64,000 nt of DNA from Methanomassiliicoccales archaeon. Its GTDB lineage: Archaea; Thermoplasmatota; Thermoplasmata; Methanomassiliicoccales; UBA472. Position 1 is the first letter of the stretch, and the number at the start of each line of letters is the position of its first letter. This document shows, piece by piece, positions 1-64,000 of this stretch. A model generated the notes under the pieces. The model made no database searches and was not told the DNA's origin. It saw nothing but the letters and a program-made list of their open reading frames with translations. The translations under genes were made by a program, and so were the position numbers. The stretch is from the NCBI GenBank assembly GCA_035527755.1, contig DATKZX010000019.1:62001-126000 (forward strand), given 5' to 3'.

Positions 1-797
1 GTGGTAGTAGGTATCATGGCATTTTTTCTCGCATGCTTCCAAATGACCGAACGATCGCTCAGACCTTTGGCCCGAGCTGTTCGGATATAATCAAGATTAA
101 GCACCTCCAGCATGCTGTTGCGCATGATCCTTGTAACGATGGCAATGGTGCCGAACGACAAGGTGACCGCGGGCAATATTAGATGATATATTCCATTGAA
201 GAACAAATCGAAATTACCGATCAACAAGGAATCGATCAGCAGAAAACCTGTATAACGTGGAATGTTCCCTTCAACTATGAACGATATATCGTAACGTCCA
301 CCTGCAGGGAACAATTTTAATTGGTAATAGAAAACAAATTGAAGTATCAATGCCAACCAGAAAATAGGCAGGGACACACCTAACAAAGAGACCACTCTGG
401 TCACGTGATCGAACGGTTTGTTACGTCGAACGGCCGATCTCATCCCCAGGAATATGCCTATCCCAACGGCAATGATGATACTGACGATGGTCAATTCGAA
501 CGTGGCTGGGAAATATTTTAAAATGGCATCGGTGACTGGCAGACCAGCGGTCCGGGACCAGCCCCAATCCCCTTGGATGACCCCCTGTAACCAATAAATG
601 AACTGGGTCCAGATAGGTTCATCGAAGTGGTATCTTTCAAAGACCTGTGCGATCTGACTCGGGCTCATCTTTTCGTTAATATAAGCGGCCGCAGGGTTGC
701 CTGTTATTCGGGTCAGTGTGAATACGATTATCGAGACCCCGAGAAGAACTGGAATCAGCAACAGCAATCTTCTAATTATGTAATTGAGCAACCTCAT
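1..797 (-). CDS. Peptide ABC transporter permease, DppB-like (partial, C-terminus off the window)
   Basis: Reading the minus strand from an ATG at 797 gives an open frame to the window edge (about 265 residues). It begins MRLLNYIIRRLLLLIPVLLG, the usual first membrane helix of DppB/OppB permeases. It continues with further hydrophobic segments and ends near the cytoplasmic EAA-type loop (RTARAKGLSDRSVIWKHARK), where the coupling to the ATPase is made. It lies directly downstream of the family-5 substrate-binding protein on the same strand, so both likely form one import operon for peptides or similar solutes. The missing C-terminus and the DppC, DppD and DppF partners would lie beyond base 1. 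Confidence 0.9.
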   Translation of the reverse strand, partial: MRLLNYIIRRLLLLIPVLLGVSIIVFTLTRITGNPAAAYINEKMSPSQIAQVFERYHFDEPIWTQFIYWLQGVIQGDWGWSRTAGLPVTDAILKYFPATFELTIVSIIIAVGIGIFLGMRSAVRRNKPFDHVTRVVSLLGVSLPIFWLALILQFVFYYQLKLFPAGGRYDISFIVEGNIPRYTGFLLIDSLLIGNFDLFFNGIYHLILPAVTLSFGTIAIVTRIMRNSMLEVLNLDYIRTARAKGLSDRSVIWKHARKNAMIPTT

Positions 798-889
798 TAG
801 ATTCAAACCCCGCTTGCCTGGATTTCATTACTGATCGGCTTTTTTCATTTAGATAATGGGTTTATAAAAAAATTAAAATGGGAAGGGGT

Positions 890-2785
890 TTAAATTTCGA
901 TCCTGGCTATGATCATATCCAACACGGTGTCGGCGCCAGCTCCCGCATCAACAGCCGGAACATCGGAAGCCTTCAAAAAGTCGGCTGCCTTGGTCAGGTT
1001 GAAGTCGTATAACGGGACATTCGCCGAATAACCGAACATACCCTCCGGGATAGGACCGTTTGGCTGTATGGCGGTGCCCTTCAGACCTGAATCGATGTAC
1101 GTTGCGTAATCGAAGGCATGAGCGAAGGCCAGCCTAACGTTCTTGTCGGCGAAGAAATCCATCGGTACGTTGGTCTTTTCCGGGTTGGGCAGGGCGGTCA
1201 GGTTCAGAGCCTGGTTCAGACCCAGGAAGTCCACGTTGAAGGTACCTATGCCCTGGGTGATGTTGATTCCTGCAACACCCTCGACATCGGCCTTCTGGAA
1301 CCTGGGTATGGCTGCGCAGTCGACGTCTCCAGCCTTCAGCAGCAGGATCCTGGTGGCGGCGTCAGCAACCTGTCGGATGATGACGTTCTTTATAGCTGCG
1401 GGCTCGTCCCAGTATGCGTCGTTGCGGACCATGCTGATATAATCGCTGGACTGCCAATCGACGAACTCGTAGGGACCGGTTCCGCACATGTGGTTATACA
1501 TGTACAGGTAACCATCGTAGCTCATACCTCCGTTCAACTCCACATAGTCCTTGGAAATTACACCGCCAACGTTGTAGGCCATCACGTATAGGAAGGCCGG
1601 GTAGGCGCTGGTCAGGTTGATCTGTATGGTGTAGTCGTCCGATGCCCATATGGCATCATCTATGACATCAGCGGGGATGCCGGGGGTGAAGGTTGAATTA
1701 TCGGCGCTGTAGGAACCCTGGTCATAATCATAGTAGTCGGGTATGGTGACCTGTCCTAACATCCAGACCGGTCCGTGAGGATCGTTCAGCATTAGCGCGC
1801 GGGCCAGGCTGTACTTCACGTCCTCGGAGGTCATATCGGTACCGTCGTGGAACACCACATCTTCCTTCAGATGGAAGATGTATTGAAGACCATCGGCGGA
1901 GATACCGCCGTTATCAACGGTAGGAACCTCAGTTGCTAGAACCGGTATAAGCTCGGATGCGGAGGTACCGTTGTAGAAGATCAAGTTCTCGTAGACGTTC
2001 TGCATGATCTCTCCACCGGCGGTCTCGTAGCCTACAGCGGGGTCCAAGCTCTCTGGGTTACCATCTATGGTGGCCATGACGAAAGTGTCCCCATCGTAGC
2101 TTGATGGGGCTCCAGCTGGAGCAACATCTGGCTTATCGAATGAGTTGTATATCAGACCGGATTGCATGGGGTTGAAATAATAGCCGCTGATCCAAGACCT
2201 CTCAGCATGGAACTGGGTCGCTTGAGCGGTCCAAATGAAGACGCAATCCTCGTACATGTCCATCTCCATATCTTCGTATGCTGCGGCCCTATCAGTAGTA
2301 TTCAGAATAGACTGAGCCTCGACGATCATGGTATCCAGCGTGCTGTTGAAGTATCCTATCATGCTGGCATATGTTCCAGATGAATGATAGAAAGGCTGGA
2401 CATAGTTATCGGGGTCAGCGTAGTCGGGGGCCCATCCAAGGAACATGGCAGGCATGGCTCCGTTCTTCCTGAGCTCAAGGTACTGGGCCCACTCGACTCC
2501 GGTAGCGGTTATCTCGATCTTACCGGGGTTCAAGGACTCAAGCCCCTGCTTCATTAATTGGCAGGCTAAGGCCCTGACGTCGTTCCCTGAGTTATAGAAT
2601 AGTTCAAGTTTAAAGCCCTTATCCAACCAGTTCGTAGCCTCTGGTTCGGGCTCTTCATCTCCACCCATCAGCAACACGGCACCCACGGCGGCGACAACTA
2701 GTACAGCCACTACAATAATGGCTATTAACTTGATGTTCATGCCACCCTTGGCCGCGGCCTCAGGTTTGATTTCACTTCCTTCCAT
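890..2785 (-). CDS. Family-5 extracellular solute-binding protein, apparently circularly permuted
   Basis: 631 residues from an ATG at 2785, chosen because GGAGG lies 7 nt upstream; a TTG two codons earlier sits on the ribosome-binding site. Residues 18-39 form one membrane anchor. Residues 54-218 (with LELFYNSGND and LGWAPDYADPDNYVQPF) match the C-terminal lobe of DppA/OppA-type proteins. After a Pro/Ala linker, residues 232-631 match the N-terminal and middle parts (TIDGNPESLDP, FHLKEDVVFHDGT, CGTGPYEF). The protein ends at YDFNLTKAADFLKAS, exactly where the family normally runs on into the segment found here at the front. The order of parts is therefore permuted. It should bind peptides or related solutes outside the membrane for the adjacent permease. 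Family assignment is firm; the permutation could also reflect a recombined tandem pair or an assembly error. Confidence 0.9.
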   Translation of the reverse strand: MEGSEIKPEAAAKGGMNIKLIAIIVVAVLVVAAVGAVLLMGGDEEPEPEATNWLDKGFKLELFYNSGNDVRALACQLMKQGLESLNPGKIEITATGVEWAQYLELRKNGAMPAMFLGWAPDYADPDNYVQPFYHSSGTYASMIGYFNSTLDTMIVEAQSILNTTDRAAAYEDMEMDMYEDCVFIWTAQATQFHAERSWISGYYFNPMQSGLIYNSFDKPDVAPAGAPSSYDGDTFVMATIDGNPESLDPAVGYETAGGEIMQNVYENLIFYNGTSASELIPVLATEVPTVDNGGISADGLQYIFHLKEDVVFHDGTDMTSEDVKYSLARALMLNDPHGPVWMLGQVTIPDYYDYDQGSYSADNSTFTPGIPADVIDDAIWASDDYTIQINLTSAYPAFLYVMAYNVGGVISKDYVELNGGMSYDGYLYMYNHMCGTGPYEFVDWQSSDYISMVRNDAYWDEPAAIKNVIIRQVADAATRILLLKAGDVDCAAIPRFQKADVEGVAGINITQGIGTFNVDFLGLNQALNLTALPNPEKTNVPMDFFADKNVRLAFAHAFDYATYIDSGLKGTAIQPNGPIPEGMFGYSANVPLYDFNLTKAADFLKASDVPAVDAGAGADTVLDMIIARIEI

Positions 2786-2855
2786 TCTCAATCCTCCTTT
2801 TTCTCCCTGTGATAATAAATGACTGGGAGATTGACGTTTGTATGCAATTTGTTGC

Positions 2856-2863
2856 TATAAATA
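2856..2863 (-). promoter_or_regulatory. TATA box of the solute-binding protein gene
   Basis: The minus strand reads TATTTATA about 70 nt upstream of the ATG at 2785. Transcription would start near 2834, giving a leader of roughly 50 nt that holds the GGAGG site. The upstream stretch to 3077 is AT-rich, has no gene, and carries several copies of a GCAATAT-like motif. Confidence 0.5.
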
Positions 2864-3077
2864 CCTTTGTCGATTCTAGACCCTCGAAAAAGGTATCCAG
2901 TAAGGTGAAATAGGGACTACTTTTTTGAACAATTTGAACTGTTTGTTATCCAACAATTAGCCAATATTATTGTCATTATGATGGTAAATAAGTATCAATT
3001 ATTGGCAATATGAATAAATTTTCAAAAAGATATTATTTCATCCATTGTTTATAATTAGCAATATTCGAAAAAGAGCA

Positions 3078-3713
3078 TTAAAAATCGTTGATCAGTTTTT
3101 TCGCCCACATCAGTTTTTTCTTCTTTATGAAGAGGTCACTACCTTCCTTGGGAAAAGGCCGATCAAAATCCCAACCTATCATTCGAATGTTCTCGACCCC
3201 GAAATGACGGGCGATCATGTAAGCCCGGTCACCATCGGTGAATCCTCCAAAATTATATACAACGCCAAAAGGCTGGCATTGAACCGTTGGAATAACAGGG
3301 CCTTTCAATATCGGTACATAACGTTCGATCGATTCAATATTGTCCGCATGAGCGTGCACAAAGATGAGCGCTCCCTTCGAACTAGCCTCGATCTCATATT
3401 GCACGTCGCCATCTAGATCGGAAACAATGATATCTGGCAAGATCCCCTGTCGCACCATTCTTCCCGTGGCCGAGCCGGCCGAGATGAGCGTGTCATCAAT
3501 TGACATTCTGCTCAGTTCGTGTTCTAATGATGCCGCCGCTCCACATATCGACACTCGGCTTCCCAAACAATCGACAATCGTACGAAAATTCACTACTTGT
3601 CTGTCCTTAACAAGTTTCGCAAGGACAGTCGCTGACCTCGCATCCGCTCTAGCGTCATATCCGAAATCAGCCAGAATATCAAGGTATATCGGCTTCCAAC
3701 GAGCCCATTCCAT
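3078..3713 (-). CDS. mptE: 6-hydroxymethyl-7,8-dihydropterin pyrophosphokinase, MptE-like (DUF115)
   Basis: 211 residues. The archaeal MptE family transfers pyrophosphate from ATP to 6-hydroxymethyl-dihydropterin on the way to tetrahydromethanopterin or folate-type cofactors. The family signatures are visible: an AGSATGRM glycine-rich stretch, VSDLDGD, HAHADN, and NFGGFTDGDRA, followed by IGWDFD. The acidic residues in DLDGD and DGDRA are the likely metal ligands. It starts 3 nt after the stop of the DUF373 gene on the same strand, so the two are probably cotranscribed. The presence of MptE is compatible with either a methanogen or a non-methanogen archaeon. Confidence 0.85.
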   Translation of the reverse strand: MEWARWKPIYLDILADFGYDARADARSATVLAKLVKDRQVVNFRTIVDCLGSRVSICGAAASLEHELSRMSIDDTLISAGSATGRMVRQGILPDIIVSDLDGDVQYEIEASSKGALIFVHAHADNIESIERYVPILKGPVIPTVQCQPFGVVYNFGGFTDGDRAYMIARHFGVENIRMIGWDFDRPFPKEGSDLFIKKKKLMWAKKLINDF

Positions 3714-3715
3714 TC

Positions 3716-4873
3716 TTAAGCCTCAGGATACTGTTGAGGCTCGATCTCCCCCTCAACCTCAGGTGAGAGCTTGCGCGCGTATCCTTTGAGGTTCAAGTTA
3801 ATGAGGCCGCTGAAACCCCCCAATAGGAATCCGATCATCACTTGCAGAAATATGACGTATTCCCCGTAATTAGGGTATCCGAAGATAAGGGTCGCCAGGT
3901 CAAATGACGCTTGAAGAATGAAGGCGATAGCGAACAGGCTGGTGCTGACTATCAGACTTGTGCTGTATATCTTGCCGAACGAGAGATAATGGTTGATGAA
4001 CTTTCCTGTCTGGTAGGAGAAGAAGGCGAAAACCCACATCCAAAGGAGGATGCTTGATGTTTTCAATAGTAGGGATAGGGTGCTTGACTCAGTATCCCTT
4101 GTTAGCGAGTCCCAGGCAAAAAATATGCCTGCGAAGAACAAGATGGCCGCCATAATGGCGAAGGGGATCATCTGACTTCCGTTCATGACCCCTTCTGTAA
4201 AGCGCCTGAAAGAACTATCGATCCGTTCCGCCAACTTATATGCAAAAGATATCAGGTATATTCCAAGCACGAGGCTGATCATGCCCCATGCCATGCTCGC
4301 TACAATTTGAATATTGGCGTTCTGCTGCATTAGTTCGATGAACTGAGGCACTAGGTTGAAAAAACCAAGAACTGTCAGGACCAATCCCAGCGGGGTGAAG
4401 ACCCGTTTCCTCATCTTATCGTCCTGCAGCATCTTCATGATGATGTAGTAGGTTCCTTCCACGGTCGGAGCCTGTTTTACCCAGACACGACGAACGGAAT
4501 CGACCTTGACCCTTGAGAACACCATGGGATAGATGAACTCGTCCTCCGCTCCATCGCTGACCAGGACGACACGGTCCGGTTTGACGACCTCCAGGACGTT
4601 CTCCAATTGCGTGGTGAGGACCAGGTCCGATTCGTAACCGACCTTCACGTCCCCGCAGATCGTAGCGATCTCTACGTCCTCGCCTTTCTTCAGCATCTCA
4701 TCGTACATGCCTAGAGCGGCCAGGACCGTGTTGACATCACTATCCTCGGCGTCCTTGAGACCCAATGCCATAACGGCATTGATGTTCTCCTCTCGACCAA
4801 TGAAGGGGCTGTTTAGCCCAGCTTTCTTACCAAAATCGTCGTCCCGATCGACGCTGAGGATCAGTACCTTCAT
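3716..4873 (-). CDS. DUF373 family membrane protein
   Basis: 385 residues. The N-terminal 140 residues form a soluble alpha/beta part (MKVLILSVDRDDDFG, VTLVSDGAEDE-like segment VVLVSDGAEDEF) typical of the archaeal DUF373 family. The rest contains about six hydrophobic helices, starting near residue 160 (LGLVLTVLGFF). The function of DUF373 is unknown. It is followed at once by mptE. Upstream it is divergent from the zinc-ribbon gene at 5018, with 144 nt between them holding both promoters. Confidence 0.8.
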   Translation of the reverse strand: MKVLILSVDRDDDFGKKAGLNSPFIGREENINAVMALGLKDAEDSDVNTVLAALGMYDEMLKKGEDVEIATICGDVKVGYESDLVLTTQLENVLEVVKPDRVVLVSDGAEDEFIYPMVFSRVKVDSVRRVWVKQAPTVEGTYYIIMKMLQDDKMRKRVFTPLGLVLTVLGFFNLVPQFIELMQQNANIQIVASMAWGMISLVLGIYLISFAYKLAERIDSSFRRFTEGVMNGSQMIPFAIMAAILFFAGIFFAWDSLTRDTESSTLSLLLKTSSILLWMWVFAFFSYQTGKFINHYLSFGKIYSTSLIVSTSLFAIAFILQASFDLATLIFGYPNYGEYVIFLQVMIGFLLGGFSGLINLNLKGYARKLSPEVEGEIEPQQYPEA

Positions 4874-4950
4874 CTAACATATCAATCCAGCATTCTTCTA
4901 TATTAAAATTGTGATAGAACAATTGAAAACGAGGCTCCCTTAGGTCATCG

Positions 4951-4958
4951 TTTATATC
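4951..4958 (+). promoter_or_regulatory. TATA box of the double zinc-ribbon membrane protein gene
   Basis: TTTATATC lies about 65 nt upstream of the ATG at 5018. A purine-rich GGGAGGGAGGT follows at about 4994-5004, a somewhat distant ribosome-binding site. Confidence 0.45.
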
Positions 4959-5017
4959 ATTTTCTTATATCCAGGTAAAAAAGAATATAATTAGGGAGGG
5001 AGGTATCCGTCACTGAG

Positions 5018-6013
5018 ATGGAGAGGAAACCTGGTTTTCAGGAATGCCCTAAATGTGGGTTACGTAATAAACCAACCGCCAAGCAGTGTGATTTCTGCGG
5101 GCAATCCTTGACCATCAGTGACGATTGGCAATCCCATGTCAAAGATCTTGAATCTCTCACTCGGTTGGGAGAATCCAAGACAATGGATCACAATACTTCC
5201 CGACGTATCGAATCGACCATCATACGTAAGGAAACTCCATCGATAAAATTGGTCGAGGTGAAGGCTATCGAAGGTCTCGATGAGATCGTCGAGGAATTGA
5301 AAGAACTCGATCCAACCCCCGAACCACAGGAGATCGTGGAGGAGGTACTGGCACCGGTTGTGATAAAGACCCCCGAACCACAGGAGATCGTGGAGGAGCC
5401 GACCATCGAACCGCTGAAGGAACCTCCTACGGTGTATGAAGTGGTTAGCAAGGATGAAATTTCGATCCCTTCGGTCGAGCAACTTGAGATCGTGGAGGAG
5501 CCGATAACCGAGGCCTCACCGGTAATCGATTCTGTAAAACCTACGGTCGTTCCGGTGGAGAAAAAACGCATCCCTGTCGAACAACAGGTGGCGACACATA
5601 AGAATGCGACGCCAAAGAGGAAAACTCCCGCCCCATTAGTTACTGGGGAGACCAAAACTGAACAGGCGGCGATCCTCCCGAGGTACTTACCGAAAAAGCA
5701 AGGCGAAATACGTTCTCTTGGATCACGATTTCATATCAGTGCTCAGAAGGCCATGGTCGTGCTCGTCATCGGAACCGCGCTATATTTTGTTGCTTTGACA
5801 TTATCCGCGCTCGGATCCTTTGATAAATTGGGGGGTCTGAGCACAGGCGCCGTATCATCGGTCCTGATAATCTTTGGAGCGATAATGACTTATCCGTCGC
5901 TGAAACGAAAAATTTCAGGGGAGGTCTTTATTTGTCCAAAATGTCATGAGTCTGTGGAGAAGAACGAGAAAACCTGTCCCTCTTGTGGTGCAAGGTTCTT
6001 CCCTGAGGATTAG
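5018..6013 (+). CDS. Membrane protein with zinc ribbons at both ends
   Basis: 331 residues. Residues 10-28 form one zinc ribbon (CPKC...CDFCG) and residues 306-324 a second (CPKC...CPSCG). Residues about 60-230 are low complexity and rich in Glu, Pro and Val, with repeated EPQEIVEE blocks. Two membrane helices follow at about 245-268 and 278-296. Both zinc ribbons should face the same side as each other, since there are two helices. No function is known. The acidic spacer contains a 29-nt direct repeat, so this part is evolving by slippage or duplication. The next gene starts 11 nt after the stop codon. Confidence 0.75.
   Translation: MERKPGFQECPKCGLRNKPTAKQCDFCGQSLTISDDWQSHVKDLESLTRLGESKTMDHNTSRRIESTIIRKETPSIKLVEVKAIEGLDEIVEELKELDPTPEPQEIVEEVLAPVVIKTPEPQEIVEEPTIEPLKEPPTVYEVVSKDEISIPSVEQLEIVEEPITEASPVIDSVKPTVVPVEKKRIPVEQQVATHKNATPKRKTPAPLVTGETKTEQAAILPRYLPKKQGEIRSLGSRFHISAQKAMVVLVIGTALYFVALTLSALGSFDKLGGLSTGAVSSVLIIFGAIMTYPSLKRKISGEVFICPKCHESVEKNEKTCPSCGARFFPED
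5316..5398 (+). repeat. 29-nt direct repeat inside the acidic spacer
   Basis: The sequence starting CCCCCGAACCACAGGAGATC at 5316 recurs at 5370, a 54-nt (18-codon) period. A shorter third copy of GAGATCGTGGAGGAG occurs near 5484. The repeat keeps the reading frame and encodes PEPQEIVEE. Confidence 0.85.
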
Positions 6014-6023
6014 GTGCGTTCAC

Positions 6024-6659
6024 GTGAGGCTCATCTGGCACATGCACTCATGCTTCGAGGTCGGTAATTCAGCGACTGTAGTGATCGATCCGCATGACGG
6101 TCGTTCCATCGGCGTCAAGCCACCATCACTGCGGGCGGACATTGTCCTCATAAGTCACGATCATTTCGATCACAACGCTATCCGGGTAGTTAGGGGGGAT
6201 TACGTCCTCGTCAAGGATAAGGCGCCGAGGCAGATCAAAGGTGTCGATATACGCGGGATCAACGCCTTCCACGACGATGTGCAAGGGGAGAAGCGCGGCC
6301 GGGTAATTCTTTTCCAATTCACCATTGGTGGGGTACGGTTCTGTCATCTTGGAGACCTCGGACATCCGCTGACCGATAACCAGATCGAGGAGATCGGTCC
6401 GGTCGATGTATTATTCATACCTGTCGGGGGAACTTTCACCATCGATGGTCAACAAGCGCGAGAACTGGTACTTTCCGTGAAACCGAAGATCGCCATACCC
6501 ATGCACTTTCGTGTCGGGGGACTATCTTTGTCGATACAAACCGTTGATGAGTTCCTGCGTGGAATTCCTGAAGATAAGGTCATACGCGTCGGGAACGAGG
6601 TTGATTTCGAACTCGACGAACTGCCTGAAAAAACTGAATACTGGGTGTTTTCCCAGTAA
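6024..6659 (+). CDS. MBL-fold metal-dependent hydrolase (UlaG/COG2220-like)
   Basis: 211 residues from a GTG at 6024, preceded by a GGTG site overlapping the stop of the upstream gene; the open frame extends farther upstream but overlaps that gene. The metallo-beta-lactamase metal motif SHDHFDH is at residues 44-50. Further ligands are likely in CHLGDLGH and the final PMHF segment. COG2220 members act as hydrolases or lactonases, often on unknown substrates. It appears to be in one operon with the zinc-ribbon membrane protein. Confidence 0.8.
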   Translation: MRLIWHMHSCFEVGNSATVVIDPHDGRSIGVKPPSLRADIVLISHDHFDHNAIRVVRGDYVLVKDKAPRQIKGVDIRGINAFHDDVQGEKRGRVILFQFTIGGVRFCHLGDLGHPLTDNQIEEIGPVDVLFIPVGGTFTIDGQQARELVLSVKPKIAIPMHFRVGGLSLSIQTVDEFLRGIPEDKVIRVGNEVDFELDELPEKTEYWVFSQ

Positions 6660-6661
6660 GA

Positions 6662-7321
6662 TCACGATATGATATCCAACGCTTCTTCCACTCGTCCCTG
6701 TTCGATAGGGGTGCTGCGGGAACCTACGACTCCACCCTTGCTGTTGGCCACGATGCTCGATCCGACGTAGGGAGCACCATAGTTCAAGGTGGTTATTTTC
6801 GGATTCACCTTGAATATGCGTTTCAGCATTGAAAGATCATCTTCGCTGGAGGCGGGATGGCATATCAATCCTTTATTGGTGACCTTGCAGACCGAGCCTA
6901 CCGTGTTCTGTTCGGCCACGGTGCCTCGGAAGACCTCCACGTTGAAGATCCTCCCAAGCTCGCGAACTGTCTTATCACTCATTTCCGGATTGATCAGGCA
7001 GCCGTTATCGTTAACAAGGATGTTATTACCGCAGGCATTGAGGCGATCCTCCAGCCGGACAACGGTCAGACCGGGAAAGGCTTTGATCTCTTCATCTGTG
7101 GCGAAGTACGTGACCGCCGCTCCATAGGAGTTCATAGCCACTAGGGCGCCGATCAAATTGGTACTGGCTATCGTTCCTTGAGAGCATTTCACGACCAATG
7201 CCGTGGAGATGTCATCTATGTAACGATCATCCGAGTCCTTAGGCAAAAGGGCCATGGCCTCGTTGGCCACGGTGTAAACGCCCACGAACTCTATGCCATT
7301 ATAGTCAGAGACCCGCAACAT
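6662..7321 (-). CDS. eif6: Translation initiation factor aIF6
   Basis: 219 residues. aIF6 binds the large ribosomal subunit and blocks premature joining of subunits. The pseudo-fivefold repeats of the family show as recurring blocks such as LEDRLNACGNNILVNDNG, RGTVAEQNTVGSVCKVTNKG and APYVGSSIVANSKGG. It is the last gene of the minus-strand S19e-PDCD5-L39e-L31e operon, 10 nt after L31e, which is the common archaeal arrangement. Confidence 0.97.
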   Translation of the reverse strand: MLRVSDYNGIEFVGVYTVANEAMALLPKDSDDRYIDDISTALVVKCSQGTIASTNLIGALVAMNSYGAAVTYFATDEEIKAFPGLTVVRLEDRLNACGNNILVNDNGCLINPEMSDKTVRELGRIFNVEVFRGTVAEQNTVGSVCKVTNKGLICHPASSEDDLSMLKRIFKVNPKITTLNYGAPYVGSSIVANSKGGVVGSRSTPIEQGRVEEALDIIS

Positions 7322-7331
7322 TTTTCAGTTC

Positions 7332-7598
7332 TCACTCGGACGGGAGAGAGACCTCGACCAGGCCATCCTCGAAACGTACCGCCTTCACACGCATTTTGCT
7401 TGGGGGTGCGGTCCTTCCCTGAGCCCAGATGGCCTCATTGACCTTGGGGTCGATCCAAATGTCCTTTTGATCGGCCTTCATATGTCGGGCGACGTACTCT
7501 CTTATCTCTTTCACAGCTCTATTGGACCGGCCGGTGGTAGGGACCATCTTGGTCTTTATCATCGGTATGTTGTAGACGGACTCTTTCTCCTCTGCCAT
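7332..7598 (-). CDS. rpl31e: Large ribosomal subunit protein L31e
   Basis: 88 residues from the ATG at 7598, chosen because a GGAG lies 8 nt upstream; two earlier in-frame starts sit on that site. The sequence YNIPMIKTKMVPTTGRSNRA and the IWIDPKVNEAIWAQGR segment are typical of L31e. It lies near the peptide exit tunnel. The upstream rpl39e gene ends just before this start. Confidence 0.95.
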   Translation of the reverse strand: MAEEKESVYNIPMIKTKMVPTTGRSNRAVKEIREYVARHMKADQKDIWIDPKVNEAIWAQGRTAPPSKMRVKAVRFEDGLVEVSLPSE

Positions 7599-7603
7599 TT
7601 CCA

Positions 7604-7759
7604 TCACTCCTTAAGCTTGCTGTGGCGCCAGTTCCTTCTCATAGGGTGGCGTAGGAAGGTACGGCTGGTCCTCATCATGACCCATGCCGGTACACGGCGG
7701 TTCTGTTTGATCTTCTTCATCAATCGTGCCTTCATGGCGGCGTGCTTGTTGCGTGCCAT
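7604..7759 (-). CDS. rpl39e: Large ribosomal subunit protein L39e (short gene)
   Basis: 51 residues read from ATG 7759 to TGA 7604. The composition is very basic, with [20 protein letters not shown] at the start, followed by [11 protein letters not shown] and [11 protein letters not shown], matching L39e along its full length. L39e lines the exit tunnel. It lies between the PDCD5 and L31e genes, as in many archaea, and is easily missed because of its size. Confidence 0.96.
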
Positions 7760-7760
7760 A

Positions 7761-8090
7761 TTATAACCTCTCAATGCTAATTTCCCTCTTCTGAGGGGAT
7801 ACCTTCCTGAGTATCTGCTTCAGGGTGGGCTCGTCTATCTGTGAGTTTATCTGACCGGCCTGAGCCAGTCTGATGAGCTGCTCCTCGACGGAGCGGGCGA
7901 TATCCGGATAGGCCATCCGGACGTTGGCCAGGCGGTCCCTGGCCTCGGGGGTCAACAGCTGGCGAAGAATTGCTTGCCTCTGTGCCTCCATTGCCTGGGA
8001 CTGCTGTTCCATCGCGGCCTGATTCTCTCCCTGCTGTTGCAGTTGAGCCATCTTACGCCGACGCAGGTCAGAGAGTTCAGCATCTTCCAC
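7761..8090 (-). CDS. DNA-binding PDCD5 family protein
   Basis: 109 residues from a GTG at 8090, with a strong GAGGTGAT site just upstream. The family is a small helical bundle with a basic, Gln-rich N-terminus ([17 protein letters not shown]) and the conserved [19 protein letters not shown] block. Archaeal homologues of eukaryotic PDCD5 are annotated as DNA binding, but their role is not clear. It follows S19e and precedes L39e in the operon. Confidence 0.93.
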
Positions 8091-8105
8091 GGTGTATCAC
8101 CTCGT

Positions 8106-8528
8106 TCAAATGGAGTCGACGACTTCTTTGGCCGCATTGTCAAGAAGGGCCTGTCCCTTGGGTGTGACCATGCGTCCGTTGTTCTTGTTCTTTGCCACCA
8201 ATCCGGAGGATTCCAACTGCATCAGGGACTTCCTGATGACTGAACGGCTTCCCTTGACGGCCCTGTTAGGCCTGGAGCCGCGGTCGACGAATCCACCGTA
8301 TTCAGCAGCAAGCTTGGAGGTGCCGATGGGGCCCTTTACATAGACCTTTCTAAGAACCGAAGCAGCCCTGGTATACCACCAGTCGGGTTGAATTGGCGCC
8401 TTCTCCGTATGTACGCCAGTCTTAGCGAACTCTGCCCATTCAGGAGGGTTCACTGCCCCAGAGTCTTTCAACTTCCGGGCCACATTTTCAATCAATTTAT
8501 CGGAGGGCGCATCATAGACCGTAACCAT
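8106..8528 (-). CDS. rps19e: Small ribosomal subunit protein S19e
   Basis: 140 residues from ATG 8528, with GAGG 8 nt upstream; an earlier in-frame start is less likely. S19e is a winged-helix protein needed for late small-subunit assembly. Family blocks are PEWAEFAKTGVHTEKAPIQP, WWYTRAASVLRKVYVKGPIG and the basic GSRPNRAVKGSRSVIRKSL. It is the first gene of the translation operon reading to aIF6. Confidence 0.96.
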   Translation of the reverse strand: MVTVYDAPSDKLIENVARKLKDSGAVNPPEWAEFAKTGVHTEKAPIQPDWWYTRAASVLRKVYVKGPIGTSKLAAEYGGFVDRGSRPNRAVKGSRSVIRKSLMQLESSGLVAKNKNNGRMVTPKGQALLDNAAKEVVDSI

Positions 8529-8598
8529 ATTAACCAACCTCAATGAATTTTAGATATTGACTAGACCAAAGGGTATGTTCGGCCACTAATATGGTACC

Positions 8599-8608
8599 TA
8601 TATAAAAG
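8599..8608 (-). promoter_or_regulatory. TATA box of the S19e operon
   Basis: The minus strand reads TTTTATATAG about 75 nt upstream of the S19e start codon. This would give a leader of roughly 45 nt that includes the GAGG site. Confidence 0.6.
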
Positions 8609-8651
8609 AGTTTTGTCCAGCAGCGCCCCGCCTGGTACCATTGTCCAGAAA

Positions 8652-8667
8652 GGGCCGGTAGCTCAGC
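8652..8667 (+). other. Orphan tRNA 5' end-like sequence
   Basis: GGGCCGGTAGCTCAGC has the form of the first 16 bases of an archaeal elongator tRNA (acceptor strand, T8-A9, D-stem and A-box). The next bases do not continue into a D-loop, anticodon arm or T-arm, so this is not a complete tRNA gene. It may be a relic or chance. Confidence 0.3.
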
Positions 8668-8718
8668 AAATTTCCGTCATTATGAAATGAATGCTGTGGA
8701 TGACAAATCGCAACGCGG

Positions 8719-8726
8719 ATATAAAA
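8719..8726 (+). promoter_or_regulatory. TATA box giving a likely leaderless ubiX mRNA
   Basis: ATATAAAA is centred 28 nt before the ubiX ATG at 8751. That spacing puts the transcription start at or next to the start codon, and there is no ribosome-binding site. Confidence 0.6.
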
Positions 8727-8750
8727 TGATGTCAGCGAATGATTTGAAAT

Positions 8751-9320
8751 ATGCGTCAATCCTTAATTGGAAACGTGAAGACCGTCGTCGCGATAACCGG
8801 AGCCTCCGGCATCATCTATGGTATTAGGCTTTTAGAGAAGCTTGAGGGGGAGAAGGCGCTCATAATAACGGAGACGGCCAAGAGGATCCTCGAGGCGGAG
8901 ACCCCCTATTCTGTCTCTGACGTCGAGTCCCTGGCCGATGCTGTATACCACGAGGACGAGCTCTTTGCCCCGGTGGCCTCGGGAAGCCATCGTTTCCAGG
9001 CCATGGTGATCTGTCCATGCTCCGAATCCACCTTGGCCAAAGTGTCCCATGGCATTGCCGACAATCTTGTGACCAGAGCCGCGGCGGTGTGTTTGAAGGA
9101 AAGGAGAAAATTGATCATCGTCCCTCGGGAGACCCCATTGAGCGCGATCATGCTGCGTAACTCATTAAGATTGACCGAGGATGGGGCGTGCATCCTACCG
9201 GCAAGTCCGGGTTTCTATCCTAAGCCTCAGAGCATTCAGGAGCTGGTGGACTTTCTGGTCGGCAAGATATTGGACCAGTTGGACCAGCCGCACGAGCTTT
9301 TCCACCGCTGGGGCGATTAA
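8751..9320 (+). CDS. ubiX: Flavin prenyltransferase UbiX
   Basis: 189 residues. UbiX joins dimethylallyl phosphate to FMN to form prenyl-FMN, the cofactor of UbiD-type decarboxylases. The Rossmann-like start VVAITGASGIIYGIRLLEKL, the CPCSESTLAKVSHGIADNL block and the RKLIIVPRETPLS segment are all characteristic. In archaea with the aconitase X mevalonate branch, prenyl-FMN is needed by the UbiD-like anhydromevalonate phosphate decarboxylase. The dehydratase of that branch is encoded at 34700-36636, but no UbiD homologue lies in the window. It is convergent with leuS, with 2 nt between the stops. Confidence 0.95.
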   Translation: MRQSLIGNVKTVVAITGASGIIYGIRLLEKLEGEKALIITETAKRILEAETPYSVSDVESLADAVYHEDELFAPVASGSHRFQAMVICPCSESTLAKVSHGIADNLVTRAAAVCLKERRKLIIVPRETPLSAIMLRNSLRLTEDGACILPASPGFYPKPQSIQELVDFLVGKILDQLDQPHELFHRWGD

Positions 9321-9322
9321 GC

Positions 9323-12199
9323 TCACTCAACCAGGATGGCCGGGCGTCCCGGTACGGCCTGGCGAGATTTCCCTTGCGGGTCTGGTGTACCAGGTTCTCC
9401 GGCTACATGTACTTCCACGTGACAATTGTATTCCTCGCTCAGGAAATTGAGGCAGCCGGAAAGGAAGGCGTGCTCGTCAAAGCTCTGCCCCGTCCGTTCG
9501 ATCTCCGATGCGGAGCGTTTCATGAATTCCTCGGCCAATTTTCGGGCGTAGTCCGAGGCACCCTTGCCGTGACCGCGTATCTCCTGATCGGTCATTGCCG
9601 CCTTGGTCAAAGTGGGTATCTGCAGTTCGTTCTTTGCCGACAGGTCCAGGGCCATTTTCATCACCCGGTATTTCCAAGGGGCCGCAGTATACAACAGCAT
9701 CCTGCTGGGTTTGATACCGGTGACCTTGAGGATCTCATTGGCATCGTTCATCATGGCCTTGAGATACTCCTCAGCCCTTTCCTTGGCGATATCGACATCG
9801 TTTTCCTGCACCTGGGGGAACGCGGCCGATGAGACCATTCCATTCCGCCCGGAAGATTCCCACAGTTCCTCGGCGGTATGAGGTGTGATGGGCATCATCA
9901 ATGGAAGCAGCATGTCCATCACCCGCGAGATCGTCACGGAGTTGGAACCGCCTCTTCTTTGATACCACCGAAGATCGTTGAACGCTTCGAAATATACCTC
10001 GGTGGCCAAGGAGCGCAGGTCGTAACCCTTCATATGATCACGGACTCGAAGCACTCGGCTGGCCATGCGTGATATGAGCCACCCGTCCACATCATTGGGC
10101 ATGCCATTCAAGGTCATGAGGTCCAATAAGGTCCGTTCCATCTTTTCGGTGCGGGCGGTATAGCTTTCCACCGCCTCGTTATCCCATTCGACATCGGCGA
10201 AGGGTGAGGCAATGTGGGCGTAATAGAGGCGCAGAGCATCGACCCCATATTTCTCCGCGGCTCCTGGGATCGGTTGGGCACCACCTTTCGACTTGGATAT
10301 CTTGCCTCCTTTTCCGATGATGTACCAGTTGACGAATATCCCTTTCGGGAGCATCTCCGGCGGCAATATGGCCACGTGGTTCAACAGGAATGCCGGGAAG
10401 TGCACGGTCATGTGCTCCTTGCCACCGAGGTTCATGTCCAACGGATACCAGTAATGCACCTCGTCATGGATCTGATGCAGCAGTTCCGCGGTTACGCCAG
10501 TTACTTCACTGACCTTCTCGAACGAACCTTTATCTAGAACAACCAGATCGAAGAACTCCTCGGTCATCTGCTCGGCCTTTAACCGTCCATCGTTGGCGAA
10601 CTTCGATATTGCATAGTAAAGAGGGTAGAGCGTTGAATCCGAGATGGCCTCGATGATCCATTTCTCATCGAACGGGAAACGTGTCCCGATCCAATTTCCC
10701 TGGCGAACGCAGGCTCGTTCACGGAACCATTCCAGCACGGCATGGATGTTGATGCTATATTCCGCCGGGAAGATGTCCATGGACCGGGCCTGTTCCTTGG
10801 CCGCTTCGGTGATCTCCAGATTGGCATAGTCGATGAACCATTGGTCATCGACCCTCTTGATGACCACCGGCTCGCCACAGCGGCAGATCACCGTCTCGGA
10901 GAGGTCGTACATGACATCAGCCTCTCCAGATGCGAGCATTACCTGCTTCATCCTATCCTTGGCTTCCATCACCGGGAGGCCGGCGTATTCGCCGGCGGTC
11001 TGGTTCATCCGGCCGGTATGGAAACCTTCCTTGTACACCAGCTTCTTGGCGTCTTCCAGCCGGGGATCTCCAGGAGCCTCGATGCCCATCTTCTCCGTCA
11101 CTTCCACCGCTGGCAGAGAGGACCAACCTTTCATCTCGATGATAGCTATTGGCGCTATAGCACGAACCTCATCCACATCAAGGCCGAACTTCAATAGGGT
11201 CGTCTCATCCCTCTGAAGGGCCCTCAGGGATATCCAATCATCCGGAGAATCGGATGGAACGGACGTTACCAGGCCGGTCCCGACGTTGGGGTCGCAAAAG
11301 TCCGCTGGTAAGGTCAATATCTCCCTATGGACCATCGGCGCCACGCATTTCTTGCCTATGAGATCGGTACCTTTCAGCTCCTCCAATCTCTCCAGGCCGT
11401 CCTTCTGATAGGTGAGCTTTTTAAAGGCGGCCTCGCTGACCACCCAAACCTCGCCGTTGACGTTAACTTTGACGTAATCGGCCTCAGGGTTCACCCAGAA
11501 GTTGGTCTGGCCAAAAACGGTCTCCGGTCGTAAAGTAGCGGCGACCAGGTACATGTCATCGCATTTGAACTTGAGCAGGGTGTACTCCACGGTCTCGGCG
11601 CCGCCACCGCATTGGATGTCCGTTTCCGAGGCGTCGATGGCCACTGGACCATGACATATGCAGGCTGGCGCGAAGTACGGTTTCTGGATCAGCAGTCCTC
11701 TTTCCATTAATTTGCGGAACTGCCATCTGATGAACATCTGGTAATCCTTGTTTATCGTGGAGGTGAACCGTCTCCAATCGCTCAGGAAACCGAAGCGTTT
11801 CCAATACTGGTTAATATAAACGTCGTTGAAGAACTCGACGACCTTTATCGGGTCCTCCAGCTCGTCGAGCATTTCGAGGGGGCAGGTGTTCCCGCAAAGG
11901 TAATCGACGGTCTTCTGGTCCCTGCGAGCGATCCTGGCGGCCAAGCTTATAGCCCCGTTCCCCGTGGCGTGCGTACCTACGGGGAACATGACGTTGAACC
12001 CTTCCAGCCGCTTGTAGCGGGCGATGGCGTCCACATAGGTGTAGCCGCGCATGTGCCCGACATGCAGGTACCCGGTGACCCCAGGGTAGGCGAAGATGAG
12101 CATGAACTTCGGTCTGCCATCCATCTCAGCTTCGTGTATTCTGGAAGAGTACCATCTTCGCTGCCATTTCTCCTCCAATTCGCTCGACCTGCTGGACAT
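9323..12199 (-). CDS. leuS: Leucyl-tRNA synthetase, archaeal type
   Basis: 958 residues. Class I synthetase with the HIGH motif as HVGH at residues 46-49 and the KMSKS loop as ISKSKG near residue 636. Between them lies the CP1 editing insertion, with the threonine-rich segment AATLRPETVFGQTNFW. The PVGTHATGNG block after HIGH and the C-terminal anticodon region fit archaeal/eukaryotic LeuRS. It charges tRNA-Leu in the cytosol. AAGGTGAA precedes the ATG. A gap of 137 nt separates it from the TPM gene upstream. Confidence 0.97.
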   Translation of the reverse strand: MSSRSSELEEKWQRRWYSSRIHEAEMDGRPKFMLIFAYPGVTGYLHVGHMRGYTYVDAIARYKRLEGFNVMFPVGTHATGNGAISLAARIARRDQKTVDYLCGNTCPLEMLDELEDPIKVVEFFNDVYINQYWKRFGFLSDWRRFTSTINKDYQMFIRWQFRKLMERGLLIQKPYFAPACICHGPVAIDASETDIQCGGGAETVEYTLLKFKCDDMYLVAATLRPETVFGQTNFWVNPEADYVKVNVNGEVWVVSEAAFKKLTYQKDGLERLEELKGTDLIGKKCVAPMVHREILTLPADFCDPNVGTGLVTSVPSDSPDDWISLRALQRDETTLLKFGLDVDEVRAIAPIAIIEMKGWSSLPAVEVTEKMGIEAPGDPRLEDAKKLVYKEGFHTGRMNQTAGEYAGLPVMEAKDRMKQVMLASGEADVMYDLSETVICRCGEPVVIKRVDDQWFIDYANLEITEAAKEQARSMDIFPAEYSINIHAVLEWFRERACVRQGNWIGTRFPFDEKWIIEAISDSTLYPLYYAISKFANDGRLKAEQMTEEFFDLVVLDKGSFEKVSEVTGVTAELLHQIHDEVHYWYPLDMNLGGKEHMTVHFPAFLLNHVAILPPEMLPKGIFVNWYIIGKGGKISKSKGGAQPIPGAAEKYGVDALRLYYAHIASPFADVEWDNEAVESYTARTEKMERTLLDLMTLNGMPNDVDGWLISRMASRVLRVRDHMKGYDLRSLATEVYFEAFNDLRWYQRRGGSNSVTISRVMDMLLPLMMPITPHTAEELWESSGRNGMVSSAAFPQVQENDVDIAKERAEEYLKAMMNDANEILKVTGIKPSRMLLYTAAPWKYRVMKMALDLSAKNELQIPTLTKAAMTDQEIRGHGKGASDYARKLAEEFMKRSASEIERTGQSFDEHAFLSGCLNFLSEEYNCHVEVHVAGEPGTPDPQGKSRQAVPGRPAILVE

Positions 12200-12336
12200 C
12201 AGTTCACCTTGTGATGCTGCCTGATTGGAAAGACCTTAATTAATGATTTCGAGGATTAGGGGGGAAAGACCCCTGCAATATATTCTGAGATGCGGAGAGG
12301 ATATCTCGATGGCCTCAAGGTCGTAGGGCATGATCA

Positions 12337-13080
12337 TCAGTATCTGCCTCCAGCTCCCCCTCCGCCAGACCGGCCTCCGCCAAAACCGCCACGACCGCCG
12401 CCGCGGGACAATAATAGGAAGAGGAGGAACAGAGCACGTCCACGGGTGACGATCAAAACTGCTACCACCACGATGATGGCGATGACCCACTGCCACCAGG
12501 TGAGCGGTATGCCGCCGATGGGATAGGCCGGATCTCCGGACTGCGGCGCCTCATACTTATCGATGATCTCCGCCCCCAGGTAGAGGGCCATATTGTAGAC
12601 GGCGCTATCGTAATCCTCCACCTCCAGATAGGGGACCACCTGGTCCTGCGCCACCCGGTTTACGAACGTGGGCGTCAGGACGCCTTCCAGACCGTATCCC
12701 ACCTCCACCTTCCATTCCTTGGTTTCGGTGACGATCAGGATGAGCACACCGTTATCCTTCCCCGCCTTCCCCAGCTCGTTCAATTGAAAGGTGCGTAGAG
12801 CGAACTCGTTGGCCTCACGTGGTTGGGTGCTATTGACGATCAGCACCGCCATCTCGCAGGAGGTGTTATCGTCGACGAAATAACAGATATCATCGACCGA
12901 ATAGTAAGAATCCAGAGAGAGCGCGTTGACATTATCGGTGACGTAATATTCCAGGGTGGGTATGCCTTCGAAACGCGTGTCCTTCGGAGGAAAGATGGCC
13001 GGGACTATAACGAGGAAGATGAGAAGGGCCGCGATCACGATCGCCGCCGATCCCAACAGCACCCGGCCGGTGCGGTTCAT
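12337..13080 (-). CDS. TPM-domain membrane protein (YgcG-like) with glycine-rich tail
   Basis: 247 residues. A first membrane helix at about 9-30, then a TPM domain at about 45-165 (NELGKAGKDNGVLILIVTET, VEVGYGLEGVLTPTFVNR), a hydrophobic region at about 187-222, and a C-terminal tail of about 22 residues made largely of Gly and Arg. This is the domain order of bacterial YgcG-type proteins. The catalytic role is unsettled; the plant member acts in photosystem II repair. It is next to a LemA gene, a pairing seen widely in bacteria, and ends the cassette that starts near 17967. Confidence 0.85.
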   Translation of the reverse strand: MNRTGRVLLGSAAIVIAALLIFLVIVPAIFPPKDTRFEGIPTLEYYVTDNVNALSLDSYYSVDDICYFVDDNTSCEMAVLIVNSTQPREANEFALRTFQLNELGKAGKDNGVLILIVTETKEWKVEVGYGLEGVLTPTFVNRVAQDQVVPYLEVEDYDSAVYNMALYLGAEIIDKYEAPQSGDPAYPIGGIPLTWWQWVIAIIVVVAVLIVTRGRALFLLFLLLSRGGGRGGFGGGRSGGGGAGGRY

Positions 13081-13088
13081 TACCTAGC

Positions 13089-13640
13089 TCACATCCCCTG
13101 TGAGTAGTACACCGCCTCTTGGAAGCCGAAAGCGCCTGCGAACAGCACATTGGGGAAGCTGCGTATGGCTGTGTTGTATTCCCTCACCGCATCATTGTAG
13201 AATATCCTGGCCGCGTCGATCATCCCCTGGGTGGAGGATAGCTCGGCGATGAAATCTCTCATGACCTCGATCGATTGCAGAACAGGATAGTTCTCATAGG
13301 TAGCTACGAACAATAACATGTTACGATCAAGCTCTTCTGTGGCATTAACGTTGGCCGCTGGATCTCCCCTGGAGTTTAACCAGTTGGTCCTGGCATTAGT
13401 GATATTCGTTAATAGGTTCTGTTCAAACAGCAAAGAGGCATTGGCAGCGGCACTGACTGCGGGGATCAATTCTATTCTGCGTTGATACCGAGCCTCGATG
13501 TTGCCCCAACCGTTCTCCACCTCCTGTTCCTTGGCGATCATGTCGTTATAGGCCAGGATGATCATCATGACAACGATAAGTACAGCTACCGCGGCGATTA
13601 TACCAGCGATCAGCCCCTTGCTGAGACGAAGCTCGGCCAT
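13089..13640 (-). CDS. LemA family protein
   Basis: 183 residues from ATG 13640 (a GTG two codons earlier overlaps the AGGTGA site). One N-terminal membrane helix at about 10-30 is followed by a helical domain with the LemA hallmarks AKEQEVENGWGNIEARYQRR and IELIPAV, and the closing FYNDAVREYNTAIRSFPNVL. The topology predicts an exposed helical domain outside the membrane. The function is unknown. The gene is 8 nt upstream of the TPM gene, so the two proteins probably act together. Confidence 0.93.
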   Translation of the reverse strand: MAELRLSKGLIAGIIAAVAVLIVVMMIILAYNDMIAKEQEVENGWGNIEARYQRRIELIPAVSAAANASLLFEQNLLTNITNARTNWLNSRGDPAANVNATEELDRNMLLFVATYENYPVLQSIEVMRDFIAELSSTQGMIDAARIFYNDAVREYNTAIRSFPNVLFAGAFGFQEAVYYSQGM

Positions 13641-13696
13641 GTTCACCTATTATCAATGGTGGTTTTTTAATCTTTTTATGCTAAGGTCTCCCCATG

Positions 13697-14284
13697 TCAG
13701 AACCCAGGTACCACTCCGCCCTCACCTTTTATGAAAGGCAGGTATATCAACCGGGCATCGTGGACCTGTAACTGGTAATCGAGGTACTGCAGGGTACCTG
13801 GTTTCTCCGCTTCCATGGTTACGATGACGAAATCGGCCATCTTCATCGCCTCTTCCTTGGGAACCACTGTCGGGGCTCTCTCCACATTATTGAAGTCCAA
13901 GCGCAGCGAGTACATGGGTTGGGCCTCGGTCAAGTTCATGGCCCACCTCTTGAACTCATCGACATCCGTTTCCCAGGCTGGTATATAGATGAAGATGTTG
14001 CCGCCATTGGCCGTACCCTTCAATAATCGGCCAAGCTTATGCAGCATGCCACCAGCCACATTGGACTGGTTTATCGTGAACCCGGAGAACAGACGCCAGA
14101 AGGGCATATAGACCCGGTCCGGGGGAGAGTTCGTATGGAACTCGGCCACATCGAAATCGATGACATTGATCCCGCCGTCCCTTATGTGCATTGTCTTACA
14201 GTGGGGGCAATAGAAAGCCAGGTCCCTGACCTTGGAATAGATCGGTTGTTGGCAGTGCGGGCATTTGATCTGCAGGACCTTCAT
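13697..14284 (-). CDS. Zinc-ribbon protein of the SPFH cassette
   Basis: 195 residues from ATG 14284, which has GGAGG 8 nt upstream and overlaps the upstream stop as ATGA. The N-terminus has a zinc ribbon (CPHCQQPIYSKVRDLAFYCP followed by HC). The remainder is a soluble domain with no membrane helix; PVYMPFW-like (RVYMPFWRLFSG) and YIPAWETDVDEF segments recall the paralogous membrane genes just upstream, which have YLPFW and YFPIW. I infer common descent for part of these proteins. No function is known. Confidence 0.7.
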   Translation of the reverse strand: MKVLQIKCPHCQQPIYSKVRDLAFYCPHCKTMHIRDGGINVIDFDVAEFHTNSPPDRVYMPFWRLFSGFTINQSNVAGGMLHKLGRLLKGTANGGNIFIYIPAWETDVDEFKRWAMNLTEAQPMYSLRLDFNNVERAPTVVPKEEAMKMADFVIVTMEAEKPGTLQYLDYQLQVHDARLIYLPFIKGEGGVVPGF

Positions 14285-15279
14285 CGGTTGAACCTCCACT
14301 TAGTACCGGTGATCTTGAAACCTTTCAAAGGGTTACCCAATTTCTTATCATCGAAATCACCGTCTATTATTTCCGAACCGTGCCGGAAGAACATGTAGGT
14401 GAATCCAAGGATCACAGCTCCGACGACAAGCCCACCTATGGCGATGGTCACATCCTCAGCCCCGATGCCGAAGGCCAAGCCCGCGGCGCCTATCAAACCG
14501 CCTATCGAGGTCCCCCCGGTCACCGCTAGGCTTTGGTAGAGCGGATCACCCGGAGCCCTTCCGGAAAGAACGTTGCCGGTGACCCCGTCGATCGTTGCCA
14601 TGTACATCCTCTCCCCATATGCATAGCGCACTACCCATACTGGGTAATAGATCATGCTCAGCCTCTTCGGTATGACCGTCATCTTCTCGAAGGTCACGTG
14701 CGGCACGTTGGCGTCATCCCGGGCATCGCTCATCGCTCGCTGTTTGGACAGTTCCACCGTCTCGTCCTTGCTAGTGGTGCTCTCGAAGGTCGGAATGCTC
14801 TCGAAATCAGTGAACGATACCTCTCCTGAGTTGTTCCTCAGGTACTTGATGCCGAGATCGCCGGGGTCGCAGGCGATGTTAGTGTACCGATAGTCCCGCA
14901 GGACCATCTCCTCTTTCGGTATGCGCTCGGTATGGGTGTTACCGTGCTTATCGGTGTAATGCCTTTCTTCATATCCACATATCCATCCAGCGACCCTGGT
15001 GGTCGTGCTCCAGAAAGGTAGGTAGATGGGATAGCATTCCATCAATCGACCTTTCTTCTTCAGGTCCCTTGCCTTCAACCCCTTGCGCCACCATTGCTCC
15101 GTAGCCCGTAACACGCTGTCCTTGTTCTGCATGTTCTTATAGGCGATGGTGATGACGCCAGCGTCTCCCTCTACCCACAGCAGGGAATCGCAATATTGGC
15201 AATTGATGACGTTATCTCCCTCACTGATCTGTATGGCACCGCCACAGGAGGGGCAGTTCAAGCCTACGCTGACAGACAA
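14281..15279 (-). CDS. Zinc-ribbon membrane protein of the SPFH cassette
   Basis: About 332 residues. I chose the TTG at 15279, which has AGGAGG 8 nt upstream; a GTG at 15285 overlaps the preceding stop but is only 2 nt from that site. The N-terminus has a zinc ribbon (CPSCGGAIQISEGDNVINCQ then YC). A soluble region follows with YLPFWSTTTRVAGWICGYEE and YYPVWVVRYAYGERMYMA, and a C-terminal hydrophobic hairpin (IGGLIGAAGLAFGIG and AIGGLVVGAVILGFTYMFF). It is similar in plan to the neighbouring gene at 15282. The role is unknown; it probably forms part of a membrane complex with the SPFH protein. Confidence 0.75.
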   Translation of the reverse strand: MSVSVGLNCPSCGGAIQISEGDNVINCQYCDSLLWVEGDAGVITIAYKNMQNKDSVLRATEQWWRKGLKARDLKKKGRLMECYPIYLPFWSTTTRVAGWICGYEERHYTDKHGNTHTERIPKEEMVLRDYRYTNIACDPGDLGIKYLRNNSGEVSFTDFESIPTFESTTSKDETVELSKQRAMSDARDDANVPHVTFEKMTVIPKRLSMIYYPVWVVRYAYGERMYMATIDGVTGNVLSGRAPGDPLYQSLAVTGGTSIGGLIGAAGLAFGIGAEDVTIAIGGLVVGAVILGFTYMFFRHGSEIIDGDFDDKKLGNPLKGFKITGTKWRFNR

Positions 15280-15281
15280 GG

Positions 15282-16025
15282 TCACATCCTCCTGGCAACG
15301 AAGTTGGCCACTAGGAACACTGCGGCCACGGTCCCTACCATCATCATCATCGCAGGCAGCGGGTAGTTCGATACCAGCAATCCTTCTACCAGAAAGGCCA
15401 CGAACCCGATGCTGGCCACGGCCATGTAAGCAACTGAGCTCCGCTGAGGGAAGTCGGCGGAGAACACCTCGCCCGATGAGGCGCTGATGACCACCACGAA
15501 GGTGCGCTGTTCGAAGACATAGTCCAACCTCCATATGGGAAAGTAGACCAATGCCTGTTCCTTGGCCGTTCCCGGCAGGTCATTTAGATAGGTGGTCATT
15601 TCGATGTCTGGCTTGACCAGCTCTGCACCTGAGCTGTCGAACTTATCATCGAATATCTTCAGGTCACCGCCTGGCACCTTCAAACTGTGCAATCCGGGCA
15701 AGGTCGTGGAGGCGGCAGGTTCCACGTGAACCTGTTCCATGCCATTAACGTCCCGTTTGAACATGTATACCGGAAAGTATTGTTTCTTCAATGAGGAGAT
15801 CTGGGCCAGCTTGTCCAGGTCCTTGGCCTTGGTTGAGCCTCCGCCCCAGCGTCGAAAGACACCTATGGCATCGTTCTCCCCCATGGCGAAAGGTAATGCA
15901 TAATAGAATCCGGCCCCGGAACGGTCGACATAGATCTGAGAGGAGCAGTAGGAACATTTTACGAACTTGTCCCCCACATCGAACTCGACCGGTGCCCCGC
16001 ACTTGGTGCATTTCATGCTGGCCAT
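15282..16025 (-). CDS. Zinc-ribbon membrane protein of the SPFH cassette (paralogue)
   Basis: 247 residues. An N-terminal zinc ribbon (CTKCGAPVEFDVGDKFVKCS followed by YC), a soluble domain with QYFPVYMF and LVYFPIWRLDYVFEQRTFVV, then two C-terminal membrane helices (VAYMAVASIGFVAFLVEGLL and AMMMMVGTVAAVFLVANFVA). The order of parts matches the next gene, pointing to duplication. AAGGTG lies 5 nt before the ATG. It follows the SPFH gene by 9 nt. The function is unknown. Confidence 0.75.
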   Translation of the reverse strand: MASMKCTKCGAPVEFDVGDKFVKCSYCSSQIYVDRSGAGFYYALPFAMGENDAIGVFRRWGGGSTKAKDLDKLAQISSLKKQYFPVYMFKRDVNGMEQVHVEPAASTTLPGLHSLKVPGGDLKIFDDKFDSSGAELVKPDIEMTTYLNDLPGTAKEQALVYFPIWRLDYVFEQRTFVVVISASSGEVFSADFPQRSSVAYMAVASIGFVAFLVEGLLVSNYPLPAMMMMVGTVAAVFLVANFVARRM

Positions 16026-16034
16026 TTGAACACC

Positions 16035-17177
16035 TTAGATGCCAGTACCACATTCGGGGCAGAACTTTGCGGACAATGGCAGCTCTTTGCCACACTTCGG
16101 GCATTTCATATTTCCTTTCAACTGCTGTCCGCATTCCAAGCAGAACTTGGAATCCGCCGGGACCTCCATACCGCACTTTTTACAGGTGATCTTCTCCGCC
16201 TGCATTTTGTTACCGCAATTACGACAGAACTTGGCCTCAGAAGGATTTGGCGCATTGCATTTGGGACAAGGGACCATGTTCGTAGATTGTACCGCTTCCG
16301 CGGCCGGAACCGCTGGTATCGCGCCAGGGGCGGGTTGCTGCGAGCCTTGTCGTACGGCATCGACCATCATGTAACCGGCACCGAACCCTGCACCTATACC
16401 TACACCCGCAGCTGCTGCGCCTCCCGACGTGTTGGTGGCGGCCTCGCGCATGGCCTGTCCGGCCTGATACGTGGCGTAATTGGTGTTCAATATCTGCATG
16501 GATGCACGAGTGTCTACCGCCTTCTGAACCTCGTCCGGAAGGGAGATATACATACCCGAGACCTTGTCGATAATGATGCCATAAAGGTCGAAGTGGTCCT
16601 TCGTCTTGGAAAGAATTACCTGTTCAATGTTGGTCAGCTGGCTGGCGAGATCCGCAACTCCCATGCCTTTGTTCTTCATGTCACCGATGGCGTTGTAGAT
16701 CAGTACCACCATCTGCTCCTTGATGCGCTCCTCCACCTCGGCGGAGGTTGCGTAGTTCAAAGTGCCCAAGAACTGGTTGACGAAGTTCTCCGGGGAACCG
16801 ACCTTGTAACGGAATTCACCGAAGACCCTGAGGTTGACCATGCCGAACTCAGCATCCCGGAATTGATAGGGTTGCTTGCTGCCATACTTTCCGTCGAACA
16901 CCTTCTTCTGCAGGTAAACGACCTCAGCATGCTGTCTGACGCCCGATAAGGCCTCAATGACCTTGCCAATGATGGGGGCGTTGAGCGAGGTAAGAGCGTA
17001 ACGGTCTGGGCGGTCCAGGTATGCCAGTGCTTTACCGTCCCGGTAGAACACGGCGATCTCATCCTCCCGCACCACTATGTTATCATTGAAACGAATGTTG
17101 CGGGGCATGCGGTACATGATATTGCTCCGCTTCTCCCCGTCCTCCCATTTGAATGTCTCTGCACCTATCAAGCTCAT
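16035..17177 (-). CDS. SPFH-domain protein with C-terminal zinc ribbons (YdjI-like, COG4260)
   Basis: 380 residues. Residues about 20-260 form an SPFH/band-7 type domain of the virion-core-protein-like group (COG4260), which in Bacillus is YdjI. A Gly/Ala-rich linker (about 260-310) follows, and then three tandem zinc ribbons with CPKCNAPNPSEAKFCRNCG, CKKCGMEVPADSKFCLECG and CPKCGKELPLSAKFCPECG. Such proteins form scaffolds at membranes. Here it follows a coiled-coil gene and precedes three zinc-ribbon proteins, LemA and TPM. The layout resembles Bacillus ydjFGHI, which belongs to PspA-type membrane stress, but this comparison is from memory. Confidence 0.85.
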   Translation of the reverse strand: MSLIGAETFKWEDGEKRSNIMYRMPRNIRFNDNIVVREDEIAVFYRDGKALAYLDRPDRYALTSLNAPIIGKVIEALSGVRQHAEVVYLQKKVFDGKYGSKQPYQFRDAEFGMVNLRVFGEFRYKVGSPENFVNQFLGTLNYATSAEVEERIKEQMVVLIYNAIGDMKNKGMGVADLASQLTNIEQVILSKTKDHFDLYGIIIDKVSGMYISLPDEVQKAVDTRASMQILNTNYATYQAGQAMREAATNTSGGAAAAGVGIGAGFGAGYMMVDAVRQGSQQPAPGAIPAVPAAEAVQSTNMVPCPKCNAPNPSEAKFCRNCGNKMQAEKITCKKCGMEVPADSKFCLECGQQLKGNMKCPKCGKELPLSAKFCPECGTGI

Positions 17178-17181
17178 TTGT

Positions 17182-17715
17182 TCACAACCCCGTTCCAGTG
17201 ATAGCGGTCTTTCGGCGATTGAATCGTTCCTCGAGGCCCGTCACTCTGTACCTCACAGTATCGATCGCGAACATCAGGTCGTTATCGTTTCCCGACGTGA
17301 TCATCTCGGGCACGTTTATCAAGGCCTGGTCAATGAATTGTAGGCTCTCGATCATGGAGGCGTCATACTCATATAGACTGTCCAGCTCTCTTTCCTTGAT
17401 CTTAATGTCGGCGGATATTCCGGAATAACCGACCTCGGCGTGGGCCATTTTACCTTCTATCTTTTTAAACAGGTTGATGACACCGCCGATCTCCTCTAAT
17501 GCATCGGACATGGGATCCTTGCGCACCAGGGCGCTTCTGGATTCCTCCAACTGGGTCCTCTGCAGACCTAGTCTTTTGGCCAATTCCGCCCTCAGCATGC
17601 GGTCGGAATCCCGGATGTCCTCCCTGATACGATAGCCACGAAAACCCGGTATGACCAATTGGATCTTCTTTAGTATTCCTCGGTCATCTTCCACCTTATC
17701 CCTGATGTCCGGCAA
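17182..17715 (-). CDS. Helical coiled-coil protein heading the SPFH cassette
   Basis: 177 residues from a TTG at 17715, with AAGGAG about 9 nt upstream. The protein is highly charged and predicted to be mostly helical, with heptad-like stretches (IRDSDRMLRAELAKRLGLQR and ISADIKIKERELDSLYEYDA). It has no membrane helix or known motif. By position it takes the place PspA holds in ydjFGHI-type loci, but I do not see clear PspA sequence features, so that role is only an inference. The SPFH gene starts 4 nt after its stop codon. Confidence 0.7.
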   Translation of the reverse strand: MPDIRDKVEDDRGILKKIQLVIPGFRGYRIREDIRDSDRMLRAELAKRLGLQRTQLEESRSALVRKDPMSDALEEIGGVINLFKKIEGKMAHAEVGYSGISADIKIKERELDSLYEYDASMIESLQFIDQALINVPEMITSGNDNDLMFAIDTVRYRVTGLEERFNRRKTAITGTGL

Positions 17716-17766
17716 ATGAACCCACTCCTTGGCCCATCATGATATGGCGGTGTATTAAATTTTGGT

Positions 17767-17967
17767 TTACATACGCTCTCGAGTCATCCCATTGGAGGGA
17801 CCGTGCTTGCGATAGTATCTTCTCCCAAGTATGTAACCGATCAAGGCGAAGGGTACGATCAATAGGAAGGCCAACACCTCAGCCGTTAAAAAATAGACCA
17901 CGTCTCCAATTAGGATACCGACCGCAGCTCCCCAGATCGTACTTAGATATTTAACGTTAAGACCCAA
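17767..17967 (-). CDS. Small two-helix membrane protein
   Basis: 66 residues from a TTG at 17967, with GGTG about 7 nt upstream. Two membrane helices (WGAAVGILIGDVVYFLTAEV and FLLIVPFALIGYILGRRYYR) and a basic C-terminus. It lies about 50 nt upstream of the coiled-coil gene on the same strand and may belong to the SPFH cassette. No family is recognised, and the TTG start lowers certainty. Confidence 0.5.
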   Translation of the reverse strand: MGLNVKYLSTIWGAAVGILIGDVVYFLTAEVLAFLLIVPFALIGYILGRRYYRKHGPSNGMTRERM

Positions 17968-18161
17968 CTTGGAACACCAGGCATTGTTAATTGTTTTTGA
18001 TTATAAACATTATCCTCCATATCCTATCTGTTTTCACATACGGTATGTATATGATTTAGACAAATAGTCGGTTATTCTAGTACTGGCCAATTAATTTTAG
18101 ACATTTATCTATATACTATATAATGTAAATGAGCAATCATCTAATTTGTTTTGGGCAATAT

Positions 18162-18169
18162 TCATATAT
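18162..18169 (+). promoter_or_regulatory. TATA box of the glutamate-synthase-like gene
   Basis: TCATATAT in an AT-rich upstream region, about 30 nt before the expected transcription start near 18192. AAGGAG follows at 18202-18207. The stretch 17968-18160 is AT-rich and I see no gene in it. Confidence 0.5.
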
Positions 18170-18220
18170 GGACAACCAATCCAAGCAGAATATAGTTTTA
18201 CAAGGAGCGTGAAATCAACC

Positions 18221-19831
18221 TTGAACACCATAGAAAACAGTAGGTCGACAACAGGCACTAAGACCCGGGTGCAGGATATCAGCCCGGTCAATGGCATGTG
18301 CCCCATCTGCGTTGAGGATTGCAACGTGCTTTGCGAGGTAGGTAAATCCGCCTTCCGGGGTCGCGAGGTCCTATACCCGATCCCTGAGTACTTCGGAAAG
18401 AGCACTGCCGCCTCCAATAAGGATTTTCATCTCGACTGGTCGCATTTTCAGATCATGGCTGAGCTCATAGGTGCCTATGGCATCGAACCAACTTCTGACA
18501 AGGCGTTCTTTGAGAACGCCGATGTCACCACCTATGTTGCTAGTCATTCTAAGAACCCCATCCCGCTCAAGGTACCTCTGGTGATCGCCGGTCTGGGTTC
18601 CACTGCCGTCGCCAGGCGTCACTGGGATGCTATGGCGAAAGGCGCTGCCATAAGTGGAATAATTCAGACCGTGGGCGAGAACGTGTGCGGAATGGACCAC
18701 GAGTCCACGTACAGCAAGGGCAAAGTTACTCACTCCCCCGATCTGGAGTTCCGCGTCAACTCCTTCCGTGAGCTGTGGGACGGCAAACACGGAGGCATCG
18801 CCGTTCAGACCAATGTCGAGGACCAGCGTGGCGGCGTGGACGAATACGCGCTGTCCAAGTTGGAAGTGGACATCATAGAAAGGAAATGGGGACAGGGCGC
18901 CAAGGCCATCGGCGGCGAGGTCAGACTCACCACTTTGGAGCGGGCCCTGGAACTGAAGAAGAGGGGATACCTGGTGTTGCCAGATCCTGAGGACAAGGAT
19001 GTTCAGGAGGCGTTCAAGAATGGTGCGTTCAAGAGCTTCGAGAGGCATTCTCGCGTGGGATTCCCTGAGCACAAGTCGTTCGTCGAGGATGTCGAGGACC
19101 TAAGGTCCAAGGGTGCCAAGTATGTCTTTTTGAAGACCGGGGCCTATCGACCTGAGGTAGTGGCCTTCACCATGAAGGCGGCATCAGATGCCAGGATCGA
19201 TATGCTGACCTTCGATGGAGCTGGCGGCGGTACTGGTATGTCCCCGGTTCCCATGATGAACGAGATGAGCACTCCGACGGTGCATCTTCAGGCACAGATC
19301 ATGATGTGCGCCAAGGCCCTAAAGGAGAAGGGCAAGTTCATACCCGACCTGGTCATGGCTGGTGGTTTCGTCAACGAGACACAGATCTACAAGTCCATGG
19401 CCATGAGCAATCTTGGCGATGGGCCCCTGGTGAAGGCCATCGCCATGGCCCGTGCTCCTTTGTTGACGGTAATGAAGAGCTACAACTACGTGAAACTGGC
19501 CGAGGCGAACAGTCTGCCCGCTGGTTTCGCTACCTGCTACGGCACCAACCCCCGTCACTTCTTCATCAACGCTCAGGAGATCGAGGACCGCTTCCCTGGA
19601 AAACTATTGGGTAAGGACATACCCTATGGTGCAGTTGGCGAGTACACCTACTTCGAACGCGTGGGAGAAGGCCTGAAGCAGCTCATGGCCGGCAGTCGCA
19701 AGTTCAAGTTCCAGTACATCGAACGTGCGGACATCGCCTCCCTGACGCCCTATGCCCAGAAGGTCACTGGAATAGAGACCCTGGAGAACATGGCGGAAAG
19801 GGTAATGATGCCCATGATGGAAAAATGGTGA
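18221..19831 (+). CDS. FMN-binding glutamate synthase family protein
   Basis: About 536 residues. The start is unsure: a TTG at 18221 is 13 nt from AAGGAG, while a GTG at 18209 is only 1 nt from it. After the Cys-rich NGMCPICVEDCNVLCEVG segment comes the FMN-binding TIM barrel of the glutamate synthase central part, with LTFDGAGGGTGMSP, PDLVMAGGFVNETQIYKSMA and FATCYGTNPRHFF. Archaeal stand-alone proteins of this type lack the amidotransferase domain and may take electrons from ferredoxin; the substrate is not proven. It is monocistronic, with a T-rich stretch after the stop. Confidence 0.88.
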   Translation: MNTIENSRSTTGTKTRVQDISPVNGMCPICVEDCNVLCEVGKSAFRGREVLYPIPEYFGKSTAASNKDFHLDWSHFQIMAELIGAYGIEPTSDKAFFENADVTTYVASHSKNPIPLKVPLVIAGLGSTAVARRHWDAMAKGAAISGIIQTVGENVCGMDHESTYSKGKVTHSPDLEFRVNSFRELWDGKHGGIAVQTNVEDQRGGVDEYALSKLEVDIIERKWGQGAKAIGGEVRLTTLERALELKKRGYLVLPDPEDKDVQEAFKNGAFKSFERHSRVGFPEHKSFVEDVEDLRSKGAKYVFLKTGAYRPEVVAFTMKAASDARIDMLTFDGAGGGTGMSPVPMMNEMSTPTVHLQAQIMMCAKALKEKGKFIPDLVMAGGFVNETQIYKSMAMSNLGDGPLVKAIAMARAPLLTVMKSYNYVKLAEANSLPAGFATCYGTNPRHFFINAQEIEDRFPGKLLGKDIPYGAVGEYTYFERVGEGLKQLMAGSRKFKFQYIERADIASLTPYAQKVTGIETLENMAERVMMPMMEKW

Positions 19832-19856
19832 ACGACCGCATCAAACCTCTTCAAAC

Positions 19857-19873
19857 CCTTTTTCATTTTATTC
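19857..19873 (+). terminator. T-rich candidate terminator after the glutamate-synthase-like gene
   Basis: CCCTTTTTCATTTTATTCC starts about 25 nt after the stop codon at 19831. Archaeal termination commonly uses T-runs without a strong hairpin. Confidence 0.35.
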
Positions 19874-19914
19874 CCCACACAAATTTATTTAAAAGATGAT
19901 TTCATAATCATTGA

Positions 19915-20040
19915 TGTTCGACGGGATAAGGGGATTCGAAAGTCCCATCGGACCAATGGGAGGAAAAACGCAAAGGGGTTAATGGTCGGTGACGACCGGC
20001 TTTCCAAACCATTTCCAAACCTCTTATTACCCTTTCTTGC
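19915..20040 (+). ncRNA. Candidate structured RNA in a 470-nt gap
   Basis: The gap 19832-20305 has no convincing gene. An AATTTATTTAAAAG TATA-like element at 19882-19895 precedes a region with two possible hairpins. One pairs 19919-19926 with 19943-19950 (seven of eight pairs). The other is GGTCG-GTGA-CGACC at 19984-19997, with a GNRA-type loop. Pyrimidine-rich sequence follows to 20045. I recognise no known RNA family, so this is only a candidate. A 26-codon frame at 20069-20149 looks like a gene remnant at best. Confidence 0.25.
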
Positions 20041-20305
20041 CTTTTATTGAACATTCGAGACTCCAGTATGGGTAATCAGAAGATAACTATCGAGATCGAC
20101 ATAGGGATCGAGAATGCGGCGTACACTAATGATCTGCCTGCACTATGATAGCACCATCCCTTCCTCCGCCCTGATGGTTGCAGATGTTCGTTCTTTTCGT
20201 CCCTGGGCTTGAACGACCGGTCTGTTCATATCACCATTTCACATCTCCATCCATACCAATGGCCCGGGTGTCAAGGGTAAGTTAGATTACCTTGCAGCTT
20301 CGTTC

Positions 20306-22324
20306 ATGGAACTCATGGCAGAGGAAAGAAAGGGAAATCGTCTTGTCGGGGAGAGGAGCCCCTATCTTTTACAACACGCGTATAATCCGGTGGACTGGTA
20401 TCCTTGGGGGGAGGAAGCGTTCGCAGCTGCCATAGATCTCGACAGACCCATTTTCCTTTCCATAGGGTATTCTTCCTGCCACTGGTGCCACGTGATGGAA
20501 CGGGAGAGCTTCGAGGACCTTGATGTGGCCCGCCTTATGAACGAGACGTTCGTCAACATCAAAGTGGACAGAGAGGAGCGTCCGGACGTTGACAGCCTGT
20601 ACATGAAGGTCTGTCAGATGATGACCGGTGGCGGAGGATGGCCGCTTACCATCATAATGACCCCGGACCGGGTCCCATTTTGGACCGGGACCTACCTGCC
20701 TCGTTTTTCCAAACAGGGAATGACCGGCATGCTAGAACTCGTGCCGGCGGTGAACAAGGTCTGGCGGGAAGAAAGGGATGATATCAAAGATGTGACGGTC
20801 AAGGTCCTGGAGATGCTCGATTCGTTCGAACGAGACCCAGAGGAGGGCGATGTCTCAATGTTACCACTGCTCGCCCTGGAGCGATTGAAGGAGGATTACG
20901 AACCCAAATATGGTGGATTTGACGGGGAACGCAAATTTCCCTCTCCACATAAGTTGATCTTCCTCATGCGGTATTGGAGGGAACATCACGATCAAGTGGC
21001 CCTTGATATGGTGATCAAAACGCTGGATAACATGATCAAGGGGGGGATCAGAGACCACGTCGGAGGGGGCTTCCACAGATACTCCACAGACCCCCGATGG
21101 CACCTGCCCCACTTCGAAAAGATGCTTTACGACCAGGCATTGATATTAATGGCCTTGGCCGAAGCCTACGCCATCACCTCCAAACAGGAATACCGTCAGG
21201 CCGCCGAGGAACTGATAGTGTACGTGGAAAAACGTTTGACCTCGCCCGAAGGCGGCTTCTTCTCCTCCGAGGACGCTGATGCGGATGGCGAGGAGGGATC
21301 TACCTATCTTTGGACATACGATGAGCTGTCCTCGCTCCTATCCGCGGAGGACATGGTCATCTTCAAGGAACTCTACGGGATCTGGGATTCGGGAAATTAT
21401 CGTGATGAGGGGACCCGTATGAGGTCGGGCAAGAACGTTCTGCATCTCACCTCTTTCGTAGCCGAACATGCCACGAAGAAGGGGATGGACCCGGTCACCC
21501 TAATGGCATGGGACGTTGATCTGCGGGAAACAATGAGATCGAAAAGAGATCAACGGCCTGACCCTGCCCTCGACGACAAGATATTGACGGATTGGAACGG
21601 GCTTATGATCGTCGCCCTATGCAAGGCGCATCGTTACCTAGGTTCGGAAAGAGCTTTCCGCATGGCTAAACAAGCGCTCACCTTCTTGGAGGAAAGGATG
21701 GTGGTCGATGGGGAACTATATCATAACAGCCGAATTGGACATATGGGCGCCCTATCCTTCCTCGATGACCACGCATGCCTGGCTTGGGCCCATTTGGAGA
21801 TGTATTTTCTGACCCACGAGGCGAAACAGTTGGAGAGGGTACTGGTCCTCACTGAGCAGATGATAAACCTATTTACCGACAAGGAAGAGGGCGGCCTCTT
21901 CATGTCGCGGGAAGACCCGTTGTTACTGGTTCGCATCAAGGACCTTTATGATGGTGCCGCACCCTCGGGCAATTCCATCGCCTATTACATATTGGTACAA
22001 CTGGCAGCCATGTTCAACGACGCGAGGATCGTATCGGTCGTGGAGGGCAGCGAGCGTCATTTCCTGAAGGAACTTCGGGTAGTGCCCTCATCATATGCCA
22101 TGTTCATCAATGGGGTCCTCATGAAGGAGATGAGCAAAACGTTGGAGATATTCGGGCCCGGGAACTTTCATATCGAGGGATACCACCCTCATCTTCTGAC
22201 CACAATGGCCGAGCACCTGGAGAAGGGCGCGGTTCGTCAAAGACCTTCCTACCGCCTTTGCCTCAAAGGCACCTGTCTGCCGGAAACGGAGGACTTGACG
22301 GAGATCAAAAGGATGTTAAAGTAG
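20306..22324 (+). CDS. DUF255 thioredoxin-fold protein (YyaL/SPATA20 family)
   Basis: 672 residues, or 669 from the ATG at 20315. The N-terminal DUF255 thioredoxin-like domain has [29 protein letters not shown] and the redox motif SSCHWCHVM near residue 55, then [14 protein letters not shown]. The rest is an alpha/alpha-barrel of the N-acylglucosamine 2-epimerase type, with [20 protein letters not shown] and FEKMLYDQA, and the [12 protein letters not shown] block. The family is widespread and its function is not settled. Its last 9 nt overlap the convergent gene at 22316. Confidence 0.92.
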
Positions 22325-22900
22325 ATCGAAGGCCGCCGCCAATGCTCCGTCCTCCGCCATGGCCACCGTGGGGGCGGTGCCGATGATTATGGCATCTCCG
22401 TCACGGATGTTGAATACGGAGCGAAGCAGGGCGGTAATAGCTGGATCGTGCTCGTCCAGCTCGTAGTCCGGTGGCACTATCATCTTACCACCCCTTACCA
22501 CCAGGGTGGTAGCGCCATCCGCCCCGGCCATGATGGCCGAGTCTCTCTGCTCGACACCCATCTTGATCTTGTCACCGTTATTGCTCATCTGCACCGCCAC
22601 GCACTCCAGCCCCAGGGCGATGGAGCCATGACCGATGTTGGCGATCTTGATGGGAAGATTCGATAGGAAGTCGTTTCCGTGGCGAGTGATCTTGACCCCG
22701 GTCTGCCGAATGTCGATCATATCAAGGCCACGCAGGTACTCGATTATCGTCCGCATACTGCCTTCGCCGATGCCCACCGCGTCCGCTATGTGCTTTCTTC
22801 CTTTGCGTTTCTGGTCCGAGAGCGCCATCAACGTGCGGTAAACGTGATGGTTTCCAAAGCGGTGCACCGGACCGTAGCGTGGCAGATCGACGAGCTTCAT
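22316..22900 (-). CDS. HTH plus DUF4443-like archaeal protein
   Basis: 194 residues. The N-terminal 75 residues form a winged-helix-type domain ([30 protein letters not shown]). The C-terminal part resembles the archaeal DUF4443 domain, with [39 protein letters not shown] and [20 protein letters not shown]. It is probably a ligand-responsive regulator; the ligand is unknown. It begins 3 nt after the stop of the AdoMet synthetase gene, so the two are likely cotranscribed. The family name is from memory and moderately sure. Confidence 0.65.
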
Positions 22901-22903
22901 GCT

Positions 22904-24202
22904 TCAGAACACCGTTACCTGTCCTTTTACAACTTTCTCCGTCACCTTACCAATGTTATCTAGCCATTCGTCAGCGATGGCGTAGGCTTCCTTCTGCCAC
23001 TTCTTGAAGTCCGCACCGGGGGCCATGAACACTTGAACGCTGCAGGTCTCGGGATCGCTGATGTGACGACCGATCTGAGACAGAATACGCACATTGGCTT
23101 CCAGGATGTTGCCGTTGCTCTTCTTCACGATATCGTTGGCGATCCAGTTGGCCAGGATGTTGTACATCTTGCCCACGTGGGTGACGGGGTTCTTACCGGC
23201 GGAGGCTTCCATGGACATGGGGCGATAAGGTGTGATAAGCCCGTTCATGCGGTTCCCGCGTCCCACCGATCCGTCGTCTCCGTTCTCAGCGCTCAGACCA
23301 GTTACGGTCAGATAATAATTGCCGGTCGCCGGGTTATCGGCATGGTTGATATCCACCCTCACATCGTAATCGGTGAACTTCGTGGCATTGTCCAGAACCC
23401 TCTCTTTCATCTCACCTAGGACGCTTGAATAATGGTCGGCGTCAGGTATGTATCGATCGACCATGGCGCAGGCGATGGTCATGGTGATCTCTTTGTCCCT
23501 TCGGGAGCACATGACCTTGACATCCTCGCCGGTCTCTTTGAGCTTCTTCTTCATAGCACCGTTGATGTACTTCTCCGTCTCCAGGCAGACCAGTTCGGTC
23601 TCGGAATATGGGGCGTAGGAACAGCCGAAGGAAGTGTCGTTGGCCAGCAGACAGTGGTTCTCATGTCCTTCCATCTTGCATTGGTCCTCCAAGGCCTCGA
23701 AGTTCTTGATCAGGTCGAAAGAACCCTTACCGATCTTGCAATCCACGATGACATCGTTCTCGGTGTCCAGATTAGGGAAGCGGGTCAGATATTGCTTTGC
23801 CGCGGCTATGGCCACGGTGGAGAACGGCAACCTCTCACCGTTCACCTGGGTTATTGCCCTTCCGGAAAGCATTATGTAGATCGGCTCCAGCATCCTACCT
23901 CCACCGAACTTGGGGGCGCTCTGTCCGCCTACGATCTCGTTCTGGTCGGTGTTATGGTGCAGGATCTCTCCGTATCTCTCTAGATACATCTTGCATAGGG
24001 CACGGGAGACGGCCTCGGCTATACCATCAGATATGCTGTCTGGATGGCCTATTCCTTTTCGCTCCACCAATTCGACCTTCTGCTGGGCCAATGGAGTGGA
24101 CAACATGCTTTCCACAACGATGTTCTTCGAGGGCTTCTTTGGAGCTACCTTACGGGCCACCGGTTTCGCGCTAGCCTTGACCTTTGAACTGACTTTTGCC
24201 AT
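22904..24202 (-). CDS. mat: S-adenosylmethionine synthetase, archaeal type
   Basis: 432 residues. Makes AdoMet from methionine and ATP. The archaeal form is distinct from bacterial MetK: VERKGIGHPDSISDGIAEAV, HHNTDQNEIVGGQSAPKFGG, GKGSFDLIKN and VGRGNRMNGLITPYRPMSME are all visible. The first 26 residues are a Lys/Ala-rich extension before the conserved core, unusual but harmless-looking. AAAGGTGA lies 7-8 nt before the ATG. It is divergent from an HTH-CBS gene, with 131 nt between them. Confidence 0.96.
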   Translation of the reverse strand: MAKVSSKVKASAKPVARKVAPKKPSKNIVVESMLSTPLAQQKVELVERKGIGHPDSISDGIAEAVSRALCKMYLERYGEILHHNTDQNEIVGGQSAPKFGGGRMLEPIYIMLSGRAITQVNGERLPFSTVAIAAAKQYLTRFPNLDTENDVIVDCKIGKGSFDLIKNFEALEDQCKMEGHENHCLLANDTSFGCSYAPYSETELVCLETEKYINGAMKKKLKETGEDVKVMCSRRDKEITMTIACAMVDRYIPDADHYSSVLGEMKERVLDNATKFTDYDVRVDINHADNPATGNYYLTVTGLSAENGDDGSVGRGNRMNGLITPYRPMSMEASAGKNPVTHVGKMYNILANWIANDIVKKSNGNILEANVRILSQIGRHISDPETCSVQVFMAPGADFKKWQKEAYAIADEWLDNIGKVTEKVVKGQVTVF

Positions 24203-24279
24203 GATCTTTCACCTTTTCGTATTGATTGGAATGACCCGGGGCATACCGGGCTAAGTAGGCCATTGGAAAATCCTAGTTT

Positions 24280-24316
24280 GATATAAGTGTAATTGACTCA
24301 AATATTCTTATATGAA
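24280..24316. promoter_or_regulatory. Back-to-back TATA boxes between mat and the HTH-CBS gene
   Basis: For mat, the minus strand reads CTTATATC at 24280-24287. For the HTH-CBS gene, CTTATATGAA at 24307-24316 lies about 23 nt before the ATG at 24334, so that mRNA is probably leaderless. ATTCTTATATGAAT (24304-24317) is a near-palindrome over the second TATA box, and a similar ATTCACATATGAAT occurs just after the HTH-CBS gene at about 24903; either could be an operator. Confidence 0.5.
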
Positions 24317-24333
24317 TAAAGCTATTATCTATT

Positions 24334-24897
24334 ATGAAGTTCCCTCCTGAATCGGAGATCAAACATCTGCGTAAGTCCTTGGACATCACGCAATCAGAAC
24401 TTGCCCGTTCAAGCGGGATCAGCCAGTCCACCATAGCAAAGCTGGAAAGAGGGAATATTAAAGGAAGTTATGAAGCGGTGACCAAGATATTCACCTTTCT
24501 TCAGGAGGAATCTCGCAGGAGGTCCAAGGCAAGTAGGGCAGTGGACCTGGCCACCAAGGACATCGTAGGGGTTCAGGCCACAGAAAAGGTCAGGGCCGCC
24601 GCTGACCTGATGCGTTCTAGCGGAATTTCCCAAATGCCAGTCTTCCAAGGACGCCAGCATGTGGGTAGCATAAGTGAGATGATAATCCTGACCAGATTGA
24701 GGGACGGGGAAAGAATGGAGACCATCGTCGAGCTCAATGTCAATGAGATGATGGATGAAGCTTTTCCTATTGTGAACGAGGATACCCCCATTGAGGCGGT
24801 GACATCCTTGCTGAGCTGTTCCCACGCGGTCATGGTGAGCAAGAACGGTGACATGACCGGGATAATAACATCTGCCGATCTGCTCAAGCTGATGTGA
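24334..24897 (+). CDS. HTH-Xre and CBS-pair regulator
   Basis: 187 residues. Residues about 5-60 form an Xre helix-turn-helix (DITQSELARSSGISQSTIAK). Residues about 70-187 are two CBS domains (ATKDIVGVQATEKVRAAADL, MRSSGISQMPVFQGRQHVGS, and VNEMMDEAFPIVNEDTPIEA). CBS pairs sense adenosyl ligands; a Methanocaldococcus CBS protein is known to bind AdoMet-type compounds. Because it is divergent from the AdoMet synthetase gene, I infer a sensor of AdoMet or a related nucleotide controlling mat and itself. Confidence 0.88.
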   Translation: MKFPPESEIKHLRKSLDITQSELARSSGISQSTIAKLERGNIKGSYEAVTKIFTFLQEESRRRSKASRAVDLATKDIVGVQATEKVRAAADLMRSSGISQMPVFQGRQHVGSISEMIILTRLRDGERMETIVELNVNEMMDEAFPIVNEDTPIEAVTSLLSCSHAVMVSKNGDMTGIITSADLLKLM

Positions 24898-24918
24898 CTT
24901 ATATTCACATATGAATCT

Positions 24919-25824
24919 CTATTCGTTCCTCACAATGAAGGTATCCAGATCATTTGGGATCATCGTATTTGGAAATATTCCTCGAGCTTCAAGAAGAAGT
25001 GGGTCGACATCGTCGTACCTCCCGCTGATATGGACCAGATAGAGCACCTTTGCATCGACTTCCTTGGCCAGGACCGCCGCGTCCTTGGAGGTGCTATGAC
25101 CGTATTCCTTGGCCTTCTGGCTCAGATCCGAGGTCACTGTGGCCTCATGTATCAGAACGTCCGCGCCCTGAGAGGCATCACACATTTCCTGGCATGGAGA
25201 GGAATCGCCGCTGTATACGATCTTCAATCCTTTTCTTGGGGGTCCCATGACCTCCTCCGGAGCAACGCGCTCCTCACCGACCATCACGCTCTCCCCATTA
25301 ACCAGCCTTGAGAAGTCCGGCCCCTCCCTGATCCCGAGGTCCAATGCCTTTTGCGGATCGAACCTGCCCGGTCTGTCCTCTTCATGGAATGCGAACCCCA
25401 AGGAAGGGATGGTATGGGTGGTCCTGAAGGCAGTGATGCGGTAGCCTTCCCCAGTGACCATTTGTCCCGGGACCAGGTCCACGCCTTGAACCTCATATTG
25501 CAGGTCGAAGGTACCTAGCCCAAGCAATCGGGTCACTAGGTCGGCGGTCCCTTCGGGCCCGTATATCTCCAGAACTGCAGTACGGCCGTAAAAGTTCATG
25601 GACTGGATCAGACCTGGCAGACCTAGGAAATGATCTCCGTGATGATGGGTGATGAATATCCTGGTGATGCGCATAAAGGAGACGGATGATGACATCAGCT
25701 GCCTTTGGGTCCCCTCTCCACAATCGAAAAGTAGTACCTCCGGCCCCCGACGTAGGGCGATCGACACCGTGTTCCGTTTTGTTGTTGGAACGCTGCCGCC
25801 GGTGCCCAGGAATGTTAGGTCCAT
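24919..25824 (-). CDS. rnz: Ribonuclease Z
   Basis: 301 residues. Cuts the 3' trailer from tRNA precursors. The start MDLTFLGTGGSVPTTKRNTV, the zinc motif THHHGDHFLGLPGLIQSMNF, YSGDSSPCQEM and the late GHSTSKDAA histidine are standard for the family. It overlaps the end of the MFS gene by 10 nt, and its start follows a G-rich site within that gene. Confidence 0.96.
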   Translation of the reverse strand: MDLTFLGTGGSVPTTKRNTVSIALRRGPEVLLFDCGEGTQRQLMSSSVSFMRITRIFITHHHGDHFLGLPGLIQSMNFYGRTAVLEIYGPEGTADLVTRLLGLGTFDLQYEVQGVDLVPGQMVTGEGYRITAFRTTHTIPSLGFAFHEEDRPGRFDPQKALDLGIREGPDFSRLVNGESVMVGEERVAPEEVMGPPRKGLKIVYSGDSSPCQEMCDASQGADVLIHEATVTSDLSQKAKEYGHSTSKDAAVLAKEVDAKVLYLVHISGRYDDVDPLLLEARGIFPNTMIPNDLDTFIVRNE

Positions 25825-26936
25825 GTCCCCCCATCCCCTTTGCCATCTAAAACTATTTTCTCCCGACGGGTAAGAAATCGATTGCCGATGACGAACACGA
25901 GGAACCCGACCGCCGCCAGACCGGTGGCTATGTACATTGAACCATGATAGCCCAAGGTGAACACGGTCACCCCTCCCAACAAAGCGCCCAGGATGGCGGA
26001 TATGCTCAGGGATGACTGCAGCAGACCTGCGGTGGTGCCTTTTTCATCGTTCCTCTCCATCAGATATTTGATGGAACCGACGTAGAGACAGGACCAGGAA
26101 GCGGCGATGGAAATCTGCATCGGTATGATCTCCTCGGGCCGGGTGACCAACGTGTATGATGGAAAGGTAAGGATCGATATCAGGAAGCCGGCCATGACCA
26201 GATATCTTGCGTTGAACCGGTCTATGAAGCGCATTAAGATGAACTGTCCCATGGCATTGACCCCATACATGAGACCAATGAACAGCATGCTGGCCCCCAG
26301 GTCGGCCAGGAAGATCGGATAGACGACCCATATCATGTTGGCGCCTGTGTGACGGAACATGACCGAGAGGTACACCGGGAAATTGTGCTTCATTATCGCA
26401 ACGGGGAAGAACGGCACCTTATGCACCTTCTCTTCCCCGAATGATAGGCGAAGGGATAGGATGTAGGCCACCAGGAGCAACAATGAACTGATCAGGAATA
26501 TCTGGTAATAGATTCCCACGAAACCGGCGACGAACGTACCTGCACCGAAACCTAGGCTACCAAAGGCGGTGAAACGACCCACTTTTCCTTCTGATTCGTA
26601 GACATGCGCCAACAATGCGGATGGATAAATGCCAGCACATAGGCCGACCATGATCCGCACTACCGCCAGCGTCTCGACGCTGTTGACGAAGATCAAGAGG
26701 AACAGTGAGATGCATGTTAGGGCCAGTCCGGCCTGAAGGTACAGGCGTCGCCCATGCACGTCCGAGGCGCGTCCAAAAATATAGGACGAGATGAAAAGGG
26801 CCATGCTGAAGGAGGCGGTAATGATGCCGATCTCCATGATGTTCGCGCCCAGGTCGTCCCTGAGCATATTGGGGATCAGTAAGGCGGCACCGGAAAGCCC
26901 GGCGCTCGACATTACCTGGATATAGCCGGCCTTCAT
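25815..26936 (-). CDS. Major facilitator superfamily transporter
   Basis: 373 residues with about 11-12 hydrophobic helices. The signature loop between helices 2 and 3 reads FGRASDVHGRRLYLQAG, and the second half has a matching loop around MRFIDRFNARYLVMAG. The substrate is unknown; the arrangement fits drug or metabolite exporters. It is upstream of and overlaps rnz, so both may be read from one mRNA, although their functions seem unrelated. Confidence 0.88.
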   Translation of the reverse strand: MKAGYIQVMSSAGLSGAALLIPNMLRDDLGANIMEIGIITASFSMALFISSYIFGRASDVHGRRLYLQAGLALTCISLFLLIFVNSVETLAVVRIMVGLCAGIYPSALLAHVYESEGKVGRFTAFGSLGFGAGTFVAGFVGIYYQIFLISSLLLLVAYILSLRLSFGEEKVHKVPFFPVAIMKHNFPVYLSVMFRHTGANMIWVVYPIFLADLGASMLFIGLMYGVNAMGQFILMRFIDRFNARYLVMAGFLISILTFPSYTLVTRPEEIIPMQISIAASWSCLYVGSIKYLMERNDEKGTTAGLLQSSLSISAILGALLGGVTVFTLGYHGSMYIATGLAAVGFLVFVIGNRFLTRREKIVLDGKGDGGTWT

Positions 26937-26975
26937 ACCATAGATGACTCCCTCGAGATGATCAGCTCTTGTTCA

Positions 26976-27191
26976 TCAACGGCCCAGCGCCTCTAGTTGA
27001 CGGTCCTTCTTTGCCAACTTTTTGAATTCCCTATAGTGCTCTTTGCAAAGATGCACCCTTTTTAGACCTTCTTCCACTTTGAGCTCGACCTCTTCGGCCG
27101 CATCCCCTGAAATGGAGCGCTCCGATTCAGCCTCGCAGCCCTTGATGTCGCAGGTCTTGTGCTCCTTGATAGCGTGACGAGGTTCCACCAT
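26976..27191 (-). CDS. Small Cys/His protein of unknown function
   Basis: 71 residues, strongly charged. Two cysteine pairs or equivalents (CDIKGC near residue 14 and HLCKEH near 47-52) suggest a small zinc site. Acidic in the middle and basic at the C-terminus. No family is recognised. It lies upstream of the MFS gene on the same strand, 39 nt away. Confidence 0.55.
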   Translation of the reverse strand: MVEPRHAIKEHKTCDIKGCEAESERSISGDAAEEVELKVEEGLKRVHLCKEHYREFKKLAKKDRQLEALGR

Positions 27192-27273
27192 GCACCAGGA
27201 ACCTTCATGGCCAATATAATAGGATTGCCTCTACGGGGATATCCTTATGCGTTCATCACCCAATATTGAATGC

Positions 27274-27690
27274 ATGAACGATCGGTTGAAGATCTTGGTC
27301 TGCGTGGACGGTTCTGAAAACTCCTTGAGAGCTGTGGAGTTCGCTCGCGACATTTTTGTGCCCATGGACGCCTATCTGACCATTTTAGTTGTGGTCACCC
27401 CAATGGATTGCGATTATTTCATGGAGAAGACCGCACCGGCCTGTGACATCGATGGCATCGCCAAAGCGAAATCGAACGCGGGGATATCCTTGATCAAGGA
27501 GTCGGGCGGCCGATATTGTCTCAGCACAATGACGGGAAACCCTCCAGAGGTGATATTGAACGTTTCATCGCGCCACGACCTGGTCATCATGGGCCGCAAA
27601 GGTTCCTGTGCCGCGACCAATATCTCATTAGGGGGAGTTGCGGGTCAGGTCAGTCAGAACATTAAGATACCACTGATCCTCGTCCCCTGA
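27274..27690 (+). CDS. Universal stress protein (UspA family)
   Basis: 138 residues from ATG 27274; a longer frame exists but a TATA-like GGATATCC at about 27237 makes this ATG a likely leaderless start. The fold is clear from LKILVCVDGSENSLRAVEFA and the closing VSQNIKIPLILVP. The ATP-binding motif G-2x-G-9x-G(S/T) is only partly kept (GRKGSCAATNISLGG), so nucleotide binding is uncertain. Confidence 0.85.
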   Translation: MNDRLKILVCVDGSENSLRAVEFARDIFVPMDAYLTILVVVTPMDCDYFMEKTAPACDIDGIAKAKSNAGISLIKESGGRYCLSTMTGNPPEVILNVSSRHDLVIMGRKGSCAATNISLGGVAGQVSQNIKIPLILVP

Positions 27691-27788
27691 ACAGGTGCTC
27701 TTGATGGGTGGGCAGGTCCTTCCCCTCCCCATCCAAAGTATTTTTACCACACCGGACATCTCTGGAACGTTCGGTCGAGGTTCTTAAA

Positions 27789-28436
27789 ATGGTCAAGGTA
27801 GCTCCATCGATATTGTCCGCGGACTTCTCCCGTTTAGGGGAGGAGGTGCACCGATTGCAACGAGCTGGGGCGGATTGGGTGCATGTAGATGTGATGGACG
27901 GTATGTTCGTTCCTAATCTTACCATCGGTCCTGACGTGATCAAGGCCTTACGACCCCACGCTACGATACCCTTCGATGTGCATCTCATGATCGAGCGTCC
28001 TGAGCGATACCTGAAGCAATTCGCTGAGAGCGGGGCGGATTACATAACGGTGCACGTTGAGGCCACTGAGGACATGGGAAAGACGTTGAACGAGATAAGG
28101 CGTCTTGGCAAAAAGCCCGGTATCTCTCTCAATCCGGGCACAGATCTTTCTCTGGTGAAGCCGTTCTTAGCGGATGTCGATCTATTACTGATCATGGCCG
28201 TACAGCCTGGTTTCGGCGGTCAATCCTTCAAACCTGAGATATTGCCTAAAATTTCCGAGGCGAACGAACATCGGAAGAATAATGGGCTTAATTTTGAGAT
28301 CGAGATCGATGGCGGCATCAACCGGAGCACCGGTTTACAGTGCGCGAAGGCCGGAGCGACAGTGCTGGCTGCCGGTTCATCCCTATTTAAATCTGCGGAT
28401 ATGTCAGCGGAGATCGCACTTTGGCACGGTTTTTAA
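27789..28436 (+). CDS. rpe: Ribulose-phosphate 3-epimerase
   Basis: 215 residues from ATG 27789, with GAGG about 8 nt upstream. Interconverts ribulose 5-phosphate and xylulose 5-phosphate. TIM-barrel signatures are KVAPSILSADFSRLGEEV, WVHVDVMDGMFVPNLTIGPD, DVHLMIERPERY, MAVQPGFGGQSF and EIDGGIN. The catalytic Asp residues are in VDVMDG and EIDGG. Next to it is a small DUF3052-like gene. Confidence 0.95.
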   Translation: MVKVAPSILSADFSRLGEEVHRLQRAGADWVHVDVMDGMFVPNLTIGPDVIKALRPHATIPFDVHLMIERPERYLKQFAESGADYITVHVEATEDMGKTLNEIRRLGKKPGISLNPGTDLSLVKPFLADVDLLLIMAVQPGFGGQSFKPEILPKISEANEHRKNNGLNFEIEIDGGINRSTGLQCAKAGATVLAAGSSLFKSADMSAEIALWHGF

Positions 28437-28542
28437 GGTCATCGGGGCAATAGCAAGTATAATAACGGAGAACCCGAATCTAGGGCGAACCTTGTCGTAT
28501 TTAAGCGATAGGGTCCATGTACATCGTGAGAATGATCTACTC

Positions 28543-28953
28543 ATGGCACGAATAGGCTCTAAAAAATCATTGGTGGCTAAGCTAGGCATTAAAGAGGGAA
28601 TGAGAATTCGTATAATCAATCCCCCTTTGAAATACGATCTGGCACTGGGCCGCTTACCAAAGAATGTTGTTGAAGTCAGCGGTAGCGATACCGACCTAGA
28701 TTTCGTCCAATTGTTCACCTCCTCCGAGGATGAATTGAGAAGAGAGTACCCCATACTCATGCGCGGTCTGAAGAAGGAAGGTATCTTCTGGATCTCATAT
28801 CCACGCACTTCATCTAACATCGAGTCGGACATCGTCGGTCTGACCGTTAGGGAAGTTGGCACCGGTCATGGTATGGCCGAGGTCAAGATATCAGCTCTGG
28901 ACGATGATTGGGCGGGCATCAAGTTCGTAAACAAGAAAAAGGATGTGGACTAG
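28543..28953 (+). CDS. DUF3052-like small protein
   Basis: 136 residues from ATG 28543. The sequence LVAKLGIKEGMRIRIINPP, LDFVQLFTSSEDELRREYPI and GIFWISYPRTSS resembles the DUF3052 family, whose function is unknown. TATTTAAG at about 28499 gives a leader of roughly a dozen nt. The frame extends upstream into rpe, but that part is a shadow. It is followed closely by a small membrane protein. Confidence 0.7.
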   Translation: MARIGSKKSLVAKLGIKEGMRIRIINPPLKYDLALGRLPKNVVEVSGSDTDLDFVQLFTSSEDELRREYPILMRGLKKEGIFWISYPRTSSNIESDIVGLTVREVGTGHGMAEVKISALDDDWAGIKFVNKKKDVD

Positions 28954-28996
28954 ACTCAGTAAACTTCATATCGAGGGGCTGTATTGCGGAGTTGCT

Positions 28997-29170
28997 ATGA
29001 TGCTGAAGATATCCGATAAGCAGATGGTCTTATTCTTGACCGTCGTGGTCCCGCTGCTCATCCTCTTTGCTGCCCTGCTCGTGGCCCCCAACATCTGGGT
29101 AATCATGCTGGCCATCCTATGGATGGGTGTTGGCCTAATGATGTTGTACATACCTAAGGCCGAAGGTTGA
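28997..29170 (+). CDS. Small two-helix membrane protein
   Basis: 57 residues from ATG 28997, or 56 from the next ATG, with GGAG just upstream. Two hydrophobic helices (MVLFLTVVVPLLILFAALLV and NIWVIMLAILWMGVGLMMLY). No family is recognised. Its stop codon abuts the stop of the convergent TRAM gene. Confidence 0.55.
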   Translation: MMLKISDKQMVLFLTVVVPLLILFAALLVAPNIWVIMLAILWMGVGLMMLYIPKAEG

Positions 29171-29428
29171 TCAAACCTTTCGTCCGAAGGCAACTTTTCT
29201 CTCCAAACGGATTATGCGCACCTTCACCGTATCACCGGGGGTGGTATCTGGGATGATGATGACCAATCCTTCGATCTTGCCTATGCCGTCACCTCTCTCA
29301 CCGATATCTGTGATGGTGACATCGTAGACCTGCCCCTCTTCCACCGGCCTTTTTCCGGCAGAAACGTGCTCGTCCCGCATGACGTATCGATTGGTGCCTT
29401 GGACAATAACTTTATGGCCGGGTGTCAT
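29171..29428 (-). CDS. TRAM-domain RNA-binding protein
   Basis: 85 residues. The TRAM beta-barrel covers about residues 28-85 (VEEGQVYDVTITDIGERGDG and IIIPDTTPGDTVKVRIIRLE). Small archaeal TRAM proteins act as RNA chaperones in the manner of cold-shock proteins. The first 27 residues are extra and of unknown role. It is divergent from fen with only 15 nt between the starts, so the two promoters must lie inside each other's coding sequence. Confidence 0.88.
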   Translation of the reverse strand: MTPGHKVIVQGTNRYVMRDEHVSAGKRPVEEGQVYDVTITDIGERGDGIGKIEGLVIIIPDTTPGDTVKVRIIRLERKVAFGRKV

Positions 29429-29443
29429 AACATCATTGGGAAC

Positions 29444-30454
29444 ATGGGAGTAAACCTTTCAGACCTAGTCATCACCAAGGACATTGAACCGAGGGACCTG
29501 ATGGGGCGTACCGTCGCCATTGACGCTTACAACGCCATCTATCAATTCCTTTCGGTGATAAGACAGCCTGATGGCACCCCCCTTATGGACCCCCGCGGCC
29601 GCGTCACCTCTCATCTGGAAGGACTTTTGAACCGGAATGCCAACCTAGTTGAGATGGGGATCCGTCCAGCCTACGTATTCGATGGTATCTCTCCGGAAAA
29701 AAAGGAAGCGACCATCAAGGAAAGGAGAGTGAGGAGGGAATCTGCCAAGAAGGAATGGGAGCTGGCAAAGGCCGAGGGGGATGTACGAAAAGCATACTCC
29801 AAAGCAACACAATCATCACGCATAACCAACGAGATAGTGCAATCATCACGCATATTGCTCACACATCTTGGCATACCGGTGATCCAGGCGCCGGAAGAGG
29901 GCGAGGCCCAAGCGGCGTACATGTGCGCTAAAGGGGACGTATGGGCGTCGGCCTCTCAGGACTTCGACTCCCTGCTTTTTGGAACTCCACGTCTGGTGCG
30001 GAACCTGACCCTCTCCGGACGAAGGAAGATGCCGGGCCGTAACGAGTACCGTGAGGTACGCACCCAGCTCATTGATCAGGAGGAAACATTACAGAACTTG
30101 GGCATCAACGCTCGGCAATTGGTAGATCTTTGTCTACTTGTTGGGACGGACTTCAATCCGGGTGTCGTTGGTATAGGGCCTAAGAAGGCCCTCAAGTTGA
30201 TCAAGGAGCATCATGACCTGCCTTCGGCGCTCAAAGCACTTGGCATGGACGAACATGATCTCGATCAAGTGGAGTCGATCTTTCTGAACTTTGAACGTAC
30301 CGATGATTATCGACTACAGTGGGAAGCACCTGACCAAGAGAAGGTCAGGGAAATGCTTTGCGGAGAGTACGGTTTCACCGAGAAGCGCGTCGCGTCCGCT
30401 TTGGAAAAATTCTCCTCCGGTAAGAAGAACCAGCGGCGTTTGGACATGTTCTGA
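29444..30454 (+). CDS. fen: Flap endonuclease 1
   Basis: 336 residues from ATG 29444 (the frame extends upstream across the divergent TRAM gene and is not coding there). Removes 5' flaps during Okazaki fragment maturation and repair. N and I regions are clear: GRTVAIDAYNAIYQFLSVIR, EAPEEGEAQAAYM (here QAPEEGEAQAAYM), WASASQDFDSLLFG and the HhH GIGPKKALKLI. The C-terminus ends in QRRLDMF, a PCNA-binding PIP box. Confidence 0.96.
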   Translation: MGVNLSDLVITKDIEPRDLMGRTVAIDAYNAIYQFLSVIRQPDGTPLMDPRGRVTSHLEGLLNRNANLVEMGIRPAYVFDGISPEKKEATIKERRVRRESAKKEWELAKAEGDVRKAYSKATQSSRITNEIVQSSRILLTHLGIPVIQAPEEGEAQAAYMCAKGDVWASASQDFDSLLFGTPRLVRNLTLSGRRKMPGRNEYREVRTQLIDQEETLQNLGINARQLVDLCLLVGTDFNPGVVGIGPKKALKLIKEHHDLPSALKALGMDEHDLDQVESIFLNFERTDDYRLQWEAPDQEKVREMLCGEYGFTEKRVASALEKFSSGKKNQRRLDMF

Positions 30455-30501
30455 TCAATTTATACAACCTTTTTTATTTCAAATGATAGCCAGGACCAAG
30501 A

Positions 30502-30511
30502 CCTTTAAAAG
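30502..30511 (+). promoter_or_regulatory. TATA box of ileS
   Basis: CCTTTAAAAG lies about 38 nt upstream of the ileS ATG at 30545, giving a leader of about 10-15 nt with only a weak GGGACGG before the start. Confidence 0.45.
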
Positions 30512-30544
30512 GATGACATCAGATAAGGGGTTGTAGGGACGGCG

Positions 30545-33500
30545 ATGATAAAGCAGGTCCAAGGTAGCTATAACCCAAGTGAGCTAGAGATCGCGGTACA
30601 GGCCTATTGGGTCGAGACCGACTCTTACAAGAAGACCAAAGAATCCCGGGCCAAAGGGCCGGACTTCTATTTTGTGGACGGTCCACCGTACACCTCCGGG
30701 TATATTCACCTCGGTACGGCGATGAACAAGACCATCAAGGATATCATGGTCAGGTTCAAGCGGATGCAGAAGTTCAATGTCACCGACACCCCGGGATACG
30801 ACATGCACGGACTGCCCATCGAGGTCAAGGTGGAGAAGTCCATTGGTGTCAAGAACAAGAAGGAGATCGAAGAGTATGGTATAGACCGCTTCGTCGGAAC
30901 ATGCAAGAGCTTTGCCCTGGACTTCCAAAAGAAGATGAACAAGGACTTCAAAGAACTGGGCGTATGGTTCGACTGGGATCACCCTTACCTGACCATCAAC
31001 CCCAGTTATATCGAAGCTGCCTGGTGGACATTGAAGAGGGCTTTCGACAAGGGTCTGCTGGAAAAGGCTAACAGGGTGCTTCCTGGCTGTCCTCGATGCG
31101 AGACCGCTCTGGCCGAGGCCGAGATCAATTATTCAGATGAGAAGGACCCTTCCATCTATGTCAAGTTCAAGCTAAAGGACGAACCCAAGGTCTCGTTGCT
31201 GATCTGGACGACCACTCCGTGGACCCTACCAGCGAACTTGGCCGTTGCCGCCCACCCTGATTTCGATTATATCAAAGTACGTTACCGAAGGATAGGAGAA
31301 ACGGACACGGTCATCATCCTTAAGGGATTGGAGGAGGAGATCAAAGGTCTGGGTGGATGGGAGAAGTACGAGGTGCTAGAGGAGATCCAAGGTGACGACC
31401 TTGTAGGAATGGAATATATAACGCCATTCATAGACGAGGTCCCTTACCAATCGACCGCCACCGGTAAATGGTTGCACAAGGTGATCCCCTCCAAGACAGT
31501 GGAAGCTTCAAACACTGGGCTGGTCCACATCGCCCCGGGCCACGGTCCGGAGGATTTCGATCTAGGAAAGGAGTTCGGTCTGGACCCGTTCTGCCCGGTC
31601 GACGAAGCCGGCCTTTTCACACAACTGGTCGGACAGAAGTATATGGGCATGCATATCAAGAAGGCCAACCCGGAACTGCTAAAGGACCTGGAAGCAAAGG
31701 ACCATCTGTTCTTCAGCGGGGTCATAGAGCACCGTTTCGGGCATTGTTGGCGTTGTAATTCACCGATCATCTTCCGTACCACCAATCAGTGGTTCCTACG
31801 GATCACTCAGGTCAAGAACCAGATGCTCGAGGAGATCGAGAAGATCCGCTGGACCCCGGATTGGGCCGGCTCCTCTCGAGAGTACGACTGGACCATGAAC
31901 GCCCGCGACTGGTGCATATCTCGGCAAAGGTACTGGGGAATACCCATTCCCGTCTGGACCTGCAGCTGCGGTGAGATGAAGGTGGTCGGTATGATCGAAG
32001 AGCTGGAAGGTGCGGAGGGATATCATCCAGACATGGAATTGCACCGGCCTTGGATCGACCAAGTGAAGCTGCCTTGCCCCAAGTGCGGTAAGCAGATGTC
32101 CCGAATACCCGATGTCCTTGACGTTTGGTTCGATTCCGCGGTGGCCTCTTGGGCCCAATTGGGGTTCCCCCGAGAGAGAGATGCGTTCGAGCGTTTGTGG
32201 CCTGCCAAGTTAATAATAGAGGCCCACGACCAGACGCGCGGCTGGTTCTATTCTCAGCTTGCTGCAGGTATAATCGCCTTCGGACGTGCTCCCTACGAAT
32301 CGGTGCTCATGCATGGCTGGATGCTTGATAGCCATGGACAGCCGATGTCAAAGAGCAAAGGCAATGTAGTGGAACCGGGGAAGGTCATCAAGGAATACGG
32401 TGCCGACGCCCTGCGCTTCTATCTCATCAAGACATCCGCCCCCTGGGAAGATATACCATTCCAGATGGAAGGGGTGAAGAACGCCCGGAAGACATTGAAC
32501 GTCTTCTGGAACGTGGTGAACTTCGCCACGACCTATATGGCCATAGACAGGTTCGATCCAAAAAAGGTGACCCGCGAAGGAGTGAGACCACATCTCCAAC
32601 AGGAAGATATCTGGCTCATATCCATGACGGAGAAACTGAAGAACGAGGTCACCCGTCAGATCAATGCATTGGAGCTGCATAAGGCCGGAAGGGCCATCGA
32701 AAATTACATACTGGAGGACCTTTCCCGCTGGTACGTGAGGTTGATCCGCGACCGTATGTGGAACGAAGAAGGTGATTCCGGAAAGCTGGCCGCCTACCGT
32801 ACCTTGTACGATGCCATCATGGACACGGCATTACTGATGGCGCCGATATGTCCGCACCTGACGGAGGAGGTCTACCGACACTTAGGCGGGGAAAAGACCA
32901 CGGTGCACATGATGGACTGGCCATCTAGCGACCTTACCCGAGTTGACGAACGGCTGGAAAAGGCCATGTCTCTAGTTCAAGAGATAGTGGAGACCGTGAC
33001 CAGGGAACGTCAGCTCAAGAACGTGAAGTTGCGCTGGCCCATGAAGAGGATCGTAATTAAGGTAGAGAACAGCGACACGCTCATGGCATTACGCTCCATG
33101 GAGGACATCCTACGTTCTCAGACCAATGTCAAACAGGTTGAGTATGTATCCCCGGGCGAGGAATGGGCGGAGACGGTGCTCAACGTGGTACCGAACCCCC
33201 TGGCCATTGGAAAGGTCTATCGGCAATGGGCTTCCAAGATCGCCGTCCTGCTGCAGAGCCGACCGGCCAACCTCATCAAGGAGAGCATGCAACGTGGAGA
33301 GTACTCGTTGGGCATAGAAGGTCAGTTGGTCAAGATCGAGCCCAACATGGTCTCGTTCACCATATCACTGCCCAAAGATGTATACGCCACCACATTTAGC
33401 GCCGGTGAGCTGTACCTCGACTTCGAGATCACCCACGAGATAGAGGCCGAGGGCTTTTCGCGCGAGATCACCAGGCGGATACAGCAGACCCGCAAGGAAT

Positions 33501-34705
33501 TGAAACTTGATGTGGAGGAGTTCGTCAAGGTGGAGATCAGCGCCGAGGCCAAGGTGAGCGAGTTCCTGAAGATGTGGAAGACCCACATCATGAACGAGGT
33601 CCGCTCCAAATCCATGGAACTTGTGCCAGAACCTCACGGTGAGATGGTAAAAAAATGGGAGATAGAGGGCGAAACGGTGGAGATCGGGGTCACTTCCATG
33701 AACCTGAAGGATTCCATCAAAGAGCTGGCCGATATTCCTGGCATCACCACTAAGATCGCGGAGGCGTTGGTCGGGGCAGGCGTTAGAAGCGCCGCAGACC
33801 TAAAGTTGATGAGCGATGAGCAGATCGAGGAATGCACCAAAATGAACAAGGCCGAAGTACGCAAGGTACTGCATTACTTCGATCGTACGCATGAGGTGAA
33901 CAAGACCGTTCCGGAATCGTTGGGAAAACCGATGGAGAAGGGGGACATCATACCTTATCTCCTTCGCATTCCCCGCATGAACGAGCTGAAAGCGGAGATG
34001 CTCTACGACGCTGGATACGATTCCATTGAGAAGCTGCAAAATGCCGATCGGGACGAGTTCAAATCCGTTCCAGGATTGGGAAGCAAGACCATAGACGAGA
34101 TCATCAAATACATCAACGATGGCGGTTTCGAACGCTGCACCGTATGCCCTAAATGTAAAAGGGAGGTCACCGCTGGGGACCTGCAATGTCCATCATGCGG
34201 CACCTCGCTATTGGTGGAGGTCGAGGATGAGGCGGATACAGTTACCAAAATACAGGGGTTGCAGGGTGGTTACAGCTATCTCATCAAGGATGACCGCTCG
34301 GACCGCTCATATAAACTGTTCATAGATCAGTTGAACAAGGGTAGCAAAGGGTTCTGCGTTACTCGCAACTATCCACTTAAGATACGCAGCAAATACGAAA
34401 TGAACGATACGCCGATCATTTGGCTGAGCAACGTGGGAAAGGAGGACAGTCTGCGTCCGAAGGACCTGGAAAAATTGAGCTATTCACTGGAACAGTTCCT
34501 CAGCAAAGAGAAAGGAGTGGTATTGCTGGACGGTCTGGAGTATTTGATCACCAACAACAACTTCCTAACCGTGCTGCGTTTCGTACAATCCCTTAGGGAC
34601 CAGGTGGCCATCAACAATTCCATCATGCTGATGGTGTTGAACCCTTCCACACTGGATGCTAACGAGTTGACCCTGCTGGAGAAGGAAGTGGACAGCAACC
34701 TATAG
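30545..34705 (+). CDS. ileS: Isoleucyl-tRNA synthetase fused to HhH, zinc-ribbon and DUF835 modules
   Basis: 1386 residues in one open frame. Residues 1 to about 1050 are a full archaeal IleRS: HIGH as HLGT at 55-58, the editing domain, WCISRQRYWGIPIPVW, and KMSKS as MSKSKG at 601-606. It charges tRNA-Ile. Then come two helix-hairpin-helix segments (about 1057-1116 and 1136-1192, with LADIPGITTKIAEALVGAGV and VPGLGSKTIDEIIKYI), a zinc ribbon (CPKCKREVTAGDLQCPSCG, about 1201-1219), and a DUF835 domain (about 1237-1386, with GYSYLIKD and VVLLDGLEYLITNNNF). IleRS is normally about 1030-1060 residues long. DUF835 is otherwise found in archaeal sensor proteins. The stop overlaps the convergent Nudix gene by a few nt. 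Confidence 0.95.
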   Translation: MIKQVQGSYNPSELEIAVQAYWVETDSYKKTKESRAKGPDFYFVDGPPYTSGYIHLGTAMNKTIKDIMVRFKRMQKFNVTDTPGYDMHGLPIEVKVEKSIGVKNKKEIEEYGIDRFVGTCKSFALDFQKKMNKDFKELGVWFDWDHPYLTINPSYIEAAWWTLKRAFDKGLLEKANRVLPGCPRCETALAEAEINYSDEKDPSIYVKFKLKDEPKVSLLIWTTTPWTLPANLAVAAHPDFDYIKVRYRRIGETDTVIILKGLEEEIKGLGGWEKYEVLEEIQGDDLVGMEYITPFIDEVPYQSTATGKWLHKVIPSKTVEASNTGLVHIAPGHGPEDFDLGKEFGLDPFCPVDEAGLFTQLVGQKYMGMHIKKANPELLKDLEAKDHLFFSGVIEHRFGHCWRCNSPIIFRTTNQWFLRITQVKNQMLEEIEKIRWTPDWAGSSREYDWTMNARDWCISRQRYWGIPIPVWTCSCGEMKVVGMIEELEGAEGYHPDMELHRPWIDQVKLPCPKCGKQMSRIPDVLDVWFDSAVASWAQLGFPRERDAFERLWPAKLIIEAHDQTRGWFYSQLAAGIIAFGRAPYESVLMHGWMLDSHGQPMSKSKGNVVEPGKVIKEYGADALRFYLIKTSAPWEDIPFQMEGVKNARKTLNVFWNVVNFATTYMAIDRFDPKKVTREGVRPHLQQEDIWLISMTEKLKNEVTRQINALELHKAGRAIENYILEDLSRWYVRLIRDRMWNEEGDSGKLAAYRTLYDAIMDTALLMAPICPHLTEEVYRHLGGEKTTVHMMDWPSSDLTRVDERLEKAMSLVQEIVETVTRERQLKNVKLRWPMKRIVIKVENSDTLMALRSMEDILRSQTNVKQVEYVSPGEEWAETVLNVVPNPLAIGKVYRQWASKIAVLLQSRPANLIKESMQRGEYSLGIEGQLVKIEPNMVSFTISLPKDVYATTFSAGELYLDFEITHEIEAEGFSREITRRIQQTRKELKLDVEEFVKVEISAEAKVSEFLKMWKTHIMNEVRSKSMELVPEPHGEMVKKWEIEGETVEIGVTSMNLKDSIKELADIPGITTKIAEALVGAGVRSAADLKLMSDEQIEECTKMNKAEVRKVLHYFDRTHEVNKTVPESLGKPMEKGDIIPYLLRIPRMNELKAEMLYDAGYDSIEKLQNADRDEFKSVPGLGSKTIDEIIKYINDGGFERCTVCPKCKREVTAGDLQCPSCGTSLLVEVEDEADTVTKIQGLQGGYSYLIKDDRSDRSYKLFIDQLNKGSKGFCVTRNYPLKIRSKYEMNDTPIIWLSNVGKEDSLRPKDLEKLSYSLEQFLSKEKGVVLLDGLEYLITNNNFLTVLRFVQSLRDQVAINNSIMLMVLNPSTLDANELTLLEKEVDSNL

Positions 34706-35473
34706 GCCAAGGGCCTTAAGTACCATCATTAAACCGGGCACGGTGTCGTAATTCGAAAGCTCATCCAGTTCGATCCATGTCGAATCGACATGCTCCCAGT
34801 CCAGGGTCACGCTTTCGTCGCCCACTTCGAAGAGGAAGGGATACACGTTCCAAACGTTATTTCCGTCCCTGATGCGCAGCATCTCGCCTCTTCCTTCCAG
34901 GCGGGCGGTGGTGATGCCCGTCTCTTCAGAAACCTCCTTCAGAGCGGTCTCCTCGGGCTTCTCACCCCTTTCAATATAACCGCTTACCCCAGCCCATTTC
35001 CCCTTGTTCGTCCCCACTTTCTGACTACGCTTGAGGAGGAGCATCTTGCCTTTCCGATGTAATATGCATGTGACCACCCGTTTCTCCTGAACATCGAACA
35101 CATCCAGGGTGCCATCGTCGATCAGGACCCTATCCCCGTCCCTTAGGATGGAAAGATCCAATGAATCCACCATGGGCAGACCTGCCATGACCGCCCCGGT
35201 GGCCACTATGGTCTCTGCTTTGGCGTTGATTATCGCCGCAGGCATGTGCTTGTTCTTCTTAAGTTCCAGGATGGTGTAGGAACCGACCGTCGACCCCTTT
35301 CCACAGGGGAAGGCCAGTATCCTTCCTTCCACGTTCTCCCCCTCCCTCCCGGAAGCCACCGTCAGTAGGCCGCTGCGGGGATCCACGCCACCAAGGAAAC
35401 TGAACGGTTCATTGATCATCAGAATTCGACCGATGACCTTCCCTTTGAATATCGTGCGACCCTTGATCCTCAT
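34700..35473 (-). CDS. DUF126 swivel (phosphomevalonate dehydratase small subunit) fused to a Nudix hydrolase
   Basis: 257 residues from ATG 35473, with GGAG 8 nt upstream and an ATGA overlap with the large-subunit stop. Residues about 1-120 are the aconitase X swivel domain (GKVIGRILMINEPFSFLGGV, FPCGKGSTVGSYTILELKKN, AIINAKAETIVATGAVMAGL). Residues about 130-257 are a Nudix domain with the box GYIERGEKPEETALKEVSEE then TGI. The small subunit completes the dehydratase of the archaeal mevalonate branch. The Nudix part may act on a diphosphate, perhaps an isoprenoid, but the substrate is only inferred from the fusion. Confidence 0.88.
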   Translation of the reverse strand: MRIKGRTIFKGKVIGRILMINEPFSFLGGVDPRSGLLTVASGREGENVEGRILAFPCGKGSTVGSYTILELKKNKHMPAAIINAKAETIVATGAVMAGLPMVDSLDLSILRDGDRVLIDDGTLDVFDVQEKRVVTCILHRKGKMLLLKRSQKVGTNKGKWAGVSGYIERGEKPEETALKEVSEETGITTARLEGRGEMLRIRDGNNVWNVYPFLFEVGDESVTLDWEHVDSTWIELDELSNYDTVPGLMMVLKALGL

Positions 35474-36636
35474 ATTATCAACTCCAACAGTTCGCGTTGC
35501 GAACCGCAAAGGACCTTCTGAGAACATAAACCTGGAAGATAGGAACAGGCCTTGGCCGAGTTGCTTGCTGTGACCTTATGCACCCCTTCGATGGGCGCTA
35601 CCACCATGCAGGTGTCGCAGAGCACCTTGCCGAACCTTTCCAGCACAGCTCTCTCCTTCGGGCACCGAAGATAAACGCCCTTGGAGGTACAGAACCACAC
35701 CTCCACATCGCTCTTCTTCGTTTTTCCCTCGAGGAAGATCGCCAATTGCTTCATTTCGGTCTCCGAAAGATGAGGACATCCGATAGCGATGAGATCCGGC
35801 ACTTTGGCACTTGTCAGACGCTGAAGGGTGTCTTCGATGTCCTTCCTGGTGATATGAACGGTCTCTAATCCCTCGAGGGATGTAGGCTGATCGGGGGTGA
35901 CCTTTTCCACCATGAAGAATGCTACCGACCCAGATGCGGCCATCGCTGCGGCCAGGGACTTGAGGCCGTTGACGTCGTTACCCAGCCCTCTGAAGAATGG
36001 GATGCATGCCCCCAGTTTACGGCCGACCGCATGCCCGACCAGGGACCACTCGTCCTTGGTGATGTCCTCATCGACCTGTACGATATGTGTTGGTATACGA
36101 TTTTCATCCAGATGGAGACCATAATTGGGTGTGCGACCTATTATGGCCGCGGCCAATGCTCCCGGCCCTCCTTCCCGATTGGTCCGAGCACCCAGTACAG
36201 AATTGGCAAAGGATAGCGCGGAGGACTCGGCCCAGGCGATGTGATCGCCTACTTTGGGCCGATTGGTCAGCAGATAAGGGGTGCAGGTACAATTGACCTC
36301 CACCCCCATCTGGCGGTAGAGGTCGATGATGTGCAGTTGCCTTTGGGCAAAGTGTTCGGTCACCCCCATCTCCCGCCAGCGTTCAGCATCCATTCCCATG
36401 GGGTTGAGGGTGGTGGGGACCATGACCTTGGAATCCTTGGCCATCTCCTCCAGGAATTCGATGCCTCCTTCGCCGATGGTCTTATATGACACACCGGAAA
36501 GGTGAGCGGAAGTGATCGGAATGAGGCGGTCAGCGCCGTAGATGGCCCCTAACGCCACCAGAAGCTCCATCGCTTTCCGCTTTCCGAGACCGTGTTCCCC
36601 GGCGAGCATGGCCTCCTCTTCCAAAGTCAGTTGCAT
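35470..36636 (-). CDS. Aconitase X large subunit, probable phosphomevalonate dehydratase
   Basis: 388 residues from ATG 36636. The frame extends upstream through the tRNA-Arg gene, so that part is not coding. The start MQLTLEEEAMLAGEHGLGKR and the blocks TSAHLSGVSYKTIGEGGIEF, VNCTCTPYLLTNRPKVGDHI, WAESSALSFANSVLGARTNR and FCTSKGVYLRC mark the DUF521 family. The Fe-S cluster ligands are likely among the cysteines in these blocks. With the DUF126 subunit encoded downstream it should dehydrate mevalonate 5-phosphate in isoprenoid synthesis; a cis-3-hydroxyproline dehydratase role is less likely in archaea. Confidence 0.88.
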   Translation of the reverse strand: MQLTLEEEAMLAGEHGLGKRKAMELLVALGAIYGADRLIPITSAHLSGVSYKTIGEGGIEFLEEMAKDSKVMVPTTLNPMGMDAERWREMGVTEHFAQRQLHIIDLYRQMGVEVNCTCTPYLLTNRPKVGDHIAWAESSALSFANSVLGARTNREGGPGALAAAIIGRTPNYGLHLDENRIPTHIVQVDEDITKDEWSLVGHAVGRKLGACIPFFRGLGNDVNGLKSLAAAMAASGSVAFFMVEKVTPDQPTSLEGLETVHITRKDIEDTLQRLTSAKVPDLIAIGCPHLSETEMKQLAIFLEGKTKKSDVEVWFCTSKGVYLRCPKERAVLERFGKVLCDTCMVVAPIEGVHKVTASNSAKACSYLPGLCSQKVLCGSQRELLELII

Positions 36637-36695
36637 GAATGCGGAAAACAAGCTCGATGGATAAGTAAGTAGTGGAAAAAATGTAAGGAGAAAGG

Positions 36696-36797
36696 CGGGC
36701 CTGCTGGGAATTTCGCCCCCATCCGGAGATGGCAGGATTCGAACCCAGGTTCGAGGCTTCGGAAGCCCCAATGATATCCAAGCTACACTACAGGCCC
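36696..36797 (-). tRNA. tRNA-Arg(CCG) with a 28-nt intron in the T-loop
   Basis: The acceptor strands GGGCCTG (36797-36791) and CAGGCCC (36703-36697) pair perfectly, with a G discriminator at 36696. The anticodon arm is GGGGC-TTCCGAA-GCCTC, giving anticodon CCG (codon CGG). The T-stem CTGGG pairs with CCCAG only if 36710-36737 is removed. The junction forms a bulge-helix-bulge: four-base helix TTCG/CGAA flanked by three-base bulges AAT and ATT. Cutting between the second and third bulge bases leaves the normal loop TTCGAAT. The intron is therefore between positions 59 and 60. The mature tRNA is about 74 nt; CCA is not encoded. Confidence 0.93.
36710..36737 (-). other. tRNA intron at position 59/60
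   Basis: 28 nt, removed by the tRNA splicing endonuclease at a canonical bulge-helix-bulge. Internally CCATC pairs with GATGG around a TCCG loop. Introns outside the 37/38 site are common in some Thermoproteota and much rarer in Thermoplasmatota. Confidence 0.88.
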
Positions 36798-36867
36798 GCG
36801 GTCATTGGGAAGGTCCCACGACCTATTAACCTGTTCCCTCGATGAGGGAGGAAGATCGGGCCCGAGC

Positions 36868-37059
36868 TCACTTCTTCTTGAACTCGGTGTAACCACATTT
36901 GCCACAGGATGTCCGGTCCTTGTGCTCTCCCAGGAACACACCAGGCCCGCACTTGGGGCAGTACTTCTTCAACCGTTCAAGCTTGTCTCCCTTGGCATTG
37001 TAGTAATTCTTCTTGGCCGAGGGTGTCTCCTTCTTGACTTCCTTCTTCTTGGCTGCCAT
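36868..37059 (-). CDS. rps27ae: Small ribosomal subunit protein S27ae
   Basis: 63 residues. A zinc ribbon ([20 protein letters not shown], then KCG) follows a Lys-rich N-terminus; no ubiquitin part, as expected in archaea. AAGGTG lies about 6 nt before the ATG. It is the last gene of the Rpo7-Spt4-DUF359-S24e operon, followed by the tRNA-Arg gene about 70 nt downstream. Confidence 0.96.
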
Positions 37060-37068
37060 GTCAACACC

Positions 37069-37377
37069 TTACTTCTTCTTCGAAACCTTCTTCGGCTCGG
37101 ACAGTCCGTTCCTGGCCTGGAGATAGTTCTTCTCGAACTTTTTGGCCGACTCTACACTGCCGTATACCTTGGCGTAGCCCGTGCTTACGCCCATTCCGAA
37201 TTCGGCCTCCATGTGGTCGATGATGACCTTTTCCTTGCCTACCGCCAAAGCCTCCGCCAACTTGACCTTCACATCGGCCCTTTTTGGGGAACCTTCTCCT
37301 CGGTGGTCGGCCTTGAAGGACACTTCGGTCCTGTCCATTAGGACGTTGGGCCTCTTGCTTTCGATCTCGATCTTCAC
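37069..37377 (-). CDS. rps24e: Small ribosomal subunit protein S24e
   Basis: 102 residues from a GTG at 37377 that overlaps the DUF359 stop as GTGA, with GGAGG 7-8 nt upstream. Core blocks are NVLMDRTEVSFKADHRGEGS and EFGMGVSTGYAKVYGSVESA, and the C-terminus is Lys-rich. The position in the operon is the usual archaeal one. Confidence 0.96.
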   Translation of the reverse strand: MKIEIESKRPNVLMDRTEVSFKADHRGEGSPKRADVKVKLAEALAVGKEKVIIDHMEAEFGMGVSTGYAKVYGSVESAKKFEKNYLQARNGLSEPKKVSKKK

Positions 37378-37931
37378 TTTAATACCTCCATTGAGCGTAT
37401 CAGTTCGCGCGCCGCGTGGTTTATTTTGGCGTCAGTGTGAACCAACACCACTCCCTTTCCAGGGAGACCATAAAGGAGACAGGTACCTTCTGGAGCCAAC
37501 GCGGCGCAGACCAGCGCAGCCAGGTCCTCCTCTCCTTGAACCCGGACCTTGACCTTATCCTCGCGGCCAAGACCATCTTTCATGGCCTTTACCAGCTCAG
37601 GGGTGATCAGTCCTGGGGGGTTCTCCACCAGTATCTCCGGCACCGACAGGCGGTCTACCGGGTGCTCATCAGCATCCAGCTCCATCCTCTCGTTGCATCG
37701 ATCGTATACCGTAATGTGGGGGATGACGCCCTTGTTTATAAGGGTGGCGGATACGATGTCCCCCACAGTGATTATTTTCTTACATTCGAGAAGATTATCC
37801 AGGAGATCTTTGTCCTGAAGCAGCTTCCCGAAGGGCATGCCAAGTTCGCTCCTCAAGCTATCCGGCAGACTCCAACCTTTTGGAGGAACTACCAGTTCAG
37901 CGGACTTTGAGGGCGTACTTGCCATTCTCAT
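37374..37931 (-). CDS. DUF359 family, GTP-dependent dephospho-CoA kinase
   Basis: 185 residues from ATG 37931, overlapping spt4 by 35 nt; a second ATG lies two codons on. The archaeal DUF359 family was shown in Thermococcus to phosphorylate dephospho-CoA with GTP, the last step of CoA synthesis. Visible blocks are GDIVSATLINKGVIPHITVY, NPPGLITPELVKAMKDGL and GEEDLAALVCAALAPEG, followed by LLYGLPGKGVVLV. The gene sits in the conserved Rpo7-Spt4-S24e-S27ae operon. Confidence 0.92.
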   Translation of the reverse strand: MRMASTPSKSAELVVPPKGWSLPDSLRSELGMPFGKLLQDKDLLDNLLECKKIITVGDIVSATLINKGVIPHITVYDRCNERMELDADEHPVDRLSVPEILVENPPGLITPELVKAMKDGLGREDKVKVRVQGEEDLAALVCAALAPEGTCLLYGLPGKGVVLVHTDAKINHAARELIRSMEVLK

Positions 37932-38082
37932 TTATGCCCATCCTCTTAGCTATCTCGGATTTGGTGTGATCGATTATGACCACATACCCCTGCCATTCCT
38001 TGGACATGTCACCAGCGCAGCGAGGGCACTTATCCTCTTCAGAGATGAAAGAACAGGTCTTGCAGGCCCTGATCACCTTCAT
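37897..38082 (-). CDS. spt4: Transcription elongation factor Spt4
   Basis: 61 residues from ATG 38082, with GGAGG 7 nt upstream and a 4-nt overlap with rpo7. A zinc ribbon (CKTC...CPRC) and the sequence MSKEWQGYVVIIDHTKSEIA are diagnostic. Spt4 pairs with Spt5 on RNA polymerase to keep it processive. Confidence 0.95.
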   Translation of the reverse strand: MKVIRACKTCSFISEEDKCPRCAGDMSKEWQGYVVIIDHTKSEIAKRMGINENGKYALKVR

Positions 38083-38642
38083 TTCTCGACCTCCTTCCTG
38101 ATCCTTTCCTCGGTCAACCATTCCAGCTTGCCCAATCCGGGCTGTCTCATGGTCAGGCCGATCTTGCTCTCGCGCGGGTTCATCTCATTGAAGGATAAGG
38201 CTACTATCCTGGAGCGGACGGTGTCACCGACCTTCAGGTCACGCTTGGTGTCCTTGCCTATCAACCGTTGGTTACTGTCATCGACATCGATGCGGTCGTC
38301 CATTACCTGGCTGATATGGAGTAGTCCATCAAGAGGTCCAAAGCGCACAAAGGCGCCGAACTTCAGGATCTCACAGATATTGCCCTCCACTACCTCCTGG
38401 ATCATGGGCCTGAATATGAGCGAATCGAATTTGACGGTCTGATAGACCGCCCCATCGCCATGCACAATGCGACCGTCACCTACGGTCTCGATGTTCTTGA
38501 TGAGAACGGTGAGCGAGTCGTTTCCCTCGATGCGGCCTTCGTAAGCCTCTCGGGCCAACTCGTTGACCACCTGGTTGACGTTATCGCCCAGCCGGTCAGG
38601 GGGAATGCGAACGACTCTCTCCCTTTGGGTCAACAAATACAT
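38079..38642 (-). CDS. rpo7: RNA polymerase subunit Rpo7 (RpoE')
   Basis: 187 residues. Forms the polymerase stalk with Rpo4. The N-terminal tip domain (MYLLTQRERVVRIPPDRLGD) is followed by an S1/OB domain (EVVEGNICEILKFGAFVRFG, PLDGLLHISQVMDD). First gene of the operon that runs to S27ae. GAGG is 7 nt before the ATG. Confidence 0.96.
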   Translation of the reverse strand: MYLLTQRERVVRIPPDRLGDNVNQVVNELAREAYEGRIEGNDSLTVLIKNIETVGDGRIVHGDGAVYQTVKFDSLIFRPMIQEVVEGNICEILKFGAFVRFGPLDGLLHISQVMDDRIDVDDSNQRLIGKDTKRDLKVGDTVRSRIVALSFNEMNPRESKIGLTMRQPGLGKLEWLTEERIRKEVEK

Positions 38643-38679
38643 GAGTAATCCTCTTAACTACCTTGGCATGATAAATCGG

Positions 38680-38689
38680 TTATATAAAG
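38680..38689 (-). promoter_or_regulatory. TATA box of the rpo7 operon
   Basis: The minus strand reads CTTTATATAA about 40-48 nt upstream of the rpo7 ATG, so the leader would be about 15 nt and include GAGG. Confidence 0.6.
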
Positions 38690-38755
38690 ATTGAGCAACG
38701 AGCATATAAGCATTGGGGATGCTGGATAAAAAAAAGGGAAGGAAAAGGGTTTGCT

Positions 38756-40888
<2,133 letters not shown>

Positions 40889-41047
40889 TACTAAGCCTCT
40901 TATAAATTCCAGCCTAGATATGGGTACTTATATTAATCATTTAGGACGAATTACAACATAAAAAATGTAATCTGGCCTCGATCAACTCCCATGATGGCTG
41001 GATGGGCGGAATAGGACGAATCGAGGCTGATTTTTTTTGTTTTTTAC

Positions 41048-41749
41048 CTAGAATCGAGCCTTGAGCACGATGAGGCCTTCCTTACGAGAGATGTCGATGG
41101 AATGTTTCCCGGTGACGTGATTGGTGCCCCTCATCTTCAGTACCTCGAGGTATTTGCGCCGGGCACCAAGTTCCTCGGCCAGATGTAGCAGCACGATGCC
41201 GTCCACAGCGTAGGAAATCTCAGGTGGGTACAGTTCACCTGGTAGTACCTCTCCGGTGACCAATGTGGTCGCGTTCCAGTTCTTCAACCTGTTTGTAAGA
41301 TCGAAGAGGAACTGCCTGTATCCGTCCTTGAACATCTCCCCCACCACGGTTATGGGATCGATGACTATACGCTGAGGCATCACCTCGGCGATACGTTTTT
41401 CGATGGCCTCCAACAACGCGGCTGAATCTCCGCCACGAAGGTGATTTCCCAGATCTTCATAGACGATCTCGTTTTCGAAGAACTCAGGTCGCATGAACTC
41501 GAACTGGGATGAGAAACGCAACATCCACTGTGTCGGTTCGCTTAAGGTCGTAAAGTAAAGCCCCTGCTCACCCCTCGCCGCCCCTTCGGCTAGGAATTTT
41601 AGGGCGAACGTGGTCTTTCCGGTACCGGCCGTGCCCGAGACGAGGATCACCGAGGGGAAGGGGAAACCGCCCTCGATCATGTCATCGAGCCCTGGTATTC
41701 CCGTCTGTATTCGTGCCAGATCGGAACGTCCTATATCTGTCGATTCCAT
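41048..41749 (-). CDS. KaiC-like RecA-fold ATPase
   Basis: 233 residues from ATG 41749, with GGAGG about 8 nt upstream and a TAATG overlap with the preceding gene. One KaiC-type domain: TGIPGLDDMIEGGFPFPSVI, Walker A SGTAGTGKTTFALKFLAEGA, and Walker B as RIVIDPITVVGEM. Single-domain archaeal KaiC-like proteins are often linked to signalling or motility, but no such genes lie here. It pairs with the upstream gene, which looks like a version without the nucleotide motif. Confidence 0.88.
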   Translation of the reverse strand: MESTDIGRSDLARIQTGIPGLDDMIEGGFPFPSVILVSGTAGTGKTTFALKFLAEGAARGEQGLYFTTLSEPTQWMLRFSSQFEFMRPEFFENEIVYEDLGNHLRGGDSAALLEAIEKRIAEVMPQRIVIDPITVVGEMFKDGYRQFLFDLTNRLKNWNATTLVTGEVLPGELYPPEISYAVDGIVLLHLAEELGARRKYLEVLKMRGTNHVTGKHSIDISRKEGLIVLKARF

Positions 41750-42411
41750 TAACGAATCCCTCCACACACATTTGGTTCTATGATCTGTAATCGAGGCCGG
41801 TTAAAAATTCGAGGAACGCTTTCCGTGCTCAGGTCCAAATGCGGTCTCCCATTGGACGATGCCATCTGAAATAGGTTAAGGTTACGTTCCTTGTCGATCA
41901 CCATTGGGATCGTGACCTTGCCTTCGAAGGTCTTGATGAAATCATCAAGGAACGTCTGGACAACTTGATGACTGTTGAAGTTCAGTAATGTGTTCAGATT
42001 GTCTACGATCGCGAAACTGCATTTGCTCATGTCAAACCCGGAACTGTTGGAACGTGACGACCATTCCCTGAGAGCTTCCGGTAAGGTATCGATATTGCGC
42101 GGTCCTTGAAGAAAGCCCACCCTGGCTTCGGCTTGTTTACAATCCGATGAAAATCGGGCCACCGCATCCACGAACGTTAGATTTCCATGGTCTATCTGGT
42201 GCATGTTGAGCAGATGTACCATGTACTGATGGGGCCGATCGACAGAGATGAAGATCCCGTTTCGGCCTTCTTCCGTTAAGAGGCGAAGTAGGACTAGCTC
42301 GACCCGCACGAACTGCGTGGTCTTAACGTCCATCACAACCGGCCCAGTACGTGGCGGATCACCAAGTACGTCCTTGAGCCGGTCGAACAATAAAAGATCC
42401 TTCTCGTTCAT
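41749..42411 (-). CDS. KaiC-like protein without a Walker A motif
   Basis: 220 residues from ATG 42411. The order of secondary structure (KTTQFVRVELVLLRLLTEEG, GIFISVDRPHQYMVHLLNMH, SFAIVDNLNTLLNF) parallels RecA/KaiC-type domains, but no GxxGxGK(S/T) is present. TATTTAAG-type box at 42436-42445 is about 28 nt upstream, so the mRNA is probably leaderless and the longer upstream frame is not used. The gene overlaps the active KaiC-like gene by 1 nt, suggesting a partner or inhibitor. This homology is inferred by eye. Confidence 0.6.
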   Translation of the reverse strand: MNEKDLLLFDRLKDVLGDPPRTGPVVMDVKTTQFVRVELVLLRLLTEEGRNGIFISVDRPHQYMVHLLNMHQIDHGNLTFVDAVARFSSDCKQAEARVGFLQGPRNIDTLPEALREWSSRSNSSGFDMSKCSFAIVDNLNTLLNFNSHQVVQTFLDDFIKTFEGKVTIPMVIDKERNLNLFQMASSNGRPHLDLSTESVPRIFNRPRLQIIEPNVCGGIR

Positions 42412-42435
42412 CCCGACTCTGCATCCGCCAGTACT

Positions 42436-42445
42436 GTATTTAAGG
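42436..42445 (-). promoter_or_regulatory. TATA box of the KaiC-like gene pair
   Basis: The minus strand reads CCTTAAATAC, centred about 29 nt before the ATG at 42411, which fits a leaderless transcript. Confidence 0.55.
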
Positions 42446-42559
42446 TCTTTTGAGTGGATATCTAAAAAGATATTCATAAAGAGGTCAAAACGACCGCATA
42501 TGAAGGCTGGGCCCCATTGAACTTTTTATATTATCTAAGGCCATAAGGGGCAGATTGCT

Positions 42560-43297
42560 TTGCTTGGCGGTGACGCCCTCGGTCTGATCCTTGTCTACGC
42601 CTATGTGGGCATAATGGTGGTAATAACCACTAAATGGGGATTCTTAAAGAAGAGGTCCTTCCATCGTAAGTTCATTCATATCATGATAGGGAACATCGCC
42701 ATCTTTTGGTGGGTGTTCGATACTAATTACATCATGGCCCTTTTAGCAGCCGCCCCTTTCATCCCCTTGCTACTATTGTTCTCAAGGTATGGGGATCAGG
42801 ATGGAGGGGCGAAAGGAGGATTGAAAAGCGGGTTAAAGGGGTCGGTCCTTTGCACCGCATCTCACGACGGTCATAAATTGGGCCTAGTTTATTATGCGAT
42901 TTCCTGGACCATTTTGGCATATTTCGCCTTTGGTGACCTGGTCATCGCCTCGGTGGGGATCGTGAGCATGGCATACGGGGATGGTATGGGGGGCTTGATC
43001 GGGAAGACGTACGGGAGGAGAAAGATCAGAGGGAACAAGACCCTGGAAGGGACAGCGGCGGTCTTTTTCTTCGCCGCTCTTGGCATATTCATCATCCTTA
43101 ACTTTTACAATCTCCTTTTCAACGCCGGCCTTTACGGTGATAGGACCATCGCCCTCCCCCTGACGGCCATTTTGGCCTTGGGTCTGGGCGCCTACGTTGC
43201 GATCGTAGAACTCTACACACCAGGCGAATATGACAATTTGGTGATCCCCTTATCTACCGCCCTGATATTGGCCCTGACGGGCATCTGGGGTGCTTGA
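42560..43297 (+). CDS. Polyprenol/dolichol kinase-like CTP-dependent membrane protein
   Basis: 245 residues from a TTG at 42560; no better start is seen before residue 19. About seven hydrophobic helices. The motifs RKFIHIMIGN and AYGDGMGGLIGKTYGRRK with GNKTLEGTAA are the hallmark of the dolichol kinase/phytol kinase/CDP-diglyceride group, and bind CTP. In archaea such proteins may phosphorylate geranylgeraniol or a polyprenol. The TTTTTATAT box at about 42521-42529 fits a nearly leaderless mRNA. The start of the next gene overlaps or abuts its end. Confidence 0.82.
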   Translation: MLGGDALGLILVYAYVGIMVVITTKWGFLKKRSFHRKFIHIMIGNIAIFWWVFDTNYIMALLAAAPFIPLLLLFSRYGDQDGGAKGGLKSGLKGSVLCTASHDGHKLGLVYYAISWTILAYFAFGDLVIASVGIVSMAYGDGMGGLIGKTYGRRKIRGNKTLEGTAAVFFFAALGIFIILNFYNLLFNAGLYGDRTIALPLTAILALGLGAYVAIVELYTPGEYDNLVIPLSTALILALTGIWGA

Positions 43298-43301
43298 TCG
43301 A

Positions 43302-43880
43302 ATGGAAATGATAGTCGTGGACGGGATCGATGGCTCGGGCAAGAGCACCGTGGCAGGGTGGATCGCTGAGCATTACCGAGGAAGGGGGGAAAAGGTCCTG
43401 ATACGCACTCACCCTTCTGATTCCTGGTTCGGCAGACTTAGCCGACGTTCCCTGACGGCCGAGGGCAAGCTCATGCGCCTGGTGGCCACCATCTTTTTCA
43501 TCCTCGATGTATTGAACTCGTTAAGACTTCTGCGCCGATGGCACGACTATGACAAGGTCATTTTCGTACGTTACCTGATGGCCACGGCATATTTGCCTGC
43601 GGGGTTACATCATTACGGTTACCGTTTCTTTTGCAAGCTGCTCCCCATCCCTGCCCGGCTGCTTCTTGTCGATACCACTCCGGAATGCGCTATTAGAAGG
43701 ATAGAGGATAGGGCGCACGACCGGGAGATGTTCGAGAACCTGTCATCATTGAACAAGGTTCGAGCAAAGGTGCTGGAGCTTTCAGTGAACGGATGGGTGG
43801 TGTTAAATAATTCCAGCAGTTCGGAGAAAACCCGGTCTCAGCTATCTCAGGTGCTTTCTTCCTGGGACCCCCTTAATTGA
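43302..43880 (+). CDS. Thymidylate kinase-like P-loop kinase
   Basis: 192 residues from ATG 43302, with GGGGTG about 9 nt upstream (a GTG at 43290 is possible). The P-loop is DGIDGSGKST. The DR(Y/H)-type position is FVRYLMATAYLPAGL instead of the DRY of standard Tmk, and the lid is shifted (RRIEDRAHDREMFENL). I therefore call it Tmk-like rather than Tmk; it may act on another nucleotide or on the product of the adjacent polyprenol-kinase-like enzyme. Its last 34 nt overlap the convergent MFS gene. Confidence 0.8.
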   Translation: MEMIVVDGIDGSGKSTVAGWIAEHYRGRGEKVLIRTHPSDSWFGRLSRRSLTAEGKLMRLVATIFFILDVLNSLRLLRRWHDYDKVIFVRYLMATAYLPAGLHHYGYRFFCKLLPIPARLLLVDTTPECAIRRIEDRAHDREMFENLSSLNKVRAKVLELSVNGWVVLNNSSSSEKTRSQLSQVLSSWDPLN

Positions 43881-45013
43881 AGGGACAGTAGTAGCAACAG
43901 TGGTATTGCCACCAAGGTAAGCAGGAAGCCGACCAGAAGGAGCGTATCGAACCCGTTGAAGGCGTATATCGGCGCGAAGATCAAAGGTGCCAGGGAATAG
44001 CCGAAGAAACGGGAGCTGTTGAAGACCGATGAAACAGTGCCTTTGAGGTCGGGAACTATCTCCACGGTCATCGTCAGCAACGATGCCCATATGAAGGCGG
44101 TGCCGGTCCCCAGGACCAGCAATGAAAGTGCGAAGGTGATCCATCCGTTGGAAAACAGCAGCAGGACCATGGCCAGCGCCACGACGGAAAAGCCACCTAT
44201 GGCCGTAAGGATACGCCCTTTTGAGTCCACGAAGCGGCCGCCGAGGGGAGCGGCGAACATTCCAGCTATGCCGCTCATGCCGATGAGCAGGCCGATATCC
44301 TCCTCGCTCAATGATAAGGGTGCCAATGAAAGATGGTCCGAAAGAAATCCTATGGCCCCCATATAACATAGGAACGTCAGGAACCCTAGAAGGCAGAGGG
44401 CGATCACCCCTTTAGACCTCAACGCCTTATTGATGTTGGACCAAAGCTGGGTTCGGGACCTTGGACCCTTTACCGGTATGGTGCAGGCGGTCCGTATCCA
44501 GAAGGTGACCGCAATGGCTAGAACGGCCACCAATACGAACATCCACCGCCAATCATACTGGGAAAGGAACCCTGCGATCATGGGTCCGCTGGCAATACCG
44601 GCAGTGGTGAACGCACCGAAATATCCCATGACCCTGCCCCTCTCATTGGGCGGAGTAAGGTCCCCAAGCACTGCCAACAGTACAGGGTTAACGAACGCGA
44701 AGCCGAAACCTTGAACTGCCCGTCCCAGGTAGAACGAGTACAGGTCTGGCCCGACAACGCAGATGATACATCCAAGGGCGTAGATCATGAACCCGATAGT
44801 GATCAGCTTACGTCGTCCGAAGACGTCAGAGATGGTGCCAGAGAACAGATTGAAGAAAGCGAAAGGGAGCATGAAGAAGGTTATGGACAGCAGTATCTCT
44901 TCCGGCCCCGTTCCAAACTCCAGTTTCAGCACCGGGATCATGGCCAGTACCGCGTTCCCGGAAAGAGGACCGATGAAACCACCGCTCAGCACCGCCAATC
45001 GTTTGCTGTCCAT
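43847..45013 (-). CDS. Major facilitator superfamily transporter, drug-exporter-like
   Basis: 388 residues with about 12 hydrophobic helices. The loop after helix 2 is GTISDVFGRRKLITIGFMIY, and the motif C-like GFGFAFVNPVLLAVLGDLTP and GPMIAGFLSQYDWRWMFVLV fit the DHA1 exporter group. The substrate is unknown. Convergent and overlapping with the thymidylate-kinase-like gene. Confidence 0.9.
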   Translation of the reverse strand: MDSKRLAVLSGGFIGPLSGNAVLAMIPVLKLEFGTGPEEILLSITFFMLPFAFFNLFSGTISDVFGRRKLITIGFMIYALGCIICVVGPDLYSFYLGRAVQGFGFAFVNPVLLAVLGDLTPPNERGRVMGYFGAFTTAGIASGPMIAGFLSQYDWRWMFVLVAVLAIAVTFWIRTACTIPVKGPRSRTQLWSNINKALRSKGVIALCLLGFLTFLCYMGAIGFLSDHLSLAPLSLSEEDIGLLIGMSGIAGMFAAPLGGRFVDSKGRILTAIGGFSVVALAMVLLLFSNGWITFALSLLVLGTGTAFIWASLLTMTVEIVPDLKGTVSSVFNSSRFFGYSLAPLIFAPIYAFNGFDTLLLVGFLLTLVAIPLLLLLSLQLRGSQEEST

Positions 45014-45063
45014 CGTTCTTGAACCGTTCTTAAAGAATAAAGTCCCTCCTAGCCCTCTTGCCG

Positions 45064-45249
45064 ATGGCCCAATGGTCCGTCCTCGAGAATATGTTCACCA
45101 TGCTCGATGACGACCTGACCTCCAGCTTCCATTATGACATGAAAGAAATGATGAAGATGGGACTCCTGGCCACTATTTTTTTACAGGTTCGACCACCGAT
45201 CATTCGTCGAGCTCCTGAACTTTGTACATCATACTACATTTTTACCTAA
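45064..45249 (+). pseudogene. Possible small decayed gene
   Basis: The 279-nt gap between divergent genes contains a frame from ATG 45064 to 45249 (61 codons). The first 37 codons have the GC-rich third positions of real genes here and read as MAQWSVLENMFTMLDDDLTS and so on. After a run of seven T at about 45174 this codon bias is lost. A frameshift or a decayed gene would explain this; it could also be chance. Confidence 0.25.
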
Positions 45250-45292
45250 GATAACTTATTTCTATGGCCAGAGAATAGGAGGGACGATCATA

Positions 45293-46225
45293 ATGGAAGA
45301 ACGCAAGGTAAGCGACATCAAGGTCGACACCGGCATGACCGTGGACCAGTTGGTCAAGGCTATGTCAGATTCCGGAGGATTCACCGCAAAGAAACTTGCC
45401 GACGCGGTGGACATCGTGGAAAAGATGGTGAAGGACGAGGAATGCCTTACCTTCCTCTCCTTTCCAGCCTGCCTCATGGCCACCGGGACGAGGGGGGTCA
45501 TAGTCGAGCTGGTAAAACGCAAGCTGGTGGACGTGGTCATCACCACATGCGGCACGCTCGATCATGATCTGGCGCGCAGCTGGAAGCATTATTACCATGG
45601 CGATTTCAATATGGACGATGCCGAGCTGCGGGAACAGGGTATGAACCGCCTTGGCAATGTCATCGTTCCCGACGAGAGCTACGGCCTTGTGCTGGAGCAG
45701 CGCCTGCTCCCCATGTTCGAGGAGATACTGGCGGGAAAGGAATCGATCTCGACCAGGGAGATAATCGATGAGATCGGCGCTCGTCTGGACAACGAGGATT
45801 CCCTGCTTTACTGGGCTCACAAGAATCAGATCCCCATATTCGTCCCTGGCATTACCGACGGTTCCTTCGGCAGCCAACTGTGGATGTACTGGCAGACCCA
45901 CCGTAACCTGAAGATGGACCTGTTCCAAGATGAGCAGGACCTCTCCGGACTGGTCTTCCACGCCGAACGCAGCGGAGCGCTCATCATCGGCGGGGGCATA
46001 TCCAAGCATCATGTCATCTGGTGGAACCAGTTCCGCGGTGGACTGGATTACGCTGTTTATATGACCACGGCCGCGGAGTATGATGGCTCCCTAAGTGGTG
46101 CCCAGGTGCGCGAGGCCATATCCTGGGGGAAGGTGCGGGAGAACGCTTGGCAGGTGAACGTGGAGGGCGACGCCACCATCACCTTGCCGATCATGGTAGC
46201 CTCACTGGTAGAGCGATTGGAATGA
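45293..46225 (+). CDS. dys: Deoxyhypusine synthase
   Basis: 310 residues. Transfers the butylamine group of spermidine to a lysine of aIF5A, the first step of hypusine formation. Key blocks are FLSFPACLMATGTRGVIVEL, VVITTCGTLDHDLARSW, GITDGSFGSQLWMYW and the active-site SWGKV near residue 278, whose lysine forms the enzyme intermediate. AGGAGGG precedes the ATG by about 9 nt. It overlaps the next gene as ATGA. Confidence 0.95.
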   Translation: MEERKVSDIKVDTGMTVDQLVKAMSDSGGFTAKKLADAVDIVEKMVKDEECLTFLSFPACLMATGTRGVIVELVKRKLVDVVITTCGTLDHDLARSWKHYYHGDFNMDDAELREQGMNRLGNVIVPDESYGLVLEQRLLPMFEEILAGKESISTREIIDEIGARLDNEDSLLYWAHKNQIPIFVPGITDGSFGSQLWMYWQTHRNLKMDLFQDEQDLSGLVFHAERSGALIIGGGISKHHVIWWNQFRGGLDYAVYMTTAAEYDGSLSGAQVREAISWGKVRENAWQVNVEGDATITLPIMVASLVERLE

Positions 46226-47220
46226 AACGCGTAACGGTCATCGGCGGGGATGGTATCGGTCCTGAGGTAGTGGATGCAACGATGCATATCCTGAAAGGCA
46301 TGGACCTGGACCTGGAGTTCGTAGAAGCGGATATGGGACTGGCCAGCTTCAAGCGTACCGGTCATTATCTACCGCCGGAGACGCTGAGCATCCTAGAATC
46401 GTCCAAGGCGGTATTGTTCGGAGCGATCACTTCTCCGGTGACCGCCGATCCCTGCTACCATTCCCCACTACTGCAACTACGCAGATATTTCGACCTTTAC
46501 GCCAATATACGTCCTTGCTTCCCCATTCTGCCAGAGTACAAACTGGTCGACCTGAATACCGTCATCGTACGAGAGAACACCGAAGGCATGTACACCGGCC
46601 TGGAGAGAGAAGAGGACGGGAAGGTCATCCTGGAGCGTGTGGTCAGCGAGAAGGGTTGCCGACGCATCGTGGAGAAGGCCATCAAGGTCTCCAAGGTCAT
46701 GGGCTTCAACAAGATCACCTGCATCCACAAGGCGAACGTGCTGCGCAAATCGGACGGTCTTTTCAGACGGGTGTTCTACGAGGTCATGGAGGGTTCTGGA
46801 CTCATTGCCGATGATATGATCGTGGATGCTGCCGCAGCGGCATTGATATCCAAACCCAAATTTTTCGAGTGTATCGTCACCTTGAACCTATACGGGGACA
46901 TACTCTCGGACGAGGCCGCGGCTTTGACAGGAGGTCTGGGAATGGCACCGTCGGCCAACATCGGTGATCGCTTCGGGCTCTTCGAACCGGTACATGGCAG
47001 CGCCCCGGACATCGCTGGAAAGGGCGTGGCCAATCCTTCGGCCACGATCTTGTCCGCCAGCCTGCTATTGGAGTTCGTTAAGATGATGGACGCCGCAAGC
47101 AGTCTTCAGTCAGCGCTGGTGCAGACCTTGAACGAGGGGGACCGGACCAGGGACATAGGGGGGACGCTCGACACCATGAAGTTCGCCGAGAAGGTCTCCG
47201 AGAGGCTCACCAGACATTAG
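46222..47220 (+). CDS. Isopropylmalate/isocitrate dehydrogenase family enzyme
   Basis: 332 residues from ATG 46222. Beta-decarboxylating dehydrogenase with VIGGDGIGPEVVDATMHILK, LLQLRRYFDLYANIRPCFP, VRENTEGMYTGLE, ITCIHKANVLRKSDGLF and GLGMAPSANIGD, followed by FEPVHGSAPDIAGKGVANP. These are all present and intact. The exact substrate (3-isopropylmalate, homoisocitrate or isocitrate) cannot be told from the sequence by eye. It is translationally coupled to dys, which is not an expected functional partner. Confidence 0.88.
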   Translation: MKRVTVIGGDGIGPEVVDATMHILKGMDLDLEFVEADMGLASFKRTGHYLPPETLSILESSKAVLFGAITSPVTADPCYHSPLLQLRRYFDLYANIRPCFPILPEYKLVDLNTVIVRENTEGMYTGLEREEDGKVILERVVSEKGCRRIVEKAIKVSKVMGFNKITCIHKANVLRKSDGLFRRVFYEVMEGSGLIADDMIVDAAAAALISKPKFFECIVTLNLYGDILSDEAAALTGGLGMAPSANIGDRFGLFEPVHGSAPDIAGKGVANPSATILSASLLLEFVKMMDAASSLQSALVQTLNEGDRTRDIGGTLDTMKFAEKVSERLTRH

Positions 47221-47222
47221 GT

Positions 47223-47258
47223 CTGGGGGCAATTATTTCTACCCATGGGGCAATTATT
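47223..47258 (+). repeat. Short direct repeat before the Fe-S protein gene
   Basis: GGGGCAATTATT occurs twice, at about 47225 and 47246, just upstream of the ATG at 47264. The first copy could contain the TATA-like element and the pair could be an operator. Confidence 0.4.
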
Positions 47259-47263
47259 AGTTC

Positions 47264-48067
47264 ATGACCGGGGACCTTAAGAGCCGGGTTATGGCCAAAT
47301 GTCGGGACATGGGTGTGGACATCATCGGTTTTGCATCCGCCGACGCTTGGGAGCAGCCTCCGTTCGAACCCTGGCCACCGGAGGCCTTTCGACCCAAGGC
47401 GATATTTCCCGGCTGCCGCACGGTGATCGTTCTCGGCCTGCCGGTGACGCTGCCGATCCTGGAGACCTCACCATCCATCTGGTATCAGGAGCTATACAAG
47501 AACATCAATGCCCAGCTGGATGAACGGGCTTATCAGCTTTCCGAGTTCCTGAACAAAAAGGGACATGCCTCCGCCTACGTCCCACGCGATGGGTATGGGT
47601 CTGTGGAGCTGCTGCTTGACAATCCCTACGCCTTCTTCTCCCACCGCCACGCCGCCTACCTCGCTGGACTGGGAACGTTCGGGCTCAATAACATGCTGCT
47701 GACCAAAGAGTGCGGGCCGAGAGTGCGGTTCGTCTCAGTGTTCACCACTGCCGAGATACCCGCCGGGAAACCGATGGACAAGCAGCTCTGCATCCGCTGC
47801 AAGCGTTGCATCAAGGCCTGTCCGGTTCAAGCCATAGGCGGAGTGGAATACCCACAGATCTCAATTAACAAAGGCCGATGCACTCGTAGAAGCATCAGCC
47901 TTAAGAAGAAGTACCGATCCCCCTGCGGCATATGCATCAAAGTGTGCCCCGTTGGGGAAGATCGTAAGCTTTACGGTAGGAAGGACCTCGGCCTGTACGG
48001 TGACCCCGAAAAGGACCCGGCACTTTTCAGGTCTTGGGAGCATGTACGTACCTACGGTAGCCTGTGA
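47264..48067 (+). CDS. Epoxyqueuosine-reductase-like protein with two 4Fe-4S clusters
   Basis: 267 residues. A region of about 170 residues with VIVLGLPV, HRHAAYLAGLGTFGLNNMLL and VRFVSVFTTAEIP resembles the COG1600 group of epoxyqueuosine reductases. Then come Fe-S ligands CIRCKRCIKACP and a second group ending CGICIKVCPVG. Archaeal members of this group are often reductases of unknown substrate; without the HEAT-repeat part, a role in queuosine is unlikely. Confidence 0.82.
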   Translation: MTGDLKSRVMAKCRDMGVDIIGFASADAWEQPPFEPWPPEAFRPKAIFPGCRTVIVLGLPVTLPILETSPSIWYQELYKNINAQLDERAYQLSEFLNKKGHASAYVPRDGYGSVELLLDNPYAFFSHRHAAYLAGLGTFGLNNMLLTKECGPRVRFVSVFTTAEIPAGKPMDKQLCIRCKRCIKACPVQAIGGVEYPQISINKGRCTRRSISLKKKYRSPCGICIKVCPVGEDRKLYGRKDLGLYGDPEKDPALFRSWEHVRTYGSL

Positions 48068-48097
48068 AATATGGACCCATGTTGTAAAATCCTTCCT

Positions 48098-48110
48098 TTT
48101 TAAATAAAAC
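48098..48110 (+). promoter_or_regulatory. TATA-like element before the giant protein gene
   Basis: CTTTTTAAATAAA lies about 160 nt before the GTG; a second possible box is ATATGTATACTAAA at about 48137. The leader would be 100 nt or more, long for this genome. Confidence 0.35.
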
Positions 48111-48267
48111 GGTAAGTTTTAAGGTGACCTGCGGTCAATATGTATACTAAAGCGTAGGAAACGATTGTAAGATCGATCTAGCTGAGCAGTAGGGCTCGGG
48201 CCTACCGGCGAAGATGATCCACTTGGTTCCTTTTTCTCAGCACCTACGTGAAACGAGGTGAATATCT

Positions 48268-51200
48268 GTGTTGAAAGGGGGCATGGCACTGATAGTTGGG
48301 GGGCTCTTCCTGCTTCTGGCGTTCCAACCGATGACATTGGACGCAAATTCCATGGTCGGAACGGAAGATGGCGTTGGAGACGGTTCGGTAGTGGAGACGG
48401 CATATCAGGACCTCACCGTCCTCGTAGAAGAGCTGATGCGGGTGACGTCCGACACCAACCATTCCGACGCGGACGGGATGCCAGATTCGGTCGAATGGGT
48501 CATAGGTACGGACCCTTTTAACGATGATTCCGATTTTGACGGCCTGAACGATTACGAAGAGATATTGTTGAGCATGGACCCCGAATCGCCTGATTCGAAC
48601 AATGACAAGTTTCCAGATTACAAGGAGGTCATGGGCGTACCCATCGATCTTGACGGGGATGGACAGCCCAATGCATGGGACTGGGACAACGACGGGGACG
48701 GTGTTGTGGACTATATCGACCTGTCCCCCTTCGCTTCAACGTCCTTGATCAGCGAGACCCAGGTCGAGATCAGCTATAGCGGCGATCCCCTTTTCGTAAC
48801 ATTTCAACTCAGGACCGCCGACCCTGACCACATGAAGCTCCTGTTCCAGACCTGGGATTGGCCCAATGACCGCGCGGGGACCATGAAGGACCTGGACAAA
48901 TCGACCGAGGACATCACCATAGCCCCGATGCTCAAGGTGGATAGCTCGATCCTTCCGCCCCAGGAGGACATACTCGAATATGGGATGGTCGTTGAGGAGG
49001 GAAGCATATACGTGCCATTGTTCCCGGTGTGGGAGATGGGGAACGTAGTGGCCTTGAAGGCCCGTATGTACGTCCCCTCCCTGGGGTCCCCTCAGACCCT
49101 GGACCTAACGGCCGAACTGATCTGGAAGGTCAACGGGAAGACGGACGTGCCCATCGCGTCCCTGGAATGGATCGATGGGGGGCATCTGGCATTGGATCCG
49201 GAAGGCAAGGCGACCATCTCCTACGGAGAGGTATCGGACAACGAGACCCTTGAATGGACGGAGCTGGGGGGCGGGAAGGTGGCCATCGTCGGTTCCAATG
49301 GCCTCTATCTCAACGTCGATGACAACGGGTCTGTCGATTTCTCATCTGGTACCATCGAGGAGAGCACGGTCTTCACCAGGATCTATTCGGAGGGCGGGAG
49401 CGTCAGATTGACCGCCTTCAACGGCAACGATCTGGCTGCGGACTGGGATGGTAACATCAGGGCCGATGGCAACGAGGGCGAAGGGATGGACGAGTTCATC
49501 AAGGAGGACCTGGGGTTCAGGAAGCACACCGTGACCTTGGCCTACTATTATGAAGACTTCATCCTGACCGGCCTGTCGGCCGAGGAGAACCACGGGACCG
49601 ATGTCGCCTTGGTGTATGGGGATGATGAACAGAACATGGTGGCGGCCAATCTGATCATGGCATATGAGTTCCTGCGCGACCCGGAGAACGACATTCCGGA
49701 CATCGACGACATTCTCGACGATCATGACCTCATCTACCGCATGCAGACCGCCGGCTTTGCAACCAGCGATGAGGCTGTAAGGGCCATTACCACTTTGATG
49801 ATGCCGATGGCCAGAGAGAACGCCAGCGGAGTCGGCCTAGCGTTCTACATCACCGCTTTCATCGATCGTTCCAGATGCATCGAGATGTCGGATGTGGCGA
49901 TGGCCACGGACATCAACGGTACGTTGGTGATGAACCTTGATAATGTGGACCTGGTGACCTCGCGCCTTCTCAAGACCAGCTGGTATGAGGATGACGACGA
50001 ACAACCGCTGGACCTCCATGAGATCGTACAGACCATGGGATCCTGGGGTTTGACCACCGAAGAACTAGCAAGCCTGACCGGCCTCATGGCGAGCTGGTGC
50101 GTTGGAGAGGTCACGGTGACCCATGTCAACTCAGTACCAATGGAATTCAACTTTCCGGAAGGGGAGTTCATAAGCGAAACGGTGGACACCATACTGAGCT
50201 TTGGGCTGGGGGCCATCGACCTTCTCATGTTCCAGGTGGAGATAATTACCACGGCCTACGCCTTTTCCGAGGCCTTCGTGGCCGTGGGGAACATGGTAAA
50301 GACCGGGTTGGAAAGTACCTGGAAGCTGTTCAAGCAAGCTTTTACCTCCGTCAGGAACTCCGTGCAGGGCGCGGGCTCCTTCATGAGCCGGGTCAGTACG
50401 ACCTTGAATGTCATAGGGATCGTCATCGCCGTGGTCATCTCCCTATACGCCCTTTTCTCTATAGGCTTCGAGATGGGCTGGACGGCGGTGGGGACCGGAA
50501 TCGCGGTCACCACGGCAATTTTCACCCTTGCCTATACCCTGATACTGATAGGCATAGCGAGCTTGGGGCCCGTGGGGGCCATAATCGCCGGGCTGATAGC
50601 GATTGTGGACGTGATAGGCCTGCTGCTCTTCGGTTCCACCTGGGGGCAGGAATTCCTGAAATGGCTGATCGATGTTTTCACCGATACCAACATACGCAGC
50701 GAGGTCAACTTGGATACCATAGGGTCCGATACGGGGCTCATTGACCTAGATGGGAACGGGATCGATGCTGGCGATCGCATCTGGTTCAAGAGCTGGCATT
50801 ACGGAAACGTCACCATCACTTCCGATGGAAGCGAAAGCGATGTCCGTGATAGTTACATCATACCCCAACAGACGATGAGCGTGCCCTGGTACAGCTGGTC
50901 CGCCACCGGTGGGAACTACACGGTCCTGGAGACCAGCCAGACCTCGAACTCCAAATCCACTTTGTACGAGACCGAGGCCTGGGTTCAGCCCGGGGTAGGA
51001 ATGGTCAACTTCCCTGTGGCGGTGGGCCTTCGCGCCGATTACAATGTCTACTACGACGATTGCTGGTGGTTCTTCGGCTGGTGGTGCGATCGGGAGTCCT
51101 ATTCTGACTCCCAGAGTAAAGGATGGACCACCCTGTACTTCGATGTCATGCCCGGCAGCGTGGACGAGTTCGCACTCTGGAAGAGCATTGAATCAAACGA

Positions 51201-54200
51201 TCGCGACGGGGACGGATTGAAGAACGAGGAGGAGAACGGGACCAGCGCTTGGTCCTGGGACACCGATCAGGACGGTCTGGGGGATGAATATGAGATCCAG
51301 ATCGGAACGGACCCGGCACTTGCCGATTCCGACAAGGATGGGGTGAACGACCGCGAGGAGCACATCTGGGGTTCCGACCCCTGGTCATACGACTCGGACC
51401 GGGACGGGCTCACGGACATCATGGAGCACTCCGGTTGGGTGGTCAATTTCACCTACCAGGGGACGATGTTCTACTGGCACGTTCGTAGCAACCCCTGCAC
51501 CATGGACGGTGATGGGGACGGCATCACCGATCTGGAGGAGTATCACAGCCTTCTCAACCCCGTGTCGGACGACACCGATGGTGACGGGGTGAAGGACGAA
51601 CTGAGAGGTTACTACCAGACCAGCCTGGAATACTCCATGAGCTTCGGGTATGGTCTGATCGAGGGCGATTGGGGGGACACCCGCTGCCTCGCCATAGATT
51701 CGGAGGGAATGGTGTATAGCAGCGGTTACGAGGACACCTCGGTCCACGTGTATCATCCCAACGGGACCTTGGTCGATGTCTTCGATACCCCCATCCTCGG
51801 AGTGGTGAAGGACCTCGCCATCGGACCCGACGACAACCTGTACATCTGCGGCAACCGCGAGGTACTGGTCATGAACAGGTCGGGAGGTCTGCTTCTTGAG
51901 ATCGACCCCTTCCTTTCCGGCGATTCCTCCCTCTACGTCCTCGAGGGCATAGCTCTGGACGAGAGCGGTCAGATCTTCGTATCTATGGACGATCATGCAT
52001 ATTCCGACACACAGCCCGGTCTGGTTCGCAAGTATCAGACGAACGGCACATACGTGGCCGACATCATAGTGGGGAACATGAGCATCGATCGCTGGTATGA
52101 CTACTACACAAAATTCCACATCGGTCACGATGGTCTACTGTATGTGATAAACAGCACACTTATCCAGGTGTTCGATCAGAACGGAGTGAAATTGCGTGAA
52201 TGGGGCGGGTACGGGAACATGCCGGGACAGTTCGCCGACCCCAAGGACATCATCGTGGACGAGGACGGGAACGTATTGGTGACGGACTCCTATACCCCTT
52301 ACATCTTGGGCAACGCCCTGGTGCAGAAGTTCACCAATACAGGCAATTGGATGTTCTCTTTCGGCTATGAGGGCGAATATCCCCAGTTGAACGCGGCCAG
52401 GGGCATTGCGCTGGACGAAGACAATTCCATCTACATCGGCGAAGGTGATAGCGGTTATATACAAAAGTTCTGGCACAACACAACCTGGATAGGCCCAATT
52501 CCGCCAGAGGTCCTCGATTCTGACGGGGACGGGCTCAATGACGTCTCCGAGGAGACGGGCTGGGAGACCACCGTGACCACGGAGCATGGTCCAGGATCGG
52601 TCGGTGAGACCACATGGGTGAGCAGCGACGCTTTCTCCACTGATACCGACAAGGATGGATTACCTGATCCCCAGGAATTCGACGTCGGCAGCGACCCCCG
52701 TTCGGTGGACACGGACAGGGACAACCTAAAGGACGCAATTGAGATCGCCATGGGCACGGACCCCTGTCATTGGGATTCCGACGGGGACGGACTGAGTGAC
52801 GGAAAGGAGGTAAAGTTCGGTAGCGACCCCTTGCATCCTGATCCCGATGGGGACGGTCTCAACGACCTGGCGGAGTTCGATCTGGGGTCCGACCCGAGGA
52901 AGAACGATACAGACCAGGATGGACTGGGGGACCTGCAGGAGGCCTTGGCCGGTTCGGACCTGATGGATCCTGACTCGGACGATGACTTCATGTTCGACGG
53001 CACCGAGTTCGAGACCGGGACGGGATTGAACGCTGACGATTCGGATGGCGACGGGATCAGCGATGGTTACGAGTCCCTTTACGAGACCGACCCCCTGAAT
53101 GGAGATACGGACGATGACAACCTCAGCGATGGCTTCGAGGTGGCGACCTATCTGAACCCCCTCTCGAACGACACCGACGGGGACGGACTGAACGATTCCT
53201 TCGAACTTGAGACCGGCCTGAACCCCCGTAGCCAGGACTCGGACGGGGATGGTGTCCCTGATGGTCTGGATACGGACAACCTGTTGTTCCTGGACCAGGA
53301 TGTGATGCTGGTGATCGATTCGGCCCAATTCAACGACACGTTCTTCAACGAACTGACGAGCCGGGTCAACGTCACGGTTGTCACAGCCCAGGAGTTGATA
53401 GACGAGCATTACGAGGCCAAATACATCGTGCTGGTTGGCGATCCGGCGAATGGAGCGGGTACGGCCGGAGGGCTCATCTCCCAGTTGCTTTCCGATTCGG
53501 GGAACGTTTTGGACAGCATGACATCATCACCGATCGATAGGATGGCGGTGAGGTACGGGGTCTGGAACGCTACCCAGACCGTGGTCATGTTCTCCATGAC
53601 CTATGATACTGATGCCATCAGGGCGGTCGGGGTTCTCAAGAGCATGAGCATGACCGTCAGCGAAAAGGGCTATATGGTCCAATATCACAATCCCCGAGCA
53701 TGCTTCAAGCTCGATTTGATCGATAGCATGCACCTCACAGACACCTTCATCTGGGCGAAGCTCGGGTCCATGGACACCTTTGAGGTCGGGGTCACCAAGG
53801 TGAACGCGACTGAGGCTCCATCTACCATCGGACCAAGCACGGGAATCGCACCGGGATGGATGGACCTGGACAAGTTCGTGAACGTCGAGCTCAGCCTCGA
53901 TGACCCGAACACGACCCTGGAAGGGGCGTTGGTACGCATATATTACACAGACGAGGAGCTGGACATGAACGGGGACGGGGACACCGATGATCTTTTGGAC
54001 ATCGATGAGCAGTCCATTCGCCTCTGGTCGTTCTCCAGCGACGATGGTCGATGGGAAAGGATCGGCTCAGGGCTCGGATCTAACACGACCGGGGTGAACA
54101 CCACAGACCAGGAGATATTCGGAATCCGATATTCAGGTTACGTTTGGGCCAACGTGACAGAGCTCGGATGGTTCGCGTTGGCCGGAAGGCCCTACGCCAT

Positions 54201-54576
54201 CGATGTTCGGATCGACGTCAGGTCGAGCGACGGAAATGACAAGATGAGCATCAAGAGCGGTGGGCTGTTGAGGGTGATCATCTACGGGAACGAGGACGCC
54301 GATGGCATCTGGATCGACGTTGCGTCACTCCGGATCGGGAACGCCGGTGTCGCCACCCAGAAGAACGATCGGTTCAAATTCACATGCAAGGACGTCGACC
54401 GTGATGGCTGGAATGACCTGGTGGTCTACTTTTCGGTCTCTGATCTCGTCCAGAACGGCGAACTGACGGTCTCCACGGAACTCCTGGAGGTGAACGGGAG
54501 TTTGGATGAAACACATGGCCCGCTACCCATACGAGGCTATGGAGCCGTTGTCATCGCTCCGGGCCAAACCCGCTAA
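48268..54576 (+). CDS. Giant exported protein with calcium-type DxDxDG repeats and a beta-propeller
   Basis: 2102 residues from a GTG at 48268, with GAGGTGA 6-7 nt upstream. Residues about 1-27 look like a signal peptide. DxDxDGxxD repeats of the thrombospondin-3 type occur at about 63-157, 978-1110 and, densest, 1415-1672 (for example DSDGDGLSDGKEVKFGSDP, period about 22-23). About 1131-1400 carry NHL-type beta-propeller blades (LAIGPDDNLYICGNREVLVM; IIVDEDGNVLVTDSYTPYIL). Three hydrophobic helices lie in the middle at about 711-791, and there is no C-terminal anchor. It is probably a surface or S-layer-associated protein held by those internal helices, binding Ca2+; its partners are unknown. 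Confidence 0.88.
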   Translation: MLKGGMALIVGGLFLLLAFQPMTLDANSMVGTEDGVGDGSVVETAYQDLTVLVEELMRVTSDTNHSDADGMPDSVEWVIGTDPFNDDSDFDGLNDYEEILLSMDPESPDSNNDKFPDYKEVMGVPIDLDGDGQPNAWDWDNDGDGVVDYIDLSPFASTSLISETQVEISYSGDPLFVTFQLRTADPDHMKLLFQTWDWPNDRAGTMKDLDKSTEDITIAPMLKVDSSILPPQEDILEYGMVVEEGSIYVPLFPVWEMGNVVALKARMYVPSLGSPQTLDLTAELIWKVNGKTDVPIASLEWIDGGHLALDPEGKATISYGEVSDNETLEWTELGGGKVAIVGSNGLYLNVDDNGSVDFSSGTIEESTVFTRIYSEGGSVRLTAFNGNDLAADWDGNIRADGNEGEGMDEFIKEDLGFRKHTVTLAYYYEDFILTGLSAEENHGTDVALVYGDDEQNMVAANLIMAYEFLRDPENDIPDIDDILDDHDLIYRMQTAGFATSDEAVRAITTLMMPMARENASGVGLAFYITAFIDRSRCIEMSDVAMATDINGTLVMNLDNVDLVTSRLLKTSWYEDDDEQPLDLHEIVQTMGSWGLTTEELASLTGLMASWCVGEVTVTHVNSVPMEFNFPEGEFISETVDTILSFGLGAIDLLMFQVEIITTAYAFSEAFVAVGNMVKTGLESTWKLFKQAFTSVRNSVQGAGSFMSRVSTTLNVIGIVIAVVISLYALFSIGFEMGWTAVGTGIAVTTAIFTLAYTLILIGIASLGPVGAIIAGLIAIVDVIGLLLFGSTWGQEFLKWLIDVFTDTNIRSEVNLDTIGSDTGLIDLDGNGIDAGDRIWFKSWHYGNVTITSDGSESDVRDSYIIPQQTMSVPWYSWSATGGNYTVLETSQTSNSKSTLYETEAWVQPGVGMVNFPVAVGLRADYNVYYDDCWWFFGWWCDRESYSDSQSKGWTTLYFDVMPGSVDEFALWKSIESNDRDGDGLKNEEENGTSAWSWDTDQDGLGDEYEIQIGTDPALADSDKDGVNDREEHIWGSDPWSYDSDRDGLTDIMEHSGWVVNFTYQGTMFYWHVRSNPCTMDGDGDGITDLEEYHSLLNPVSDDTDGDGVKDELRGYYQTSLEYSMSFGYGLIEGDWGDTRCLAIDSEGMVYSSGYEDTSVHVYHPNGTLVDVFDTPILGVVKDLAIGPDDNLYICGNREVLVMNRSGGLLLEIDPFLSGDSSLYVLEGIALDESGQIFVSMDDHAYSDTQPGLVRKYQTNGTYVADIIVGNMSIDRWYDYYTKFHIGHDGLLYVINSTLIQVFDQNGVKLREWGGYGNMPGQFADPKDIIVDEDGNVLVTDSYTPYILGNALVQKFTNTGNWMFSFGYEGEYPQLNAARGIALDEDNSIYIGEGDSGYIQKFWHNTTWIGPIPPEVLDSDGDGLNDVSEETGWETTVTTEHGPGSVGETTWVSSDAFSTDTDKDGLPDPQEFDVGSDPRSVDTDRDNLKDAIEIAMGTDPCHWDSDGDGLSDGKEVKFGSDPLHPDPDGDGLNDLAEFDLGSDPRKNDTDQDGLGDLQEALAGSDLMDPDSDDDFMFDGTEFETGTGLNADDSDGDGISDGYESLYETDPLNGDTDDDNLSDGFEVATYLNPLSNDTDGDGLNDSFELETGLNPRSQDSDGDGVPDGLDTDNLLFLDQDVMLVIDSAQFNDTFFNELTSRVNVTVVTAQELIDEHYEAKYIVLVGDPANGAGTAGGLISQLLSDSGNVLDSMTSSPIDRMAVRYGVWNATQTVVMFSMTYDTDAIRAVGVLKSMSMTVSEKGYMVQYHNPRACFKLDLIDSMHLTDTFIWAKLGSMDTFEVGVTKVNATEAPSTIGPSTGIAPGWMDLDKFVNVELSLDDPNTTLEGALVRIYYTDEELDMNGDGDTDDLLDIDEQSIRLWSFSSDDGRWERIGSGLGSNTTGVNTTDQEIFGIRYSGYVWANVTELGWFALAGRPYAIDVRIDVRSSDGNDKMSIKSGGLLRVIIYGNEDADGIWIDVASLRIGNAGVATQKNDRFKFTCKDVDRDGWNDLVVYFSVSDLVQNGELTVSTELLEVNGSLDETHGPLPIRGYGAVVIAPGQTR

Positions 54577-54727
54577 AACCCTTTAAATCACATTTCAACG
54601 AGGTTTCCAGAGGACATGCTAAAATGATCCCATTGAAAGGGATCCATCGATAGATCATTATATGAACCGTGATCGGAACGTGTCTCGTTGAATAATATTA
54701 AGTACCGTCTTTCATTCCAGATTAACG

Positions 54728-54964
54728 ATGAGCGACGCCGAGAATGATCTCCCCCGACCGATCATCGATGAGGACGAATGCAAAGGGTGTGGACGCTGCC
54801 TCAGTGCTTGCCCTAAGAAGGTTCTGGTCAGATCGACCAAAATGAATCGCAGGGGATTTTACCCGGTCCAGTACTCCGGTCAGGGCTGCACTGGCTGCGC
54901 CATATGCTTCTACAATTGCCCGGAACCCTATGCCATTGAGGTTCGCGACAAGGGGGAGGAGTGA
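54728..54964 (+). CDS. vorD: 2-oxoacid:ferredoxin oxidoreductase, ferredoxin-like subunit
   Basis: 78 residues. Two 4Fe-4S motifs ([14 protein letters not shown] and [14 protein letters not shown]). It passes electrons from the thiamine site to ferredoxin. First of three genes; the alpha subunit starts 4 nt after its stop. The order delta-alpha-beta/gamma fits 2-oxoisovalerate-type enzymes (VOR). Confidence 0.92.
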
Positions 54965-54968
54965 TCCC

Positions 54969-56027
54969 ATGAGAAAGTTCGTCAAGGGAAATGAGGCGGT
55001 GGCCATTGGAGCAGTGTACGCCGGATGCGAGATGTACTTCGGATATCCTATCACCCCTGCGAGCGACATAGCACACGCGGTGGCTGAATACTTCCCACAA
55101 TTAGGAAGGGAGCATCTGCAGGCGGAATGTGAGACCGGGGCGATCAACATGATATTCGGTGCGGCCGCGGCCGGTAAGTTAAGCATGACCGCCTCCTCCG
55201 GACCGGGAATATCCTTGATGCAGGAAGGCATGTCATACCTCGCCGGAGCACAGCTACCAGCGGTAGTGGTCAACGTTATGAGGGTAGGACCTGGATTGGG
55301 CAACATCGGCCCAGAGCAGGGGGATTACAATCAGGCGGTCAAGGGCGGCGGCCATGGCAATTATCACAGCCTGGTCCTGGCGCCCGCCTCGGTACAGGAG
55401 ATGTGCGATCTGACCATGAAGGCCTTCGAGCTTTCGTTCAAATACCGCAACCCGGCCATCGTTCTGGCGGACGCGGTGCTGGGACAGATGATGGAGTTCC
55501 TCACATTCCCTGAAGAAGTAAAGGTAAAACCCATGACGGATGGATGGGCAGTGCATGGGGATCATGAAAGCCGCTGCAATCTGATCACCTCCATATACCT
55601 GGACAACGAACTGCAGGAAAGGCACAACTGGGCGCTTCAGGAGAAGTACGACGCCATGCAGGTAGAGGCTCTGGCCGAGTCCTACCTTCTGGAAGATGCG
55701 GAGATAGTGCTCACCGGCTACGGTACCAGCGCCCGCATCGCCCGTTCGGCGGTGGACCGGCTTAGGGACGGGGGCATCAAGGCCGGATTGCTAAGGCCCA
55801 TAACCCTGTTCCCGTTCCCGATCGAACAATTGAAGAAAGCGGCCATCACCGGAAAGATTTTGGTCGTGGAGCTGAGCAACGGTCAGTATCGAGACGACCT
55901 ATTGCTCCATCTGGATAGAAAGATCTCTTGCCAAGTGGACCTCATCAACCGCATGGGAGGCAACATGATGAAGGTGGAGGACGTGGTGGAGAGGGCCAAG
56001 AAGATGCTGAGGGAGGGAGGGCAATGA
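54969..56027 (+). CDS. vorB: 2-oxoacid:ferredoxin oxidoreductase, alpha subunit (VorB/KorA-like)
   Basis: 352 residues from ATG 54969. The N-terminal pyrimidine-binding domain has [33 protein letters not shown] and [20 protein letters not shown]; the C-terminal transketolase part has [17 protein letters not shown]. It forms the active complex with the beta part of the next gene. Sequence resembles VorB (branched-chain 2-oxoacids); 2-oxoglutarate is possible. The stop overlaps the next start as ATGA. Confidence 0.92.
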
Positions 56028-57421
56028 TCAAGCGCGCCACTGGTTTCAATGAAACGTTCGATCGGAGGGAAAAAGGGACAAGAGCGACGCACTATTGCCC
56101 TGGCTGTGGACATGGGATCATCCACAAGCTCATAGCCGAGGCCATGGCCGACCTTGGCATTCAGGACCGCACCGTGTTCGTATCGCCGGTCGGATGCGCC
56201 GCCTTCTGCTATTACTATTTCGACTGCGGCAACGTGGCCGGTCCGCACGGGCGTGCTTCGGCCATCGCCACCGGTGTCTCCAGGGCTCTACCCGACAGCG
56301 TGGTAATCTCCTATCAGGGGGACGGGGACCTTGGAGCGATAGGTTTCAACAACGCATTCCAGGCAGCGAACCGCGGTGAACATTTCGCCTGCTTCTTCAT
56401 CAACAATTCTATCTATGCCATGACCGGAGGGCAGATGGCCCCTACGACCATGATCGGTCAGAAGACCACGACCACCCCGTTCGGGCGCGACGCGGCCAAG
56501 GAAGGTTATCCACTAAAAGTGTGCGAGGTGCTGGACCAGCTGCATGCCCCGGTCTATATAGAGAGGGTCTCGGTCGCCGACACTAAAAGGATAATGCAGG
56601 CCAAGAAGGCCGTGAGAAAGGCATTGGAGATCCAAAGGGACGGCAAGGGATACGCCTTCGTGGAGTTCCTTTCTCCCTGTCCAACCAATTGGCGCATGGA
56701 CCCGGTGACTTCCGCCGAGTTCGTCACCGAGAGTATGGAGAAGGTATTCCCTCTAGGATGTCTCAGGGACCGCACGGCCGAGGACGCACCCATACCCAAC
56801 CAGATACCGCAACTGACCCTTTCCCAATTGTTCGGTGAGGAACATGAGGGAAAAGCCGCCGAGGTCGATCCCGCCTTTAAAGAGAAGAGCTTCAAGTTCT
56901 CCGGGTTCGGAGGTCAAGGCGTGCTCTCGCTTGGACTGGTCATCGCAGAGGCTGCCGGTCTGGCGGGACGCTTTGTATCCTGGCTACCAAGTTATGGACC
57001 GGAGCAGCGGGGCGGTTATGCATCTTGTTCGGTCGTTGTAAGTGGCCACGAAGTAGGATCTCCCACGGTGGACGATCCAGAGGTGTTGGTGGTCATGAGC
57101 CAGCCAGCACTGGAGAAGTACTACAACACCGTCAGACCGGGTGGTGTGATGATATATGAGGCCTCACTTCCTCGTCCAGAACCTAGGGATGGTGTACGTG
57201 TTCTGGCCTTCCCGGCATCGAAGATAGCCGTCGAGAGCGGAACGCCCAAGGCGGCCAACACCGCACTCTTGGGTGCGTTGACAGCGATGGGTCTGCACGG
57301 ACTACCAGAAGAGGAAGTCCTAGCCGCTTTGGACGCCAGCTTCGCGGCCAAACCGAAGCTCGTCGAGAGGAACCGCTTGGTGTATCGGACCGCCTTCGAA
57401 TGGGCGAAGAACAATTTCTGA
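56024..57421 (+). CDS. vorA: 2-oxoacid:ferredoxin oxidoreductase, fused beta and gamma subunits
   Basis: 465 residues from ATG 56024. Residues 1 to about 285 are the TPP-binding beta subunit: [49 protein letters not shown] and [20 protein letters not shown]. Residues from about 290 are the gamma subunit: [20 protein letters not shown] and [19 protein letters not shown]. In many archaea the two are separate genes. The product oxidises a 2-oxoacid to acyl-CoA and CO2, giving reduced ferredoxin. Confidence 0.93.
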
Positions 57422-57566
57422 GCGAGTGTTTCGGCACTCTGCTCATTTTTCATTTTATTTGGAGCCATGGGATCGGTTGACGGTAAGTTTCATAAACGGT
57501 CGGCAGTTTAGGTAGAGACATTGCCGAGCCTCGTTGAGGACTGGCCATGATTTGGAGGATTACGAA

Positions 57567-58130
57567 ATGCCCTCTTCTGAGAAGATCGGGACACGTGTTC
57601 ACACATTCCGCGAGCGATTGGGAATGACCATTGACGACCTAGCCAAGAACGCAGGAGTGGACGCGGCCTTGATTCGAAAGGTGGAGGATGGAGAGGTCTA
57701 TCCCCCGCTAGGCGTAATGGTGAAGATATCCCGAGCGTTAGGTCAGCGGCTGGGAACCTTCATGGACGACCAGGTGAGGGAAGACCCGGTCATCGTACGT
57801 GCCACCGACCGTATAGAAGAGACCGCCGCTCACAATGGAGGAGCGGGAGGTCAGTATCATTACTACCCCCTGGGAAAAGGCAAGACGGACAGGCATATGG
57901 AGCCCCTCTTCATCGTCATCCAACCGAACGGCGAGAAGAACACCTCCTCCCATGAGGGGGAGGAACTGATCATCGTGGTGAAAGGTGAGGTGGAGCTCAT
58001 CTACGGTAAGACCACGTTCACACTGAAGGCTGGCGATTCCATGTACTACAATTCGATCGTGCCGCATCATCTAGGCGCAGCGAACGACGCGAACGCCGAG
58101 ATTTACGCGGTGATCTACACCCCCTTCTGA
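57567..58130 (+). CDS. HTH-cupin transcription regulator
   Basis: 187 residues from ATG 57567, with GGAGG 8 nt upstream. Residues about 5-65 are an Xre-type helix-turn-helix (RERLGMTIDDLAKNAGVDAA), and the C-terminal 110 residues a cupin barrel (SSHEGEELIIVVKGEVELIY and DSMYYNSIVPHHLG). Such proteins often control acyl-CoA ligase or acetate genes. It lies 9 nt before the acyl-CoA ligase, so it probably controls its own operon and perhaps the VOR genes upstream. Confidence 0.92.
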   Translation: MPSSEKIGTRVHTFRERLGMTIDDLAKNAGVDAALIRKVEDGEVYPPLGVMVKISRALGQRLGTFMDDQVREDPVIVRATDRIEETAAHNGGAGGQYHYYPLGKGKTDRHMEPLFIVIQPNGEKNTSSHEGEELIIVVKGEVELIYGKTTFTLKAGDSMYYNSIVPHHLGAANDANAEIYAVIYTPF

Positions 58131-58139
58131 GGTGAATGG

Positions 58140-59792
58140 ATGGCAAGAGAGGATATCACCCGGGAGGCCACCATCGGCCAGCTTTTGGACGAAATAACCG
58201 AGAAGGTGCCGGATCAGGACGCGGTGGTCTATGTCGACCGCGATTATCGACTGACCTGGCGGGAGTTCCGGGACACTGTGGATAAGACCGCCAAAGGCCT
58301 GATGGCATTGGGCGTGAAGAAGGGCGAAAAGGTGGCGATATGGGCGACCAACGTGCCTCATTGGGTGACGCTGCAGTTCGCCACCGCCAAGATCGGAGCG
58401 ATCCTGCTCACCATCAACATCAACTATCGCAACGCTGAGATCGATTACCTGTTGAAGCAATCGGACTGCGAGAACATCTTCATCATCGACGGCTATCGGG
58501 ACACTGACTATGTCCAAACCCTCTACGAGCTGATCCCGGAACTGAAGGACCAGCCTCGCGATGGTCTTCATTCTGATAACTATCCTCAATTGAAGAGGGT
58601 TTTCTTCCTGGGTCCGGAGAAACATCGCGGCATGTATTCCTGGAACGAGCTGTTAGCCTTGAACGTCCAGGTCAGTGATGAGGAATATCGCCAGCGTCAG
58701 GGAGAGCTGTCGCCGTACGACGTGGTCAACATGCAGTACACCTCCGGTACCACTGGCTTCCCCAAAGGGGTGATGCTCACCCATTTCAACATCACCAACA
58801 ACGGTTACTGGACCGGGGCCAATCAGAACTTCACCCCGAAGGACCGGGTCTGCGTTCCGGTACCGCTGTTCCACTGCTTCGGCTGCGTATTGGCGGTCAT
58901 GGCCTGTCTGAACCACGGTGCCACCATGGTCATCCTGGAGAGGTACGATCCCATCAATGTCATGATGTCTATCGAGCGTGAGAAGTGCACCGCGTTGTAT
59001 GGCGTACCCACCATGTTCATTGCCATCCTGGACCACAAACTATTCCATAAGTTCGATTTCTCATCGTTGCGCACTGGCATCATGGCCGGGGCGCCCTGCC
59101 CCATCAAGACCATGAAGGAATGCGTGGAACGCATGAACATGACCGAGGTCACCAACGTTTACGGGTTGACCGAGACCAGCCCAGGCATGACCCAGACGCG
59201 CTTTGACGAGCCGAGCCTGGATAGAAAATGCTCCACCGTAGGTCAGCATTATCCCGGTGTGGAAGTGGCTATCATCGATCCGGAGACCGGCCGGTTCTGC
59301 CATGTCGGGGAGCACGGTGAGCTGTGCTGCCGGGGCCATAACGTCATGAAAGGGTACTATAACATGCCCGTGGAGACCGCCAAGGCCATAGACAAGGATG
59401 GATGGCTGCATTCGGGGGATATCGGCATACAGGACGCGGAAGGTTACTTCGCCGTCACTGGCCGCCTTAAGGACATGATCATCCGAGGTGGCGAGAACAT
59501 CTACCCCAAGGAAGTGGAGGACTTCATCCACCATATGTCGGGGGTGCAGGATGTGCAGGTGGTCGGCGTCCCCAGTGAAAAATATGGTGAGCAGCCGGCG
59601 GCCTTCCTTATACTGAAACCTGGGGTCACCATGACCCCGGATGACGTGCGGGACCATTGCCGGGGGCAGATCGCCTTTTACAAGATACCGAAGTACGTGC
59701 ACTTCATCGACGAATATCCGTTGACGGCAAGTGGCAAGATAATGAAGTTCAAACTTAGGGACCTAGCTACCCAGCTATGGTCTGATGCTTGA
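58140..59792 (+). CDS. AMP-forming acyl-CoA ligase
   Basis: 550 residues. Activates a carboxylic acid to its CoA ester with ATP. AMP-binding signature YTSGTTGFPKGVMLTHFNIT near residue 203, NVYGLTETSPG, DKDGWLHSGDIG, RLKDMIIRGGENIYPKEVED and the C-terminal lysine in TASGKIMKFKL are all intact. The sequence is of the medium/long-chain type. With VOR upstream, the products may be branched or fatty acyl-CoA. Confidence 0.94.
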   Translation: MAREDITREATIGQLLDEITEKVPDQDAVVYVDRDYRLTWREFRDTVDKTAKGLMALGVKKGEKVAIWATNVPHWVTLQFATAKIGAILLTININYRNAEIDYLLKQSDCENIFIIDGYRDTDYVQTLYELIPELKDQPRDGLHSDNYPQLKRVFFLGPEKHRGMYSWNELLALNVQVSDEEYRQRQGELSPYDVVNMQYTSGTTGFPKGVMLTHFNITNNGYWTGANQNFTPKDRVCVPVPLFHCFGCVLAVMACLNHGATMVILERYDPINVMMSIEREKCTALYGVPTMFIAILDHKLFHKFDFSSLRTGIMAGAPCPIKTMKECVERMNMTEVTNVYGLTETSPGMTQTRFDEPSLDRKCSTVGQHYPGVEVAIIDPETGRFCHVGEHGELCCRGHNVMKGYYNMPVETAKAIDKDGWLHSGDIGIQDAEGYFAVTGRLKDMIIRGGENIYPKEVEDFIHHMSGVQDVQVVGVPSEKYGEQPAAFLILKPGVTMTPDDVRDHCRGQIAFYKIPKYVHFIDEYPLTASGKIMKFKLRDLATQLWSDA

Positions 59793-59846
59793 TTCCCAAT
59801 CTATATCTACCTTGGAATGCACTATTTAACTGGAGGTTTCGTACCT

Positions 59847-60026
59847 ATGCCAGAGAAAGATATATCAGAGGTATTATCAGAGAAAGGCCAGGAGATCAAG
59901 AAGATGTTTAAGGATTTCGATGCGACCCTGGAACAGTGGAAGTTCTCCGTGGAGGATACTAAGGAAGGAACGATAGTGGAGATCCACGCGAGGGCCCTGA
60001 TCAAGAAAAAGGAGAAGAAGGGCTGA
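59847..60026 (+). CDS. Tiny protein, paralogue of the one at 61639
   Basis: 59 residues from ATG 59847, with GGAGGT about 9 nt upstream. The C-terminal half, EQWKFSVEDTKEGTIVEIHA, followed by ALIKKK, aligns with EDWKVSMEEFPDGTRLFARF and VLIKK of the protein at 61639. Charged and soluble, with no known family. It is convergent with the kinase-like gene, with 17 nt between the stops. Both tiny genes flank the kinase group and may belong to it. Confidence 0.65.
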   Translation: MPEKDISEVLSEKGQEIKKMFKDFDATLEQWKFSVEDTKEGTIVEIHARALIKKKEKKG

Positions 60027-60043
60027 TCAGGAGCATCGCGCCT

Positions 60044-60883
60044 TCATTTCTGAAGAAGGCGTATCAATTTTTCTATCTTGACCGCCGACAATCGAAAGTC
60101 TGGTCGTTTATCGATGAGGTCCAAATAATCAGAGGCCCTTTTTAGGTCCCGACCGGGATAATTCTTCCGGGCCAGTTTGACGATGGCCTCAGGAGTTCCA
60201 AACTCTAGGAAGGATGCTATCATGCATGCCAAGTCATAGGCCCTCTTCTCTTTTTGGGGGGCGTCCTCCAATAGATGGCCTACATCCATGATGTACACCT
60301 GGTCTGAGAATATGAAGTTCTCTGGTTTGATGTCCCCATGGAAAACCTTCTTACGGTGCATCTTCCTCAAATGCTGGAAGGCCTCTTCCAGTTGTTCCAT
60401 CTTGATCTTCTTACCTGAAACAGCATCACCCATGTCAAGGAACTCCGCCACGAATAACCAGAGGCCTCCGACCAAAGGATAATACCCAAAGGGCTTGGCC
60501 GTGGGAATGCCTATGTCATACATCTTGGAAAGTCCTTCGAACTGATGTTTGGCCATCTCCTTGGCCGAGTGGGTGAAATCGAAGAGGGGTTCTCTGGAGT
60601 TCATTTGTAGGTAGATGTTCTTGAACAGTTGGAAGGTGCGCTCGGTCATGATGTCGCTGCCCCCCAGTATCTTGCCGAAATAGATTATCTGACGGTCCTC
60701 TGAGTCGAGTCCCTCGATCTTGACCGGTATTGAGAGGCGCGATCCGTCCGCACCTATCGGGGTGACCGATATCTTGTGCATCTCGAAAGCCTCGGCCATT
60801 ATCAAATAGATGGTTTTCAGGACCCCGCGGAAGAATTCCCGGTTATCCAAGCTGTTTGGAACATTCTTGGTCTGCGCTGTCAC
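60044..60883 (-). CDS. Atypical protein-kinase-like protein
   Basis: 279 residues from a GTG at 60883 that overlaps the stop of the previous gene as GTGA, with a G-rich site upstream; a longer frame overlaps that gene and is less likely. The catalytic loop is FHGDIKPENFIF near residue 180, and the metal motif is MDVGH in place of DFG. YFGKIL may hold the ATP lysine, and the helix GLSKMYDIGIPTAKPFG resembles LPS/Kdo-type and RIO kinases. Its substrate is unknown. Confidence 0.75.
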   Translation of the reverse strand: MTAQTKNVPNSLDNREFFRGVLKTIYLIMAEAFEMHKISVTPIGADGSRLSIPVKIEGLDSEDRQIIYFGKILGGSDIMTERTFQLFKNIYLQMNSREPLFDFTHSAKEMAKHQFEGLSKMYDIGIPTAKPFGYYPLVGGLWLFVAEFLDMGDAVSGKKIKMEQLEEAFQHLRKMHRKKVFHGDIKPENFIFSDQVYIMDVGHLLEDAPQKEKRAYDLACMIASFLEFGTPEAIVKLARKNYPGRDLKRASDYLDLIDKRPDFRLSAVKIEKLIRLLQK

Positions 60884-61629
60884 TGAGCCCCCTCCTCCTC
60901 TTTTGGCGGAGGAGCGGCAAGGAGCCGTGCCTTCTCCCGTTGGTTCTTTATCGATCCCTTCCATAGTTCAAGAACTAGACGAATGGCCTGAAGACGATGG
61001 ATCTTTAATCCCTTATTGACCCCACGACCGAGCTCCATCACCGGTACGCCCTTGTGAGAATAGATGATCCGCCAGACCGCCAGATCGGGCACGACAAAGA
61101 AGAATTGGTTGGTGTTCAGGATCACGTCCTTCCCTCGGACTACAACATCCATGTCCATCATGCCCTCGCGTTTGATGGGTATGCTCACCCCTTTACCGAA
61201 CACAGCTCGGAAAAGGGCGTAGGTGATGACCTCCACCGTACCAACGTCGATGTTCCTATCCAGGTTGATGGGCATGTATCCCTCACCCGGTTCTCTCTCC
61301 GATACCCCGCGTTCCTTCATTATCCTCTGATATTCTTCCGGAGTACGGGACGACGGGGGCATGGGGCGGTCCCCATCCTCCGACCAACCCATAAAAGGAG
61401 CCCCTTCCTTGTGGTATTCACTATCAACCTTGCTCCTGCCCTTGGCGGTCCATATGTTTTCAAAGGCCTTCATGTCCGCATCAATACCCGAGGTTTCATC
61501 GCTCAGGCCCTTATGATATTCCCCCACGACCTTACGGCATTCGGGATCCGTCCATTCCTCGGGACATAATAAGACCCTGTCGTCGTCCTCTTCCTTTTTT
61601 ACCTCTTTTTTTTCTTTTTCAGGGCTCAA
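60880..61629 (-). CDS. Unknown protein coupled to the kinase-like gene
   Basis: About 249 residues from a TTG at 61629 that lies 6 nt after a GGTG site; a GTG at 61638 directly after the upstream stop is also possible. Charged N- and C-termini surround a central globular region (INLDRNIDVGTVEVITYALF, GVSIPIKREGMMDMDVVVRG, FFFVVPDLAVWRIIY). No family is recognised. The stop overlaps the kinase start (GTGA), and it follows the tiny gene at 61639 without a gap, so the three form one operon. Confidence 0.65.
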   Translation of the reverse strand: MSPEKEKKEVKKEEDDDRVLLCPEEWTDPECRKVVGEYHKGLSDETSGIDADMKAFENIWTAKGRSKVDSEYHKEGAPFMGWSEDGDRPMPPSSRTPEEYQRIMKERGVSEREPGEGYMPINLDRNIDVGTVEVITYALFRAVFGKGVSIPIKREGMMDMDVVVRGKDVILNTNQFFFVVPDLAVWRIIYSHKGVPVMELGRGVNKGLKIHRLQAIRLVLELWKGSIKNQREKARLLAAPPPKEEEGAQ

Positions 61630-61638
61630 TGTCCGCAC

Positions 61639-61836
61639 CTACTTTTTTATAAGCACCTGAAATCGTGCAAAGAGACGGGTGCCGTCCGGAAACTCTTCCA
61701 TGGAGACCTTCCAATCCTCCATCTCTGCGTTGAGATTATCGAAGAACTTGTCGATCTCATCCACGATCTTCTCTACGTTCTCCGGTTTTCCACCTACCAA
61801 GTGTAAAATCGAAGCCATTTTCTCTTTCTTGCCCAT
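61639..61836 (-). CDS. Tiny protein, paralogue of the one at 59847
   Basis: 65 residues. ATGGGC start at 61836 with no clear ribosome-binding site; a TATA-like GGATATTTAATCC at about 61866-61878 gives a short leader. The C-terminal half matches the 59-residue protein at 59847 (W-K-x-S-[VM]-E spacing, a central DGT or EGT, and a final LIKK). Leads the operon with the 252-codon unknown and the kinase-like genes. Confidence 0.65.
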   Translation of the reverse strand: MGKKEKMASILHLVGGKPENVEKIVDEIDKFFDNLNAEMEDWKVSMEEFPDGTRLFARFQVLIKK

Positions 61837-61951
61837 GGAAGTACCAGGAGTAATTATCTATGAACGGATTAAATATCCTTTCGCATCTCTATATTGTTAG
61901 TTAGCTAATCATTTTTATGATAGACCTCGCTATTTGATGCCCGAATAAGCT

Positions 61952-63061
61952 ATGAACCCCACCGAACGTGATGCCGTCTCCGAGAATGTATCCGACTTCT
62001 TTATTGATGTATCAAGGGAACTGACCCATCAGGAGATGATGCTGAGTCGGGTGCGGAATGAAGGGGAGAATCGAACGCTCAGGTCGATCGTCTCTCTGGG
62101 GTTGCTGATATTGGTCTCTGCGGTAATCATCATGAGACCGGAGACATTGCATATCTGGTTGATCGTCGCGCTATTGCTCTATTCCTACAATTTCGTTATA
62201 CTGCTGCTGCCAACGACCACGGGCCGGACCCGCCCGAAACAGAAGGTGGCGCCAAGGGAGAAAGGTACGGACCACCGCTGGCTAGCCATCAAACTACTGC
62301 TGCGCAAGAAGAAATTGGCCATAGAGATGGGGTTGACGGTGTTTCTCGGAGGGATGGTCCCCCTGACCCTCAGCTTCACGATAATACTGGGAACGGGACT
62401 GTGCCTACTGGCCTATTTCCTGTTGACCTCCTATTCCATGGTCGACAGCTTGGTGCTCCTAGTGTCGATGCAGGTGTCGTTGATCATCACCTTCTACGCC
62501 CTGATAATCATTTTACATCCTCAGTCACAAGGGATAACCTTGTTCGCTAGAGCCTGGAAAGATCGAATAGGGATCGCTCGCTCCAAGGGTTGGGCCGCCA
62601 CCACATTGGTGCTCATGGTGGCCATTGGACTGGTCACCGCTCTGGCCATACTTTTCATTGGTGCCCTGATACTCCCAGGTGTCACCCTGGCTAGCCTATT
62701 GGCATCCCTCAGCCACCTGATCCTAGAGGACCTCTTCATCATAGTGATGTTCCTGGCCGTGCAGATATGGGTGATGAGGAGCTTTCAGAGCCTCACCAGC
62801 CGGCGCATGGCCATTACGATCCTGAGTTCGAAGGTGGGGAAGCTCAAGGAGCTGCTGACGCGCTGCGAGGTGCTCAACACCCCGGCAGGGATGGGGGCGG
62901 AGCGTGAAGAAAGGTTCCAGGCCATCATGTCCGAGTATTACGCCTTTATGATCTACGATGTGATCCGTCTGGATTTCTTCAGCTACGCACCCGTGTACCT
63001 AGTAGGACCACGCCTCAAGTACGTGCTGGACGAAAAGGTGATCGCCCAGTTACCTGGGTGA
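61952..63061 (+). CDS. Multi-pass membrane protein of unknown function
   Basis: 369 residues. Starts with an acidic soluble segment (about 1-45), then about seven hydrophobic helices in three groups (near 47-90, 125-185 and 215-290), and a soluble C-terminus of about 80 residues with EREERFQAIMSEYYAFMIYD. No family recognised. Divergent from the tiny gene at 61836, with an AT-rich spacer. Confidence 0.7.
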   Translation: MNPTERDAVSENVSDFFIDVSRELTHQEMMLSRVRNEGENRTLRSIVSLGLLILVSAVIIMRPETLHIWLIVALLLYSYNFVILLLPTTTGRTRPKQKVAPREKGTDHRWLAIKLLLRKKKLAIEMGLTVFLGGMVPLTLSFTIILGTGLCLLAYFLLTSYSMVDSLVLLVSMQVSLIITFYALIIILHPQSQGITLFARAWKDRIGIARSKGWAATTLVLMVAIGLVTALAILFIGALILPGVTLASLLASLSHLILEDLFIIVMFLAVQIWVMRSFQSLTSRRMAITILSSKVGKLKELLTRCEVLNTPAGMGAEREERFQAIMSEYYAFMIYDVIRLDFFSYAPVYLVGPRLKYVLDEKVIAQLPG

Positions 63062-63070
63062 GAACGTCCC

Positions 63071-63466
63071 TCAAGACTTTCCTTCGATCTCGGCGCCCAT
63101 GGCGTCCACCCAATCCTTGTGGAACCTGGCACGTGGCCGTCCTCGGCGGACGATATCGAAAGCCTCTGAGTAGCCGATCCCCAACTTCCTGCTTAGGTAA
63201 ACCATGACCACGAACGCTGAACGATCACGTCCGTGATAGCAATGGACCATGACCTTCACGCCTTTGTTGGAGAGTTCCATGAGCAGTTCCGCGGCCCTGA
63301 TGATCTTGGCCGTGTTGGGGCGTCGACCCACGAAATAGAACCTTTCGTCGAAAAGGGATCGGGCGTTCATACTGAGATCTATACCCTGCAGCCTCTGCAT
63401 ACCATGCCTCCGATGGTCCAACCAACTTCCTATGGCCACCGTCTCATCGATCCATTCCATTTCCAT
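63071..63466 (-). CDS. Dual-specificity protein phosphatase
   Basis: 131 residues. The P-loop HCYHGRDRS (HCx5R) with the preceding VKVMV strand is diagnostic of cysteine-dependent phosphatases; the general acid is probably an Asp or Glu in MNARSLFDERFYF. Small archaeal enzymes of this kind act on phosphotyrosine or phosphoserine. It lies near the kinase-like gene, but nothing shows that the two are paired. Confidence 0.9.
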   Translation of the reverse strand: MEMEWIDETVAIGSWLDHRRHGMQRLQGIDLSMNARSLFDERFYFVGRRPNTAKIIRAAELLMELSNKGVKVMVHCYHGRDRSAFVVMVYLSRKLGIGYSEAFDIVRRGRPRARFHKDWVDAMGAEIEGKS

Positions 63467-63576
63467 CTAACTAGGCATCCCTATCGATATCATCTTTCTG
63501 GTCCGTACTTACGTCCAGAACGGAGCATTTACGGTCCGATGGGAGAGCGTTAAGCTAGGGGGTTCTTGGAATAAAT

Positions 63577-63587
63577 GCATATATGAT
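63577..63587 (+). promoter_or_regulatory. TATA box giving a likely leaderless hydrolase mRNA
   Basis: GCATATATGAT is centred about 25 nt before the ATG at 63607, and no ribosome-binding site is present. A frame starting at the ATG inside the box is less likely. Confidence 0.5.
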
Positions 63588-63606
63588 CATTCCAATCCGC
63601 CGTTCG

Positions 63607-64000
63607 ATGCCGAAGGCCGTCCTTGGTGACATCCAGATGAACTTTGAGGTTCATGGTGAAGGAGAACCCCTGGTGCTCATCACCGGCCTTGGTGGTGAGA
63701 TATCCTTCTGGAAGAAGTTCGTACCTATTCTATCGAAGAAGCACCGAGTGCTGATACTGGACAACCGGGGAGCGGGCGATACGGAATATCCGTCCACCCT
63801 TTTTACCATGCATACGATGGCCGAGGACATCATGAACCTCTTGGACCACCTGGAGATCGAGCGGTCCCACGTATTGGGATGGTCCATGGGCGGGAACGTG
63901 GCCCAGGAGATCGCCATCAACCACCCTGACCGCGTGGGAGCGTTAGTTCTCATGTCCACCTATGCAAGGAGGCCGGAACGATCCGCTTTCGCCATCGACA
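63607..64000 (+). CDS. Alpha/beta-fold hydrolase (partial, C-terminus off the window)
   Basis: 131 residues are present. The fold is shown by FEVHGEGEPLVLITGLGGEI (oxyanion region), LILDNRGAGDTEYP, and the nucleophile elbow LGWSMGGNVAQEIA, where Ser is the catalytic residue. It resembles the 3-oxoadipate enol-lactonase group, a broad family; the substrate is unknown. The acid and histidine of the triad lie beyond base 64000. Confidence 0.9.
   Translation, partial: MPKAVLGDIQMNFEVHGEGEPLVLITGLGGEISFWKKFVPILSKKHRVLILDNRGAGDTEYPSTLFTMHTMAEDIMNLLDHLEIERSHVLGWSMGGNVAQEIAINHPDRVGALVLMSTYARRPERSAFAID

Follow-up and report, generated by a model that had tools for sequence, protein, structure and literature searches.

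Evidence for a natural circular permutation in a membrane-tethered family-5 substrate-binding protein of Methanomassiliicoccales

A 64,000-nucleotide stretch of Methanomassiliicoccales DNA (hereafter the window) carries, at positions 890 to 2,785 of its minus strand, an ATG-initiated ORF for a 631-residue protein. Very probably this is the membrane-tethered receptor of a DppABCDF-type peptide importer, a cluster-C substrate-binding protein (SBP) whose chain has been circularly permuted. An earlier note on this DNA had proposed such a permutation, and the proposal is borne out by the same order in independent assemblies, by purifying selection on both segments, by a confident single-chain predicted fold and by syntenic orthologues of canonical order. 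Together these lines of evidence support a natural, conserved permutation and not an assembly error.

Results

Segment layout of the protein

All window features described here lie on the minus strand. The protein begins with a membrane anchor (residues 1-51; positions 2633 to 2785), delimited by alignment and by a helix in the AlphaFold2 model; this helix places the transmembrane segment at about residues 18-39 (positions 2669-2734). By alignment the anchor is homologous to that of canonical-order relatives. The canonical C-terminal segment follows at residues 52-218 (positions 2132 to 2632), with its GWAPDYADPDNY motif at residues 117-128. A linker at residues 219-233 (positions 2087 to 2131; PDVAPAGAPSSYDGD), recognized by junction comparison and alignment, joins the old C-terminus to the old N-terminus. 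The canonical N-terminal two thirds then occupy residues 234-610 (positions 956 to 2086), which hold profile positions 1-282 of the family. The chain closes with an extra tail, residues 611-631 (positions 893 to 955; ending in DAGAGADTVLDMIIARIEI), which has no counterpart in canonical-order relatives and is modelled with low confidence.

Three kinds of search placed the C-terminal part before the N-terminal part, in agreement with the segment swap that had been claimed. The Pfam family SBP_bac_5 matched the protein in two stretches, the larger of which sets profile positions 1-282 on residues 278-613. A genome-wide SBP_bac_5 search found profile positions 288-366 upstream of positions 1-282 in the same frame. 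When the protein was compared by phmmer with solved structures, each half matched the part expected of it: residues ~241-610 corresponded to the N-terminal two thirds of DppA, HbpA and GbpA, and residues ~89-213 to their C-terminal part, such as 383-503 of 3m8u. The best sequence matches in the structure database were 6ofq (Helicobacter pylori DppA), 3tpa, 3m8u and 1dpp. The protein scores 231.8 bits against SBP_bac_5 (PF00496), for which the curated cut-off is 32.4, and no other SBP_bac_5 protein is encoded in its genome. Its segments do not follow the canonical N-to-C order, since the C part lies at residues 52-218 and the N part at 234-610; judged from its sequence, it is a permuted variant of the family and not a plain member. 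Every part of the family is present, so the protein is not a truncated form, as the earlier note had also held. That note had the right layout, with limits of 54-218 and 232-631 that we correct to ~52-218 and ~234-610; its view that the protein ends exactly at the cut does not hold, as a tail of ~21 residues follows.

The locus and its canonical-order orthologues

The permuted gene is the first of a complete dppABCDF operon, with dppB, dppC, dppD and dppF directly downstream. The start of dppB lies at positions 1 to 797 of the window, and the operon runs on beyond the window into dppC, dppD and dppF, assigned from the ORFs of the locus (L043) and from Pfam matches to BPD_transp_1 and oligo_HPY. 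BPD_transp_1 was found in the first permease, and ABC_tran with oligo_HPY in the last ATPase. The locus has the gene order of Dpp/Opp-type systems, that is, an SBP, two permeases and two ATPases. Upstream lie genes for an MptE-like 6-hydroxymethylpterin diphosphokinase (positions 3078 to 3713), which adjoins permuted and canonical genes alike, and for a DUF373 membrane protein (positions 3716 to 4873). Both served as markers of synteny.

Orthologues of canonical order, without extra domains, occupy the same locus between the same neighbours in four assemblies (G005, G006, G041 and G050). More widely, the canonical Methanomassiliicoccales DppA orthologues (L009, L011, L040, L041 and PKD-bearing forms such as L013) share this locus, its MptE-like/DUF373 and dppB neighbours and the same kind of anchor, and their N and C segments are ~40-60% identical to those of the window protein. 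They differ from it in their N-then-C order and, for most of them, in two PKD domains between anchor and SBP. Neither the permuted clade nor its nearest canonical relatives carry these two domains. Since the canonical orthologues stand beside the same genes, the permutation took place in situ, the anchor staying N-terminal.

Other arrangements were seen among these loci. The canonical DppA with two PKD domains, exemplified by L013 (808 aa), is found at many Methanomassiliicoccales dpp loci. A 2080-aa protein in G023 (L053; contig C33, 2714-8953, minus strand) combines a canonical SBP_bac_5 part with fn3, beta-helix/NosD and Ig-like domains. Contig C109 of G089, a genome assigned to family f2, bears a dpp operon fragment (L054) whose closest relatives are the permuted genes of genus g1; the dpp system is otherwise missing from the f2 genomes searched, and the fragment is probably a binning contaminant.

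The permuted order in related genomes

A whole-protein search recovered the permuted order as one HSP in G001 (91% identity), G003, G004, G013 (49%), G043, G047, G048 and G049. Eight further Methanomassiliicoccales assemblies therefore hold it as a single open ORF at 49-91% identity, and in a ninth (G009) the permuted gene is split over two contig ends. The public names of three of these relatives are SPCU01000001.1 (Methanomassiliicoccus sp.), UBA472 and UBA345. In the complete relatives the linker frame is open and the tail is in frame, and the contigs bearing permuted genes reach 328 kb. The earlier note, which had suggested a search for the same order in related genomes, did not foresee that the order is shared by about ten genomes and has changed more than once.

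Between the window gene and its G001 counterpart, dN/dS (Nei-Gojobori) is 0.28 overall, 0.20 in the C segment and 0.34 in the N segment, and two other, more divergent permuted pairs gave 0.16-0.22 by the same method. These values are well below 1 and indicate that both segments are under purifying selection.

These results bear on whether the order could be a misassembly or could reflect two tandem normal-order genes collapsed into one. Most of the genomes are fragmented assemblies of the MAG type and the G009 instance is broken within the gene, as would suit such an artefact, and one permuted gene from another family (L075 of family f18, described below) is known from a single genome. However, the order, the cut point and the in-frame linker and tail are common to independent assemblies at 49-91% identity, purifying selection extends across the gene, and each genome has a single copy at this locus. 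For the main clade the independent assemblies refute an artefact, which we consider extremely improbable. Normal-order genes at the same locus in relatives, which the earlier note had named as evidence against a permutation, do occur in the four assemblies given above. Since the permuted order is retained in about ten genomes, these relatives point to a derived permutation and not to an artefact, and the permutation claim stands.

A related concern is that parts of two tandem paralogues were fused and that the product degenerated and lost its receptor function. Tandem duplication with deletion is indeed the simplest general route to a permutation. Yet both segments are complete and conserved, with the low dN/dS values reported above, the gene is the sole SBP_bac_5 gene of its genome at the head of an intact operon, and the N and C segments occupy the same position in the phylogeny. 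We regard a degenerate fusion as very unlikely. A chimera of distant paralogues is ruled out, because the trees of the N and C segments agree on the clade to which the permuted proteins belong.

Besides its permuted gene, G013 carries a second copy, of canonical order and as a partial frame, elsewhere in the genome (L052, contig C5).

Predicted fold

AlphaFold2, given 50 aligned rows, modelled the window protein as a single chain with a pLDDT of 89.8 and a pTM of 0.82; the earlier note had proposed a structure prediction as a check. Confidence is low only in the region of the N-terminal anchor and over the final ~20 residues. The canonical orthologue L009 gave a pLDDT of 87.6 and a pTM of 0.84. 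By DSSP, the secondary structure of permuted residues 53-196 matches residues 432-575 of L009, and that of residues 234-605 matches residues 51-423, so that each helix and strand of one model has its partner in the other, at one of two nearly constant offsets.

With Foldseek the canonical L009 model could be aligned over its whole length to solved SBPs (3m8u, 573 columns, TMt 0.85), whereas the permuted model aligned with known SBPs over only ~400 columns (6ofq, TMt 0.52). The shorter alignment is as expected when a sequential aligner meets a permuted fold. Taken together, the models suggest that the permuted chain most likely adopts the two-lobe cluster-C fold of its canonical relatives, the pLDDT, the pTM and the matching secondary structure pointing to contacts between its C and N segments. 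The same contacts could in principle form in a domain-swapped dimer, with the C segment of one chain on the N segment of another, but the linkers of L036-L038, as short as ~9 residues, agree with a join within one chain.

In OppA and DppA the canonical N- and C-termini are both part of lobe I, and the position of the cut falls in the other lobe (domain III of OppA). The anchor of a permuted protein would therefore hold it by the opposite lobe.

Permuted SBPs elsewhere in Thermoplasmata

A class-wide search revealed a second permuted family in f27/f28, with matches in 13 genomes that are near full-length in 10 of them. These proteins (L076-L085 and L119/L122) and one from family f18 (L075) share with the window protein both the cut point and the architecture of anchor, C segment, linker, N segment and tail, but are only ~26-34% identical to it. 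The f27/f28 loci are separate dpp operons, with dpp-like permease genes downstream and, where the contig allows, FEN1 upstream. In sampled genomes of other classes of the phylum no permuted SBPs were found. One f28 gene (L119 and L122, on contig C115 of G207) is split into two frames covering query residues 1-256 and 268-565, which suggests a frameshift or a sequencing error.

The f18 protein of G282 is, segment by segment, 86-88% identical to L086, a canonical protein of a sister species, and the two genes have in common an upstream flank with a divergent SBP gene. Neither the tail DNA of L075 nor the DNA downstream of it is matched beside L086, and comparison of the L075/L086 junctions yielded no repeat and no clear trace of a breakpoint. 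In G282 the gene is followed by one resembling a MATE efflux pump, and dppBCDF lie on another contig with no SBP gene in front.

Grouping of L075 with the window clade was rejected (AU p=2e-5), as was its grouping with f27 (p=0.018); f27 and the window clade as one group were not rejected (p=0.085). A single origin of all permuted proteins is thus rejected by the AU tests. L075 is clearly a separate permutation event, there is good support for two origins, and a third is likely.

The tails were also compared. In f27 most tails close with (E/H/D)L(V/I)ARD and a single further residue; the tail of L008 contains ELIARD. Scored with an f27 position matrix against shuffles, L008 (p<0.0005), L085 (0.0045) and L005 (0.0065) stood out, and the window's own tail and L036-L039 scored at or near chance. 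In two pairs the tail has a high dN/dS and evolves fast. As a general hallmark of permuted proteins the 'LIARD' tail is thus only partly supported, being strong in f27, L008 and L005 and near chance elsewhere, and a common functional tail is unproven.

Evolutionary history within Methanomassiliicoccales

SBP trees were built with the segments restored to canonical order, and an independent tree was built from DppBCDF. In both, the G041 and G050 genes, though canonical in order, are nested within the permuted group, and monophyly of all permuted Methanomassiliicoccales genes was rejected (AU p=5e-4 for SBP, 8e-7 for DppBCDF). Since both trees reject a single permuted clade, the segment order has changed more than once. 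Genera g14 and g18 each hold both orders. The parsimony minimum is 2 steps (SBP tree) or 3 (DppBCDF tree) if change is reversible, and 4 if only gains are allowed.

Two histories could account for this pattern. The permuted order may have arisen a single time, in the PKD-free clade of Methanomassiliicoccales, and have reverted to the canonical one at least once (in G041/G050 and perhaps in G005/G006); we give this a little less than an even chance. The lower step counts under reversibility and the presence of both orders within g14 and g18 speak for it. So does canonical L040, which ends in '...DLDKPDTLDEE' and whose N segment starts with 'YDPDVF', resembling the two halves of a permuted linker ('...DKPDTAPAGAPAGYDGDTF'), although this resemblance is short. 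Reversion saves just one or two steps over repeated gain, however, and the deep nodes of the clade are poorly supported (22-57).

The order may equally have arisen by independent permutations at the same loop, four in Methanomassiliicoccales plus that of f18 and perhaps that of f27, if the loop tolerates new termini and the anchor gains from the change of lobe. This history we likewise place just short of even. The closeness of permuted L075 to its syntenic canonical counterpart argues for it, as do the rejected groupings of L075 and the rejected monophyly of the Methanomassiliicoccales genes. Against it stand the f27 and window clades, which could form one group, and the 'ELIARD'-like motif shared by some tails (L008 and f27), which could mean common ancestry. 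A broader proposal, that segment order is switchable in Thermoplasmata, with one cut point used several times independently and also undone, and that moving the tether between lobes is adaptive, is tentative, and we would put it somewhat below an even chance.

Discussion

The best-supported reading of these results is a working DppA-type receptor with altered tethering. In this protein the anchor leads directly into the canonical C segment, a short linker fuses the old termini ahead of the canonical N segment, and a short new tail ends the chain. The anchor would no longer be attached to the lobe with both canonical termini but to the other one, the new anchor point being the exposed loop after the 'KAxxYLKxAx' helix. 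Ligand would presumably be bound in the same cleft, and the receptor would dock on the same permease.

As to the ligand, D121 of the GWAPDYADPD motif is invariant in 20 of 20 permuted proteins aligned and aligns with an Asp of DppA. We take the corresponding Asp of DppA and OppA to be the residue that holds the ligand's amino group or terminus. Conservation of the GWxxDYxDPD motif gives a hint that the ligand has a free amino group, and with its Asp kept in all 20 proteins peptides are the likely ligands.

Under the standard model, the permuted gene may have arisen when the sequence was duplicated internally and the outer pieces, the N segment of the first copy and the C segment of the second, were then lost. 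This model fits a gene whose anchor was retained and whose termini were fused; no duplication intermediates were seen.

As a rule, natural circular permutations are deduced by comparing distant relatives. In the present case the two orders, permuted and canonical, occur at the same locus in the same genera, once at 86-88% identity, so the route, cost and reversibility of a permutation are directly open to study. Additionally, cluster-C SBPs, a large receptor family, appear to accept new termini at one particular loop, a property of use in the design of biosensors. Annotation pipelines overlook permuted SBPs because each half matches the same family.

The cluster-C/family-5 SBPs (DppA, OppA, HbpA/GbpA and NikA/NikZ; PF00496) share with the window protein the same two segments, the motifs GWxxDYxDPD and ESLDPA, and dppBCDF partners. 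Compared with them the window protein has its segment order reversed, so that the anchor stands beside the normally last segment, and it adds a linker, a C-terminal tail and the N-terminal membrane anchor.

The earlier note knew of no described permuted member. For family 5/cluster C our searches of the open literature likewise found none; in cluster B permuted SBPs are already known, and the closest precedent, also the only natural permuted SBP that these searches found, is Tp0684 (TpMglB-2) of Treponema pallidum. This membrane-tethered SBP of an ABC importer is naturally circularly permuted and is assigned to 'Cluster Bc' (PMC4990184). Its crystal structure showed a bilobed fold that binds glucose and closes, with a fourth hinge crossing gained and a swapped part that matches poorly, and its authors proposed that tethering may favour the permuted topology (PMC4990184). 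By the lobe reasoning given above, the number of lobe crossings would be unchanged in the window protein, unlike in Tp0684. Nor is the window protein of the Cluster Bc type, a cluster-B fold permuted in the N lobe, as its listed sequence and Foldseek matches are to family 5 and its cut point lies elsewhere. The more surprising part of our results is the recurrence of permutation at one cut point and the mixture of orders within genera.

Tp0684 and the window protein are thus alike as naturally permuted, membrane-tethered SBPs of ABC importers. They differ in that Tp0684 is a bacterial sugar receptor of cluster B with another cut point, and the two permutations are not homologous as events. The permuted, tethered proteins described here appear to agree with the tethering idea drawn from Tp0684, without proving it, and add to it an independent case from the archaea.
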